DNA from: Rubellimicrobium roseum
Lineage (GTDB): Bacteria; Pseudomonadota; Alphaproteobacteria; Rhodobacterales; Rhodobacteraceae
NCBI RefSeq assembly: GCF_006152145.1
Contig: NZ_VDFV01000021.1
Coordinates: forward strand, 1-56,070
DNA length: 56,070 nucleotides
Direction of reading: 5' to 3'
The notes under the pieces are model-generated. The model was not told where the DNA came from and searched no databases. It saw nothing but the letters and a program-made list of their open reading frames with translations. Positions 1 to 56,070 of this stretch are shown piece after piece. Every line of letters starts with the position of its first letter. The first letter of the stretch is position 1. The translations under genes were made by a program, and so were the position numbers.

Positions 1-14
1 CTCCTTTCGCGAAG

Positions 15-31
15 GGCTGTGAATCACAGCC
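15..31. repeat. 17-bp palindrome at window edge
   Basis: GGCTGTGA and TCACAGCC are perfect 8-bp inverted arms around a single A. It lies about 115 bp upstream of the small gene at 145. It could be an operator or part of a terminator whose context is outside the window. No T-run follows, so function is undetermined. Confidence 0.4.
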
Positions 32-144
32 AAGCGCTCCAGGCCAGTCGGCTTATGGGTCCTGAGCGTAGCTCCCGGGTTCATGCCGGAGAGAGATCAA
101 GGCGCCACGTTCGGGTACATGTCCTGCTCAAGGAGGCACGACGG

Positions 145-363
145 ATGGCTGACCACGAAACGGAGCTGGAGATGGTGCAGCGGCACGTGCGCGAGGGCGA
201 GGCGCATGTGAAACGGCAGCGCGAGATCGTGGCCGAGCTGCGGGAACGGGGCCACCCCACCGACGTCGCGATCGCGCTTCTGGCGGAGTTCGAGGATCTG
301 CTTCGCCAGCATAAAGCTCATCTGGTCCGCATCGAAGCCACCAAATCAGCGCCTCATGCATGA
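145..363 (+). CDS. Small hypothetical protein, helical/coiled-coil
   Basis: This encodes a 72-residue soluble protein rich in Glu, Arg, His and Lys, with no signal peptide or membrane segment; heptad-like spacing suggests a continuous helix or coiled coil. I chose the ATG at 145 because an AGGAGG Shine-Dalgarno sits just upstream, although the frame stays open further 5'. The C-terminal half (about residues 28-65, containing LLAEFEDLLRQHKAHL) resembles small Rhizobiales/Rhodobacterales hypotheticals of unknown role; this is an impression, not a family assignment. It stands alone, with 250 bp of non-coding sequence before the tRNA gene downstream. Confidence 0.6.
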   Translation: MADHETELEMVQRHVREGEAHVKRQREIVAELRERGHPTDVAIALLAEFEDLLRQHKAHLVRIEATKSAPHA

Positions 364-614
364 TTCTTTATGGGCACGCGCGATCGACTGAACAGGATCG
401 AGATCTTGGCCTGAGCCCAAGTACGGTGCCGTACTCGCCTGCCTATGCTACCCCGCCCAGGGCAACCGATGCCTCGGCGCAATCCTGGTGCCTGGTCGCG
501 TGTGCGCCAGATTTTCCTAGCTCATAGATGCGATCTCTCGAAGCCAGTGTGAACCACAAAGATCTTCGGCCACGGCTCGCAAGCCAAAGTTGGGCCGAAA
601 ACCCAGAAGAAATG

Positions 615-701
615 TGGTGCCGGTGAAAGGACTCGAACCTTCACGGGGGGTTGCCCCGGCGGATTTTGAATCCGCTGCGTCTACCATTCCGCCACACCGG
701 C
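615..701 (-). tRNA. tRNA-Leu (anticodon CAA)
   Basis: Read on the minus strand, the 87-nt sequence folds as a type II (long variable arm) tRNA. The acceptor stem is GCCGGTG/CACCGGC with discriminator A and encoded CCA. The anticodon stem is GCGGA/TCCGC with loop TTCAAAA, giving anticodon CAA, which reads the Leu codon UUG. The T-arm contains GGTTCGAGTCC. The large variable arm and the G-G-TAGACGC D-arm fit bacterial tRNA-Leu. The flanking 364-614 shows no gene. Confidence 0.95.
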
Positions 702-744
702 CGGCCGGTCCGATCTAGCTGCCCCGGACCCGGCCGTCAAACAC

Positions 745-1590
745 TCAGAGGTTCTGCACGCTGAACGTGTCACAGCTGCCGATGTCACCCGACTCGAAGC
801 CCGTGTAGAACCAGCGCTGCCGCTGCTCGCTCGTGCCGTGGGTGAAGGTCTCGGGCCGGACGGCGCCGCCGGATTCCTGCTGGAGCGTGTCGTCCCCGAT
901 CTGCGCCGCGGCGTTCAGGGCTTCCTCGATGTCGCCCCGCTCGAGCGTGCCGAGCTGCGCCTGGGCATGATAGGCCCAGACGCCCGAGAAGCAGTCGGCC
1001 TGCAACTCCACCCGGACCGCTGCACTTTCGGCGCCCTGCTGGCGACCCCGCTGCGCCTCGCCCAGGATGCCCAGAAGGTCCTGCACATAGTGCCCCACCT
1101 CGTGCGCCACCACATAGGCCGCCGCGAAGTCGCCTCCCGCACCCAACTGTCTCTCGAGGGTGACGAAGAAGTCGGTGTCGAGGTAGACCCGCTGGTCCAC
1201 CGGGCAGTAGAACGGACCGGTCTGCGCGCTGGCCCCGCCGCAGCCCGACTGGGTGGCCCCCTTGAAGAGCACCAGCGTCACCGGCTCGTAGCTCTGGCCA
1301 AGCTGGTCGCTGAAGATGCCGGCCCAGACCTCCTCGGTGTCGGCCAGCGTGACGGACACGAACTGCGCCGCCTCCTCGTCGGCCTGCGTGATATCGGCCG
1401 AGCCACCCGCGCCGATGCCGGTCGCGCCCGCGCCGCCCAGGATCGGCGTCAGGTCCACGCCCAGGAAGTAGCCGATCAGCACCACCGCCAGGAGCCCGAG
1501 GCCGCCGCCGCCGACCGCGACCCCTCCCCCTCCGCCCATCCGGCGACGATCCTCGATGTTGCTGCTGCCGCGCCGCCCACGCCATTTCAT
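745..1590 (-). CDS. Neutral zinc metallopeptidase, membrane-anchored (YpfJ family)
   Basis: A 281-residue protein with a short Arg-rich cytoplasmic N-terminus, a Gly-rich linker, one membrane helix at about residues 31-45, and an extracytoplasmic metallopeptidase domain. The zinc-binding HEXXH motif is HEVGH at 163-167, followed by YVQDLLG as in the YpfJ/'putative neutral zinc metallopeptidase' family. GQSYEPVTLVLF (98-109) and the TGPFYCP segment before the motif also fit. The ATG at 1590 was preferred over an upstream in-frame ATG (1728) because GAAGAGGGAAG lies just before it and because 1728 would run into divergent dsbB. Substrate is unknown. Confidence 0.88.
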   Translation of the reverse strand: MKWRGRRGSSNIEDRRRMGGGGGVAVGGGGLGLLAVVLIGYFLGVDLTPILGGAGATGIGAGGSADITQADEEAAQFVSVTLADTEEVWAGIFSDQLGQSYEPVTLVLFKGATQSGCGGASAQTGPFYCPVDQRVYLDTDFFVTLERQLGAGGDFAAAYVVAHEVGHYVQDLLGILGEAQRGRQQGAESAAVRVELQADCFSGVWAYHAQAQLGTLERGDIEEALNAAAQIGDDTLQQESGGAVRPETFTHGTSEQRQRWFYTGFESGDIGSCDTFSVQNL

Positions 1591-1717
1591 GATCCGTCTT
1601 CCCTCTTCACCGAAGCGTTCCTCACAACGCGAGGAGACGGTCCAAAGGTCCGCGATTCCGGCTTGCCTCCGCGCTGCGGCTCGGAAAGGGTGCGCCCCGC
1701 CAAGACCGGAGACGCGC

Positions 1718-2203
1718 ATGACCCGCACCAGCCTGATTCTCGCCGCCGCCGGCGGCTCGGCCGCGCTTCTTGCGGGGGCCTACCTCTTCCAGGCGCTGGG
1801 CTATCCGCCCTGCCCGATGTGCTGGTGGCAGCGCTACCCCCATTTCGTGGCGGTGGCGATCGGGGCCTTGGCGCTGGTCGCACGGGGACCGGCGCTGCCC
1901 TGGCTCGGGGCGATGGCGGCGCTCACCACCTCTGCCATCGGCGTGATGCACACCGGGGTGGAGCGCGGCTGGTGGACGATCCAGACCTCCTGCACGGGCG
2001 GCGGCGACCTCGGCTCGCTCAGCGGCGCGGACCTGCTCTCGACCGAGGCGCCGCGCATCGTCATGTGCGACCAGGTGGCCTGGTCGCTGTTCGGCATCTC
2101 GATGGCGTCCTGGAACGCGATCTTCTCGGCGGTCCTCGTGGTCCTCTGGGTCCTGGCCGCCCGCGCCTCCGCCACGTCGCGCGGCGTCACACGGGCCGCC
2201 TGA
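1718..2203 (+). CDS. dsbB: Disulfide bond formation protein B
   Basis: A 161-residue inner-membrane protein with four predicted helices. DsbB reoxidises DsbA and passes electrons to quinone. The first periplasmic loop carries CPMC (Cys32-Cys35) and the second carries the Cys92/Cys117 pair, so both redox pairs are intact. The ATG at 1718 gives the normal family length and follows a GGAGAC Shine-Dalgarno; upstream codons in the same frame are antisense to the divergent metallopeptidase. The 3' end overlaps the convergent AsnC-family gene by 17 bp. Confidence 0.92.
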   Translation: MTRTSLILAAAGGSAALLAGAYLFQALGYPPCPMCWWQRYPHFVAVAIGALALVARGPALPWLGAMAALTTSAIGVMHTGVERGWWTIQTSCTGGGDLGSLSGADLLSTEAPRIVMCDQVAWSLFGISMASWNAIFSAVLVVLWVLAARASATSRGVTRAA

Positions 2204-2624
2204 CCGGCCGGCGCGACGACAGGAGCAGGTTCGTTTCGCTGCGCGTCACGCCGGGGATGCGCCGGATGGCAAACAGCACCTCGTCGAAGTGTTCCAGCGT
2301 GTCCGTCCCGATCTCCACGATCAGGTCCCAGGTGCCGTTCGTCGTGTGGAAGGCCGTGACCTCGGTCAGGCCCGAGAGCCGCGCCATCACCCGATCCGTC
2401 CCCCGCCCCTCGACCTGAAGCATCATCAGGCCGCGCACCGGCGCCGTCGCCACGTCGGCGCGGGTCAGCACCGTGAAGCCCGCGATCTCGCCCGACGCGA
2501 TGAGTCGCGCAAGCCGAGACCGCACGGTGGTGCGCGTCACGTCCAGCTCGTGCGCAAGGTCCGACAGGCTGGCCCGTCCGTCGCGACGCAGCGCGGAGAT
2601 GAGCCGCTGATCCAGTTCGTCCAC
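2187..2624 (-). CDS. AsnC/Lrp-family transcriptional regulator
   Basis: About 145 residues: an N-terminal winged helix-turn-helix (DELDQRLISALRRDGRASLS followed by a second helix pair) and a C-terminal RAM/effector domain. These regulators typically sense amino acids. It is divergent from the arginase/ornithine cyclodeaminase operon, with the intergenic region under 90 bp, which suggests it controls arginine catabolism (inference). The start is uncertain. GTG at 2624 places the usual 'DELDxxLI' immediately after the start, while ATG at 2672 would add a 16-residue atypical N-terminus. Neither has a strong Shine-Dalgarno. Confidence 0.85.
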   Translation of the reverse strand: MDELDQRLISALRRDGRASLSDLAHELDVTRTTVRSRLARLIASGEIAGFTVLTRADVATAPVRGLMMLQVEGRGTDRVMARLSGLTEVTAFHTTNGTWDLIVEIGTDTLEHFDEVLFAIRRIPGVTRSETNLLLSSRRPVRRPV

Positions 2625-2710
2625 TATGACTGTCCATTCCGGCCAAGGAACATACGTATCGCACAGGATCACCCCTTCTGTCTGCCACTTACCGACACGA
2701 GCTATAGGCC

Positions 2711-3634
2711 ATGGACATGCGTGACATCATTCTCATCGGCTGCCCGGTGGACAGCGGCAAGCGGCGGCGCGGCTGCCTCATGGGGCCGGACTCGTACCGG
2801 GTCGCCGGGCTGCGGGAGGCGCTGGAGGGCCTGGGCCACCGCGTCACCGACCGGGGCAACCTGACCCCCGACCCGATCGAGGCGGCGGGCGACCCGCGGC
2901 TCTGGGCGCTGGCGGAGACGGTGGGCTGGACGGCGGCGCTCATACGCGCGGCCGAGGAGGCCGCCGGACAGGGGATGCCGATCTTCCTGGGCGGGGACCA
3001 TGCGCTTTCCATGGGGACCGTGGCGGGCGTGGCCGCGCATGCGCAACGGCTGGGCAAGCCGCTGTTCCTGCTCTGGCTCGACGCGCACAGCGACTTCCAC
3101 ACGCTGGCCTCGACCGAGACGGGCAACCTCCATGGCGTCTCGGTCGCGTATCTGGCGGGACGCGAGGGGTTCGACGCGTTCCCGCCGGTGCCCGCGCCGA
3201 TCCCGGCCAAGAACATCTGCATGATCGGCCTGCGCTCGGTCGATCCCGCCGAGCGCGAGGCGCTGGCCGGGACCGAGATCCATGTGGCCGACATGCGCTT
3301 CATCGACGAGAACAGCATCAAGGCGCCCCTCGCCGAGTTCCTGGCCCGCGTCGATGCGGCCGGGGGCCTGCTGCACGTGTCCTTCGACGTGGACTTCCTC
3401 GACCCCTCCATCGCGCCCGCCGTGGGCACGACCTCGCCGGGGGGGACCACGTTCCGCGAGGCGCATCTCGTGATGGAGATGCTGTTCGACTCGGGGCTCG
3501 TGTCCTCGCTCGACCTCGTGGAGCTCAATCCGTTCCTCGACGAACGGGGCCGCACCGCCGGCCTGATGGTGGACCTCACCGCGTCCCTGCTGGGGCGCCG
3601 AATCTTCGACCGACCGACCCGGAGCCTTGCATGA
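2711..3634 (+). CDS. rocF: Arginase
   Basis: A 307-residue ureohydrolase converting L-arginine to ornithine and urea. The Mn-binding motifs are all present: GGDHA at 94-98, DAHSDFH at 124-130, LHG at 140-142 and SFDVDFLDP starting at 224. Length matches bacterial arginases (about 300). The ATG at 2711 has GAGCTATAGG upstream. The stop codon overlaps the start of ornithine cyclodeaminase by ATGA (3631-3634), so the two steps from arginine to proline are translationally coupled. Agmatinase is a weaker alternative; co-occurrence with ornithine cyclodeaminase favours arginase. Confidence 0.93.
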   Translation: MDMRDIILIGCPVDSGKRRRGCLMGPDSYRVAGLREALEGLGHRVTDRGNLTPDPIEAAGDPRLWALAETVGWTAALIRAAEEAAGQGMPIFLGGDHALSMGTVAGVAAHAQRLGKPLFLLWLDAHSDFHTLASTETGNLHGVSVAYLAGREGFDAFPPVPAPIPAKNICMIGLRSVDPAEREALAGTEIHVADMRFIDENSIKAPLAEFLARVDAAGGLLHVSFDVDFLDPSIAPAVGTTSPGGTTFREAHLVMEMLFDSGLVSSLDLVELNPFLDERGRTAGLMVDLTASLLGRRIFDRPTRSLA

Positions 3635-4710
3635 ACGCCAGCCTGCCCCTGACCGCGACCTTCAACGCCGTGCCGTCCGAGAAGGCCCTCATGCCCTTCG
3701 TCTCGGTCGAGAACATGATGCGTCTCGTGCATCGCGTGGGCCTCGAGCAGATGCTGCGCGAGATCGCCGAGGTGATCGAGGGCAACTTCCTGCGCTGGGA
3801 GAGCTTCGACAAGACCGCGCGCATCCCGGCCCATTCGGCCGACGGCGTGATCGAGCTGATGCCGACCGCCGACCGCGACACCTATGGATTCAAGTACGTC
3901 AACGGGCACCCGAAGAACATGCGCGAGGGGCTGCAGACGGTCACCGCCTTCGGGCTCCTGGCGGACATGCACACGGGCTATCCGGTCCTGCTGTCCGAGA
4001 TGACGATGCTGACGGCGCTGCGCACCGCCGCCATGTCGGCTCTGGCGGCGAAGCACCTCGCGCCCAAGGGCGCCCGCGTCATGGCGATGATCGGCAACGG
4101 CGCGCAGTCCGAGTTCCAGGCCGTGGCCTTCAAGGCGATCTGCGGGATCGAGGAGGTGCGGCTCTGGGACATCGACCCGCGCGCCACGGCGAAGTGCGCC
4201 CGTAACCTCCAGGGCCATGGCCTGACCGTGGTGCCCTGCGCGACCGCCGAGGAGGCGATCCTGGGCGCGCAGGTCATCACCACCGCGACCGCCGACAAGC
4301 GGCTGGCCACGATCCTGACCGACAACATGGTGGGCGCGGGCGTCCACCTGAACGCCGTGGGGGGCGACAGCCCCGGCAAGACGGAGCTGGCGCGCGACAT
4401 CCTTCTGCGCTCGGACATCTTCGTGGAGTTCCCGCCCCAGACCCGCATCGAGGGCGAAATCCAGCAGCTTTCCCCCGACCATCCGGTGACGGAGCTGTGG
4501 GAGGTCATCGCGGGCCGCAAGCCGGGCCGGACCGATGCCGCGCAGATCACGCTGTTCGATTCGGTGGGCTTCGCCATCGAGGACTTCTCGGCGCTGACCT
4601 ACGTGCTGGCCAAGGCCCGGGAGACGGGGCTTTACGACCTGCTCGACATGATCGCGGACCCGGACGACCCGCGCGACCTGTTCGGGATGCTGATGCGCGC
4701 CAAGCCCTAA
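3631..4710 (+). CDS. Ornithine cyclodeaminase
   Basis: A 359-residue mu-crystallin/ornithine cyclodeaminase-family protein that would convert ornithine to proline and ammonia using NAD. The Rossmann-type motif GNGAQSEFQ lies at 155-163, followed by acidic WDID at the end of the next strand. The N-terminal substrate domain carries YGFKYVNGHP and the segment MHTGYPVLLSEMTMLTALRT typical of true ornithine cyclodeaminases. The start overlaps the arginase stop by four bases. Together these genes form a complete arginine-to-proline pathway, probably under the divergent AsnC-type regulator. Confidence 0.92.
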   Translation: MNASLPLTATFNAVPSEKALMPFVSVENMMRLVHRVGLEQMLREIAEVIEGNFLRWESFDKTARIPAHSADGVIELMPTADRDTYGFKYVNGHPKNMREGLQTVTAFGLLADMHTGYPVLLSEMTMLTALRTAAMSALAAKHLAPKGARVMAMIGNGAQSEFQAVAFKAICGIEEVRLWDIDPRATAKCARNLQGHGLTVVPCATAEEAILGAQVITTATADKRLATILTDNMVGAGVHLNAVGGDSPGKTELARDILLRSDIFVEFPPQTRIEGEIQQLSPDHPVTELWEVIAGRKPGRTDAAQITLFDSVGFAIEDFSALTYVLAKARETGLYDLLDMIADPDDPRDLFGMLMRAKP

Positions 4711-4893
4711 CGGGCCAAGGGTAGGATGGAACATGGGCGCGGGTCCTTTGTTGCGGCTCGCGACCAGTCTCGCCCGCAGAGGTTAACGGTTTCTTCGAGC
4801 ACCGCGCGGTCGGGTTAATGGAACCTTGCCGCGCCGCTCTGGACCCTCCGGGGCGGTTCGGCCAAGGTGCCCCCGTCACAGGGAGGGCCGGAA

Positions 4894-5784
4894 ATGACCG
4901 AACGCGTGGGCTTCGTGGGCGTGGGCTGGATGGGCCACGGGATGGCGCACAACATCCTGACCAAGGGCTATCCCCTGACCGTGCTGGGTCACCGCAAACG
5001 CGAGGCCGTCGAGGACCTGAAGGCCAAGGGCGCGTCCGAGGCGCCCTCGCCCGCCGCGCTGGCCGAGGCCACGGACGTGATCGTGCTGTGCCTGACCGCT
5101 TCGCCGCAGGTCGAGGAGGTGGTGCAGGCGATGCTGCCAGCCCTGCGCAAGGGGCACATCGTCGTGGACTGTTCCACGGCGGACCCGGTCTCGACGATGA
5201 AGCTCGGGGCGCTGCTGCACGACCGCAAAGTGGGCCTCGTGGACGCGCCGCTGGGGCGCACGCCCAAGGACGCCTGGGAGGGCAACCTCGACGTGATGGT
5301 GGGCGCGGTGGACAGCGACTACGCCCGCGTCGAGCCGATCCTGAAGACCTTCGCGGGCCGCGTGCTGCGCGTGGGCGGGCCCGGCGACGGGCACCGGATG
5401 AAGCTCCTCAACAACTTCCTGTCGCTGGGCTACGGGGCGCTCTATGCCGAGGCGCTGGCGCTGTCGCGCAAGGTCGGCATCTCCGTCGAGCAGTTCGACG
5501 GCGTGATCCGGGGCGGCCGGATGGACTGCGGCTTCTACCAGACGTTCATGGGCTATGCCCTGGAAGGCAACCGCGAGGCGCACCGCTTCACGCTGTCCAA
5601 CGCCTACAAGGACCTGCGCTACCTCGAATCGATGGCCAACGACGCGACGGTGGCGACGCCGATGGCCTCGGCGGCCAAGAACGCCTACGCCAACGCGGTC
5701 GCCACGGGCGGCGCAGGGCCCGAGGACTACGTGCCCCACCTTGTCGACTACGTGGCCCGCGCGAACGGGGTCAGTGATACCTGA
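4894..5784 (+). CDS. NAD(P)-dependent beta-hydroxyacid dehydrogenase (3-hydroxyisobutyrate dehydrogenase family)
   Basis: A 296-residue oxidoreductase. The N-terminal Rossmann motif GVGWMG lies at residues 9-14. The conserved substrate/catalytic region GDGHRMKLLNN, with the family's active-site lysine, lies at about 169-179. DAPLGRTP corresponds to the family's 'DAPVSGG' loop but lacks the usual S-G-G, so the substrate is probably not 3-hydroxyisobutyrate itself. The ATG at 4894 follows GGGAGGG; an upstream GTG (4867) is less likely. The last 14 bp overlap the convergent usg gene. The 183-bp region upstream of it holds no other gene. Confidence 0.87.
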   Translation: MTERVGFVGVGWMGHGMAHNILTKGYPLTVLGHRKREAVEDLKAKGASEAPSPAALAEATDVIVLCLTASPQVEEVVQAMLPALRKGHIVVDCSTADPVSTMKLGALLHDRKVGLVDAPLGRTPKDAWEGNLDVMVGAVDSDYARVEPILKTFAGRVLRVGGPGDGHRMKLLNNFLSLGYGALYAEALALSRKVGISVEQFDGVIRGGRMDCGFYQTFMGYALEGNREAHRFTLSNAYKDLRYLESMANDATVATPMASAAKNAYANAVATGGAGPEDYVPHLVDYVARANGVSDT

Positions 5785-6049
5785 ACTCGCCCACGACGTT
5801 CCGCCACTCGCCCGGCGCGATGAGCTTGCGGTGCGTGAAGCGGACCGAATGGAGCGGCCCCTCGATCTCCCTTTGCCAGAACTCGATGAACTCGAAGAGC
5901 CGGGGATGATCGGGGGCCAGGTCGTAGTCCTGCCAGATGTAGCTGTTCAGGACGTGGCGGTAATCCGGCATCCGGTAGAAGAACTCGGCCGTGGTCAGGC
6001 CATAGCCCTTGAGCATCAGCTCGGTCTCCGAGACGGGTCGTTTCGTCAT
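5771..6049 (-). CDS. usg: Usg family protein
   Basis: A 92-residue soluble protein of the alphaproteobacterial Usg family, named from its position near trp genes in Caulobacter. Function is unknown. Recognisable features are LMLKGYGLTTAEFFYRMPDY (11-30), WQDYDLAPDHPRL and the C-terminal RFTHRKLIAPGEW. The ATG at 6049 is preceded by GGGGAGACGAC. The last codons overlap the dehydrogenase coming from the opposite strand. It is divergent from gyrA across a 188-bp promoter region. Confidence 0.85.
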   Translation of the reverse strand: MTKRPVSETELMLKGYGLTTAEFFYRMPDYRHVLNSYIWQDYDLAPDHPRLFEFIEFWQREIEGPLHSVRFTHRKLIAPGEWRNVVGEFRYH

Positions 6050-6162
6050 GTCGTCTCCCCAAAACAGGCGGTTCCCACCACCTACGGGGCATGGTCGATC
6101 ACGGTTCCCTGAAAAGTCAACGATCACAGTCTGTTAGCAATCGACTTGGATGGCTGCCACCC

Positions 6163-6191
6163 TTGTTATGGCTGGCTTTTCACCCTATATC
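6163..6191 (+). promoter_or_regulatory. Probable sigma-70-type promoter of gyrA
   Basis: TTGTTA (6163-6168) and TATATC (6186-6191) are separated by exactly 17 bp and lie about 47 bp before the gyrA start. Both hexamers match the housekeeping consensus at four to five positions. No transcript data are available. Confidence 0.5.
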
Positions 6192-6237
6192 CTGCGGGTA
6201 TATGGACCCCCACAGAACTAGATATTGAAGGCCGCGC

Positions 6238-8979
<2,742 letters not shown>

Positions 8980-8986
8980 CATTTTC

Positions 8987-9013
8987 GGGCCCGGCGGTTC
9001 TCTGCCGGGTCCC
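8987..9013 (+). terminator. Hairpin after gyrA
   Basis: The inverted repeat CCCGGC/GCCGGG with an 8-nt loop extends with GGG/CCC outside. It begins eight bases after the gyrA stop. A pyrimidine-rich but T-poor tail follows, so termination strength is uncertain. Confidence 0.5.
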
Positions 9014-9106
9014 CCTCTCCCCCTTGCCCACGGCCCGCTCCCGCCGCAGGATGGCCTTCAAGACGACGTGACCGCCGCACGGTCCGCACCACATGAGGGC
9101 ACGAGC

Positions 9107-9799
9107 ATGAGCATCCGACACCTGGCCGCCGCGGCGGTCCTTCTTGCCGTTCCGGCCGGCCTTTCGGCGCAGGGCTTCGAAGGGGCCGAGATCTCGGCCG
9201 AGCTTCTGGGTTTCACCGACGATTTCAGCCTGGGCGAGAAGGAATATCGCGGCGCCTTCGAGTTCAGCCTGTTCGGCGGCTTCGGCGTCGCGGCGGACCT
9301 GGGCTACCACAGCTCGCGCGAGATCGGGCTGGGCGGGCGCAATGCGACGCTCCACGGCCTCTACGACCGGCTGGGCACTACGACCGCCGGCGTGTTCTAT
9401 GGCCGCGACTCGGACGACGATGACGGCTCGACGAGTCTTTATGGCATCGAGGCGGCGGCCGACCTCATGGGGGCCGAGATCGAAGGCGCCCTGGGCCGCT
9501 ACGACGGGGACGAGGGCGACGGCGCGATGCTGTCGGCCGACCTGCGCTACGGCTTCGGCAACTTCGCGGGCACGGCCTTCGCCGGGGGCCTGTCGGGCGA
9601 CCTGGAGGGCAGCCGGCTCGCGCTCGGGGGCGAATACCAGCTCATGGCCGGACCCACGCTGTATGCCGAACTGGGCCGCCGCAGCCTGGAGGACGAGGCC
9701 GACACCTATGTCGCGCTGGGCGCGCGGCTGGCCATCGGGCCCAAGGGCGGCACCACCTTCGATTCGCGCAGCCTGTGGGAGATCCTGCCGGGCCGCTGA
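9107..9799 (+). CDS. Putative outer-membrane beta-barrel protein
   Basis: A 230-residue exported protein. Residues 1-20 form a Sec signal peptide (Ala/Leu core, likely cleavage at LSA|QG). The rest alternates short amphipathic beta strands with Gly/Asp-rich turns (for example FEFSLFGGFGVAADLGYHSS and ALGARLAIG), the pattern of a small porin-like barrel. The terminal residues ILPGR do not end in an aromatic residue, unlike a classical BAM-targeted barrel. The ATG at 9107 was chosen because the signal peptide begins there; an upstream GTG (9068) would spoil it. I do not recognise the family. Confidence 0.65.
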   Translation: MSIRHLAAAAVLLAVPAGLSAQGFEGAEISAELLGFTDDFSLGEKEYRGAFEFSLFGGFGVAADLGYHSSREIGLGGRNATLHGLYDRLGTTTAGVFYGRDSDDDDGSTSLYGIEAAADLMGAEIEGALGRYDGDEGDGAMLSADLRYGFGNFAGTAFAGGLSGDLEGSRLALGGEYQLMAGPTLYAELGRRSLEDEADTYVALGARLAIGPKGGTTFDSRSLWEILPGR

Positions 9800-9820
9800 C
9801 CTTCACCGGATCTTAAGGCT

Positions 9821-9854
9821 TCCGTGGTCTCCTGCGTCGAAAGGAGACCACGGA
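9821..9854 (+). promoter_or_regulatory. Perfect 13-bp hairpin enclosing the Shine-Dalgarno of the downstream gene
   Basis: TCCGTGGTCTCCT (9821-9833) and AGGAGACCACGGA (9842-9854) are exact reverse complements with an 8-nt loop. The AGGAG ribosome binding site (9842-9846) lies inside the 3' arm, and the last stem base is the A of the ATG. In RNA this would block ribosome access; in DNA it could be an operator; or it may act as a terminator for the preceding gene. See findings. Confidence 0.75.
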
Positions 9855-10204
9855 TGAATCTGTATCACTGCCTGATCGAGCTCAAGCAGGACGCCAAGGC
9901 GCTGGCCTTCGCGTCGGCCGTGGACGCATGGCTCTCGCGCCTTCAGGCCCGGGGGGTCATCGGCGGCTGGCGGCTCCTGCGGCGCAAGCTCGGACTCGCC
10001 TCGGGATCGCACACCGACTTCCTGCTGGAAATCGAGGTCGAGGGCCTGGCGCAACTCGACGGCGCCTTCGCCGCGCTCTCGACGGCCGAGGACGACGACG
10101 AGCGCCGCTACGAGCAGGTGCATCACATGATCGCGCGGGCCGAGGTCGGGCTCTATCGTCCCTTCCCCGATCCCGCCTTCCGCGAACGGATCGCGCTCAT
10201 CTGA
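9854..10204 (+). CDS. Hypothetical protein, probable DUF6614 family
   Basis: A 116-residue soluble protein beginning [11 protein letters not shown], with conserved-looking stretches [32 protein letters not shown] and the terminal [21 protein letters not shown]. The pattern is that of a small ferredoxin-like/dimeric alpha-beta-barrel protein common in Rhodobacteraceae. Assignment to DUF6614 is from memory and tentative. The ATG at 9854 is the end of an RBS-sequestering hairpin. An unrelated open frame overlaps it, but this frame has the Shine-Dalgarno. Function unknown. Confidence 0.7.
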
Positions 10205-10251
10205 CCGGGGCCGGGCTTTCCATCCGTGGTCCGTCGTCCTATTCCCCCGTC

Positions 10252-11610
10252 ATGAGCAACGCGATCCACATCATCGGCGGCGGCATGGCGGGAGTGGAAG
10301 CGGCCTGGGCCTGCGCCCGCGCCGGCGTGCCGGCCGTCATTCACGAGATGCGACCCAAGGTCGGGACCTTCGCCCATCGGACGGGCGACCTGGCCGAGAT
10401 GGTCTGCTCCAACTCCTTCCGCTCGGACGATCACGAACAGAACGCCGTGGGCCTCCTCCATTGGGAGATGCGCGCGGCGGGCTCGCTGGTCATGGAGATG
10501 GCGGCGCGGCATCGCCTGCCGGCCGGCGGCGCGCTGGCCGTGGACCGCGACGCCTTCTCGCGCGACGTGACGGCGGCGATCCGGTCCAATCCGCTCATCA
10601 GCGTGGTCGAGGGCGAAATGACCACGCTGCCTAAGGATGGCTCCTGGATCGTCGCCACCGGGCCGCTGACCTCGGGTGCGCTGGCCGAGTCCATCAGGGC
10701 CGCCACGGGGGCCGAGCAGCTTGCCTTTTTCGACGCGATCGCACCCATCGTCCATGCCGACACGATCGACATGAGCGTGGCCTGGCGCCAGTCCCGCTAT
10801 GACAAGGGCGAGACCGAGGAGGAGCGGACGGCCTACATCAACTGCCCCATGACCAAGGAGCAGTACGAGGCCTTCATCGACGCGATGCTTGCGGCCGAGA
10901 AGACCGAGTTCCACGAGGGCGAGACGGCCGGCTACTTCGACGGCTGCCTTCCCGTGGAGGTCATGGCCGAGCGGGGACGCGAGACGCTGCGTTTCGGGCC
11001 CATGAAGCCCGTGGGTCTGACCAACGCGCACCAGCCGGACGTCAAGCCCCATGCCGTCGTCCAGCTTCGCCGCGACAACGCGCTCGGGACGCTCTACAAC
11101 ATCGTGGGCTTCCAGACCAAGATGAAGTACGGCGCGCAAACCTCTGTTTTCAAGATGATCCCAGGACTCGAGAACGCAAGCTTCGCGCGCCTGGGCGGCA
11201 TCCATCGCAACACCTTCATCAACTCGCCGACGCTTCTGGACAGCCAGATGCGGCTCAAGGCGCACCCGTGGCTGCGTTTTGCCGGTCAGATCACGGGGGT
11301 CGAGGGCTATGTGGAATCGGCCGCCATGGGGATGCTGGCCGGCCGCCTCGCCGCCGCGGAGGCACGGGGCGAGGCGCTGCCGCCGGTGCCCGCCACGACC
11401 GCCGTGGGGGCGCTCGTGTCGCACATCACCGGCGGGGCGGACGCGAAGTCGTTCCAGCCGATGAACGTCAACTTCGGCCTGTTCCCGCCCTTGCCCGAGG
11501 CCCGCGGCGGGCGGCGAGGCCGGGCCGAACGCTACAAGGGCTACACCGACCGCGCCAAGGCGGACTGGTCGGCGTGGCTGTCGGGGATGGTGGCGCGGGC
11601 GGCCGAGTGA
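10252..11610 (+). CDS. trmFO: Methylenetetrahydrofolate--tRNA-(uracil-5-)-methyltransferase TrmFO
   Basis: A 452-residue flavoprotein that makes ribothymidine at U54 in the tRNA T-loop, using methylene-THF and FADH2. The FAD-binding motif [12 protein letters not shown] lies at residues 6-17. The family signature [11 protein letters not shown] (about 50-60), which contains the catalytic-region cysteine, is present. Also conserved are [23 protein letters not shown] and a C-terminal [11 protein letters not shown]-like segment. The stop overlaps the GTG start of gluQ, so the two tRNA-modification genes are coupled. Confidence 0.96.
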
Positions 11611-12449
11611 GGACCCGGTTCGCGCCATCCCCCACGGGGCCGCTGCATCTGGGGCACGCCTTTGCGGCGATCACGGCGCACGACCTCGCCCGCGCGGCCG
11701 GCGGCCAGTTCCTCCTGCGGATCGAGGACATCGACCGGCAACGCTCCAAGCCGGAGTGGGAGGCGCAGGCCCTCGACGACCTCGCTTGGCTGGGCCTGAC
11801 CTGGGACGAGCCCCCCCTGCGCCAGTCCGAGCGTCTTCCGGCCCACCGGGCGGCGCTGGCCGAGCTCTGGTCACGCGGTCTGCTTTATCCCTGCACCTGC
11901 CAGCGTCGCGACATCCTCGAGGCCGCCTCGGCCCCACAGGAAGGTGGCGCGCCACTGATCGGGCCCGATGGCGTGGTCTATCCGGGCACCTGCCGGGACA
12001 ACCCACGGAGCGGCCCCCTGCCCTCGGGCGCCGCCTTGCGGCTGGACATGAGGAAGGCCCTGCAAGACCTTGGCGAGATTGCCTACTCGGAAACCGGCAC
12101 CCGTGACGGCATGGTTCATGTCTCGGCCGGGCACCTGATCCGTTCGGTGGGCGACGTGGTGCTGGCGCGACGTGACTTCGGAACGTCCTACCATCTCGCG
12201 GTGACCGTGGACGACGCGGCGCAAGGCATCACGCTCGTCACCCGCGGCGAGGATCTGGCCGAGGCGACGCCGATCCATGTGCTTCTCCAGCGACTTCTCG
12301 GCCTGCCGACGCCGGTCTATCACCACCACCGCCTGATCCGGGACGAGACCGGACGGCGGCTGGCCAAGCGCGAGGACGCCAGGGCGATCGCGCGCTACCG
12401 CGCCGAAGGAGCGACGCCCGCCGACATCCGACGCATGGTCGATCTGTAG
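11607..12449 (+). CDS. gluQ: Glutamyl-Q tRNA(Asp) synthetase
   Basis: A 280-residue paralogue of the GluRS catalytic domain lacking the anticodon-binding domain; it attaches glutamate to queuosine-34 of tRNA-Asp. The class I motif HLGHA lies at residues 14-18 after [12 protein letters not shown], and the KMSKS-like loop is RRLAKRED near 255. The Zn-ligand region is [10 protein letters not shown] with YPGTC later. The GTG start at 11607 forms a GTGA overlap with the trmFO stop and puts the conserved [10 protein letters not shown] at the N-terminus. It is convergent with hisI. Confidence 0.94.
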
Positions 12450-12498
12450 GCCAGATCCGCCGAGCCATAGCTCCGGGACAGGACGGACGGGATCGCCC

Positions 12499-12837
12499 TC
12501 AGGGGACCGCAACCTCCGCGACCGAAGTGAAGAAGCAGCTCCGGGCACCGGTATGGCAGGCCGGACCCGTCTGCTTCACGGTCACGAGAATCGCGTCCCG
12601 GTCGCAGTCGACTTTCATCTCCACGAGTTCCTGCACATGCCCGCTCGTCTCGCCCTTGATCCAGAACGATTGGCGCGAACGCGACCAGTAGGTGACGCGG
12701 CGCGTCTCCAGCGTGCGCGCCACGGCGTCGGCGTTCATCCAAGCCAGCATCAGCACCTCGCCCGTGGCATGGTCCTGCGCGATGGCGGGAATCAGGCCCG
12801 CCGAGTTGTACGTCAGTGTCGCAGGATCGAAGGCCAT
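12499..12837 (-). CDS. hisI: Phosphoribosyl-AMP cyclohydrolase
   Basis: A 112-residue monofunctional HisI that opens the adenine ring of phosphoribosyl-AMP in histidine synthesis. Typical motifs include [27 protein letters not shown] (about 53-68), the metal-binding VDCDRDA, and [13 protein letters not shown] with the Zn cysteines. The fused HisE domain found in enterics is absent, as usual in alphaproteobacteria. The ATG at 12837 gives the normal N-terminus. It is divergent from the iron-sulfur scaffold gene. Confidence 0.95.
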
Positions 12838-12904
12838 GGCGGAAGTCCTTTGGCAAGCGCGGGGAACGCGCCTATCTAGGCGGCACGCCACCGAAGGGCA
12901 AACC

Positions 12905-13363
12905 ATGTCGGACCAGGACCTTCTCCAACTCTATTCAACTCGCATCCTGGCGCTCGCGGCCGACATCCCGCGACTGGGCCGGCTCGACGCGCCGCAGGGC
13001 ACCGCCCGGAAGCGCGCTCCGCTCTGCGGCTCCACGATCGGCGTGGAGGTGACGCTGGAGAACGGCCGCATCGCCGGCTTCGCGCAGGATGTGCGGGCCT
13101 GCGCGCTTGGGCAGGCGGCGGCCTCGGTCCTTGGCGCGACGGTCGTGGGCCTTACGCCCGACGAGGTGCGACAGGGCCGCGACGGCCTGCGCGCCATGCT
13201 GCGCGACGGGGCCGAGCCGCCGGGCGCCCCTTGGGAGGCTCTCGCCGTCTTGATCCCCGCGCGGGACCATCCGAACCGGCACGGCTCCATCCTGCTGGCC
13301 TTCGAGGCCACGATCGAGGCGCTGGAGCAGGCTGTGGGGCAGAAAAAAGCCGCCGCGACCTGA
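12905..13363 (+). CDS. Iron-sulfur cluster assembly scaffold-like protein (IscU/NifU N-domain type)
   Basis: A 152-residue SUF/IscU-like fold protein. Two cysteines of the classic scaffold triad are visible: Cys in APLCGSTI (about 41) and Cys in [15 protein letters not shown] (about 64). The third, normally near the C-terminus, is missing: no cysteine follows. Such proteins are widespread in Rhodobacterales and are annotated as Fe-S assembly proteins, but the missing ligand makes scaffold activity uncertain. The ATG at 12905 follows GAAGGGCAAACC. Confidence 0.75.
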
Positions 13364-13390
13364 AGGGCACGCGGCGGCCAGGAAAGCACC

Positions 13391-13424
13391 CCCGCCGGGA
13401 CGCGGGCCGCGATCCGCCGGCGGG
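13391..13424. terminator. Possible bidirectional terminator between convergent genes
   Basis: CCCGCCGG (13391-13398) pairs with CCGGCGGG (13417-13424), with a smaller internal GCGG/CCGC stem. It lies between the scaffold gene (ending 13363) and the small minus-strand gene (ending 13483). No T-run is present. Confidence 0.35.
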
Positions 13425-13482
13425 CAACCGGACGGACCTCCACGAAGGACGAGGCGACGCCGCTGCGGGGGCGCGGGCAGAT

Positions 13483-13602
13483 CTAGAAAAAGCCGGGCAA
13501 GGCAAGTCCCGCCACGAGCAGCACGCCCAGCGACAGCGCCCCAAGGAGATCGGACAGGAGCCCCCAATCGAAGCCGGTGGTCAGTTCATCGTCGCCGTTC
13601 AT
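13483..13602 (-). CDS. 39-residue single-pass membrane protein, LexA-box controlled
   Basis: A 40-codon frame preceded by AAGGAGGAC, an excellent Shine-Dalgarno four bases from the ATG. Codon third positions are strongly G/C like neighbouring genes. The protein has a short acidic N-terminus (MNGDDELTTGFDW), then a continuous hydrophobic stretch from about residue 14 to the end (ends ALPGFF), a single membrane helix with one aspartate inside. A perfect alphaproteobacterial LexA box lies 63-77 bp upstream of the ATG, and the next gene upstream on the same strand is recG. This suggests an SOS-induced small inner-membrane protein, by analogy with the Caulobacter division inhibitor SidA. Homology is not shown. 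No annotated family is recognised. Confidence 0.72.
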   Translation of the reverse strand: MNGDDELTTGFDWGLLSDLLGALSLGVLLVAGLALPGFF

Positions 13603-13615
13603 ACTGTCCTCCTTC

Positions 13616-13680
13616 TGTTCTCATCCGTTGCCCCTTTGTTCTCACGAGCTTTACCTTCTGTAAAGAACTTTATGAGAACA
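13616..13680 (-). promoter_or_regulatory. SOS regulatory region: LexA box plus repeated TGTTCTCA motifs
   Basis: GAACTTTATGAGAAC at 13665-13679 matches the alphaproteobacterial LexA operator GTTC-N7-GTTC exactly on the minus strand. The octamer TGTTCTCA occurs directly at 13616 and 13637 and inverted (TGAGAACA) at 13673. The second and third form an imperfect palindrome (13637-13680) around CTTTAC/GTAAAG. The cluster lies between the small membrane-protein gene and the recG stop, so it most likely drives the former. Confidence 0.78.
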
Positions 13681-13766
13681 TCGTCGCCATCGGCAAAGAA
13701 GGGCCAGATGCAATGAAGCAGGATCAGGGAGGAAGCCCAGGAGCCGGGCCCATGACGGGGTTCGGA

Positions 13767-16061
13767 CTAGCCGACCCCGATCAGACGGATGGCCCGGTCC
13801 TGCTCCATCAGCCACAGCAGGAGCCGCGCCGCCTGCCCCCGGGGCGATTCGAGGCGCGGGTCGTCATGAAGAAGCTTGCGCGCGTCGCTCTGGGCGATAG
13901 CCATGAGCCCCGTCTGCCGTTCCAGGTCGGCGATGCGGAATCGCGGCAGGCCCGACTGCGCCGTGCCGATCACGTCGCCCGCCCCGCGGATAGCAAGATC
14001 CTCTTCGGCGATGCGGAAGCCGTCCTCGCTCTCGCGCAGCAGGGTCAGCCGCCGCCTGGCCGTCTCGCCTAGGGGAGGCTCGTAGAGCAGGACGCAGGTG
14101 GACTGGGCCGAGCCGCGTCCCACCCGCCCGCGAAGCTGATGAAGCTGCGCGAGCCCGAAGGTCTCGGCCCGCTCGATGACCATGATCGAGGCGTTGGGGA
14201 CGTTCACCCCCACCTCGATGACCGTGGTCGCCACAAGAAGCGCCGTCCGCCCCTCGACGAAGGCCTGCATCGCCGCGTCCTTCTCGGCCGGCGCCAGCCG
14301 CCCGTGGACAAGGCCCACCCGTTCCCCGAGGATGGACTGGAGCTGGCGAAACCTCACCTCTGCGGCGGTCAGGTCGCTCTGGTCCGATTCCTCGACCAGG
14401 GGACAGACCCAGTAGGCCTGCCGTCCCTCGGCGATAGCGGCGCGGAGCCGCCCCACGACCTCATCGAGCCGTTCCGTCGAGGCGAGCACGGTCGTGACGG
14501 GCTTGCGACCCGGAGGCTTCTCGTCGAGCACCGACAGGTCCATGTCGCCGTACTGCGCCAGCGCAAGGCTGCGTGGGATCGGCGTCGCGGTCATCACCAG
14601 CACGTCCGCCGATGCGCCTTTGGCGCCCAGCTCCATCCGCTGCGCGACGCCGAAGCGGTGCTGCTCGTCCACCACGGCCAGGCGCAGGTCGCGGAACTCC
14701 ACGTCCTTCTGGAACAGAGCATGGGTGCCCACCAGAACGTGGATGCGCCCCTCGGCCAGGGCGGCGAGCTTGGCCGCGCGCTCGGCCCCCTTGTCGCGGC
14801 CAGTGAACAGCTCGACGGTCACGCCCGCCGCCTCGGCCAGCGGCCGGATCCCCTCGTAATGCTGCTGGGCCAGGATGCCGGTCGGCGCCATCAGCGCGCC
14901 CTGCCCGCCCGCCTCGACCGCGATCAGCAGCGCCAAGAGAGCGACCAGCGTCTTGCCCGCACCCACGTCACCCTGCAGGAGCCGGTTCATCCGCCGGGTC
15001 GAAGCCATGTCCGCCTCGATCTCGGCCACCGCACGCCGCTGCGCGCCCGTAGGTTCATAGGGCAAGGCTCCAAGCACCCGAGCCCGCAGGTCTCCGTCGC
15101 CTCGCGTCACCTGCCCGCGGGCACGCCGCGCCGTGGCCCGGGCGAGCGCCAGGGTGAGTTGATGGGCCAGAAGCTCGTCATAGGCGAGCCTGCGCCGGGC
15201 CGGCGCGTCGGGCCGCAGGTCCGGGCCGCCTTCGGGAGCGTGAGCCTGCATCAGCGCCTCACGCCAGGGTGGAAACGCCTCGCGCTCCCGCAGGCCGGGG
15301 TCGATCCATTCGGGCAGGTCGGGCGCGAGCGCCAGTGCCCCCTGTGCGGCCTTGCCCATCACCTTCTGCGAAACGCCCCCCGCTAGCGGATAGACCGGCT
15401 CGTAGCCCGGGATGGCGGCAAGCTCCTCCTCGGGCAAGATGTGGTCAGGATGCGCCATCCGGCCGACGCCATCGAAGAGCTCGACCTTGCCGCTGACGAC
15501 CCGTCGGCTGCCCAGGGGAAGGGCGCGGGCCGGCCAATCCGCCGGCGCGTGGAAGAACACGATCTGAAAGCTCGTCTGGGCGTCGGCGACGGTCACGACA
15601 TGGGGGCGGCCCTTGGCCGGGGGGGGACGGTGACGCTCCACCCGAACGGCGACCGTGACCACGGCGGGCAGCGGCACCTCTCGGATGCTCTCGCGCAGAC
15701 GCCGGTCGACGCCACCCTGCGGCAAGGTGAACAAAAGATCGCGCGGCCGTCCGAGCCCCGCGCCATCCAGGACCTGCGCCGTCTTGGGCCCAATCCCCCG
15801 AAGGCCGGTCACAGGCCCGAAGACCGGCCAGAGGATCTCGGGTCGGCCCCGGACGGAGGTGCTCGCCGCCGGCGCGCCTCCTCCCCCGGACAACCGATGC
15901 GACGTCGGCCCCGACCCGGTCGAGGCACCTGCCTGCGGGTCGGGTTTGCTGTCCGAGCCTTCTTCCACGTTGCCCAGCGAAGGCGGGCGATCCGCCTCGC
16001 TCGACGTCGGTCCCGCCGCGTTCGGCACGGCACCAGGGATGGATGGGTCGCCGCGACCCAT
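13767..16061 (-). CDS. recG: ATP-dependent DNA helicase RecG
   Basis: A 764-residue branch-migrating helicase for stalled forks and Holliday junctions. After a wedge/OB domain, helicase motifs follow: Walker A GDVGAGKT (about 370), motif II DEQH, MTATPIPRSLA, and the RecG-specific TRG region with GLAQLHQLRGRVGRG. The first about 72 residues (Pro/Ser/Gly-rich) precede the usual start (GRPEILWPVF). I kept ATG 16061 because GGAGG lies six bases upstream and it starts one base after the ligA stop (coupled translation). No convincing start exists nearer the family N-terminus. Confidence 0.96.
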   Translation of the reverse strand: MGRGDPSIPGAVPNAAGPTSSEADRPPSLGNVEEGSDSKPDPQAGASTGSGPTSHRLSGGGGAPAASTSVRGRPEILWPVFGPVTGLRGIGPKTAQVLDGAGLGRPRDLLFTLPQGGVDRRLRESIREVPLPAVVTVAVRVERHRPPPAKGRPHVVTVADAQTSFQIVFFHAPADWPARALPLGSRRVVSGKVELFDGVGRMAHPDHILPEEELAAIPGYEPVYPLAGGVSQKVMGKAAQGALALAPDLPEWIDPGLREREAFPPWREALMQAHAPEGGPDLRPDAPARRRLAYDELLAHQLTLALARATARRARGQVTRGDGDLRARVLGALPYEPTGAQRRAVAEIEADMASTRRMNRLLQGDVGAGKTLVALLALLIAVEAGGQGALMAPTGILAQQHYEGIRPLAEAAGVTVELFTGRDKGAERAAKLAALAEGRIHVLVGTHALFQKDVEFRDLRLAVVDEQHRFGVAQRMELGAKGASADVLVMTATPIPRSLALAQYGDMDLSVLDEKPPGRKPVTTVLASTERLDEVVGRLRAAIAEGRQAYWVCPLVEESDQSDLTAAEVRFRQLQSILGERVGLVHGRLAPAEKDAAMQAFVEGRTALLVATTVIEVGVNVPNASIMVIERAETFGLAQLHQLRGRVGRGSAQSTCVLLYEPPLGETARRRLTLLRESEDGFRIAEEDLAIRGAGDVIGTAQSGLPRFRIADLERQTGLMAIAQSDARKLLHDDPRLESPRGQAARLLLWLMEQDRAIRLIGVG

Positions 16062-16062
16062 C

Positions 16063-18396
<2,334 letters not shown>

Positions 18397-19113
18397 TCAG
18401 GCGCCCACGGCCAATCGCTCGGCATCGCGCGTCACAGGCTCGGGGTCCCGCAGGACGTAGCCCCGGCCCCAGACGGTCTCGATGTGGCTGTCGCCGCTGT
18501 TGGCGTTGGCCAGCTTCTTGCGCAGCTTGCAGATGAACACGTCGATGATCTTCAGCTCGGGTTCGTCCATGCCGCCATACAGATGGTTGAGGAACATCTC
18601 CTTGGTCAGCGTGGTCCCTTTGCGCAGCGAGAGGAGCTCCAGCATCTGGTACTCCTTGCCGGTCAGGTGGACCGCATGCCCCGCGACCTCGACCGTCTTG
18701 GTGTCAAGGTTCACGACGATCCGGCCCGTGCGGATCACCGACTGCGAGTGTCCCTTGGATCGGCGGATGATCGCGTGGATGCGGGCGACCAGTTCCTCGC
18801 GGTGGAAAGGCTTGGTCAGATAGTCGTCCGCCCCGAAGCCGAAGCCCTTGAGCTTGCTGTCGGTGTCGTCATCCCCCGACAGGATCAGGATCGGCGTTTC
18901 CACCTTCGCCTGGCGAAGCTGGCGAAGGACCTCGTGCCCGTTCATGTCGGGCAGGTTGAGGTCCAGAAGGATCAGGTCGTAGTCATAGAGCTTGGCGAGG
19001 TCGATCCCTTCCTCGCCCAGATCGGTCGCATAGACATTGAGGTTCGCGTGCGTGAGCATCAATTCGATGCTGCGCGAGGTTGTCGGGTCGTCTTCGACGA
19101 GCAGGACTCGCAT
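18397..19113 (-). CDS. ctrA: Cell-cycle response regulator CtrA
   Basis: A 238-residue OmpR-type response regulator. The receiver domain has Asp8/Asp9 and phospho-acceptor Asp51 ([15 protein letters not shown]) and Lys in TKPF. The winged-helix C-terminal domain contains the CtrA hallmark [17 protein letters not shown] and [23 protein letters not shown]. CtrA controls division, motility and, in Rhodobacter, gene transfer agent genes. A CtrA-type half-site pair lies 50-64 bp upstream, consistent with autoregulation. sciP lies directly upstream in the same orientation. Confidence 0.98.
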
Positions 19114-19162
19114 ACCATGGCCTCCGTAGCCGAATCTTCAACCTACTCTACGAGCGAAATAG

Positions 19163-19177
19163 TTAATTGCTCGTTAC
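19163..19177 (-). promoter_or_regulatory. Candidate CtrA-binding site upstream of ctrA
   Basis: TTAA-TTGCTCG-TTAC matches the TTAA-N7-TTAA CtrA consensus at seven of eight fixed positions. It lies 50-64 bp before the ctrA ATG, between sciP and ctrA, which fits autoregulation known in Caulobacter. Binding is not demonstrated. Confidence 0.5.
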
Positions 19178-19204
19178 GATGTGCCCGAGTCCTCGCACTG
19201 CTCG

Positions 19205-19483
19205 CTATGGTTGTCTATACTTCTGGAGCCATGTGGCCCGCAGCCCCCCCACCCCATGCGCCGTCACGGCCTCGATCCACTCGTCGAGTTCCTCCTCGCT
19301 CAGCCCGTAGGTGCTGAGCGCGGTCCCGCGCGAGATCAGCCCCGTTTCGACCGCCCGCACCACGGCCGCCTTACGTGAGGCCACCCAGCGCCTTGTGTCG
19401 GGCGGCGGCAGGTCCGCCCGTGTCATCACCTTGCCATCCGCCAGTGTCACCGACCGCGGTCCATCCACCTTGCGCAGAAACAT
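19205..19483 (-). CDS. sciP: DUF1153 protein, SciP-like CtrA inhibitor
   Basis: A 92-residue helix-turn-helix protein with the DUF1153 core: LPPPDTRRWVASRKAAVV (25-42), VETGLISRGTALSTYGLS, and the C-terminal AHGVGGLRATWLQKYR. In Caulobacter SciP binds DNA-bound CtrA and blocks its activation of target promoters. Location immediately upstream of ctrA supports the assignment. It is divergent from mnmA. Confidence 0.88.
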   Translation of the reverse strand: MFLRKVDGPRSVTLADGKVMTRADLPPPDTRRWVASRKAAVVRAVETGLISRGTALSTYGLSEEELDEWIEAVTAHGVGGLRATWLQKYRQP

Positions 19484-19556
19484 CTCTCACCCCTGTCTGA
19501 CGCATCTCGCAGGGGCATCATCGCGCGCGACTCTTAAGGGGGGGTGAACCCGGGCC

Positions 19557-19584
19557 TTGTGGCTCCGTCGCATTTTCCTATATT
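19557..19584 (+). promoter_or_regulatory. Probable mnmA promoter
   Basis: TTGTGG (19557-19562) and TATATT (19579-19584) with 16-bp spacing, about 48 bp before the mnmA ATG. Confidence 0.45.
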
Positions 19585-19631
19585 GTGCGCCGTCCCGGGG
19601 CCCTGTCCGGCCCGTCCTGGAAACGGTTCCC

Positions 19632-20777
19632 ATGCCTCTCGACCAACTTGCCATGCCCTCGGGGCTCAACTCCCTTGGCTTTGCCAAGGCTCCGGCCGAC
19701 ACGCGCGTGGTGGTCGCCATGTCGGGCGGGGTCGACAGCTCGGTGGTCGCCGCACAGCTCAAGGAGGAGGGCTACGACGTCGTGGGGGTCACCCTGCAGT
19801 TGTACGATCATGGCGCCGCGCTGGCGAAAAAGGGGGCGTGCTGCGCTGGCCGCGACATTCACGACGCGCGGCGCGTGGCCGAAACGATGGGCTTCCCGCA
19901 TTACGTCCTCGATTACGAAACGCTGTTTCGCGAATCCGTAATCGATGAATTCGCGGATAGTTATCTGGCCGGAGCCACGCCCGTGCCCTGCATCCGCTGC
20001 AACGAGCGGGTGAAGTTCCGCGACCTGCTGAACGTGGCCCGCGACCTCGACGCCGACTGCATGGCGACCGGTCACTACATCCGGCGATTCGACGGCCCCC
20101 ACGGGCCCGAGCTGCATCGCGCAGCCGACGCCGCACGCGACCAGTCCTACTTCCTCTTCTCCACCACGCCCGAGCAACTCGCCTTCCTGCGCTTCCCGCT
20201 GGGCGGCCTCGCCTCCAAGGCCGAGACGCGGGCGCTGGCCGCCCGCCATGGCCTGCCGGTGGCCGACAAGCCCGACAGCCAGGACATCTGCTTCGTGCCC
20301 AACGGCAACTATGCCGCCGTGATCGAGAAGCTGCGCCCCGGCGCGGCCGAGCCCGGCGAGATCGTGGACCACGAAGGGCGCGTGCTGGGCCGCCATGACG
20401 GCGTGATCCGCTACACCGTTGGCCAGCGGCGGGGGCTTGGGATCGGCGGGCTCGACGAGCCGCTCTTCGTCGTCCGGCTCGACGCCGACAAGAGGCAGGT
20501 GGTCGTGGGCCCGCGCGAACTGCTGCGCTCGCGCAATGTCGCGCTCAAGGAGGTCAACTGGCTGGGCGACGGGCCGCTGGAAGGCGAGCACGAGGTGCTG
20601 GTCCGCGTGCGCTCCACCCGCCAGCCGGTGCCCGCGACGCTGCGTCCTGCGCCGGGTGGGGCCGAGGTGACGCTTTTCACACCCGAGGAAGGCGTGGCGC
20701 CCGGTCAGGCCTGCGTGTTCTACGCGCCCGAGGGGACGCGGGTGCTCGGCGGCGGCTGGATCGTCCGGGCGGCCTGA
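19632..20777 (+). CDS. mnmA: tRNA-specific 2-thiouridylase MnmA
   Basis: A 381-residue enzyme that thiolates U34 of tRNA-Glu/Gln/Lys using ATP and persulfide sulfur. The PP-loop SGGVDSS is at 31-37. The catalytic-region cysteines are in [11 protein letters not shown] and in [11 protein letters not shown], and GHYIR follows CMATG. The ATG at 19632 gives the normal Rhodobacterales length. The last 58 bp overlap the 3' end of lpxB on the opposite strand, an unusually deep convergent overlap. Confidence 0.96.
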
Positions 20778-21925
20778 GCCGCATCCCACCGGTTCAGGAT
20801 CGCCCGTGCGGCCCGAAGTCCCGGCGCTTCGCCGCCCTCGCCCAGGCGCTCCATCGTCAACCGCATGGCCGCCTGCTGGGCGGCGGGGTCGTCCATCACG
20901 CGCAGGAGCGCCTCGGAGATGGGGACGGGGCGGCAGGCCGGGCCCAGGAACTCGGGGACCGCGCGGGTGTCCGAGACGATGTTGACCAGCGTCGCCGTGT
21001 CGAGCCGCACCATGCGGCTGATGATCTGCCAGGATAGCCACGCCATGTCGTAGGCGATGACCATGGGCGTGCGGCTGGCCGCGAGTTCCAGCGACACGGT
21101 GCCCGACGCGGCCAGCGCCACGTCGGCCGCGCGGAAGGCGGCGCGCTTGGTGGCCTGCCCCAGGGGATCGGCGCGCGGCGTCAGGATCAGCGGCTTCACG
21201 GGCCAGCCGGCGGACAGGTCGCGCACGAGATCGACCACGGGCGCGGCGGCGGGCAGGACGACGCGGGTTCCCGGCCGGGCCTCGGCCACCCGCCCCAGCG
21301 CCTCGCCGAAGCGGCCCGACAGGCGCTCCACCTCCGAGCGGCGCGAGCCGGGCAGCGCCAGCACCAGCGGCGCGTCGCCAATCCCGAAGGTGCCGCGGAA
21401 GGCGGTGGCCTCGGCCTCGGTCGCCTGCTCCTCGGACACGACCGGATGGCCCACGAAGTCGCAGGGAATGCCCTGCGCCTCCCAGAGCGGCGGCTCGAAA
21501 GGAAAGAGCGCGAGAAGCTGGTCTGCGACGCCGCGCAGCTTCTTGGCTCGTCCCGGCCGCCAGGCCCAGATGGTGGGCGCGACGTAGTGGACGCAGTGCA
21601 CGCCCGTGTCGCGCACCGCGCGGGCGACCCGCAGCCCGAAATCGGGACTGTCGATGGTCAGGAGGATGTCGGGACGCGTCTCCCGCACGGCGGCGATCGT
21701 TTCGTCGAGCCGCTGGCGGAGCGAGCCGTAATGGCGGAGCACCTCGACCAGCCCCATCACGCTCAGGTCCGACATGGGGAACCGGCTTTTCAGCCCTTCG
21801 GCGATCATCGCTTCGCCGCCCACGCCGTCGAAGGCCACCTCGGGGCGAAGCGCGCGCAGCCCCGCCATGACGGCTGCGCCCAGCCGGTCGCCCGAGGGCT
21901 CTCCGGCGACGAGGAAGACCCTCAT
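20720..21925 (-). CDS. lpxB: Lipid-A-disaccharide synthase
   Basis: A 401-residue GT19 glycosyltransferase joining UDP-2,3-diacyl-GlcN and lipid X. The N-terminal [15 protein letters not shown], the central [19 protein letters not shown] and FPFEPP, and the C-terminal LPGSRRSEV and SGTVSLELA motifs are all present. The C-terminal tail (residues past about 382) lies within the overlap with mnmA. It is the last gene of the pyrH-to-lpxB cluster; lpxI ends overlapping its ATG. Confidence 0.96.
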
Positions 21926-22722
21926 GCGTCGGGCTCGCGGACCCAGAGAACGACTCCCGCCGCATCGGCGGCGGCCACCGTGGCCGCGCGGTCTATCACC
22001 ATGACGCCGCCCGATTCGAGGACGATGGCCGCGAGTCCGGCCTCCTGCGCCAGCGCGACGGTATGGACCCCGATCACCGGCAGGTCCGCCCGCCGGTCCT
22101 GCCCCCGCTTGGGCGCCTTGAGGAAGAGGGCCCCGTCCGCATGGCCGCGCACCGAGCGCAGCATGAAGTCGGTGCCCGGCTGCGCTTCGACGGCGACGAC
22201 CTGCCCGCGGCGGACGATCACGCCCTGGCCCACGTCGGCGGCGGCGAGCAGCCGGTGGACCTCTTCGGCGCGGCGGGCGTCGGATTCGTGCTGCGCCGTA
22301 GGCTGGGCGGCGGTCAGAACACCGGCAGCGGGCAGCAGGTCGGGCGCGATCTCATGCGCAGCGCGCACGACGAAGCCCGCCTCCTCGAAGATCCCCAGCG
22401 CCACCCGCAGCGCTCCGTCGTCGCCCTTGCCCAGCGCTGCCAAAAGGCGTGGCACCAGCGGCATGGTCGCGGCATCGATTCGGGACGGGTCCACCTGAGG
22501 ACGGGCGATCCCGCCCGCGAAGCAGACGGCCTCCACGCCCCGGTCGCGCAGATGGCGCAGCAGCGTGCCCAGATGCTCCAGCCGGAAGGTGACGGGCCCG
22601 GATGCGGGCTCCAGCACCGTCTCCACCCCCAGAGCGCAGGTCATGCTGGCCTCGCCCCGATGCCGCAGGGCTTGGGTCAGGGCGACCGTCAGGGGCCCTT
22701 CGCTGCCGATCAGCGCGATCAT
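21922..22722 (-). CDS. lpxI: UDP-2,3-diacylglucosamine pyrophosphatase LpxI
   Basis: A 266-residue alphaproteobacterial replacement for LpxH, hydrolysing UDP-2,3-diacylglucosamine to lipid X. LpxI-type features are the N-terminal MIALIGSEGPL, the conserved GGIARP, the GLLLAAQPT-like stretch ending ADVGQGVIVRRGQVVAVEA, and APKRGQDRRADLPVIG. The ATG (22722) overlaps the lpxA stop by four bases, and its stop overlaps the lpxB start. This gives a continuous lpxA-lpxI-lpxB translational chain. Confidence 0.94.
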   Translation of the reverse strand: MIALIGSEGPLTVALTQALRHRGEASMTCALGVETVLEPASGPVTFRLEHLGTLLRHLRDRGVEAVCFAGGIARPQVDPSRIDAATMPLVPRLLAALGKGDDGALRVALGIFEEAGFVVRAAHEIAPDLLPAAGVLTAAQPTAQHESDARRAEEVHRLLAAADVGQGVIVRRGQVVAVEAQPGTDFMLRSVRGHADGALFLKAPKRGQDRRADLPVIGVHTVALAQEAGLAAIVLESGGVMVIDRAATVAAADAAGVVLWVREPDA

Positions 22723-23495
22723 CGGGGCGTCAGGAACTGGCGGTCGGTCGCCGCGGCCACGAACTCGGCCCATTCGCGCACCAGCGCGCTCCCCGAGGCC
22801 CCGAGCCCGCGTGCCCTTTCCTGGAACGCGCCCTCGCCGTCGCGCAGCGCCTGATAGGCATGGCGCAGGGCCGAGATCTCGTCCCGCGCGACGCCCCGGC
22901 GCTTGAGCCCTACGAGGTTCAGCCCGTCCAACTCGCCCCGCGGCCCCTGCACGAGGCCATGCGGCAGGACGTCATGGGTCACCATCGCCAGCGCCCCGAT
23001 CATGGCGCCGCGCCCGATCCGCACCCATTGATGGATGCCGGCGAGGCCCCCGATCACCACGTCGTCACCGATGATGCAATGCCCGGCGACGGCGGCGCAG
23101 TTGGCCACCACCACCCGGTCACCGACCTGCGCGTCATGCGCCACATGGCAGCCCGCCATAAAGAGGCCACCCGCGCCCACCCGCGTCTCACCGCCGCCCC
23201 CGGCAGTGCCAAGGTTCATGGTGACGTGCTCGCGGATGCGGTTCATCGGCCCGATGCGGAGCCGCGTGCGCTCGCCCGCATATTTCAGGTCCTGCGGCAC
23301 CTCGCCCAGCACGGCGAAGGGAAAGACGACCGTGCCCGCGCCGATCTCGGTGTCGCCCGCGACGACGACGTGGGACTTCAGCTCCACGCCCTCGCCCAGC
23401 ACGACCTCGGGGCCAACGGTGCAGAAGGGGCCAATATGCGCGCCCTCGCCGATCCGCGCCCCGGGCTCGACGAGCGCCGTGGGATGGATGGCCAT
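22719..23495 (-). CDS. lpxA: UDP-N-acetylglucosamine acyltransferase
   Basis: A 258-residue left-handed beta-helix acyltransferase, the first step of lipid A synthesis. The N-terminal [24 protein letters not shown] starts the hexapeptide repeats. The catalytic His lies in FMAGCHVAHDAQVG (about 120-125), and the H-bonding GGLAGIHQWVRIG follows. The start overlaps the fabZ stop (TGATG). A helical C-terminal domain begins at about 190. Confidence 0.96.
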   Translation of the reverse strand: MAIHPTALVEPGARIGEGAHIGPFCTVGPEVVLGEGVELKSHVVVAGDTEIGAGTVVFPFAVLGEVPQDLKYAGERTRLRIGPMNRIREHVTMNLGTAGGGGETRVGAGGLFMAGCHVAHDAQVGDRVVVANCAAVAGHCIIGDDVVIGGLAGIHQWVRIGRGAMIGALAMVTHDVLPHGLVQGPRGELDGLNLVGLKRRGVARDEISALRHAYQALRDGEGAFQERARGLGASGSALVREWAEFVAAATDRQFLTPR

Positions 23496-23986
23496 CAGCC
23501 GGCCGCGCCCAGATCGACCATGGCGGTGAACTCGGCCTCGGCCGCGAGCTCCCCGTCCACCGTGGCCCGGCCCGCGAAGCGCCAGACCTTGCCGCCCGGC
23601 TTGCCGCGCAGCGTGGTCACGTCCATCAGGAGCTGGTCGCCCGGCACCACCTTGCGGCGGAACTTGGCGTTGTCGATCGCCATGAAGTAGATCAGCAGGT
23701 TGCCAGCCGTCATGCCCAGCGAGGCCCCGATCATCACCCCGGCCGTCTGCGCCATCGCCTCGATGATCGTGACGCCGGGCATGATCGGCGCGTCCGGGAA
23801 GTGGCCCTGGAAATGCGGCTCGTTCACCGTGACATTCTTGAGCCCTTGCGCCCGCGTCGTCCCCTCGATCTGGCGCACGCGGTCCACGAGCAGGAAGGGG
23901 TAGCGGTGGGGCAGGATCTTCTGGATCAGATGGATGTCGGCCTCGGTCACGGCCGCGCCTTGCGCTTCGCTCGTCGGCTGGTCCAT
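23495..23986 (-). CDS. fabZ: 3-hydroxyacyl-[acyl-carrier-protein] dehydratase FabZ
   Basis: A 163-residue hot-dog-fold dehydratase of fatty acid elongation. Active-site residues lie in [13 protein letters not shown] and [23 protein letters not shown] (catalytic His and Glu). The ATG at 23986 follows AAGGGAATTTGGG. It precedes lpxA, matching the usual fabZ-lpxA order; lpxD, often found upstream, is instead in the operon near 50 kb. Confidence 0.95.
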
Positions 23987-24055
23987 CCCAAATTCCCTTC
24001 TGGCTGCTTGCGGCCTGCCTAGCAACAAGCCCCCCACCTCGCAAGTCGCGCCCGG

Positions 24056-24712
24056 TCAGTCGCCCGGCACGGCCTCGGGCCCGTCCGTGGCGGCCGGAGG
24101 CGTTGCCGGATCGGTCGCCTCGGACGGGGTCGCGTCCCCGGAGGGAGCCGTCTCCGCGCCGGACCTGTCCGGCGCCGCGGCGCCTTCTCCCATCTCGGCG
24201 TCGATGGCGGCGATGGCCTCGTCGGTCACGTCCACCAGACCCACGCTGAGGAACACCTCGCGCCTCTCGAGAATCACGGCCGCGCCGCTTTCGATCATGA
24301 GTTGCGCCAGCACGGGCCGCACGGCGGTCAGGAAGTCCTCCCGGCTCCGGTCCACGGCCTCCTCAAGCTCGCGCTGCTTGGCATCCTGCTCGGACCGGAT
24401 GGCCTGGACGCGGGCGTCGAAGGCCTCGGCCTCGGCCCGGAAGGCCTCGACCTCCATCGTGGGGCGCCGCTCGGTCAGGGCCCGCTCCTCGGAGGTCAGC
24501 TCCGCCTCAAGCTGCCGGTTCTCGGCCGCGAGGGCGTCGGCCCGCGCCCGGAGGTCCGCGTCGATCGCCTGGCCGGCGCGCGACTCGGCCAGGAGACGGC
24601 CCGCGTCGATCACGAGCACCGGGCTCTGAACCTGCCCCAGCGCCAAGTCGTCCTGCGCCACCGCCCCCAGGGGCGCCAGCGCCAGAAGCAGGGCGACGAG
24701 CCGGCCCCGCAT
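24056..24712 (-). CDS. OmpH/Skp-family periplasmic chaperone
   Basis: A 218-residue exported protein. Signal peptide residues 1-19 (GAVA|QD). A central Glu/Arg/Ala-rich coiled coil (about 40-125) forms the Skp-type tentacle arms, and VLVIDAGRLLAES opens the body. The tail after about 175 is an acidic Pro/Ala/Thr/Asp-rich low-complexity segment, longer than in E. coli Skp. Its start overlaps the bamA stop (TGATG), supporting a joint role in outer-membrane protein assembly. Confidence 0.9.
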   Translation of the reverse strand: MRGRLVALLLALAPLGAVAQDDLALGQVQSPVLVIDAGRLLAESRAGQAIDADLRARADALAAENRQLEAELTSEERALTERRPTMEVEAFRAEAEAFDARVQAIRSEQDAKQRELEEAVDRSREDFLTAVRPVLAQLMIESGAAVILERREVFLSVGLVDVTDEAIAAIDAEMGEGAAAPDRSGAETAPSGDATPSEATDPATPPAATDGPEAVPGD

Positions 24713-26997
24713 CAGAACCGCGTCGACACCGTGAGGTCGAAGTTCTGCGGCCGGTCGTAGTCCTCGGCGATCAGCGGCTCCGTGAAGTTGAAGCGCAAGG
24801 GCCCGAGCGGCGTGTCCCAGAACAGCGACAGCCCGGCGACGGCCCGCGGGGTGAAGTCGTTGCCAATGATGTCCGCGCCGCCCTTGCCCACGTCCCAGAC
24901 CGACCCGTAGTCGATGAAGGCCCCACCCGAGATGCCGTATTCCTCGGGCACGGGCAGCGGGAACTCGGATTCGAGCCGCACCACGGCGTAGGAGTTGCCG
25001 CCCAGCGCGTCGTCAGTGTCCGCGTCGCGCGGCCCGATCCCGCCCCGCTCGAAGCCGCGCATGACGCGGCTGCCCAGGAAGAAGCGGTCGGTCACGCGGC
25101 TGTCGCCGTCCGAGAAGTTCAGCACGCCGCCCTCGATGGTGGCCCGCAGCATCACGTCCTCGCCGAAGACCCGCGTCTCGGCAGCGGCGAGCGCCGTGGT
25201 CTGCACGTAGGTCCGGTCGCCGAAGGCGTATTCCTGGCCGGCGCGGAACACGTAGTTCGTTGCCGTGTCGATGTTGTTGCGCCGGGTGTCGAAGCTGTAG
25301 TTGAATCCCACCGAGTTGGTCCAGATGCCACCCTCCTCGGCCTCGGACTTGATGATGGCGCTCGCGTCGTCGTCCACGTCGGTGATCTCGGTGAACTCGG
25401 TGGCGTAGAACAGGCTGACCCGGCCCCGTTCGCTGATCGGGAAGCCGAAGTTGGGCGAGATGCGGAAACGGTTGGTGTCGTAGAGGGCGCTGGCGTTGTC
25501 GGTCTGGCGATAGGTCAGCTCCAGCCCCGCCTCCAGGTCGCGCCCCAGGAATTGCGGCTCGGTGAAGTCGAGCGTCAGTTGCCGGTTGTCGCGCCCGGTG
25601 GACAGCTGGAACTCCAGCGACTGCCCGCGCCCGAGGAAGTTGTCCTCGGCGAAGCTGCCGATCAGCGCCGGGCCGTTGTCGCTCGAATAGTTGACGCCGA
25701 AGGAGAGCGAGCCCGTGGGCTGCTCGGTCACGTTGACGTCGACGACCACCTGGTCGGGGGCGGAGCCGGGCCGCGCCTCGACCTCGGCCTCGGAGAAGAA
25801 GCCCAGGGCACGGATGCGCGCGGCCGTGGCACGGATCTCTCGCGGGTTGAACGGGTCGCCTTCGACGGTGCGGAACTGCGACCGGATCACCCTGTCGAGC
25901 GTTGTGGCGTTGCCCTCGATGTCGATGCGCTCGACGAAGATGCGCTCGCCCGGCACGAGGGCGTATTCGACGTTCAGGAGTCCCCCCCGCTCGTCGCGGG
26001 TGATGCGCGGCTCGACGCGCAGGAAGTTGATCCCACGCCGCAGCGCCTCGTCCTCGATGCGGGCCACGTCGTTGTCGATCGCGACCGGCGAGTAGGTCTG
26101 CCCCCGCTGCACCTGCACGACCTGCTGGAACAGCGCGGCATCCGCCTCGGGCAGCGCGCTGGTGACCGTGACGGTCCCGAAGTCGTAGCGCCGCCCTTCG
26201 AGCACGTTGAAGGTCAGGAGATAGGCGTCGCGCTCGCGCGTGAGATTGGCGTCGACATTCTGCACTTGGGCGTCGGCGTAGCCGCGCGAGCGGTAGAAGT
26301 CGGTCAGGAGTTGGCGATCCAGATCGATCCGCTCCGCCACGAAGGTGTCGTTGCGGATGATCGATCGCAGGAGCCCCGCCTGCCGCGTCTCCAGCACGTT
26401 GCGCAGCCGCCGGTCCGAGAAGTCGCGGTTGCCGACGAAGGAGATGCGCTCGATCTCGGTGACGCCGCCCTCGGCAATCTGGAACACGAGGTCCACCGAG
26501 TTGTCGTCGCGCCGGATGATGGCGGGGACCACCACGGCGTTGACGCGGCCCGACTGGACATAAGCCTGCGCGATGGCGGCGGTGTCCTGCTCGGCCTGCG
26601 ACGGCGAGTAGACGCGCCGCTCGATCGAGCCCACGAGGCTGGCCAGCGCCTCGTCGTTGAGCGAGGTGTTGCCCTCGAAGTTGATGCGGCCGATCGTCGG
26701 GTATTCGCGGACGCGGATGACCAGCGTGCCGCCCTCGGGGATCACGTCCACGGTCTCGAAGAGACCCGTGGCTCGGATAGCCTGCGCGGCGTCGTTCAGC
26801 TCGGCCGCCGTGACCGCTTCGCCCTGCGCGATGCCCGCCTGCGCGAGGATCGTGCCCTCCTCGATGCGCTGGTTCCCCTCGACCCGGACCGAGCCGAAGC
26901 TGTAGGTCTGCGCCCCAAGCGCCAGGGGGGCCGCCGACAGGAGCAGCGCCGCCAGAACACGTCCGCGCACGCCCGCGCGCCATCCCCAACCGCTCAT
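24712..26997 (-). CDS. bamA: Outer membrane protein assembly factor BamA
   Basis: A 761-residue Omp85 protein: signal peptide 1-27 (ALGA|QT), five POTRA domains (about 28-425), and a C-terminal 16-strand barrel. The barrel has the VRGF-like loop as VMRGFERGGIGPRD (about 648) and ends in a beta-signal with terminal Phe (VSTRF). The ATG at 26997 sets up the signal peptide; the frame remains open upstream. It catalyses insertion of beta-barrel proteins. Confidence 0.96.
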   Translation of the reverse strand: MSGWGWRAGVRGRVLAALLLSAAPLALGAQTYSFGSVRVEGNQRIEEGTILAQAGIAQGEAVTAAELNDAAQAIRATGLFETVDVIPEGGTLVIRVREYPTIGRINFEGNTSLNDEALASLVGSIERRVYSPSQAEQDTAAIAQAYVQSGRVNAVVVPAIIRRDDNSVDLVFQIAEGGVTEIERISFVGNRDFSDRRLRNVLETRQAGLLRSIIRNDTFVAERIDLDRQLLTDFYRSRGYADAQVQNVDANLTRERDAYLLTFNVLEGRRYDFGTVTVTSALPEADAALFQQVVQVQRGQTYSPVAIDNDVARIEDEALRRGINFLRVEPRITRDERGGLLNVEYALVPGERIFVERIDIEGNATTLDRVIRSQFRTVEGDPFNPREIRATAARIRALGFFSEAEVEARPGSAPDQVVVDVNVTEQPTGSLSFGVNYSSDNGPALIGSFAEDNFLGRGQSLEFQLSTGRDNRQLTLDFTEPQFLGRDLEAGLELTYRQTDNASALYDTNRFRISPNFGFPISERGRVSLFYATEFTEITDVDDDASAIIKSEAEEGGIWTNSVGFNYSFDTRRNNIDTATNYVFRAGQEYAFGDRTYVQTTALAAAETRVFGEDVMLRATIEGGVLNFSDGDSRVTDRFFLGSRVMRGFERGGIGPRDADTDDALGGNSYAVVRLESEFPLPVPEEYGISGGAFIDYGSVWDVGKGGADIIGNDFTPRAVAGLSLFWDTPLGPLRFNFTEPLIAEDYDRPQNFDLTVSTRF

Positions 26998-27088
26998 CGC
27001 CACCGCCCGCGTCTTTGTGGTTATTCCGTCCGAGGCGTAGCGGCATACCGTGCGGTTGTCAAAACCAACGGGCCGGGCCCCGCGCCGC

Positions 27089-27226
27089 TCAGCCCAGGGC
27101 GAGGGACTGGAGCCACGCCCCCACCAGCAGCGCCCCGCCCACGGACGCGGCCGCCAGCGCGAGGTCGCGCCCAAGGACGATGAGCAGCCTGAGGCCGCGG
27201 GAGTTGGATCGGATGCTGGCTTGCAT
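27089..27226 (-). CDS. Small (45-residue) putative membrane protein between rseP and bamA
   Basis: A 46-codon frame in the same orientation as its neighbours. Third codon positions are almost all G/C. The protein starts with a polar, Arg/Ser-rich segment (MQASIRSNSRGLR) followed by a hydrophobic helix interrupted by RD (LLIVLGRDLALAAASVGGALLVGAWL). A G-rich possible Shine-Dalgarno lies about 8-13 bases upstream, within a C6-TTCG-G5 hairpin. It lies 68 bp after rseP and 91 bp before bamA. No family is recognised; conservation at this position would confirm it. Confidence 0.5.
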   Translation of the reverse strand: MQASIRSNSRGLRLLIVLGRDLALAAASVGGALLVGAWLQSLALG

Positions 27227-27294
27227 GGCAGGGCCCCCCTTCGGGGGGATGCTGCCCGGCGAAGGGGGCGGAAGAAAGGCGAGCCGGGGGCCGC

Positions 27295-28629
27295 TCAGGG
27301 GCAGAGAAAGAGATCGTTGGCGATCGCCCAGACCATGGTGCTCAGGAGCAGCGACAGCCCCGCGGCCATCAGAACCCGAAGCGCCCGGCCGCCCGGCGGC
27401 CTGCCCGTGACCGCCTCCCAGGCGTGGAACACGAGGTGTCCGCCGTCGAGGATCGGAATGGGAAACAGGTTCATCAGCCCGACGGCCGCGGACAGAACGG
27501 CCAGGAAGCTTACGAAGCTCAGCGCCCCCTGCTCGGCCATCGCGCCCGAGGTCTCGGCGATGCCGACCGGCCCCGACAGGTTGCAGGTCGAAATCGCCCC
27601 CGTGATCATGTGCGCGAAGCCCGACAGCGACGAGGTGATGACGAACCAGAGCTGCGCGAGCGAATCGACGAAGGCGGCGACGAGGCCCGGCGACTCGGTT
27701 TCGGCGGCGAAGAACGGCCCTGCGGTCAGCCCCACGAGCCAGCGCGTCTCGAAACCGCCCTCGGGCAGCGGCAGGTCCGCCCGGCGGGGCGCGACCGTGA
27801 ACTCGATCTCCTCCCCGTCGCGCCAGACGAGAAGGCTGAGAGCCCGCCCTTCCGATTCGCGGACCAGATCCACCAGCTCGTCGAAGGCGCTCACGGGCTG
27901 GCCGTCCACGGACAGGATCACGTCGCCGGCCCGTATGCCCACGTCCCAGGCGGCGCTGTTGGGCGCGACCGAAGCGGCGACGGGCGGAAAGGGATGGGGG
28001 CCGGCGACCGTCAGCTCCTCCCCGTCGCGCCGGATGGCGTAGGGCACCGAATCGGTCGGCGAAAGATCTTCGACCGCCTCGCCCAGCGTTTCCACCGTCA
28101 CGGGCCGGCCGGCGATGGCCAGGATCTCGTCGCCGGGGCGAAGCTCCTGCGCGATGGCCGGGGGCAGCGGCGCCAGCTCGGCGATGGTGAGCGGGTCGGT
28201 CGGCCGTCCCTGCGTCAGCGCCAGCGCCATGAAGATCACGACCGTCAGGAGGAAGTTCGCGAAGGGGCCCGCCGCCACGGTGGCCGCCCGCGCCCAGAGC
28301 GGCGCGCCCAGCATCGTCTGCCGCCGCCGCGCATGGTCGATGCTGTCGGCCGTTCCCCCCACCGAAGCGGCGTTGGCGTCGCCCAGGAACTTGACGTACC
28401 CGCCGAAGGGCAGCGCCGCGACCTGCCAGGTCGTCCCGTGCCGGTCGGTGCGGGAGAAGAGCACCGGCCCGAAACCCAGCGAGAAGACCTCGGCCTTAAT
28501 GCCCGTCCAGCGGCCCACGATGTAATGGCCGTATTCGTGGATCGCCACGATGATCGAAAGCGCCACGACGAAGGCCAGCAGCGTGAAGGCCGCCCCTCCG
28601 AACTGTGGCAGGATTTGCGTCGCGTCCAC
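27295..28629 (-). CDS. rseP: RIP metalloprotease RseP
   Basis: A 444-residue site-2 protease. HEYGH at 31-35 in the first membrane helix is the zinc site; the third ligand motif is ILDGGHL near the C-terminus. Two PDZ domains (about 120-280) sit between, with the conserved FGGYVKFLGD loop. It cleaves anti-sigma factors within the membrane. The start is GTG at 28629, preceded by GGGGAGGG; no ATG nearer fits. cdsA lies upstream without the usual dxr between (see findings). Confidence 0.93.
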   Translation of the reverse strand: MDATQILPQFGGAAFTLLAFVVALSIIVAIHEYGHYIVGRWTGIKAEVFSLGFGPVLFSRTDRHGTTWQVAALPFGGYVKFLGDANAASVGGTADSIDHARRRQTMLGAPLWARAATVAAGPFANFLLTVVIFMALALTQGRPTDPLTIAELAPLPPAIAQELRPGDEILAIAGRPVTVETLGEAVEDLSPTDSVPYAIRRDGEELTVAGPHPFPPVAASVAPNSAAWDVGIRAGDVILSVDGQPVSAFDELVDLVRESEGRALSLLVWRDGEEIEFTVAPRRADLPLPEGGFETRWLVGLTAGPFFAAETESPGLVAAFVDSLAQLWFVITSSLSGFAHMITGAISTCNLSGPVGIAETSGAMAEQGALSFVSFLAVLSAAVGLMNLFPIPILDGGHLVFHAWEAVTGRPPGGRALRVLMAAGLSLLLSTMVWAIANDLFLCP

Positions 28630-28846
28630 CCGGTCCCTCCCCTTCGTGCGCCAGCATCCCGCTCTGCCGCGAACGGCGCCCCGGGCCGCGGGGCATCCTC
28701 GCGGCACAGCATGGCGTTCCCACGACTTAGGCGTGACCGAGCCACGCCGCCACCCGGCACGAGGCGTCAAAATCTCTCATTCGGTGCCAAGAAGGTGAAA
28801 CGAACCGTTGCCGGTCCCGCGTCGCCCGACCTCCGCGTCCCCCGAA
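28630..28846 (-). other. 217-bp gene-free stretch where dxr is expected
   Basis: Between the cdsA stop and the rseP start no protein similar to 1-deoxyxylulose-5-phosphate reductoisomerase is encoded on either strand. The sequence is ordinary in base composition and shows no insertion-sequence ends. I see no gene in it. Confidence 0.7.
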
Positions 28847-29647
28847 TCAGTCCGGGACGCCCGGCACGCCCAGGATGACCGTCACCAGCAGCATGAAGAG
28901 CGAGGCCCCCAGCAGCGCGTCGAAGCGGTCGAAGAGCCCCCCATGCCCCGGGATCAGCGCCGAGGAGTCCTTGACCCCCACCCGCCGCTTCAGCGCCGAT
29001 TCCGCAATGTCCCCCATCTGCGAGGCGAGGCTCAGCGCCATCGACAGCGGCACGATCCAGAGCCCCGTCATGGCGAAGGCATCGAAGGTCAGGCCGACCG
29101 CCGCCGCCCCGATCCAGCCGGCGACCGTGCCCGACCAGGTCTTCTTGGGGCTCACGCGCGGCCAGAACTTGGGCCCGCCGATCAGCCGGCCGGCGAAGTA
29201 GCCCGCCACGTCCGTGATCACCACGACGCCGATGAGCCACAGGAGCCAGAAGAAGCCGAACTCGTGCCGGAAGGTGACGAGGCCCCAGCCCGCCACCTGC
29301 ACCGCCAGAGCGAAGCCGAAGAAGGTGAGCCGCTCGCGCCGGAGCGTCGCCGCGCCTCCGCCGGCCGCCAGGAGAAACAGGACGAGCCCCCAGCCTTCCT
29401 GCAGCGCGAGCTGGCCCGACAGAACGCTGGCCACCAGGGCGGCGAGGAGCATCCCCCGCGTCGGGCCCTGCGGCTCGATCATCGTCCACAGCTCCCAGAT
29501 CATCACGGCCGTAACGAAGACCGTGACCATCTGGAACCACACGCCGCCGGCGATCACCGCGGCGGTGCCGATGGCGATCATCACCACGGCCGAAGCCGCC
29601 CGAGGGCCCAGGTCGGACCACCGCGAGGGGTCCGACAGCGCCCTCAC
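28847..29647 (-). CDS. cdsA: Phosphatidate cytidylyltransferase
   Basis: A 266-residue multi-pass membrane enzyme making CDP-diacylglycerol for phospholipid synthesis. The CDP-transferase signature is near the C-terminus: SALKRRVGVKDSSALIPGHGG then DRFDALL. The substrate-binding region KTWSGTVAGW lies near 168. About seven membrane helices. The start is GTG at 29647, overlapping the uppS stop (GTGA). Confidence 0.94.
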   Translation of the reverse strand: MRALSDPSRWSDLGPRAASAVVMIAIGTAAVIAGGVWFQMVTVFVTAVMIWELWTMIEPQGPTRGMLLAALVASVLSGQLALQEGWGLVLFLLAAGGGAATLRRERLTFFGFALAVQVAGWGLVTFRHEFGFFWLLWLIGVVVITDVAGYFAGRLIGGPKFWPRVSPKKTWSGTVAGWIGAAAVGLTFDAFAMTGLWIVPLSMALSLASQMGDIAESALKRRVGVKDSSALIPGHGGLFDRFDALLGASLFMLLVTVILGVPGVPD

Positions 29648-30396
29648 GCCGGGGCCCTGACTCCGCCGAAGCGGCGGTCACGGGCGGCGAAGCCCCTGAC
29701 GATGCGCCCGAACTCGGCCTGGGTGAAGTCGGGCCAGAGCGTGTCGATGAATTCATACTCTGCGTAGGCCGACTGCCAGAGCAGGAAATTCGAGATGCGC
29801 GCCTCGCCGGAGGTGCGGATCACCAGGTCCGGATCAGGGAGGACGTGGGTGTCGAGGAACTTGGCCAGCGTCTCGGCGTCCACGTCCTTGTGCGAGAGCC
29901 GCCCCATCTCGATCTCGTAGGCCAGCCGCTTGGCGGCGCGCGTCACCTCGTCGCGCCCGCCGTAGTTCAGCGCGATGGTCAGGTGCACGCGGTCGTTTCC
30001 GCTGGTCAGCAGTTCCAGCTCGTCCATCAGCGTGACGAGCTTGTGGTCGAGCCGGATGCGGTCGCCGATGAAGCGCACGCGCACGCCGCGGGCCAGCAGG
30101 TCCCGCGCCTCGCGCTGGATGTAGCGGCGGAACAGCGACATGAGTCCTGCCACCTCGGACTGGGTACGCTTCCAGTTCTCGGTCGAGAAGGCGAAGATCG
30201 TGAGGTACTTCACGCCCAGGTCCGGGCAGGCCTCCACGATCTCGCGGACGCGCTTGGCGCCGGCGTGGTGGCCCAGGATGCGGGGCCGGCCGCGCATCTG
30301 CGCCCAGCGGCCGTTGCCGTCCATGATGATCGCCACATGCCGGGCCCCCGCCGGGGGCTGGCCCGGGCGGGCTTGGGTCGTGCTGTCGAAGGCCAT
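29644..30396 (-). CDS. uppS: Isoprenyl transferase (undecaprenyl diphosphate synthase)
   Basis: A 250-residue cis-prenyltransferase supplying the C55 lipid carrier for peptidoglycan. The catalytic MDGNGRWA begins about residue 25, followed by GHHAGAKRVREIV, FAFSTENWKR and the C-terminal DLVIRTSGEARISNFLLWQSAYAEY family signature. The ATG at 30396 lies 19 bp after the frr stop. Confidence 0.96.
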   Translation of the reverse strand: MAFDSTTQARPGQPPAGARHVAIIMDGNGRWAQMRGRPRILGHHAGAKRVREIVEACPDLGVKYLTIFAFSTENWKRTQSEVAGLMSLFRRYIQREARDLLARGVRVRFIGDRIRLDHKLVTLMDELELLTSGNDRVHLTIALNYGGRDEVTRAAKRLAYEIEMGRLSHKDVDAETLAKFLDTHVLPDPDLVIRTSGEARISNFLLWQSAYAEYEFIDTLWPDFTQAEFGRIVRGFAARDRRFGGVRAPA

Positions 30397-30415
30397 GTCG
30401 GGACTCCCGGGCTGG

Positions 30416-30979
30416 TCAGACCTGCATGATCTCGGCCTGCTTGGCCTCGAGCGTCTGGTCCACGGTCTTGATGTAACGGTCGGTGAGGTCCTGCACCTCG
30501 GACTCCCAGAACTTCGCGTCGTCCTCGGACAGGCCGTTGCCCTTGGCCTTCTTGATCTGGTCCATGCCGTCCCGGCGCAGGTTGCGGACGGCCACGCGGG
30601 CATGCTCGGCGTAGCCCGCGGCGACCTTGGTCAGCTCGCGCCGCCGCTCCTCGTTCAACTCGGGGATCGGCAGCATGATGATGGTGCCGTTGGTCTGCGG
30701 GTTGATCCCCAGGCCCGAGTCGCGGATCGCCTTCTCGACCTTGTTCACCATGCCGCGGTCCCAGACGTTGATGGTGACCATGCGGGGCTCGGGCACGTTG
30801 ATGGTGCCGAGCTGGTTGATCGGGGTCATCTGGCCATAGGCCTCGACCTGGATGGGCTCCAGCATCGAGCCCGAGGCACGGCCCGTGCGGAGCGAGGCGA
30901 ACTCGGTGCGGAGCGAGGCGATGGCCCCTTCCATCCGGCGCTGGAGGGAGTCGGTGTCGAGTTCGAAATCGTCGGCCAT
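30416..30979 (-). CDS. frr: Ribosome recycling factor
   Basis: A 187-residue RRF, which with EF-G splits post-termination ribosomes. The helical bundle halves surround the beta domain; motifs include [23 protein letters not shown], and the C-terminal [15 protein letters not shown]. Length is standard (185). Unusually, a metallo-beta-lactamase gene separates it from pyrH, with which it is commonly adjacent. Confidence 0.97.
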
Positions 30980-31097
30980 CTGGGTGCTCGTCCCGTTATT
31001 CGTCGCGGGTTCGGCGTTCTATAGCCACAGGTGCCCGCGAATGTATAGGTAGGCTGTTCCCGGCTTGCGGCCCGGCGGGGCCGCATCCACCAAGCCT

Positions 31098-31998
31098 TTA
31101 GGGCCGTTTGTAGGCCGAGCCGTCCGAAGCCCGCAAGGGCTGCGCGACGTAGCGTCCCTGCCGGGGCACGGCGACCGCCTCGAAATCCGCGGCCAGTCGG
31201 CGCAGGCTCTCGCGCAGCGGCTCGCCCCGGAGCGGCTGGCCGTGGAAGCTCAGCGCCAACTCGGGCCCGAGCGCCGCGAGCCGCCGGACCGACTCGGCCG
31301 CGGCCTCCCAGTCGATCGTGAAGTACATGGGCGGCCCGTGCATCTCGGGCTCCTGCACGGCGACGGCATAGGCCGATTCCTGCGCCGTGGTCACGAAGGC
31401 GTCCCCGGCGATCAGCGTGCGGTCCCCCTCGCGCCAGAAGGCCACGTGCCCGACCGAGTGCCCCGGCGTGTGGAGCCAGCGCCATCCGGGCAGGTCCGGC
31501 ACCGAGCCGTCCGGGGGCAGGTCGCGGAGCTGCCCCCCCCACGTCCACGGGCCTCGTCGGATAGAACCGCGCCAGCGCCGCCATCAGGCCCCCGCCCACG
31601 CTCGGGTCGCCCGGCGGATAGGCGGCGCTCCCGTCGAGGTAGGGCCGCTCCAGCGGATGCGCCCAGACGGGGGCGTCCCACTCCTCGGCCAATTTCTCCA
31701 GAGCTCCCACATGGTCGAAATGCCCGTGGGTCATCAGGATCGCGGCCGGCCGGGCGCCCGCGCCGAAGCGGGCGGCGGCGGCCTCGCGGATCAGCCCCGC
31801 CGTCCCGGGAAGCCCCGCGTCCACCAGCACCCATCGCCGGTCGCCCGCGCCGGGGAGGCCGACGAAGGCCACGTTGACGATGCCGAGCCGCCGGTAGGCG
31901 AGGTCGGGCGCGACCTCGTGCGTGTGGTCGGCCCTCGCCGCGTCCAGCGCGGGGTCCAGCGCCGAGGCCTCGTCCCCCACGGGTATCTGCTCCGCCAT
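31098..31998 (-). pseudogene. Metallo-beta-lactamase-fold hydrolase, frameshifted at a G8 run
   Basis: The N-terminal part (from ATG 31998, preceded by GAGGAGG) reads through THGHFDHVGAL, the HxHxDH zinc motif, to PVDVGG. At 31533-31540 the sense strand has eight consecutive G. The correct continuation (QLRDLPPDGSV, then HTPGHSVGHVAFW and GDAF) is in another frame, which runs to the stop at 31098. With seven G the two parts join into a normal 299-residue protein. This may be a sequencing error, a recent pseudogene, or a phase-variable tract. Function of the intact enzyme is unknown; glyoxalase II-like hydrolases share this architecture. Confidence 0.85.
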
Positions 31999-32056
31999 GA
32001 TCCGCCTCCTCGCCCGAGCATGGCTTAACGGCAGGACCCGGCCGGGCGTTCCCGCG

Positions 32057-32815
32057 TCAGCCGTGGACGGTCGTGTAGGTGCCCCGTCCCGCGAGGACCC
32101 CGCGGAAGCCGCCGGGCTCGTCCAGCGAGAAGACGATGATCGGCAGGTTGTTGTCCCGCGCCAGCGCGATGGCCGAGGCATCCATGACGCCCAGGTTCTT
32201 GGCCAGCACCTCGGTGTAGCCCACGCGCTCGAAGCGCTTAGCGTCCGGGTGCTTGTTGGGGTCCTTGTCGTAGACCCCGTCCACCTTCGTCCCCTTGAAG
32301 ATGGCCTCGCAGCCCATCTCGGAGGCCCGCAGCGTCGCCGCCGTGTCGGTGGTGAAGTAGGGGTTCCCCGTCCCGGCCGCGAAGATGCAGACGCGCTTCT
32401 TCTCCAAGTGACGCACCGCGCGGCGGCGGATGTAGGGCTCGCAGACCTGATCCATCGGAATCGCGCTGATGACGCGGGTGAAGACGCCCAGGTCCTCCAG
32501 CGCCGACTGCATCGCCAGCGCGTTCATGACCGTGGCGAGCATCCCCATGTAGTCGGCGGTGGTCCGCTCCATCCCCTGCGCGGAGCCTTGGAGCCCGCGG
32601 AAGATGTTGCCGCCGCCGATGACCATGCAGATCTCGACGCCCAAGTCGCGGACGCTCTTCACCTCCTGCGCGATGCGCTGGACGGTGGGCGGGTGGAGCC
32701 CGAAGCCCTGGTCCCCCATCAGCGCCTCGCCCGAAATCTTGAGCATCACGCGCTTGAAGGTGGCTTGCGCCTCCGCGGGCCGTGGCCGGGCCTCCGGTGT
32801 GACTGCCTCGCTCAT
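32057..32815 (-). CDS. pyrH: Uridylate kinase
   Basis: A 252-residue amino-acid-kinase-fold UMP kinase. Motifs include [13 protein letters not shown] at about 21-33, [27 protein letters not shown], and [14 protein letters not shown] roughly 20-residue Pro/Ala-rich lead precedes the fold; GGAGGCACGGC before ATG 32815 supports that start. It is the first gene of the minus-strand cluster, divergent from miaA over 72 bp. Confidence 0.96.
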
Positions 32816-32887
32816 GCCGTGCCTCCGCCTGCTTCCATCCGGGGACCCAATGTCCCAAAGAGCCGGGAGGTTCAATGGGAGGCCGAG

Positions 32888-33748
32888 ATGGACCCGCGCG
32901 CGATCCCCCCCGACCGCCCCGTCCTGATCGCCGGGCCCACGGCCTCGGGCAAGTCGGCGCTCGCGCTCGCCATCGCGCGGGCGGGCGGCGGCGTGGTCGT
33001 GAACGCCGACGCGCTGCAGGTCTACGACGGCTGGCGCGTCCTGACCGCCCGCCCCTTGCCCGAGGAGGAGCGCGAGGCCCCGCACGCGCTCTTCGGCCAT
33101 GTGGGCATGGATCAGCCCTATTCCGTCGGCCACTGGCTGCGCGAGGTGGCGCCGATCCTGTCGGGGCCGCTGCGCCCCATCGTCGTCGGCGGGACGGGCC
33201 TCTACCTCTCGGCCCTGACCGAGGGTCTTGCCGAGATCCCGCCCACCCCGCCCCCGATCCGGGCCGAGGCCGACGCCTGGCCCCTGGACGCGCTGCTCGC
33301 GGATCTCGACCCCCGCACGCGTGAGGGCCTCGACCAGCGCAACCGCGCCCGCGTCCAGCGCGCCTGGGAGGTCCTGCGCGCCACGGGCCGGGGGCTTTCG
33401 GACTGGCAGGCCGACACCCCGCCCCCGCTCCTGCCTTTGGCGCGCGCCGTGCCGCTGGTCCTGCGCCCCGAGGTCCCCTGGCTCAACGCCCGCATCGCCG
33501 CCCGATTCGACGCGATGCTGGCGGGCGGCGCCCTTGAGGAGGTCCGCGCCCTCCTGCCCCACTGGAACGCCGCCGCGCCGTCCTTCCGCGCGCTGGGCGC
33601 CGGAGAGCTGCGCGCCCACCTTGTGGGCGACCTGACGCTGGAGGGCGCGCGCGAGCGCGCTATCATCGGCTCACGCGCCTATGCCAAGCGCCAGCGCACG
33701 TGGTTCCGCTCGCGGATGGGGGCCTGGAATCCCGTCCCGCTGCCTTGA
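32888..33748 (+). CDS. miaA: tRNA dimethylallyltransferase
   Basis: A 286-residue enzyme adding dimethylallyl to A37 of tRNAs reading U-codons. The P-loop GPTASGKS lies at 16-23. [19 protein letters not shown], then [11 protein letters not shown] follow; the C-terminus has [13 protein letters not shown], the tRNA-binding signature. The ATG at 32888 follows GGGAGGCCGAG. Its substrate dimethylallyl diphosphate comes from isoprenoid synthesis, noteworthy because dxr is missing from its usual place nearby. Confidence 0.95.
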
Positions 33749-33884
33749 ATGTCGCTTCACGTTCAAGGGATGTCGAATCTTGCCATTGACCTCGCGAAGT
33801 TCCACGTACCCAATGGATTCAGCCGCACGCCATGCCGGGCCCTTCGCCCGTGACAAGATAAAAGGCGGCCGAAGGGGAGAGACG

Positions 33885-35552
33885 ATGACGCTTCACACCG
33901 ACCATGGCCGCGCCGTGCATCCGGCGGCGCTGATGTACGCCGCAGAGGTCAAGGCCGGGACCCTGTCGCGGCGCGAGTTCCTGACGCGCGCCACCGCGCT
34001 GGGCGTGGCATCGGCCGCCGCCTACGGACTGATCGGCCTGCCCGCCCCGGCCCGCGCCCAGGATGCGGCCACCCCCGTCCAGGGCGGCACGCTGCGCATG
34101 AACATGGAGCTGCGGCCCACCAAGGACCCGCGCACCTGGGACTGGTCCGAATACGCCAACTTCGGCCGCGGCTGGCTCGACTACATGGTCGAGTATCAGT
34201 CCGACGGCTCCCTGCGCCCGATGCTGCTCGAGTCTTGGGAGGCCAACGCCGACGCGACCGAATGGACGCTCAAGGTCCGCCAGGGCGTCAAGTGGAACAA
34301 CGGCGACGACTTCACCGCCGATGACGTGGTCCACAACCTGCGCCGCTGGTCCGACGGCACCGTCGAGGGCAACTCGATGGCCGCGCGCTTCGACGCGATC
34401 CGCGACCCCGCCGGCACCAACCAGATGCGCGAGGACGCGGTCGAGATCGTCGACCCCGCGACCGTGCGGCTCCGGCTCAGCGCCCCCGACATCGCCATCG
34501 TCACCAACATGGCCGACTACCCGGCCGCCGTTGTCCACCAGAGCTACGACAACGGCGACCCCGTCGCGAACCCGATCGGCACCGGCGCATACCTGCCGGA
34601 GGTCAACGAGGTCGGCGTGCGCCAGGTTCTCGTAAAGAACCCGAACCACACCTGGTGGGGCACGGCGGTCTATGGCGGCCCCTACCTCGACCGGATCGAG
34701 TACATCGACTACGGCACCGACCCCGCCGCCGTCCTCGCCGCCGCCGAATCTGGCGAGATCGACGCGATTTACCAGACCACGCCCGACTTCGTGGAGATCT
34801 ACGACGGCCTGGGCTGGACCAAGTCCGAGGTCGTGACCGCGACCACCGTGGCCGTGCGCTTCCACCAGGCGGCCCAGCCCTACGACAACCGCGACGTGCG
34901 CCGCGCCCTCACGGCGGCGGTCGACAACAGCGTGGTGCTGGAGCTCGGCTACAACAACCTCGGGCTCGTGGCCGACAACCATCACGTCTGCCCGATCCAT
35001 CCCGAATACGCCGAGGTCCCGCGCCTTCCGGTCGATCCCGCCGGCGCTAAGGCCGCCATCGACGCGGCGGGCCTGTCGGACTTCGAGTTCGAGCTGATCT
35101 CGGTGGACGACCAGTACGAGGCCGCCACCTGCGACGCCGTGGCCGCCCAGTGCCGCGACGCGGGCATCAACGTGAAGCGGACGGTGCTGCCGGGCTCGAC
35201 CTTCTGGAACGACTGGACCAAGTATCCCTGGTCCTGCACGCTCTGGAACATGCGCCCGCTCGGGGTGCAGGTGCTGAACCTCGCCTACAAGGCCGGTGCC
35301 GCCTGGAACGAGACCGCCTTCAACAACCCCGAGTTCGAGGCGCTGCTGGCCGAGGCCAACTCGATCAGCGACGCCGACGCGCGGCGCGAGGTGATGGCGA
35401 AGCTCCAGCAGGTGGTCCTCGACGAAGGCGTGATGATCCAACCGTACTGGCGCTCCCTCTATCGCCATTCCACCGCGCGCGTCCACGGGGCCGAGATGCA
35501 TCCGACCTTCGAGCACCACCACTACAAGTGGTGGATGGACTCCGAGAACTGA
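33885..35552 (+). CDS. Oligopeptide-type ABC transporter substrate-binding protein (family 5), Tat-exported
   Basis: A 555-residue periplasmic binding protein. The N-terminus carries a twin-arginine signal ([13 protein letters not shown] at 28-40, cleavage near ARA|QD at 58). The mature protein has the SBP_bac_5 pattern: [45 protein letters not shown] (about 106-150, read in parts) and GTGAYLPEV. Peptide, opine or other ligands are possible; the ligand cannot be read from the sequence. It heads a four-gene operon. The 136 bp upstream hold no gene. Confidence 0.92.
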
Positions 35553-35565
35553 CCCGCCACCACGG

Positions 35566-35591
35566 GGGGCGGCGCTTGATGGCGTCGCCCC
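35566..35591 (+). promoter_or_regulatory. Intercistronic hairpin after the binding-protein gene
   Basis: GGGGCGGCGC (35566-35575) pairs with GCGTCGCCCC (35582-35591) over ten positions including one G-U, with loop TTGATG. It sits 14 bp after the stop. Such hairpins commonly allow higher expression of the binding protein than of the permease genes; that role is inferred here. Confidence 0.55.
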
Positions 35592-35637
35592 GGCCACCGG
35601 CGCGGGGGCCTGACACCGCGCCGCGCGGGATGCCACG

Positions 35638-36684
35638 ATGCTGACCTTCTTCGCCCGACGCCTGCTCGCCATGGTAGTCACGGCCCTGTGCCTGACCTTC
35701 GTGGTGTTCTGGCTGACCAACCTTGCCCCCAACCTCGAAAAGATCGCGAAGACCGAGGCCGGCGCCCGCATCACCGACGCCGAGGTCGAAAGCTGGCTCG
35801 ACAAGAACGGCTTCGGCGGTCCCATCCTCCTTCGCTACGGCGAATGGCTGGGCGTGCTGCCCGGCTGGACTCAGGTGGAAGAGGACGGGACGGTGCGCGG
35901 ACGCTGCCTGACCGAGGGCGTCGATCCGGCCGCCCCACCGCGCTTCTGCGGCATCCTCCAGGGCGATTGGGGCCATTCCCGCGTCTTCCGCACCGAGGTG
36001 ATCGAGGTCATCGGCCGCGGCCTCGCGCTCACCGGCAAGCTGATGTTCTGGGTCATGGTGGTCATGGTTCCCGGCGCGCTGCTGCTGGGTGTGCTGGCGG
36101 GGATGCGCGAGGGCTCCCGCACCGACCGGGTCCTATCCACCGCGGCCATCGCCACCACCGCGACGCCCGAATACGTCTCGGGCGTGGTCTTCATCGCCGT
36201 CTTCACCTCGTCGGCCGTGGGGCTCAAGTGGTTCAACGGATCGGCGACCTCGGCGATGGAGGACGCGACCTTCGTGAACTTCACCCTGCCCGTCCTGACC
36301 ATCGCGCTGTACGGCATGGGCTACATCGCCCGGATGACCCGCGCCTCGATGGCCGAGGTCATGACCTCCCAATACATCCGCACCGCCCGCCTCAAGGGCG
36401 TGAGCTTCCCGCAGGTCGTGATCCGCCACGCGCTGAGGAACGCGCTCATCGCCCCCTTCACCGTCATCATGCTCCAGGTGCCCTGGCTGCTGACTGGTGT
36501 CGTGATCGTGGAAACCCTGTTCAACTACAAGGGCTTCGGCTGGACGCTGGTCGAGGCCGCCGGCAACAACGACATCGAGCTCCTGCTCGGCGTCTCGGTG
36601 GTGTCGGTGATCGTGGTGCTCGTGACGCAACTGATCTCGGACGTGGGATACGCCGTCCTGAATCCCCGCATCCGCCTGAGCTGA
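35638..36684 (+). CDS. ABC transporter permease, DppB/OppB type
   Basis: A 348-residue inner-membrane permease with six predicted helices. The EAA loop is YIRTARLKGVSFPQVVIRHALRNA (about 247-270), the coupling motif to the ATPase. A long polar segment between helix 1 and helix 2 (about 35-120) contains a Cys pair and ends in GDWGHS, typical of family members. It lies 85 bp after the binding protein and 12 bp before the second permease. Confidence 0.92.
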   Translation: MLTFFARRLLAMVVTALCLTFVVFWLTNLAPNLEKIAKTEAGARITDAEVESWLDKNGFGGPILLRYGEWLGVLPGWTQVEEDGTVRGRCLTEGVDPAAPPRFCGILQGDWGHSRVFRTEVIEVIGRGLALTGKLMFWVMVVMVPGALLLGVLAGMREGSRTDRVLSTAAIATTATPEYVSGVVFIAVFTSSAVGLKWFNGSATSAMEDATFVNFTLPVLTIALYGMGYIARMTRASMAEVMTSQYIRTARLKGVSFPQVVIRHALRNALIAPFTVIMLQVPWLLTGVVIVETLFNYKGFGWTLVEAAGNNDIELLLGVSVVSVIVVLVTQLISDVGYAVLNPRIRLS

Positions 36685-36696
36685 GGAGGCCGTCGC

Positions 36697-38148
36697 ATGG
36701 AGCCCCTGACCTGGACCGGCAGCCTCGGAGGGGTTCTGGACCCGCTTCTGATGACGGCCTCCGTCCTTTTCGCCGCCGCGCTCGTGGTCGCGGCCGTCCT
36801 GGGGCTCGTGGCCCCCGCGCCGCAGGTGCGGGTCAACGCCGACGGCACGCTGAGCGCCGGGGCAGGCCCGCGCGGTTGGGCCGGGCTCGCGGTGCGGGCG
36901 ACCGGGGGGCTGCTGCTGCTCACGCTCCTGGCCTACCTGCTGGGCGGGCTCCTGATGCCCTATGGCGAGGCCGGGATCGTCGGCGCCGTCCTGCGCCGTT
37001 TCCTGCCCGTCTGGATCGCGCTCGTCGTCACCTTCGGCCTGTCGCTCGCCTACAAGCGAAGGCTGGGACTCTACGGCAAGCTCTTCGACTCGCCCATCGG
37101 GATGGTCGGGCTCGGGCTCGTGCTGTTCTGGATCTACACGGCGCTGGCGGTGGGCGTCTTCGGCCTGATCGCCACCCATGATCCGCTGGCGGCCGTGTCG
37201 GGTCTCAAGAACAAGCCGCCGGGCGTGCCCGTGCCGGGCGCCGAGTCGATGGTCGCCGGCGCCCACTACCTGCTGGGCGGCGACGCGCTCGCCCGCGACG
37301 TGTTCTCGCGCATGGTCCACGGCTCCTGGATCGTCGTGCAGATCGCGCCGCTGGCTACGCTCTTCGCCTTCCTGGTGGGGATCACCCTGGGCCTGCCCGC
37401 GGGCTACCGCGGCGGCCGGTTCGACACGGTGCTGTCGTTCCTCGCGAACCTGATCCTCGCCTTCCCGGTGATCCTTCTCTTCTACCTCCTCGTCACGCCC
37501 GAGATCGTCCAGACCGGCATCCCGAGCTTCATGGCCATCGGCCTCTTCCTCTTTCCCATCCTCTTCATGGCCGTCCTGCTCTGGAGCCGCTTCCGCACGC
37601 AGCCTTCCAAGGCCGCGCTGCTCCTCGCGCTGACGCTGGTCCCCCTGGTCTGGCTGTACCTGTCTCTGGTCAGCCAGACCGGCACGCCCGTGAACTTCCT
37701 GGGCGGCCTCGACCTCTTCGACATCCCATCGGGCGTGCTGGTGGTCTTCGTCTCGGTGGTCTTCGTGAACGCGCCCACCGTGTTCCGCATCGTGCGCGGC
37801 CTCGCTATGGACATCCGCACCCGCGACTACGTGGCCGCCGCCCAGACCCGGGGCGAGTCGTCCTGGTACGTCATGCTGTGGGAGATCCTGCCCAACGCCC
37901 GCGGCCCGCTCATCGTCGACTTCTGCCTCCGCATCGGCTACACGACGATCCTCCTCGGGACGCTGGGCTTCTTCGGCCTGGGCCTGCCGCCCGACAGCCC
38001 CGACTGGGGTTCGACCATCAACACCGGCCGCCAACTCCTGTCGGTCTTCCCGCACACCGCCCTCGTGCCCGCCGTGGCGCTGCTGAGCCTCGTCCTGGGC
38101 CTCAACCTGCTCGCCGACGGCCTGCGCGAGGAATCCCTGAGGGACTGA
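36697..38148 (+). CDS. ABC transporter permease, DppC/OppC type with extended N-terminus
   Basis: A 483-residue permease, much longer than DppC (about 300). The first about 150 residues add roughly four membrane helices before the canonical LGGDALARDVFSRMVHGSW. The EAA motif is YVAAAQTRGESSWYVMLWEILPNARG (about 381-406), and the C-terminal GLGLPPDSPDWGSTI is the family signature. An extra block (about 295-345) carries two more helices. This enlarged form seems specific to a Rhodobacterales subfamily (inference). The next gene starts four bases after the stop. Confidence 0.9.
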   Translation: MEPLTWTGSLGGVLDPLLMTASVLFAAALVVAAVLGLVAPAPQVRVNADGTLSAGAGPRGWAGLAVRATGGLLLLTLLAYLLGGLLMPYGEAGIVGAVLRRFLPVWIALVVTFGLSLAYKRRLGLYGKLFDSPIGMVGLGLVLFWIYTALAVGVFGLIATHDPLAAVSGLKNKPPGVPVPGAESMVAGAHYLLGGDALARDVFSRMVHGSWIVVQIAPLATLFAFLVGITLGLPAGYRGGRFDTVLSFLANLILAFPVILLFYLLVTPEIVQTGIPSFMAIGLFLFPILFMAVLLWSRFRTQPSKAALLLALTLVPLVWLYLSLVSQTGTPVNFLGGLDLFDIPSGVLVVFVSVVFVNAPTVFRIVRGLAMDIRTRDYVAAAQTRGESSWYVMLWEILPNARGPLIVDFCLRIGYTTILLGTLGFFGLGLPPDSPDWGSTINTGRQLLSVFPHTALVPAVALLSLVLGLNLLADGLREESLRD

Positions 38149-38152
38149 CGCC

Positions 38153-40276
38153 ATGACCCTGCATCCGACCGTCGGCACCCTGGACTCCGCCGCCTCGCTC
38201 CTCGACCGACAGCGCCAGCCGGTGCTCGACATCCAGGACCTGTCGATCTCCTTCTTCACCCGCGCCATCGAGATTCCGGCGGTGATGTCCTTCTCCTGCA
38301 CGGTGATGCCGGGCGAGGCCGTGGGCCTCGTGGGCGAATCGGGCTGCGGCAAGTCCACGGTGGCGCTGGGCATCATGCGCGACCTCGGGGTGAACGGGCG
38401 GATCACCGGCGGGCAAATCCTGTTCAAGGGCCGCGATCTCGCCACCCTTTCCGAATCCGAACTGCGCCAGATCCGCGGCTCCGAGATCGCGATGATCTAC
38501 CAGGAGCCTATGGCCTCCCTGAATCCCGCCATGACGGTCGGTCGCCAGCTCATGGAAGTGCCGATGATCCACCAGGGCGCGACCGCCGCCGAGGCCCGCG
38601 CCCGCGCTTTGGAGGTGGTGACCGACGTTCGGCTCCCCGACCCCGAGCGCATCCTCAAGAGCTACCCTCACCAGCTCTCGGGCGGCCAGCAGCAGCGCAT
38701 CGTCATCGCCATGGCGCTGATGAGCCGCCCCGCGCTCCTCATCCTGGACGAGCCTACGACCGCGCTCGACGTGACGGTCGAGGCCGCCGTAGTCCAGCTC
38801 GTCAAGGACCTAGGCCGCAAGTACGGCACCTCCATGCTCTTCATCAGCCACAACCTGGGGCTGGTGCAGGAGGTCTGCGACCGTCTCTGCGTGATGTACT
38901 CGGGCGAGGCGGTCGAGCGCGGCCGCGTCGCGGAGGTCTTCGAGCACATGCGCCATCCCTACACGCAGGCGCTCTTCCGTGCGATCCCGCTGCCCGGCGC
39001 CGACAAGAATGCGCGCCCTCTCAAGGCGATACCGGGCAACTTTCCCCTGCCGCATGAACGTCCGCCCGGCTGCAACTTCGGCCCGCGCTGCGACTACTTC
39101 CAGAAGGGCCGCTGCGACGCGCGGGACGTCCCGATGTTCGACGTCCCGACGGCCGAGCGCCACGACACGCGCTGCCTGCGCTTCCAGGAGATCGACTGGG
39201 AGGCCCCGCCCGACAGCGCCGGCCTGCGCGACCGGCGCGAGCCAGGCCCCGTGGTCCTGCGAATGGAGGACCTCAAGAAGTACTACGAGGTCGGCGGCGG
39301 CCCGTTCGGCGGCAAGGCCCGGCGCGTCGTCAAGGCCAACGAGACGCTGAGCTTCGAGGCGCGCGAGGGCGAGACTCTGGCCATCGTGGGTGAGTCGGGC
39401 TGCGGCAAGTCCACCTTCGCCAAGGTGCTGATGGGGCTGGAGACCGCGACCTCGGGCCGGATCACGCTCTTCAACGACTCCATCGAGGCGACCCCGATCG
39501 AGGACCGCGACCCGAAGACGGTGGCGCAGGTGCAGATGGTGTTCCAGAACCCCTTCGACACGCTGAACCCCTCGATGACCGTGGGCCGCCAGATCGTCCG
39601 CGCGCTGGAGATCTTCCGCGTGGGCGCCTCCGACGCCGACCGACGCGACCGGATGCTAAAGCTTCTGGACCTCGTGAAGCTGCCCCGCGCTTTCGCGAAC
39701 CGGATGCCGCGCCAGCTTTCGGGCGGGCAGAAGCAGCGCGTGGGCATTGCCCGCGCCTTCGCCGGCGGCGCCAAGGTGGTGATCGCGGACGAGCCCGTCT
39801 CCGCGCTCGATGTCTCGGTGCAGGCTGCCGTGACCGACCTCCTCATGGACATCCAGCGCGAGGAGGGCACGACCCTCCTCTTCATCAGCCACGACCTCAG
39901 CATCGTCCGCTATCTGTCTGATCGCGTTCTGGTCATGTATCTCGGCCACGTGGTCGAGATCGGCACCACCGAGCAGGTCTTCGCGCCCCCCTACCACCCC
40001 TACACCGAGGCGCTCCTGTCGGCCGTGCCCATCGCCGATCCGAACGTGAAAAAGACCCACATCGTGCTGGAAGGCGAGATCCCCTCGGCCATGAACCCGC
40101 CGCCCGGATGCCCCTTCCAGACCCGCTGCCGCTGGAAATCCGAGGTGCCGGGCAACCTCTGCGAGACGGTGGTGCCGCCGATGCGGACTCTCGCCCCCGG
40201 TCACCAGTTCAAGTGCCACCTCCCCGAAGACGCGCTCGCCCGGATGCAGCCCGTGATCCGTCTCGCCGCCGAGTGA
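38153..40276 (+). CDS. Fused dual-domain oligopeptide ABC transporter ATPase (DppD-DppF type)
   Basis: A 707-residue protein with two complete ATPase domains. Walker A GESGCGKST at 61-69 and again near 412; signature LSGGQQQR and LSGGQKQR; Walker B LLILDEPTTALD and VVIADEPVSALD. Each half ends in an oligopeptide-transporter C-terminal Cys-rich motif (PGCNFGPRCDYFQKGRCD and PGCPFQTRCRWKSEVPGNLC), which in some family members binds a 4Fe-4S cluster. The fusion removes the need for separate DppD and DppF subunits. Confidence 0.94.
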   Translation: MTLHPTVGTLDSAASLLDRQRQPVLDIQDLSISFFTRAIEIPAVMSFSCTVMPGEAVGLVGESGCGKSTVALGIMRDLGVNGRITGGQILFKGRDLATLSESELRQIRGSEIAMIYQEPMASLNPAMTVGRQLMEVPMIHQGATAAEARARALEVVTDVRLPDPERILKSYPHQLSGGQQQRIVIAMALMSRPALLILDEPTTALDVTVEAAVVQLVKDLGRKYGTSMLFISHNLGLVQEVCDRLCVMYSGEAVERGRVAEVFEHMRHPYTQALFRAIPLPGADKNARPLKAIPGNFPLPHERPPGCNFGPRCDYFQKGRCDARDVPMFDVPTAERHDTRCLRFQEIDWEAPPDSAGLRDRREPGPVVLRMEDLKKYYEVGGGPFGGKARRVVKANETLSFEAREGETLAIVGESGCGKSTFAKVLMGLETATSGRITLFNDSIEATPIEDRDPKTVAQVQMVFQNPFDTLNPSMTVGRQIVRALEIFRVGASDADRRDRMLKLLDLVKLPRAFANRMPRQLSGGQKQRVGIARAFAGGAKVVIADEPVSALDVSVQAAVTDLLMDIQREEGTTLLFISHDLSIVRYLSDRVLVMYLGHVVEIGTTEQVFAPPYHPYTEALLSAVPIADPNVKKTHIVLEGEIPSAMNPPPGCPFQTRCRWKSEVPGNLCETVVPPMRTLAPGHQFKCHLPEDALARMQPVIRLAAE

Positions 40277-40327
40277 GCCTTGGGGAACCCCGCCCAGTCA
40301 CCACCGTTGGTGCGGCGGAGGTGACCC

Positions 40328-41176
40328 ATGCAAGACGACGCCTTGGCCTGGACCGTTCCCGTAATGCGGGCCGGCTTTGCCGGGCGGGGCCTGACTTACC
40401 TCGTGATCGCGGGCTTCTCGCTCTGGGCGCTGGCGCAGGGCCGGCAGGCGCAGGGCCCCTCCTCAGCCCTCGCGCGGCTGGAGACGACGGCGGGCGGCGG
40501 GATCGTCCTCGCGCTCATCTTCCTGGGCCTCCTCGCCTATGCCCTCTGGTGCGTCCTCGCCGCGGCGCTTGACCTCGACGCACACGGTCAGGACGCCAAG
40601 GGGCTGGCGGCCCGCGCGGGGCAGGTCGTCACCGGCCTGGCCCATCTCAGCCTCGGCCTCGCGGCGCTGACCCTTCTGGTTTCCTCGGGCGGGACCGAGG
40701 GCGAGTCGCGCCTCCGCGAATGGGTGGGCACCGTCATGGGCTGGCCGGGCGGGCGATGGCTCGTCGGCCTCGCGGGGCTCGTCGTCATGGGCGTCGGGGT
40801 GAAGTACGTGGTCGAGGGCTGGACCGCAGGCTACGAACGCACGCTCGCCGCATCCGCCTTCACGACGCGCTGGCGCAACGCGCTCCGCTTCGGCCTCGCG
40901 GCCCACGGAACGGCGGTCGCGGTCATCGGGCTCCTGTTCCTGCTCGCTGCCTGGCGCGCGAACCCGCAGGAGGCGGGCGGCCTCGCCGGCGTCTTCGACT
41001 GGCTGGGCGAGCAGGCCCACGGCCGTATCCTCCTGGCGCTCCTCTGCCTCGGACTCCTGGCGTTCTCGCTCTTCTGCTTCGTCAACGCGCGCTGGCGGAT
41101 CGTGCCGCGCGTGGCAGGCGACAAGACCGAGACGCTGTCCCGCGCCGTCCGCCGTCTGGCGGCCGGCGCGCTCTGA
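40328..41176 (+). CDS. DUF1206 membrane protein
   Basis: A 282-residue integral membrane protein built of three approximately 90-residue repeats, each with two helices: AGFAGRGLTYLVIAGF (repeat 1), AARAGQVVTGLAHLSLGL (repeat 2) and LRFGLAAHGTAVAVIGLLFL (repeat 3). This pattern defines DUF1206, function unknown. It is monocistronic, 51 bp after the ABC operon, with AGGTGACCC before the ATG. Confidence 0.85.
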   Translation: MQDDALAWTVPVMRAGFAGRGLTYLVIAGFSLWALAQGRQAQGPSSALARLETTAGGGIVLALIFLGLLAYALWCVLAAALDLDAHGQDAKGLAARAGQVVTGLAHLSLGLAALTLLVSSGGTEGESRLREWVGTVMGWPGGRWLVGLAGLVVMGVGVKYVVEGWTAGYERTLAASAFTTRWRNALRFGLAAHGTAVAVIGLLFLLAAWRANPQEAGGLAGVFDWLGEQAHGRILLALLCLGLLAFSLFCFVNARWRIVPRVAGDKTETLSRAVRRLAAGAL

Positions 41177-41574
41177 CCCGTCCGAGGGTGTTGCGCGAAC
41201 CGGGAGAGGACCGTTCGGTGGTGTGAGGATTCGTTAACCTCTGTCCGGCAGTCTGCTTCCACGAGACCACAGGACAGCCGGCCCACCCCCGCGCGCTCCT
41301 CTCGCCCCTTCGCGCCGTCGGGCGGATGGACAAGGGGACGAAGGACCACGGTGCGGAACCGGGGAACGGAGAGCATGAACAGGCTTGCGCCCCCACGGGC
41401 GTCCATCGGCGCGCGACGTTGAGCCGCCCCCATATCGGGACCGGGAGATCCTCCCCGGCGCCCCTGCAGACTCAAGCCCGCCCGAGGGGGCGGCCTGCCG
41501 ATGACCCGAGACACGGGCACAGAAGCAGGGGCCGCGCGGGATTAAGTCGTTTGTGGGGGCCCGTTCCTGCGGAC
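41177..41574. other. 398-bp intergenic region without recognised gene
   Basis: It lies between the DUF1206 gene and the convergent lytic transglycosylase. Frames here have no Shine-Dalgarno or protein-like composition. A GTTAACCT motif at 41234 and a C/G-rich inverted stretch around 41480-41500 are the only visible features. No tRNA, SRP RNA, RNase P RNA or tmRNA signature was seen. Confidence 0.6.
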
Positions 41575-42177
41575 CTACCGCCCCCAGATCGCCTTCACGT
41601 AGCCCTGCGTCTCCCGGTACGGCGGGATGCCACCATACTGCGCCACCGCCTCGGGTCCGGCGTTATAGGCGGCGAGCGCAAGGTCCCAGGTCCCGAAACG
41701 CTCGAACTGCGCCCGCAGGTAACGCGCGCCGCCCTCCAGGTTCTGCTGCGGATCATGCGGGTCCACGCCCAGCAGCTGCGCCGTCCCCGGCATGAGCTGC
41801 GCGAGCCCGATGGCCCCCTTCGAGGAGACGGCGCCAGCGTGCCAGCCCGACTCCTGCTGCACCAGCCGCAGGAACAGATCCTCGGGCACGGAATGACGAC
41901 GCGCGGCGCCGCGGGCGACCTCCAGCCAGGGCCCGTCGTAGCGGCCCGCGAAGGCGACGACGCCCGGCAGCGGCGGCACCTCGGCGCGGGGCGGCTGGAG
42001 CCGGTCGGAGTTGTTGTACTGCTGCGACGCCCGCCCATCGAGCACGCGAAGTTGCGAGGACAGCAGCCCCGGACGGCTCATCGTCGAAAGGGTGTCCGCC
42101 CCCGCAGAGCCCGACAGCGCGGCGCCCAGCACGCAGGCGCACAGCGCGAAAGCCGATCCGTGATTGCGCATCGCCAT
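41575..42177 (-). CDS. Lytic transglycosylase (SLT domain)
   Basis: A 200-residue exported muramidase. Signal peptide about 1-27 (GSAGA|DT). The SLT domain holds the catalytic Glu in [27 protein letters not shown] (about 107-133) and [29 protein letters not shown], which make it a typical single-domain goose-lysozyme-like enzyme. GGAAACCGGGACAGG precedes ATG 42177; a second ATG two codons later is possible. It cleaves peptidoglycan glycan strands. Confidence 0.9.
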
Positions 42178-42285
42178 CCTGTCCCGGTTTCCTTCGTGTC
42201 CGGCTAGCCTAACGAATGTTCCCGCCCCAAGACCAGCCCGATTTCACAGAATATCCACAGCCCTGGGCACCGTGTCGGCCGGTCT

Positions 42286-42300
42286 GTTCCGCTTTCATTC
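42286..42300 (+). promoter_or_regulatory. Degenerate LexA-like site before ssb
   Basis: GTTC-CGCTTTC-ATTC differs from GTTC-N7-GTTC at one base and lies 52-66 bp before ssb, a gene often in the SOS regulon. One mismatch in eight fixed positions makes this suggestive only. Confidence 0.35.
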
Positions 42301-42351
42301 CCGGGCGCGGCATGCTCTAAGACCTTCCGATGTGACAAAGGAGACAGGGCC

Positions 42352-42858
42352 ATGGCGGGCTCGGTGAACAAGGTGATCCTCGTGGGCAATCTCGGCCGCG
42401 ATCCCGAGGTGCGGAGCTTCCAGAACGGCGGCAAGGTGGTGAACCTGCGGATCGCCACTTCCGAGAACTGGAAGGACCGCAACAGCGGCGAGCGGAAGGA
42501 ACGGACCGAGTGGCACACGGTCGCGATCTACAACGAGAACCTCGCCCGGATCGCCGAGCAGTACCTCAAGAAGGGCTCGACCGTGTACATCGAGGGCCAG
42601 CTCGAGACGCGCAAGTGGCAGGACCAGGCGGGCCAGGACCGCTACTCGACCGAGATCGTACTGCGCCAGTTCCGGGGCGAGCTGACGCTCCTGGGCGGAC
42701 GCGGTGACGCGGGCGGCGGCAACTTCCCGAGCGACGATCAGGGCGGCTACGGCGGCGGTGGCGGCCGGGGCGGATTTGGCGGCGGCTCCTCGGGCGGCAG
42801 CTATGGCGGGGGCCGCAGCGGCGGCGGCAGCGACCTCGACGACGACATCCCGTTCTGA
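42352..42858 (+). CDS. ssb: Single-stranded DNA-binding protein
   Basis: A 168-residue SSB. The N-terminal OB fold (about 1-112) begins [20 protein letters not shown] and contains [26 protein letters not shown] Gly-rich disordered linker (about 119-158) leads to the acidic tip DLDDDIPF that recruits repair proteins. GGAGACAGGGCC precedes the ATG. Confidence 0.98.
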
Positions 42859-42870
42859 GGCGGGACCGAC

Positions 42871-42891
42871 GGGCGGGGCCGGTCCCCGCCC
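42871..42891. terminator. Hairpin between convergent ssb and aroB
   Basis: GGGCGGGG (42871-42878) pairs with CCCCGCCC (42884-42891) around a 5-nt loop. It ends at the base before the aroB stop codon. A bidirectional terminator is likely, though no T-run follows on either side. Confidence 0.55.
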
Positions 42892-43986
42892 TCATCCGTT
42901 CCGCAGCACCTCCAGCACCGCCCCGGTCGGCACGTCGTCGGCCACGAAGGCCCGCCCGATCCCGCGCGCGAGGACGAAGCGAAGCTTGCCTCCGACCGCC
43001 TTCTTGTCCTGCCCCATGAGACGGACCAGTTCCTCGGCCCCCGGCAGGTCTCCCGGCACGTCCGAGAGCGTCGCCTTCATGCGCATCGCCTGCAGATGCG
43101 TTCGGACCCGCGACGGGTCCTCCTGCGGGCAGAGCCCCAGGCGGGCCGACAGGTCGAAGGCCAGACCGAGACCGACCGCCACCGCCTCTCCATGCAGGAG
43201 CCTGTCGGAATACCCCGTTGCCGCCTCCAGCGCATGGGCGAAGGTGTGCCCGAGATTGAGCAGCGCCCGGTCCCCCTCCTCCGTCTCGTCGCGCACCACG
43301 ATTTCGGCCTTCATCTCGCAGGACCGCCGCACGATCCGGTCGAGCGCACCCGGCGCACGGGTCGCGACGGACGACCCGTTGGCTTCCAGCCACTCGAAGA
43401 AGGCGGCATCCCCCAGAAGACCGTACTTCACCACCTCGCCGTAACCCGACAGGAAGTCCCGCTCGGAGAGTGTCCCCAGGAGCCCCGTGTCGGCCAGCAC
43501 CAGCACCGGCTGGTGGAAGGATCCGACGAGGTTCTTACCGTGGGCGGTGTTGATCCCGGTCTTGCCCCCCACGGACGAATCGACCTGCGCCAGCAGCGTC
43601 GTCGGCACCTGTACGAAGCGTACGCCCCGCCGCAGGATCGCCGCCGCGAAGCCCGCGAGGTCTCCGATCACCCCGCCTCCCAGCGCCACCACGAGATCCC
43701 GGCGCTCGACCTGCCGCTCCAGCAGCCACTCGACGGTGCGCGACAAGTGTCCCCATCCCTTCGTGGCCTCGCCGGGCGGGAGGACCAGGGCCTCGGCCTC
43801 GATGCCTTCGCGGGTCAGCGCGTCGCGGAAGGCGGGCCAGTGGAGCGCCGCCACATGGGCGTCGGTCACCACCGCCACGCGAGGTCGGCGCAGATGCGGA
43901 CGCAGATGGTCCGCGGCGCGGTCGATCAGGCCTGGCCCGATCTCGATGTCATAGGCCCGGCCGGGCAGGTCGACGCGAACGGTCAT
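42892..43986 (-). CDS. aroB: 3-dehydroquinate synthase
   Basis: A 364-residue NAD- and Zn-dependent enzyme, second step of the shikimate pathway. The NAD-binding GGGVIGDLAGFAA, then VQVPTTLLAQVDSSVGGKTGIN (about 126-147), KNLVGSFHQP and the metal-binding LNLGHTFAHALE (His ligands) are all present. The ATG overlaps the aroK stop by four bases, forming the usual aroK-aroB pair. Confidence 0.96.
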   Translation of the reverse strand: MTVRVDLPGRAYDIEIGPGLIDRAADHLRPHLRRPRVAVVTDAHVAALHWPAFRDALTREGIEAEALVLPPGEATKGWGHLSRTVEWLLERQVERRDLVVALGGGVIGDLAGFAAAILRRGVRFVQVPTTLLAQVDSSVGGKTGINTAHGKNLVGSFHQPVLVLADTGLLGTLSERDFLSGYGEVVKYGLLGDAAFFEWLEANGSSVATRAPGALDRIVRRSCEMKAEIVVRDETEEGDRALLNLGHTFAHALEAATGYSDRLLHGEAVAVGLGLAFDLSARLGLCPQEDPSRVRTHLQAMRMKATLSDVPGDLPGAEELVRLMGQDKKAVGGKLRFVLARGIGRAFVADDVPTGAVLEVLRNG

Positions 43987-44630
43987 GGACTCTCCAGGAT
44001 ATCGGGACGGGTGGCGAGGACCGAAAGCGCCCGGCTCGCCGTTTCCTCGACCGAGCAGCCGGGCTCGGACCGGACGTGCAGCCCGGCCAGGCGGTAGACC
44101 GGCACGCGCCGCTCGTAGATCTCGGCCAGCGTCCCCTTGGGATCGGACGTGCGCAGGAGCGGGCGCGAATCCTTGTGCCGCACCCGTTCCCACAGCGTGT
44201 CGAGATCGGCGTCGAGCCAGAGCGCCACCCCGGCGCGCGCGATGGCCTCCCGGTTGCGGTCGGCCATGAAGGCGCCGCCGCCGGTCGAAAGCACCACCGG
44301 CGGCCCCGACAGCAGGCGCGCGATGACTTCGGCCTCGCGATCGCGGAAGAAGGACTCGCCGTCGCGGGCGAAGATCTCGGGGATGGTCGCCTTCGCGGCC
44401 TCCTCGATGGCGGCATCGCTGTCGAGGAACTGCGCCCCGAGTCGCGCGGCCAGAGCCTTGCCCACCGCCGTCTTGCCCGAGCCCATCATGCCCACCAGCG
44501 CCACCGTGCGCCTCAGCCGCCGCTGCGCGGGCGCGCTTCCCTGCGGCGGCTTTTTCGAATCGCTCCCCGTCATGCGGTCCGGCCAATCTGTGGCGCGCGG
44601 GCCCTCGGGGGCCGCGGCCTGTTTCCTCAT
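43983..44630 (-). CDS. aroK: Shikimate kinase
   Basis: A 215-residue P-loop kinase of the shikimate pathway. Walker A GMMGSGKT is at 47-54; DSDAAIE, FRDREAEVI, STGGGAF and a shortened LID (SRPLLR) follow. Two starts are possible. ATG 44630 has AGGACAGGG upstream and is given; ATG 44573 would trim 19 residues but has a weaker ribosome site. It is divergent from the small membrane gene at 44722. Confidence 0.94.
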   Translation of the reverse strand: MRKQAAAPEGPRATDWPDRMTGSDSKKPPQGSAPAQRRLRRTVALVGMMGSGKTAVGKALAARLGAQFLDSDAAIEEAAKATIPEIFARDGESFFRDREAEVIARLLSGPPVVLSTGGGAFMADRNREAIARAGVALWLDADLDTLWERVRHKDSRPLLRTSDPKGTLAEIYERRVPVYRLAGLHVRSEPGCSVEETASRALSVLATRPDILESP

Positions 44631-44721
44631 CCCTGTCCTAATGGGGTGAACTCCGGAGAAAGGCCATATATAACCCGTCCGGCGGCCCACCCTGGGCGCC
44701 GCGAGGGGATCGGACGAAACG

Positions 44722-44874
44722 ATGTGGCGACTCATCAAGGTTCTGCTGATCCTGGCGTTGCTCGCCGGGATCGCGCTGGTGGCCTATGCCTACCTGGGAC
44801 CGCTCGTCCTGCCGGGCGATTTCGCCGCCCCGGTCCGCGAGGTCACCCAGCCCGTCGACCTGGACCTGGACTGA
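44722..44874 (+). CDS. Small (50-residue) single-pass membrane protein
   Basis: The protein opens with MWRLIKVLLILALLAGIALVAYAYLG (read in two parts: a basic start then a helix about 6-25), followed by a short acidic tail with DLDLD at the end. Its TGA overlaps the ATG of the following periplasmic-protein gene (TGATG), so the two are translationally coupled. Similar small membrane proteins occur upstream of this gene in Rhodobacteraceae, from memory. Function unknown. Confidence 0.75.
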   Translation: MWRLIKVLLILALLAGIALVAYAYLGPLVLPGDFAAPVREVTQPVDLDLD

Positions 44875-46403
44875 TGCGCCGACTTCCCTTGGGCGTGCTC
44901 GCGCTGCTCGCGCTGCCTGCGACCGCGCAAGAGGCCGGCGCCCCGCTCTCGGCCATCGACTGGCTGTCGCGCAGCGTGGAGGTGCCGGCCTCGACCGTGA
45001 TCGGCCCGCCCGAGCCGCCCGTCACCCGGGACGGCGCGGCTCCGGGGGTGACCGTGACGCCGCTGGGCTCGGGGCAGGCGGGTGGCCAGGGAATCCTTCC
45101 GCCCGAGGTGACGGGCCTTCCGGCCGACCTCTGGTCCCGCAGCGACACCGCCACGCTGGTGCGGCTCATCCACGCCGAGCAGATCGAGACGCAACCTGCG
45201 CTGCAGGATCTCCTCGTCACGCTGTTGCTGGCCGAGGCCGCGCCCCCGGCCGACGATCCCGGCTCGACGCTGTTCCTGGCCCGGGTGGACAAGCTCCTCG
45301 ACCTCGGGGCGCTCGAGGCGGCGCAATCGCTGCTCGAGTCGGCTGACCTCACCGATCCCGAGACCTTCCGGCGCTGGTTCGACGTGTCGCTCCTTCGCGG
45401 CACTGAATCGGACGCCTGCGGCCTTCTGGCCGAACAACCCTCTCTCGCCCCCACGCTGAACGCCCGCGTATTCTGCCTCGCCCGGAACGGCGACTGGAAC
45501 GCCGCCGCCCTGACCCTGAACAGCGCCCGCGCCTTGGGCGACGTGACGCCCGAGCAGGACGAGCTCCTCAGTCGCTTCCTCGACCCGGAGCTCATGGAGC
45601 CGGAGGCCGAGCTCGCCCCGCCGTCGCGTCCCAGCCCGCTGACCTACCGCATCCGTGAGGCGGTGGGCGACCTGATGCCCACGACCGGCCTGCCGTTGGC
45701 GTTCTCACACGCGGACCTGCGCGACACCGTGGCGTGGCGGGCACGCATCGAGGCCGCCGAACGGCTCGCCCGTTACGGCGCCCTGTCCGAGAACGTCCTC
45801 CTCGGCATCTACACGGCGCGCGAGCCGGCCGCCTCGGGCGGCATCTGGGACCGCGCGGCCAGCATCCAGCGGCTCGATGCGGCGGTATCGTCCGGCGACG
45901 AGGCCGCCGCGGCCGAGGCGCTCCCGGTCGCCTGGGCCGCGATGGATGAGGCCGGCCTCGGTGTTCCCTTCGCCCGGCTCTTCGCCGCGCCGCTGCTTGA
46001 AATGGACCTGGACGGTGAGGTAGGGGCGCTTGCCAAGCGGATCGCGCTGCTGTCACCCGACTACGAGACGGCGGCCCGGATGGGCATGGCCGGCTCGGCC
46101 AAAGAGCGACTCTGGACCGCGATCGCCACCGGCGCGGTGGCCGGGGTGGAGACGACCGACCCTGCGAGCGCGGCTGTCATCGCAGGCTTCGCCGAGGCCC
46201 GCGTCCCGATCGATCTGGCGCGACTGATCGACGAAGGTCGAACGGGCGAGGCCGTGTTGCGGGCCATTGCCGCCTTCCAGCAAGGTCTCGACGGGGATCG
46301 GCAGGCCCTGACGGCCGCCATCGCCACGCTGCGCGCGGTGGGGCTTGATAGTTCAGCGCGCCGAGCGGCGCTGCAGTACCTTCTGCTGGACGCCCGGACG
46401 TGA
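44874..46403 (+). CDS. Conserved exported alpha-helical protein
   Basis: A 509-residue protein with signal peptide 1-18 (ATA|QE). After a Pro-rich linker with LPPEVTGLPADLW (about 75-88), the rest is Ala/Leu/Glu-rich and helical, resembling tetratricopeptide- or HEAT-like arrays (for example LDLGALEAAQSLLESADL). No catalytic motif is seen. A probable periplasmic scaffold or repeat protein. It overlaps the GTG start of xerD. I do not recognise the family. Confidence 0.72.
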   Translation: MRRLPLGVLALLALPATAQEAGAPLSAIDWLSRSVEVPASTVIGPPEPPVTRDGAAPGVTVTPLGSGQAGGQGILPPEVTGLPADLWSRSDTATLVRLIHAEQIETQPALQDLLVTLLLAEAAPPADDPGSTLFLARVDKLLDLGALEAAQSLLESADLTDPETFRRWFDVSLLRGTESDACGLLAEQPSLAPTLNARVFCLARNGDWNAAALTLNSARALGDVTPEQDELLSRFLDPELMEPEAELAPPSRPSPLTYRIREAVGDLMPTTGLPLAFSHADLRDTVAWRARIEAAERLARYGALSENVLLGIYTAREPAASGGIWDRAASIQRLDAAVSSGDEAAAAEALPVAWAAMDEAGLGVPFARLFAAPLLEMDLDGEVGALAKRIALLSPDYETAARMGMAGSAKERLWTAIATGAVAGVETTDPASAAVIAGFAEARVPIDLARLIDEGRTGEAVLRAIAAFQQGLDGDRQALTAAIATLRAVGLDSSARRAALQYLLLDART

Positions 46404-47338
46404 GCCACTCGCGCTGGATCGACGCCTTCCTCGATGCGCTCCTGGCTGACCGGGACGCGTCGAGCAACACGCGGCTCGCCTATGGGAGGGATCTGTCCGA
46501 CTTCCAGATGTGGTTGACGCGCCGGGGCGGCGACCTCGCCTCGACCGGTGCCGACGACATCGACGCCTACCTGCTCGCCTGCGAAGCCGAGGGATTGTCC
46601 AAGGCCACGCGGGCGCGGCGTCTGTCTTCGATTCGACAGTTGTTCCGCTTCCTTCTTGAGGAAGGCCATCGGGCAGACAACCCTGCGCTCCGGCTGCACG
46701 GTCCGGGGCGGGATCGGCGGCTGCCGGGTACCCTGGACGTCCCCGAGATCGAGGCCCTCATCGCGGCGGCCCGCGCCAAGCCGCGCGACCGGGCGCGCAA
46801 CACCTGCCTTCTCGAGATTCTCTATGCGACCGGGCTGCGGGTCAGCGAGCTTGTAACCCTTCCGGTGGCCGCCTCGCGGGGCAATCCGCGAGTGCTTCTG
46901 GTCAAGGGCAAGGGCGGCAAGGAACGCCTCGTGCCCCTGTCTCCACCGGCCCGCGAGGCCTTGGCCGAGTGGCTGGTCGAGCGTGACGCGCTGGAGGCCG
47001 ACCGTTCCGAAGGCACCCCACCCTCGCGCTTCCTGTTTCCTTCGCGCGGAGCGGCGGGTCATCTGACGCGCCAGGGCTTCTTCGGCCTGCTCAAGGAACT
47101 CGCGATCCAGGCGGGGGTCCCGCTCGACCGCGTGACGCCGCACCGTCTGCGCCATGCCTTTGCGACACATCTTCTGGCAAATGGCGCCGACCTCCGCTCC
47201 ATCCAGGCCATGCTGGGCCATGCGGACGTCGCCACGACCGAGATCTACACCCATGTCCTCGACGAGGCGCTCAGGGAGTTGGTCCTGACGCACCACCCGC
47301 TTGCCGAGGGGTCGCAGGACCCGACTACATCGTCCTGA
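46400..47338 (+). CDS. xerD: Site-specific tyrosine recombinase XerD
   Basis: A 312-residue recombinase that resolves chromosome dimers at dif together with XerC. N-terminal SAM-like core-binding domain (1-100). Catalytic residues are Arg147 (ATGLRVSEL), Lys172 (KGKGGKER), His248/Arg251 (HRLRHAFATHLL), His274 and Tyr283 (EIYTHV). The sequence matches XerD better than XerC in HAFATHLLANGADLR. The GTG start at 46400 overlaps the preceding stop (GTGA). The C-terminal 12 residues are a short polar tail. Confidence 0.93.
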   Translation: MSHSRWIDAFLDALLADRDASSNTRLAYGRDLSDFQMWLTRRGGDLASTGADDIDAYLLACEAEGLSKATRARRLSSIRQLFRFLLEEGHRADNPALRLHGPGRDRRLPGTLDVPEIEALIAAARAKPRDRARNTCLLEILYATGLRVSELVTLPVAASRGNPRVLLVKGKGGKERLVPLSPPAREALAEWLVERDALEADRSEGTPPSRFLFPSRGAAGHLTRQGFFGLLKELAIQAGVPLDRVTPHRLRHAFATHLLANGADLRSIQAMLGHADVATTEIYTHVLDEALRELVLTHHPLAEGSQDPTTSS

Positions 47339-47349
47339 TCGCCTGGGCA

Positions 47350-47367
47350 GCCCGACTCCGATCGGGC
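47350..47367 (+). terminator. Weak hairpin after xerD
   Basis: GCCCGA/TCGGGC with a 6-nt loop, 12 bp after the xerD stop. No T-run. Confidence 0.3.
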
Positions 47368-47478
47368 GCGCCGGGATCGACTTCCGCCATGGCGCCTGTG
47401 TGTTGATCGCCTTTTCGGACGTATGCTCGGACTCGTCCGCGCCGGATTGCCGAGGCCTTCAGGTGCCTTGAAAATTCG

Positions 47479-47507
47479 TTGACGGCCTTTTGACCTTGCC
47501 CTAACGT
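47479..47507 (+). promoter_or_regulatory. Orphan sigma-70-like promoter
   Basis: TTGACG (47479-47484) and TAACGT (47502-47507) are separated by exactly 17 bp. No protein gene starts closely downstream; a strong terminator follows within 70 bp. Confidence 0.45.
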
Positions 47508-47513
47508 TCGGGC

Positions 47514-47582
47514 GATAGCTGGCCAAGTCCGGCAGGGAGATGAGAGAGAAAGGGGTGCCATCGGGCACCCCTTTCCGCTTTT
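47514..47582 (+). ncRNA. Putative small RNA
   Basis: A promoter-like pair at 47479-47507 is followed by about 34 nt of purine-rich sequence (GGCAGGGAGATGAGAGAG) and a textbook terminator. The predicted transcript is about 69 nt. An 18-codon frame (start 47541) runs through the hairpin, but that is probably fortuitous. The alternative is simply the terminator of the xerD operon with a chance promoter upstream. Confidence 0.4.
47548..47582 (+). terminator. Strong intrinsic terminator
   Basis: A perfect 12-bp stem GAAAGGGGTGCC/GGCACCCCTTTC (47548-47559 and 47564-47575) with an ATCG tetraloop is followed by CGCTTTT. It is the strongest rho-independent terminator seen in the window. Confidence 0.85.
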
Positions 47583-47676
47583 CGCAGTGCGCCTGATGTT
47601 GAGGCATGGACCCCTGACAGCCGCCGCGCCCCGTGCTAGTCGGGCGCCGACACCACATCCGGAACGGACACCCAAG

Positions 47677-48348
47677 ATGCCGATCTCGCTCAAGCCCATT
47701 TCCGTCTTCGCCCTGCTGGCCCTGGCGACCCCCTTGGTCGCGCAGGATGCAGCCGAGCCGCCCGCCGACGAACAGCCATCCGCTCCGGCCGAGCCCGGGA
47801 CCGACCTGAACATGGGCGAGCCCGCCGAAGGCGGCGAGCCCCGCGTGGGCGAGCCCTACACGCGCGAGGAGTTCGGCAGCTGGGCGCTGCGTTGCCTGCG
47901 GGCCGAGGAGGGCCCCGATCCGTGCCAGCTCTATCAGCTCCTGCAGGACGACGAGGGCAACGCGGTTGCCGAGATCAGCATGTTCCCGCTTCCCGAGGGG
48001 AGCCGCGCGGCCGCAGGCGCGACGATCGTGGCGCCCCTTGAGACCCTGCTCACCGAAGAGCTGACGCTGTCCGTGGATGGCACCGCTGCGCGGCGCTATC
48101 CTTTCACCTTCTGCAACCGTGCGGGCTGCGTGGCGCGGGTGGGCTTCACCGCCGAGGAGCTGGCGCAGTTCAAGTCCGGCAACGCCGCACAACTGGCCAT
48201 CGTGCCGGCTGCTGCACCGGATCAAACCGTGACGCTGTCGATCTCGCTGTCCGGCTTCACGGCAGGGTTCGACAGCACCGCCGTGCCGCCGCCGGCCGAG
48301 AACGCACCGGAAGCCGCTCCCGCCGAGGAAGCCGCTCCCGCCGAGTGA
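47677..48348 (+). CDS. Invasion-associated locus B (IalB) family protein
   Basis: A 223-residue exported protein. Signal peptide about 1-22 (PLVA|QD), then a Pro/Glu-rich linker. The IalB domain (about 66-200) shows FGSWALRCL...CQLYQLL and the double-cysteine segment FCNRAGCVARVGFT (about 147-160). The C-terminus is a low-complexity Ala/Pro/Glu tail. The name comes from Bartonella; in free-living Rhodobacteraceae the role is unknown. The 338 bp upstream contain the putative sRNA and terminator. Confidence 0.88.
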   Translation: MPISLKPISVFALLALATPLVAQDAAEPPADEQPSAPAEPGTDLNMGEPAEGGEPRVGEPYTREEFGSWALRCLRAEEGPDPCQLYQLLQDDEGNAVAEISMFPLPEGSRAAAGATIVAPLETLLTEELTLSVDGTAARRYPFTFCNRAGCVARVGFTAEELAQFKSGNAAQLAIVPAAAPDQTVTLSISLSGFTAGFDSTAVPPPAENAPEAAPAEEAAPAE

Positions 48349-48356
48349 CCAGGATC

Positions 48357-48377
48357 GGGGCGGGCCCGGCCCGCCCC
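48357..48377. terminator. Hairpin between convergent IalB-family gene and ketoacyl synthase
   Basis: GGGGCGGG (48357-48364) pairs with CCCGCCCC (48370-48377) with loop CCCGG, followed by CTTTC on the plus strand. It fills the 32-bp gap between the two stop codons. Confidence 0.6.
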
Positions 48378-48380
48378 CTT

Positions 48381-49589
48381 TCACGCCGCCCGAAGCGCCA
48401 GTACGGCGTTCAGGCCGCCGAAGGCGAACGCGTTGGACAGGCAGGCCGCGACCTTCGCCTCACGCGCCGCGTTGGGCACGACGTCCAGAGGGCAGTCGGG
48501 GTCCGGAGCCTCCCAGCCGATGGTCGGCGGCACGACCCCGTCGCGTAGCGCCGAGATGCAGGCCAGCAGCTCGATCGCGCCCGTTCCTCCGATGGCATGT
48601 CCGTGCATCGACTTGGTTGACGAAACCATGAGCCGACCGGCATGGTTGCCGAAGGCCGCAGCCACGGCCGCGCATTCCGTCCGATCATTCGCGGCCGTGC
48701 CCGTGCCGTGGGCATTGACATAGCCGACCTCATCCGGGTCCAAGCCCGCATCCGCGAGGGCACCGCGCATGGCACGCTCGGCGCCATCGACGGACGGCGC
48801 CACGAGGTCGCCCGCGTCGGCGCTCATGCCGAAACCGGCGACCTCGGCCAGGATCTCGGCGCCACGAGCCTGCGCGCGATCCCAATCCTCGAACACGAAC
48901 ACCGCCGCGCCCTCTCCCTGCACCATGCCATTGCGAGTGGCGCTAAAAGGGCGGCAGGCGTCAGGGGACATGACGCGAAGACCCTCCCAGGCCTTGAGAC
49001 CGCCAAAGCACAGCATCGCTTCGGACCCGCCAGCGAGCATCACGTCGGCCAGCCCTGACCGGACCATCTGGAAGGCGAGTCCCATCGCGTGGTTCGATGA
49101 CGCGCAGGCTGAGGCCGCGGTGAAGGTCGGGCCCCGTAGTCCATGCGCCATGCTGACCGCGCTGGCCGCCGCGTTGCCCATCAGGCGCGGCACAACGAAG
49201 GGGTGGACCCGGTTCTTCCCTTCGGCGTAGACGGCGCGGTAGCTGTCGTCGATCGTTGACAGGCCGCCGCCGCTGTTGCCGAGGATGACGCCAGAGCGCA
49301 GGGCCAGCTCGCTCTCGAAGGACAGGCCGGACTGGTCCACCGCCTCTTCGGCGGCGATCAGGGCGAACTGGGTGAAGCGGTCGTGCAAGGCAAGTTGTGA
49401 CCTCGTGAATCGCGCCGACTCGTCGTAGCCGCGAACCTGCCCGCCAATCTGCACCGACAGACGATCGATGTCCCGGATGTCGAGGGGGCCGATCCCGCAG
49501 CGGCCTTCGCGCATCGCCTCCAGAGTGGACGGCACGTCGTGACCCAGGGCGTTGATCGTCCCGGCTCCGGTGATGGCGACGCGGCGCAT
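48381..49589 (-). CDS. Beta-ketoacyl-ACP synthase (KAS II-like)
   Basis: A 402-residue thiolase-fold condensing enzyme with an intact Cys-His-His triad: Cys162 (ASACASSN), His294 (NAHGTGT) and His331 (TKSMHGHAIGG). It starts in overlap (TGATG) with a dedicated acyl carrier protein, and lpxD is just upstream. Such a KAS-ACP pair beside lpxD suggests production of a special acyl chain for lipid A or another envelope lipid. It is not the housekeeping fabF, which normally sits with acpP and fabG. The exact product is unknown. Confidence 0.85.
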   Translation of the reverse strand: MRRVAITGAGTINALGHDVPSTLEAMREGRCGIGPLDIRDIDRLSVQIGGQVRGYDESARFTRSQLALHDRFTQFALIAAEEAVDQSGLSFESELALRSGVILGNSGGGLSTIDDSYRAVYAEGKNRVHPFVVPRLMGNAAASAVSMAHGLRGPTFTAASACASSNHAMGLAFQMVRSGLADVMLAGGSEAMLCFGGLKAWEGLRVMSPDACRPFSATRNGMVQGEGAAVFVFEDWDRAQARGAEILAEVAGFGMSADAGDLVAPSVDGAERAMRGALADAGLDPDEVGYVNAHGTGTAANDRTECAAVAAAFGNHAGRLMVSSTKSMHGHAIGGTGAIELLACISALRDGVVPPTIGWEAPDPDCPLDVVPNAAREAKVAACLSNAFAFGGLNAVLALRAA

Positions 49590-49846
49590 CAGGCCTGCTC
49601 CGCCGCCAGTCGCTCGACCGCCTGCACGATGCTTCCGACCGAGGAGATGTCGAAGTCGCTCGTTTCCGGGGCATTGGCGTTGAAGGGCACGCGGATGTCG
49701 AAGGCCTCTTCTATGGCGAAGACGCTTTCCACGATTCCGAGGGAGTCGATGCCAAGATCGGCCAGCGTCATGTCCTCACGCACGTCGGACGGATCCAGGA
49801 GGGCCTGCTGGGCGATGATCGCGATGACGCGCTCGCGCGTGTCCAT
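49589..49846 (-). CDS. Acyl carrier protein, specialised
   Basis: An 85-residue ACP with the phosphopantetheine attachment Ser35 in DLGIDSLGIVE. Acidic overall, with DPSDVREDMTLADLGIDSLG as helix I-II. It differs from AcpP and from the VLCFA carrier AcpXL in length and C-terminal sequence. It sits 32 bp after lpxD and overlaps the ketoacyl synthase, presumably its partner. Confidence 0.88.
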   Translation of the reverse strand: MDTRERVIAIIAQQALLDPSDVREDMTLADLGIDSLGIVESVFAIEEAFDIRVPFNANAPETSDFDISSVGSIVQAVERLAAEQA

Positions 49847-49878
49847 GAAAAGCCCCCGGTGCGTGACAGGCCCCTGAC

Positions 49879-50961
49879 TTAGTCGCCCTTGGAACGCTTG
49901 GGAACCCCTGCGGCAAGGTCCCGCAGGACCCGCGGCAACCGGCGCAGAGCCTTGTAGCTCTCGATCTGGAGGTCCATTCGGGTTGCGGGATAGCCCATCA
50001 TGACCCGACCTGCGGGCACGTTAGACAGGACTCCGGTGTTGGCGGTCAGAACCACGTCGTCGCCGATCGTGATGTTGTCCCCGACCGCCGCCCGCCCGCC
50101 CATCACGACTCGGTCGCCCAGCACGCTGGACCCGGCCACGGCGGCCTGACCGCAGAGAAGACAGTGCCGCCCCACGACGACGTTGTGCGCCAGCATCACC
50201 AGATTGTCGATCTTGGTCCCGTCACCGATCCGGGTCGGCCGGATCGTCCCCGCGTCGATGGTGGTGCCGGCGCCCACCTCGACGTCATCGCCGATCGTCA
50301 CGCCGCCCAGTGAATGGATGCGGTGCCAGGTCGGGTCCTCGATGGCCGGCAAGGAGCCTTTGCCCATCGTCTCGCGCACGATCTCGACGTAAGCGGGCTC
50401 GCGGGTGACAAAGGAGAAGCCGTCGCCGCCGATGACGGCGTTGGGCTGGAGGATCGCGCGAGCGCCGATGACGACGCGACGGCCCAGGCGCACGCCGGAA
50501 TGGACGACTCCCCCGGGGCCGAGGCGCACGCCGGCGGCGATCGTCACGTGAGGCCCGATCCGTGTTCCGTCCCCGATCTCGGCGCCAGGACCCACCACAG
50601 TCAGCGGCCCGACGCCTACCCCCTCGCCCAGCCGGGCAGTGGGATCGACGATGGCCGACGGATGCACGCCCGGCGGAAAAGGTACTTCATCGAGAAGCCG
50701 GGTCAGGCCGGCCATCGCCAGCCGGCCTCGCGGTGCAAATATGGCGGCCTGAAGTCCCAACGCGCGCCAGTCCGCTCCGGGCCAAAGGACTGCCGCCCGC
50801 GCGCGTCCCTGTCCGAGCGCCTCCGCCCACGTCGGGGCGAGAGCCAATGCCAGGTCCGAGGACCCGGCCGAGGCGGGCTCGGAAGCATGGCTCACCCGGA
50901 GCGTCATGTCCCCGGCGGCCTCGGCCCCGAGGGCCTCGGCGATCTCGGCGATGGTCGGCAT
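49879..50961 (-). CDS. lpxD: UDP-3-O-acylglucosamine N-acyltransferase
   Basis: A 360-residue left-handed beta-helix enzyme, third step of lipid A synthesis. N-terminal uridine-binding domain 1-95, then hexapeptide repeats from GVHPSAIVDPTARLGEG. The conserved IGGDGFSFV and KIDNLVMLAHNVVVG (catalytic His) are present. Unusually it is not near lpxA/fabZ but with an L,D-transpeptidase upstream and ACP/KAS downstream. It is the only lpxD in the window. Confidence 0.94.
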   Translation of the reverse strand: MPTIAEIAEALGAEAAGDMTLRVSHASEPASAGSSDLALALAPTWAEALGQGRARAAVLWPGADWRALGLQAAIFAPRGRLAMAGLTRLLDEVPFPPGVHPSAIVDPTARLGEGVGVGPLTVVGPGAEIGDGTRIGPHVTIAAGVRLGPGGVVHSGVRLGRRVVIGARAILQPNAVIGGDGFSFVTREPAYVEIVRETMGKGSLPAIEDPTWHRIHSLGGVTIGDDVEVGAGTTIDAGTIRPTRIGDGTKIDNLVMLAHNVVVGRHCLLCGQAAVAGSSVLGDRVVMGGRAAVGDNITIGDDVVLTANTGVLSNVPAGRVMMGYPATRMDLQIESYKALRRLPRVLRDLAAGVPKRSKGD

Positions 50962-50988
50962 GGGCGGTCCCTCCGTTTCGGGCCCGGT

Positions 50989-52599
50989 CTAACCTTGCAG
51001 GGGCGCGGCCTCTACCCCTTCGGCCTCCAGCGCCGCCCAGATGCGGGCGTCACGCCCGTAAACGTCGCGCCGGAACTGCAGGCCGCCTCGAGAGGTCGTG
51101 AAGGCCGTCCGGTACTCGAGATGGACCGGGATCGGCTGGTCGAGATTCACCCGCGTTTCCGCGCCGCTCTGGAGCTTCGAGTCGAAGACTCCCTTGGGAT
51201 CGGGCGACTGGCGAGCCAGCAGGTGATAGGCGAAGCCGCGCGGGTCGGCGAGGCGGATGCATCCATGGCTGAAGGCCCGAACCTCGCGCTGGAACAGGTC
51301 CTTGGCCGGCGTGTCGTGCAGGTAAATGTTCCAGGGGTTCGGGAACATGAATTTGACGACGCCCAGCGCGTTGCTGGGCCCGGGCGGCTGGTGCATCGCG
51401 TAAGGGAAGCTCCTCGCGGAGTAGGACGCGAAATTGACCGACCCCCGGTTGATGACACGTCCGGCCGAGTCGGTGATCTTGAGGTGCCCGGCCGCGTTCG
51501 GGTTCCCGCGAAGCTGCGGCAAGTATTCGTTCACGATGATCGAGCGGGGGACGAACCAGCTCGGGTTTATGACCATGAACTGCATGAGGTCCGAGAACTC
51601 GGGCGTTTCCCGGTCCTCATCATGCGCCCCGATGACGGCACGCGTGCGGAAGGTCGGCACGTCGTCGTCCACGACCATGGCCGTGAAGTCGGTCAGGTTG
51701 ACCCAGACATGGCGAGCGCCGCGCGGGGCCGCGTTCCAACGCTCGCGCTCCAGGGCGACCAGAACCGAACGCAGCCGGTCCGTGGCCGACAGGTTGACCT
51801 CGCTCAGCGTACCCTCGCCCGCGACGCCGTCGGGGTTGAGGCCATGGGCGGCCTGGAAACGGCGCACCGCGTCAGCCACCAGGCCGTCGTAGCGGGCCGT
51901 CGCGGTGGGGGCCAGCCAGCCCATATCGATGAGCCGATCCCGCAACGCCACGACGCTCGCGCCTCCCTGCCCCGGCCCGATGGCCGCGGTCGGCGCTGCG
52001 GCACCCCAGCCGCCGGAAGCGATCAGGGCTTCAAGCCGGATCTTCTCCCGCAGGAGGCGCGCGTATTCGGCGGTGGCGGGGGCGAGGCCGCGCAGGAAGG
52101 CCGTGGGCTCTTCGTCGGGGAAGACGGTGATGACGGCCAGGGGATCGGCCGCGAGCACCTCGCGCTTGATCTGGGCCGTCACCTTGGACGGGGTGAGCAG
52201 GCCAGCGTTCAGATCGCCGGCGAGGCGCAGAAAGGCACGGCTCATGGCGACCTCGGCCTGCCCCTGCTCGTAGGGCGTCCGCGCGTCCTGAAGCGTCCGG
52301 ACCAGTTCCTGCGGGTCGTGCCGGCGCACACCCAGACCATGGGCCGGCGCCTCGACCATCGCAGTCAGAAGAGCGTTTCGCCGCGCCACGGCCCTGTCGT
52401 CGCTGCCGGTCCAGATTCCTTCGAACCCGCGCATCCGATAGAAGGCGGCGAGGACCTCGTGCCGGGCGGCGGCCTCGGCCACCCCCTGGCGGAAGCCCGT
52501 GACGGCCGAAAGCGCCCAAGCCCCCGTCCCCGGCAACGAGGCGGCCAGAGCTCCTGCGGACAGGCCGGCAAGGAAACGGCGGCGGGACGTGAGGATCAT
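50989..52599 (-). CDS. L,D-transpeptidase (YcbB/LdtD type), exported
   Basis: A 536-residue enzyme making 3-3 peptidoglycan crosslinks or anchoring outer-membrane proteins. The N-terminus has an SRRRFLAG Tat-like signal (residues 5-12) ending near AWA|LS. A peptidoglycan-binding domain lies at about 220-275 (RYDGLVADAVRRFQAAHGL). The YkuD catalytic motif is HGCIRL at 445-450 (Cys447). The ATG at 52599 follows ACGAGGCTTCG. It heads an operon with lpxD-acp-KAS (27-bp gap) and is divergent from a DUF882 gene, as ycbB is beside ycbK in E. coli. Confidence 0.92.
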   Translation of the reverse strand: MILTSRRRFLAGLSAGALAASLPGTGAWALSAVTGFRQGVAEAAARHEVLAAFYRMRGFEGIWTGSDDRAVARRNALLTAMVEAPAHGLGVRRHDPQELVRTLQDARTPYEQGQAEVAMSRAFLRLAGDLNAGLLTPSKVTAQIKREVLAADPLAVITVFPDEEPTAFLRGLAPATAEYARLLREKIRLEALIASGGWGAAAPTAAIGPGQGGASVVALRDRLIDMGWLAPTATARYDGLVADAVRRFQAAHGLNPDGVAGEGTLSEVNLSATDRLRSVLVALERERWNAAPRGARHVWVNLTDFTAMVVDDDVPTFRTRAVIGAHDEDRETPEFSDLMQFMVINPSWFVPRSIIVNEYLPQLRGNPNAAGHLKITDSAGRVINRGSVNFASYSARSFPYAMHQPPGPSNALGVVKFMFPNPWNIYLHDTPAKDLFQREVRAFSHGCIRLADPRGFAYHLLARQSPDPKGVFDSKLQSGAETRVNLDQPIPVHLEYRTAFTTSRGGLQFRRDVYGRDARIWAALEAEGVEAAPLQG

Positions 52600-52903
52600 C
52601 GAAGCCTCGTTTGCAGGTTGGTCAGGATGGGCGCCACAACAATAGTGGGGATCGCCATGACACGCCACAACCGGACCAGCAACGCCCGCTTCGTCCTGCT
52701 GGCACAACAGCAACAGCGGCGAAGCGCCCGCCCGCTGAGCAGATTCCCGCCGATGTTCAGAACTCCTTAAGCTTGGCCTGTCAGACTCGTCTTGGTCGCT
52801 CCGGCGAGTCATGCCATAGTTGTGAGGCATCTAGGACAAAGATGACAAAAATTGCTCCGAAACAGGGGCTTACTAGATTGGCGACGGGACAGGCGCTAGC
52901 GGC
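52600..52903. other. 304-bp divergent promoter region
   Basis: Between the L,D-transpeptidase and the DUF882 gene. On the plus strand a possible promoter TTGCTC (52852-52857), 16 bp, TAGATT (52874-52879) precedes the DUF882 gene by 25 bp. No further gene is supported; a 37-codon frame from 52658 has no ribosome site. Confidence 0.45.
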
Positions 52904-53473
52904 ATGAACAACATCGGCTCTTCGAGTATTTCTCGGCGTGCGCTCTTGGGCGCGTTCGCGGCGACAGCGGTCTCAGCTGCGCCAACCTTCTCCAATGCGG
53001 CTGGTCTCCTGCGGGGTGCCGGCGACATCCGGCGCATCCGCATGTATTCCGGACGAACCGGGGAACGTATCGACACGATCTACTGGATCGAAGGCGAGTA
53101 CATCGCCGAAGCGGTTCGCGAAGTCAGCCTCTTCATGCGCGACTGGCGCAATGGGCAGGCGGTCGCGATGGATACCCGCACCATCGACATCATGACTGCG
53201 GCTCACAACCTCCTCGAGGTGAACGAGCCTTACATGCTGCTGTCGGGTTATCGTTCACCCCAGACGAACGCTATGTTGAGGTCGAACTCTTCGGGCGTGG
53301 CCCGCAACTCGTTGCACATGCGCGGTCAGGCGGCCGACCTTCATCTCGACTCCCGTTCCGTGAACCAGATCGCCCGCGCCGCTCTGGCTTGCCGTGCTGG
53401 TGGGGTCGGACGCTATTCGGGCTCGGGCTTCGTGCACATGGACTGCGGCGACGTCCGCAGCTGGGGCAGCTGA
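52904..53473 (+). CDS. DUF882 (YcbK-like) M15-family protein, Tat-exported
   Basis: A 189-residue protein with a twin-arginine signal SRRALLGAF at 10-18 and cleavage near SNA|AG. The M15 peptidase-like core contains LSGYRSPQTNAML, the metal-ligand segment SLHMRGQAADLHL (HxxxxxxD) and GFVHMDCG with the C-terminal His. Role: probably peptidoglycan peptide cleavage or binding. It is divergent from the L,D-transpeptidase. The ATG at 52904 is preceded by GACAGGCGCTAGCGGC, a weak ribosome site. Confidence 0.9.
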   Translation: MNNIGSSSISRRALLGAFAATAVSAAPTFSNAAGLLRGAGDIRRIRMYSGRTGERIDTIYWIEGEYIAEAVREVSLFMRDWRNGQAVAMDTRTIDIMTAAHNLLEVNEPYMLLSGYRSPQTNAMLRSNSSGVARNSLHMRGQAADLHLDSRSVNQIARAALACRAGGVGRYSGSGFVHMDCGDVRSWGS

Positions 53474-53599
53474 ACAGATCCAAGCCCGCGTCTTGGATCT
53501 GCGGGTCGCACCGGCGGGCTCGGCTGATCAGGTTCCAGGAGATGAACCAATCAGTGCTGCCGCATGGGGAGCTCCTTTTGGGTCTGGTCTGTGGCGTCT

Positions 53600-54250
53600 C
53601 ATTGCGAGTGCTTTGATAGACTGGATCGAGTGGCGTCATACGGCCCTCTGCCGGCACAGGATGGAGTGGTCCGGCACCGGCCAGTCCTGTTGGCCGGAGT
53701 GACGCGCAGCGGCACCGGAGGCTTGCGCGACAGCCTCCGCGCGGGCCCGCCGCCTGGCTTGGCTGCGGCGTGGACGGGGCGCTTGACGATGCCGCTGGCC
53801 CCGGGGATCAGGAGCCGTCGGAATGAGCGCTCCCCCATCCTCATGGTGGCGCCCAAGCCCTGCCTGCCGCCGGTGGAATGCGGCGAAGGCGTCAGCCCCA
53901 ACCAAGCCGCGAAGTCGCTCCCTGACCGAAGGTCTGGGGCGGAGGTGCCGGAGCCGCTAAGGCCGCGGCGGTCCGCGGCCCCACTCCGGGGATGACCATC
54001 GGCCGGCCAGCGACCTCGTCCTCCCCGGCCCGGCGGATGATCGCAGCCTCATGGCCACGGAACTCGCCCGCGGTCTCCTCCAAGGGGAACACCAGAGCCG
54101 CCAGCGCCGATCGTGCGGCGTCCGGGGGCGGCGCATACGGATCCGCCACCCTCGCGACCAAGCGGCTTGCGCGCGATGCCCCCTGCGGCACCACTCGCCC
54201 ATGTGGCCGCGAAACGCGCCGCCACGCTGAGTCCGCTGGCGGACCATCGG
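53600..54250 (-). pseudogene. Truncated, frameshifted IS110-family transposase
   Basis: The C-terminal half of an IS110 transposase is readable in pieces. One frame gives RVVPQGASRASRLVARV ... RAGEDEVAGRPMVIPGVGPRTAAALAA ... TFGQG. After a frameshift near 53905 the sequence continues GLTPSPHSTGGRQGLGATMRMGERSFRRLLIPGAS, the family's C-terminal hallmark, and then decays further. The N-terminal DEDD nuclease half is missing. The element cannot be active. No clear ends are visible. Confidence 0.85.
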
Positions 54251-55084
54251 TTACGTTACTTTCGTGCCGATTACGGCCCGTCGAGTTAGCGAAGTGCGAG
54301 TCTGCTGCCAGATGCTTCTGTCCGGCGACACCCAGCATCCCGATCCAGAAGTTGGTCGGCGGCGACATGTCGAAGGTTACCTACTGCCTGACAACGCGAC
54401 TGAAAGAGTAGGATTGCGACATTACGGAGTACGAGCGCAGGCCCAGCACCTTGCCTTCGCTGAGCCGATGAGTGCACCTGTCAAGCTAGAACGGTCGTGG
54501 CCCTCATGATCGTGGAAGTTAGCCGCCGCCCCCTGCCCCGTCCGTCTCCGCTCCACTAGGGTGGCGAGGCTGCCCAGAGCTGCGTACGGGCGAATGACAG
54601 CGACGGCCAGCGCTTAGCAACATGCTGTAGTTGATGCGTTGCGTCAGAAGGCGCAGCTAACCTCTGATCGCCCGCGCCATGGTATCGCAGCCTAGGTGGT
54701 CGGTTGCCGGGCCCGAAAAGCCAGATCCTGAGATCGTATACCAGATTGGAGACGATTTGACGCTCCGCAGATGGTTCTCGCCCACAGTGCAGATCCCGAT
54801 CGAAGCTAAGCGGCACCCCTCTGACGATTCCCGGCGCCACTCGGCTCTGCGGTCGACACCACCTGCTCCAGAGGTCCGGCTCGCAACGCATGAGACATGG
54901 CCATCTCCGACGCACGCCCGCTATGTGCCGACGAACAACTATCGACCCCGAAGCCGTGATCAAGTCCCAGACGACGACTGTGCAGCGCAGGTAAATCGGC
55001 ACCATAGAGATTCCGGGAGAGAACCGGTCCCGAACGATGAGCCACACCGACAACGTGCCGCATGCTAGAGGCGATATTGGTCAG

Positions 55085-55106
55085 CCGTCAGTTCACGAAC
55101 TGACGG
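55085..55106. repeat. 22-bp near-perfect palindrome
   Basis: Arms CCGTCAGTTC (55085-55094) and GAACTGACGG (55097-55106) are exact inverted repeats separated by AC. The symmetry and size fit a dimeric regulator operator or a recombination/attachment core, but no adjacent gene supports either. Confidence 0.6.
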
Positions 55107-55348
55107 AAAGTTCCTGGGCTTCGACACCGACCGGCTATACCACGGCCTCTCGACCTTACGCGACCTTCTCCTGACCAAGTCTGGCTTGAGACGCGATCTG
55201 TTGTGCTCCTGAAATCGAGGCTGTCATGCTCAAGGTGCCTTGAGGAACACCATTCTCGGCCTATGTCCCCAACACCGCTCCGCCCCCGTTCACGACGGCG
55301 CCGGACGGTGGATCGCCTCGTGTCTCCCGCCCTGCGAAGGCTGTCCTC

Positions 55349-55390
55349 CCCGACCGGGACCCGCACGGCGGGGTGCGGGTCCCGGTCGGG
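55349..55390. repeat. Perfect 18-bp inverted repeat with 6-nt loop
   Basis: CCCGACCGGGACCCGCAC (55349-55366) pairs base for base with 55373-55390 around GGCGGG. No T-run flanks either side. It is the longest perfect hairpin in the window and lies in otherwise non-coding DNA. Confidence 0.75.
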
Positions 55391-55527
55391 ATCGAAGCCG
55401 CTTCCCACCTGTGGCGCAATTACCCGAACCCGCGGTTTGTCGGCTCTGCGTGAACCTGTTGGCTCCGTCCTACGTTCGGGTTCAGGAACATCGGGCGACC
55501 TTTCCGCATCCACCTCCCGTCACCTTC

Positions 55528-55917
55528 ATGGCACCGACGGCCAGAATGGCGACGCCTGCCAGAACCGGAGTCAAAGCCATCTTGACCCTCAACCTGCTGC
55601 AGGTCCTGTCTGACCGCGACACCTCCCCCCAAGTCGCAGGCGATCTCAGCACTGCGCGTTCGGTGGACGGCGCACCTTTGGCCGACCTGCCAGATATCAC
55701 CCCCGACCTCGTGGAGCGGCTGGCGCGCCGGCTGGCCGAGGCGCAGGGCGAGGATCCCGCTGCCAGCCTCTGGACGCTGCGCCTCCCGCTCTGGAGATAT
55801 CGCCGCTCACGGGCGAGGACCCTCCTGGCCATTACCCCTGTCGAACTGCGCGCCTTGGCGCGTGTCTTGGGGGTCGAGGGTGGGTCGTCAGAGGGGGATG
55901 CCGTTCGCCTCCAATGA
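55528..55917 (+). CDS. Hypothetical protein
   Basis: A 129-residue frame. From about residue 45 on, third codon positions are strongly G/C, as in genuine genes of this genome, and the sequence reads like a helical protein (DLVERLARRLAEAQGE ... LLAITPVELRALARVLGV). The first 40 residues are less convincing and the start (55528 or 55546) lacks a Shine-Dalgarno. It might be a truncated gene. No family is recognised. An overlapping minus-strand frame is less protein-like. Confidence 0.42.
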   Translation: MAPTARMATPARTGVKAILTLNLLQVLSDRDTSPQVAGDLSTARSVDGAPLADLPDITPDLVERLARRLAEAQGEDPAASLWTLRLPLWRYRRSRARTLLAITPVELRALARVLGVEGGSSEGDAVRLQ

Positions 55918-56070
55918 ACCGCCAGTGCCCTGGAGTTGACGGGCTCAGCCTCGTCGGCTTTCCGAAACCCAAGTCTGGGCAGAGACCCGATGCAGGCCAC
56001 TGGCATTCTCCTGTTGGACTGTGTCCGGCAGGGAGCAGGGCCATGGTGCATCTGGTCTGGCTTTCGGAAC

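Follow-up and report, generated by a model that had tools for sequence, protein, structure and literature searches.

Does the short open reading frame (ORF) directly behind recG in the window (the whole stretch of 56,070 nt analysed here) encode a genuine protein, is it under SOS control, and does its transcript act on cell division in the manner of SidA? The original prediction, made from the sequence, described a gene of about 40 codons with an ideal Shine-Dalgarno sequence, GC-rich third codon positions and one membrane helix, lying after recG and ligA on the same strand and preceded by an exact GTTC-N7-GTTC box with two additional TGTTCTCA copies. The features of the locus are as follows, with the evidence for each in brackets.

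12906..13363, plus strand: ORF that we take to be NifU/SufE-like, convergent to the small ORF, its 3' end overlapping the terminator
13343..13379, minus strand: intrinsic terminator, a G+C-rich hairpin followed by six T (sequence, fold)
13380..13482, minus strand: 3' UTR at the place of the conserved structured RNA, starting with AUCUGCCCGCG and containing a GCGCCCCCGC/GCGGGGGUGC stem (fold)
13483..13602, minus strand: small ORF, ATG to TAG, for a predicted single-TM microprotein of 39 aa (sequence, profile, pN/pS, hydropathy)
13608..13613, minus strand: Shine-Dalgarno sequence AGGAGG, 5 nt before the ATG of the small ORF (sequence)
13627..13641, minus strand: site 2, GAACAAAGGGGCAAC, which departs from the LexA box at one position and lies in the presumed -10 region, 38 bp away from site 1
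13659..13664, minus strand: -35-like TTTACA abutting site 1, a putative promoter element (sequence)
13665..13679, minus strand: site 1, exact LexA-type box GTTCTCATAAAGTTC (exact match)
13767..16061, minus strand: context gene, presumably recG, used as tblastn query (translation)
16063..18231, minus strand: context gene, presumably ligA (translation)
18400..19113, minus strand: context gene that we take to be ctrA, its product sharing 84% identity with a CtrA-like protein from L185

The layout that had been predicted was found on re-examination of the window. The gene has the expected size and ribosome-binding site, its G+C content at codon positions 1, 2 and 3 is 0.70, 0.40 and 0.80, it follows recG and ligA on their strand by the coordinates above, and the exact box is accompanied by the two TGTTCTCA copies (13616-13623 and 13637-13644, plus strand), the second of which forms one half of the LexA-like site 2 (13641-13627).

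We searched 61 genomes with the single protein and obtained strong matches in five of the seven same-genus genomes and weak ones elsewhere. This search yielded 30 loci, 18 of them recG-linked (window included), and all 18 carried an exact box and an ORF of 32-40 aa after recG. The proteins of these 18 loci were aligned (alignment A1) and turned into a protein profile, which matched 344 of 394 family genomes (306 of the 347 of good quality), 113 of 121 genomes in the order sample (all 121 from the same family) and 3 of 240 in the class sample, all three being family members. A recG-guided recheck covered 30 genomes (27 profile-negatives and 3 weak positives); a proper recG end was located in 25 of them, including 22 profile-negatives, and the box or boxes and a hydrophobic small ORF lay directly after recG in 16 of these 22, two of which (G459 and G480) had an ORF below the hydropathy cut that was taken from the sequence by reading. 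The profile counts are thus lower limits. The locus was absent after recG in the remaining six (G427, G140, G087, G024, G085 and G015), and four of these genomes have LexA, so that an SOS system does not require it. Linkage to recG does not produce the family as an artefact, since the protein profile, searched without use of recG, and the promoter pattern alone each find the small ORF. Judged from these matches, the small ORF is core to the Rhodobacteraceae in the wide sense, the family being delimited from named relatives.

We also considered that loss of the small ORF might be tied to loss of LexA. When the two lists were compared by eye, 5 of 8 LexA-negative good-quality genomes were profile-negative, versus 36 of 339 LexA-positive ones; this association was set aside, as two of the five (G036 and G090) also had no proper recG match. 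In G090 and G036 (97% complete) the LexA domain was not found and the RecG match was only weak and Mfd-like, and a joint loss of SOS and recG is possible there.

Selection was estimated from 18 independent pairs of relatives whose sequences were equally long and 80-98.5% identical, with a resulting pN/pS of 0.17 (196 synonymous and 92 nonsynonymous differences). This value replaced a first dN/dS estimate over 944 pairs (median 0.57), most of whose weight came from pairs that were distant, saturated or misaligned. The reading frame is therefore under purifying selection, the outcome that a real gene should give in the synonymous/nonsynonymous check attached to the original prediction, and selection together with conservation in 344/394 genomes rules out a chance ORF. 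The window protein has a best 19-residue KD hydropathy of 2.1; 171 of 172 copies reach at least 1.6, a value attained by 2 of the window's 81 control ORFs of similar size (35-45 aa), which upholds the proposed membrane helix and, as judged by hydropathy alone, gives the 39-aa product the SidA-type character of a very small single-pass membrane protein. Lysine and arginine residues average 2.5 in the first 18 residues (172 copies) and are missing from the last 8 residues in 172/172, which by the positive-inside rule suggests that the N-terminus faces the cytoplasm. Near-invariant positions are D18, G21, L25, L33 and P36. Three members searched against Pfam, NCBIfam and PHROGs gave no match in any of them, and the profile met only two weak matches among solved structures (E 0.1 and 0.74), both to unrelated proteins.

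The exact box occurs twice in the 56-kb window versus 1.12 expected, which is not significant by itself. In the window's own whole genome it was counted 41 times forward and 61 times in reverse, no more than the backward pattern (42 and 60), so that box matches as such are mostly chance. The gene is raised above chance by the conservation of box and gene together, not by the box in the window alone. We scanned the upstream regions of 60 loci that had been selected by the protein profile alone (40 of the stronger family-genome matches and 20 of the weaker order-sample matches, a part of all matches) and found an exact box within 400 nt in 58 of them (exceptions L278 and L303), a frequency that disposes of a chance box; shuffled upstream stretches of 250 nt, shorter than the 400 nt scanned in the loci, contained one in 15 of 1,200. 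The site 2 pattern GAACAn6nAAC was present upstream in all 60 loci and GTTCTTTAC or GTTCTTGAC in 52, with a distance between the two sites of mostly 38 bp. In most loci the last four letters of site 2 are CAAC, a single change from the LexA consensus; it reads exactly GAAC-N7-GAAC in L213, L223, L224, L299, L310 and L319, that of L310 sitting at another spacing. GTTC-N7-GTTC is given as the Caulobacter LexA motif in the accessible part of PMC12700426; an operator of this LexA-regulon form (GTTC-N7-GTTC, or GAAC-N7-GAAC) thus stands at the promoter, exact in the window and in 58/60 relatives. From promoter, frame and conservation taken together, the product is almost certainly a LexA-controlled microprotein, and the conservation of frame and box downstream of recG that had been expected in relatives is borne out.

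A public genome collection was also scanned with the DNA pattern GTTCTNANNAAGTTCTTTACA only, yielding at least 117 stretches. Among the 117 matches listed, 110 have the C-terminal end of recG on the same strand no more than 800 nt upstream, in most cases no more than 110 nt; three others (L095, L121 and L139) are chance matches without the gene, and four (L111, L135, L138 and L193) have the small ORF with no recG alignment within the stretch examined. The genera represented among the 80 matches listed by name include Roseovarius, Sulfitobacter, Celeribacter, Ruegeria, Rhodovulum and many more. As a separate observation, the order ctrA-ligA-recG-small ORF in the window (13483-19113, minus strand) places a putative SOS gene beside that of a cell-cycle master regulator, and ctrA is also present around recG in 39/117 loci among the matches listed for this pattern.

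The original prediction overlooked a second product, a conserved multi-hairpin 3' RNA of many relatives. In most relatives a UCUGCCUGCG-like sequence comes after the stop codon, then CUGUCCC and a terminator rich in G+C; CTGCCTG was found in 81 and CTGTCCC in 75 of 109 downstream stretches, with about 5 in shuffles. Single-sequence folds of 19 tails gave a long closing stem enclosing hairpins, with the pyrimidine-rich motifs often in loops, and the fold z-score of 80 tails without terminator had a median of -2.2 (57.5% below -2; window -1.4). In an alignment-free swap test of the closing stem, applied to the 67 of 80 tails that had the anchor motif, own arms beat at least 29 of 30 swaps in 27/67 loci, with about 4 expected, and the two inner hairpins gave 13/62 and 26/74. 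CTGCCT, CTGTCC and TTGCCT were unpaired in 166 of 261 occurrences versus 2,301 of 13,665 background positions.

MAFFT alignment of all tails, or of 15, gave no consensus beyond the terminator. We built a covariance model (R1) from seven related tails (alignment A2) with the structure adjusted by hand, and searched it against 100 of the 117 listed GTTCTNANNAAGTTCTTTACA loci (786 kb). R1 matched 59 of the 100 loci at E<=1 (43 below 0.01; four of the 59 are seed sequences), and all 59 matches are in place, on the correct strand and 100-420 nt past the promoter box, with none elsewhere in the 786 kb. In the resulting 59-row alignment (A4), two-sided changes were present in 34 of 34 pairs, 90.0% of cells pair versus 62.8% when shuffled, and covariation was 0.525 versus 0.152 when shuffled (0.05-0.09 in slid controls); A4 was fitted to the model, so that pair counts and covariation lean towards it. 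The model R2 matched 39 of 100 family genomes, once each (E<=0.05, strict filters), just behind the small ORF in 30/30 comparable genomes, the other nine of the 39 not being comparable, and 1 of 142 genomes in the class sample, a family member. Further R2 runs at E<=1 gave 51 rows from 73 sources and 32 rows from 59 sources, which were not all checked singly. Stray matches were weak: R2 in L005 (122-199, E 0.0078) and, in an R1 search over nine whole genomes of which three matched, one in G012 (C3, E 0.224).

In the window itself the RNA is too diverged to be recognised by the model. Its best R2 score is 8.5 bits, which is not significant, and the RNA models found no match anywhere in its own genome; the same-genus loci L002 and L004 match R2 at 5.5e-6 and 1.2e-5. 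The window tail keeps its terminator, together with the first motif (UCUGCC) and a closing stem of 10 bp. We read this as an RNA that is a feature of much of the family and is degenerate or fast-evolving in the window, and consider it very probable that the structured RNA is a family feature; in many relatives it makes up a structured 3' UTR of a small-protein mRNA with LexA-type control. Rfam 15 gave no match at the gathering threshold in 15 loci and none at E<=1 over window positions 13200-13850. The best sub-threshold match was sX13 of Xanthomonas (RF02232), an RNA with C-rich loops, to the tail of L128 over its full length (E 0.14); at 20.2 bits versus a cut-off of 50 this tail is not a member.

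We compared the locus with known systems by description. SidA of Caulobacter crescentus is a 29-aa LexA-controlled inner-membrane protein that interacts with FtsW and stops division, according to the accessible part of PMC4211646. The present family resembles it in combining a predicted tiny inner-membrane protein with LexA-type control in an alphaproteobacterium with the GTTC-N7-GTTC motif, and differs in that neither recG linkage nor an RNA tail is described for SidA in the accessible parts of PMC4211646 and PMC12700426. A further difference, again by description, is that the profile of the new family matches only family members in the class sample of 240. The second comparison is with dinI/DinR of Klebsiella pneumoniae, in which DinI is not a membrane protein. 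There, as far as the accessible part of PMC10907235 describes it, the 3' part of a LexA-controlled small-protein mRNA yields an RNA, DinR, which represses ftsZ at the ribosome-binding site of that gene, and DinI is a modulator of RecA filaments. The small ORF and its 3' RNA are close to this pair in arrangement, place and possible ftsZ target; the ftsZ-pairing stretch of DinR, however, lies in a Klebsiella-specific region in the same part of that source, whereas the structured RNA here spans genera. The dicB/dicF operon of the Qin prophage also joins a small protein and a small RNA, both acting on cell division (accessible part of PMC10448788), but is prophage-borne and not a conserved chromosomal SOS gene. 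Because a structured 3' RNA is conserved in many relatives, the likely mode of action is changed, and moves closer to that of dinI/DinR. YneA of Bacillus and SosA of Staphylococcus, set apart from the small ORF by description, belong to other phyla and are larger, membrane-anchored proteins with extracellular parts. Both appear as SOS-induced division inhibitors in the accessible parts of PMC13396833 and PMC6851548.

A literature search over titles and the beginnings of abstracts, with most subscription papers outside its scope, returned no description of this gene or RNA. Neither is mentioned in the accessible parts of PMC6473078, PMC4809877, PMC8632094 (which describes other structured RNA motifs of Rhodobacterales) and PMC2864571, and the terms sought are absent from PMC5107571; supplementary motif or sRNA lists, outside the scope searched, may already contain an unnamed motif at this position. 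The literature passages searched, parts of their sources, likewise hold no description of an SOS division stop in Rhodobacteraceae. The locus holds a core gene for which the protein and RNA family libraries searched contain no model, and it carries exact operator sites.

The target search for the RNA covered ftsZ only, a gene picked in advance on the precedent of DinR. The RNA motif UCUGCCUG is complementary to the ftsZ ribosome-binding site (CAGGCGG) and pairs with CAGGCGGA over 8 bp, one of them G-U. CAGGCGG lies at most 25 nt before the ftsZ start in 15/15 genomes with strong RNA matches, which share ancestry at this site and are not 15 independent tests, and at 1 of 374 background starts, which are longest-ORF starts of genes around recG in related species and not 374 independent genes; counting the 138 background starts with a Shine-Dalgarno-like motif, it was found at 1. 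The motif is present at ftsZ in the window's own genome (1/1), in 4/4 same-genus genomes and, of 13 divergent relatives with the small ORF (RNA not confirmed there), in seven, and absent in the other six; among five genomes examined that lack the small ORF it is clear in one (G087) and unclear in G024, and near the ftsZ start of outgroup alphaproteobacteria it was found in 0/6. At other genes it occurs before ctrA in 1/31, ligA in 0/44 and hisI in 0/83. Counted against its own ftsZ site, the RNA has 2.27 sites of at least 7 bp, a threefold excess over both shuffled RNA (0.73) and other sites (0.76); the paired stretch, at 7-10 bp, is short, shuffled RNAs often equal the longest run, and the duplex energy against shuffled ftsZ sites has a mean z of only -0.70. 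The complementarity is suggestive of pairing with the ftsZ ribosome-binding site, and ftsZ is a tentative target at best, which we regard as doubtful.

Two other pairings were dropped: ctrA, which after one promising match held in only 1/31, and the Shine-Dalgarno sequence of the small ORF itself, which was considered by eye. Independently of the RNA, CAGGCGGACAG stands just before ftsZ (e.g., L363, L367, L368, L373 and L379) as a strongly conserved ribosome-binding site in the family; it is not near the ftsZ start in 6/6 other alphaproteobacteria, whatever its partner.

The 3' structure might instead be a tail that merely stabilises or terminates the mRNA, with the match at ftsZ a coincidence. 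The weak energy z-scores, the incomplete co-occurrence with CAGGCGG and the divergence of the RNA in the window agree with such a tail; its stems, however, vary in sequence while the unpaired C-rich motifs recur, and a terminator needs neither. We take this to be a real possibility, though less likely than not.

The reading we prefer is that the LexA-repressed transcription unit serves as a DNA-damage division brake, to which, arguing from the likeness to SidA and DinR, we give an even chance. LexA would sit on the two sites covering the presumed -35 and -10 regions, and its RecA-driven cleavage would release a transcript, whose length in the window, predicted from promoter and terminator, is about 290 nt. 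The first product would be an inner-membrane protein of about 40 residues with a cytoplasmic N-terminus, one C-terminal helix and almost no periplasmic tail, whose most likely partner is some membrane component of the division machinery, by analogy with SidA and FtsW. The second, in relatives that keep it, would be the structured 3' RNA with pyrimidine-rich loops, which probably base-pairs with ribosome-binding sites of mRNAs, ftsZ being the best candidate. The full scheme, a two-product SOS checkpoint core across Rhodobacteraceae in which the microprotein blocks the septal machinery and the RNA shuts off ftsZ translation, is speculative and rather unlikely as a whole; it adds an RNA-based second arm, directed at ftsZ, that can be tested, and if true, a protein brake and an RNA brake would share one damage-controlled transcript and be kept together across much of the family.

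For the protein, a role during damage that is unrelated to division deserves weight, namely modulation of another membrane complex such as a protease, a transporter or an envelope sensor. The sequence names no partner, and the conserved D, G, L and LP positions would suit any helix-helix contact; analogy alone argues for division, so that the evidence against this alternative is weak, and we rate it as unlikely, if by a modest degree of conviction. The microprotein could also be an SOS peptide of the TisB/DinQ type, whose hydrophobic helix would depolarise or perturb the inner membrane and slow growth with no specific inhibition of division. Toxins of this type are usually patchy in distribution and paired with an antisense RNA, whereas the small ORF is syntenic, near-universal in the family and under purifying selection as a protein. 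Its size, single helix and LexA-type boxes do fit, DinQ being an SOS-regulated toxic single-TM peptide of E. coli (accessible part of PMC3567139), and this alternative appears distinctly unlikely to us. That a regulator other than LexA binds the repeats, as the prevailing CAAC at site 2 and the near-exclusive occurrence of GTTCTNANNAAGTTCTTTACA at the recG locus (110/117 among the matches listed) might suggest, is very improbable in view of the six loci with an exact site 2, the same box form at lexA and further repair genes in the window's own genome, and a LexA DNA-binding domain in 373 of 394 family genomes.

Beyond the division brake, the box regions of the window's own genome point to further genes. 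Among 20 of them, taken for their A+T-rich cores, lexA, uvrD, parC and a UdgX-like gene, all named by eye, have a site of this form at or before them. Few of the other regions could be assigned to a gene. GAAC-N7-GAAC sites lie just upstream of parE- and parC-like genes (L062 near 1501-1559 and L078 near 1455-1511), which would place topoisomerase IV under LexA in this genome, again with names assigned by eye. Another LexA-type box of the same genome (L067, 1501-1523) stands directly before an ORF containing MADDEIILSELDDEELVAQMFDDLYDGLK.
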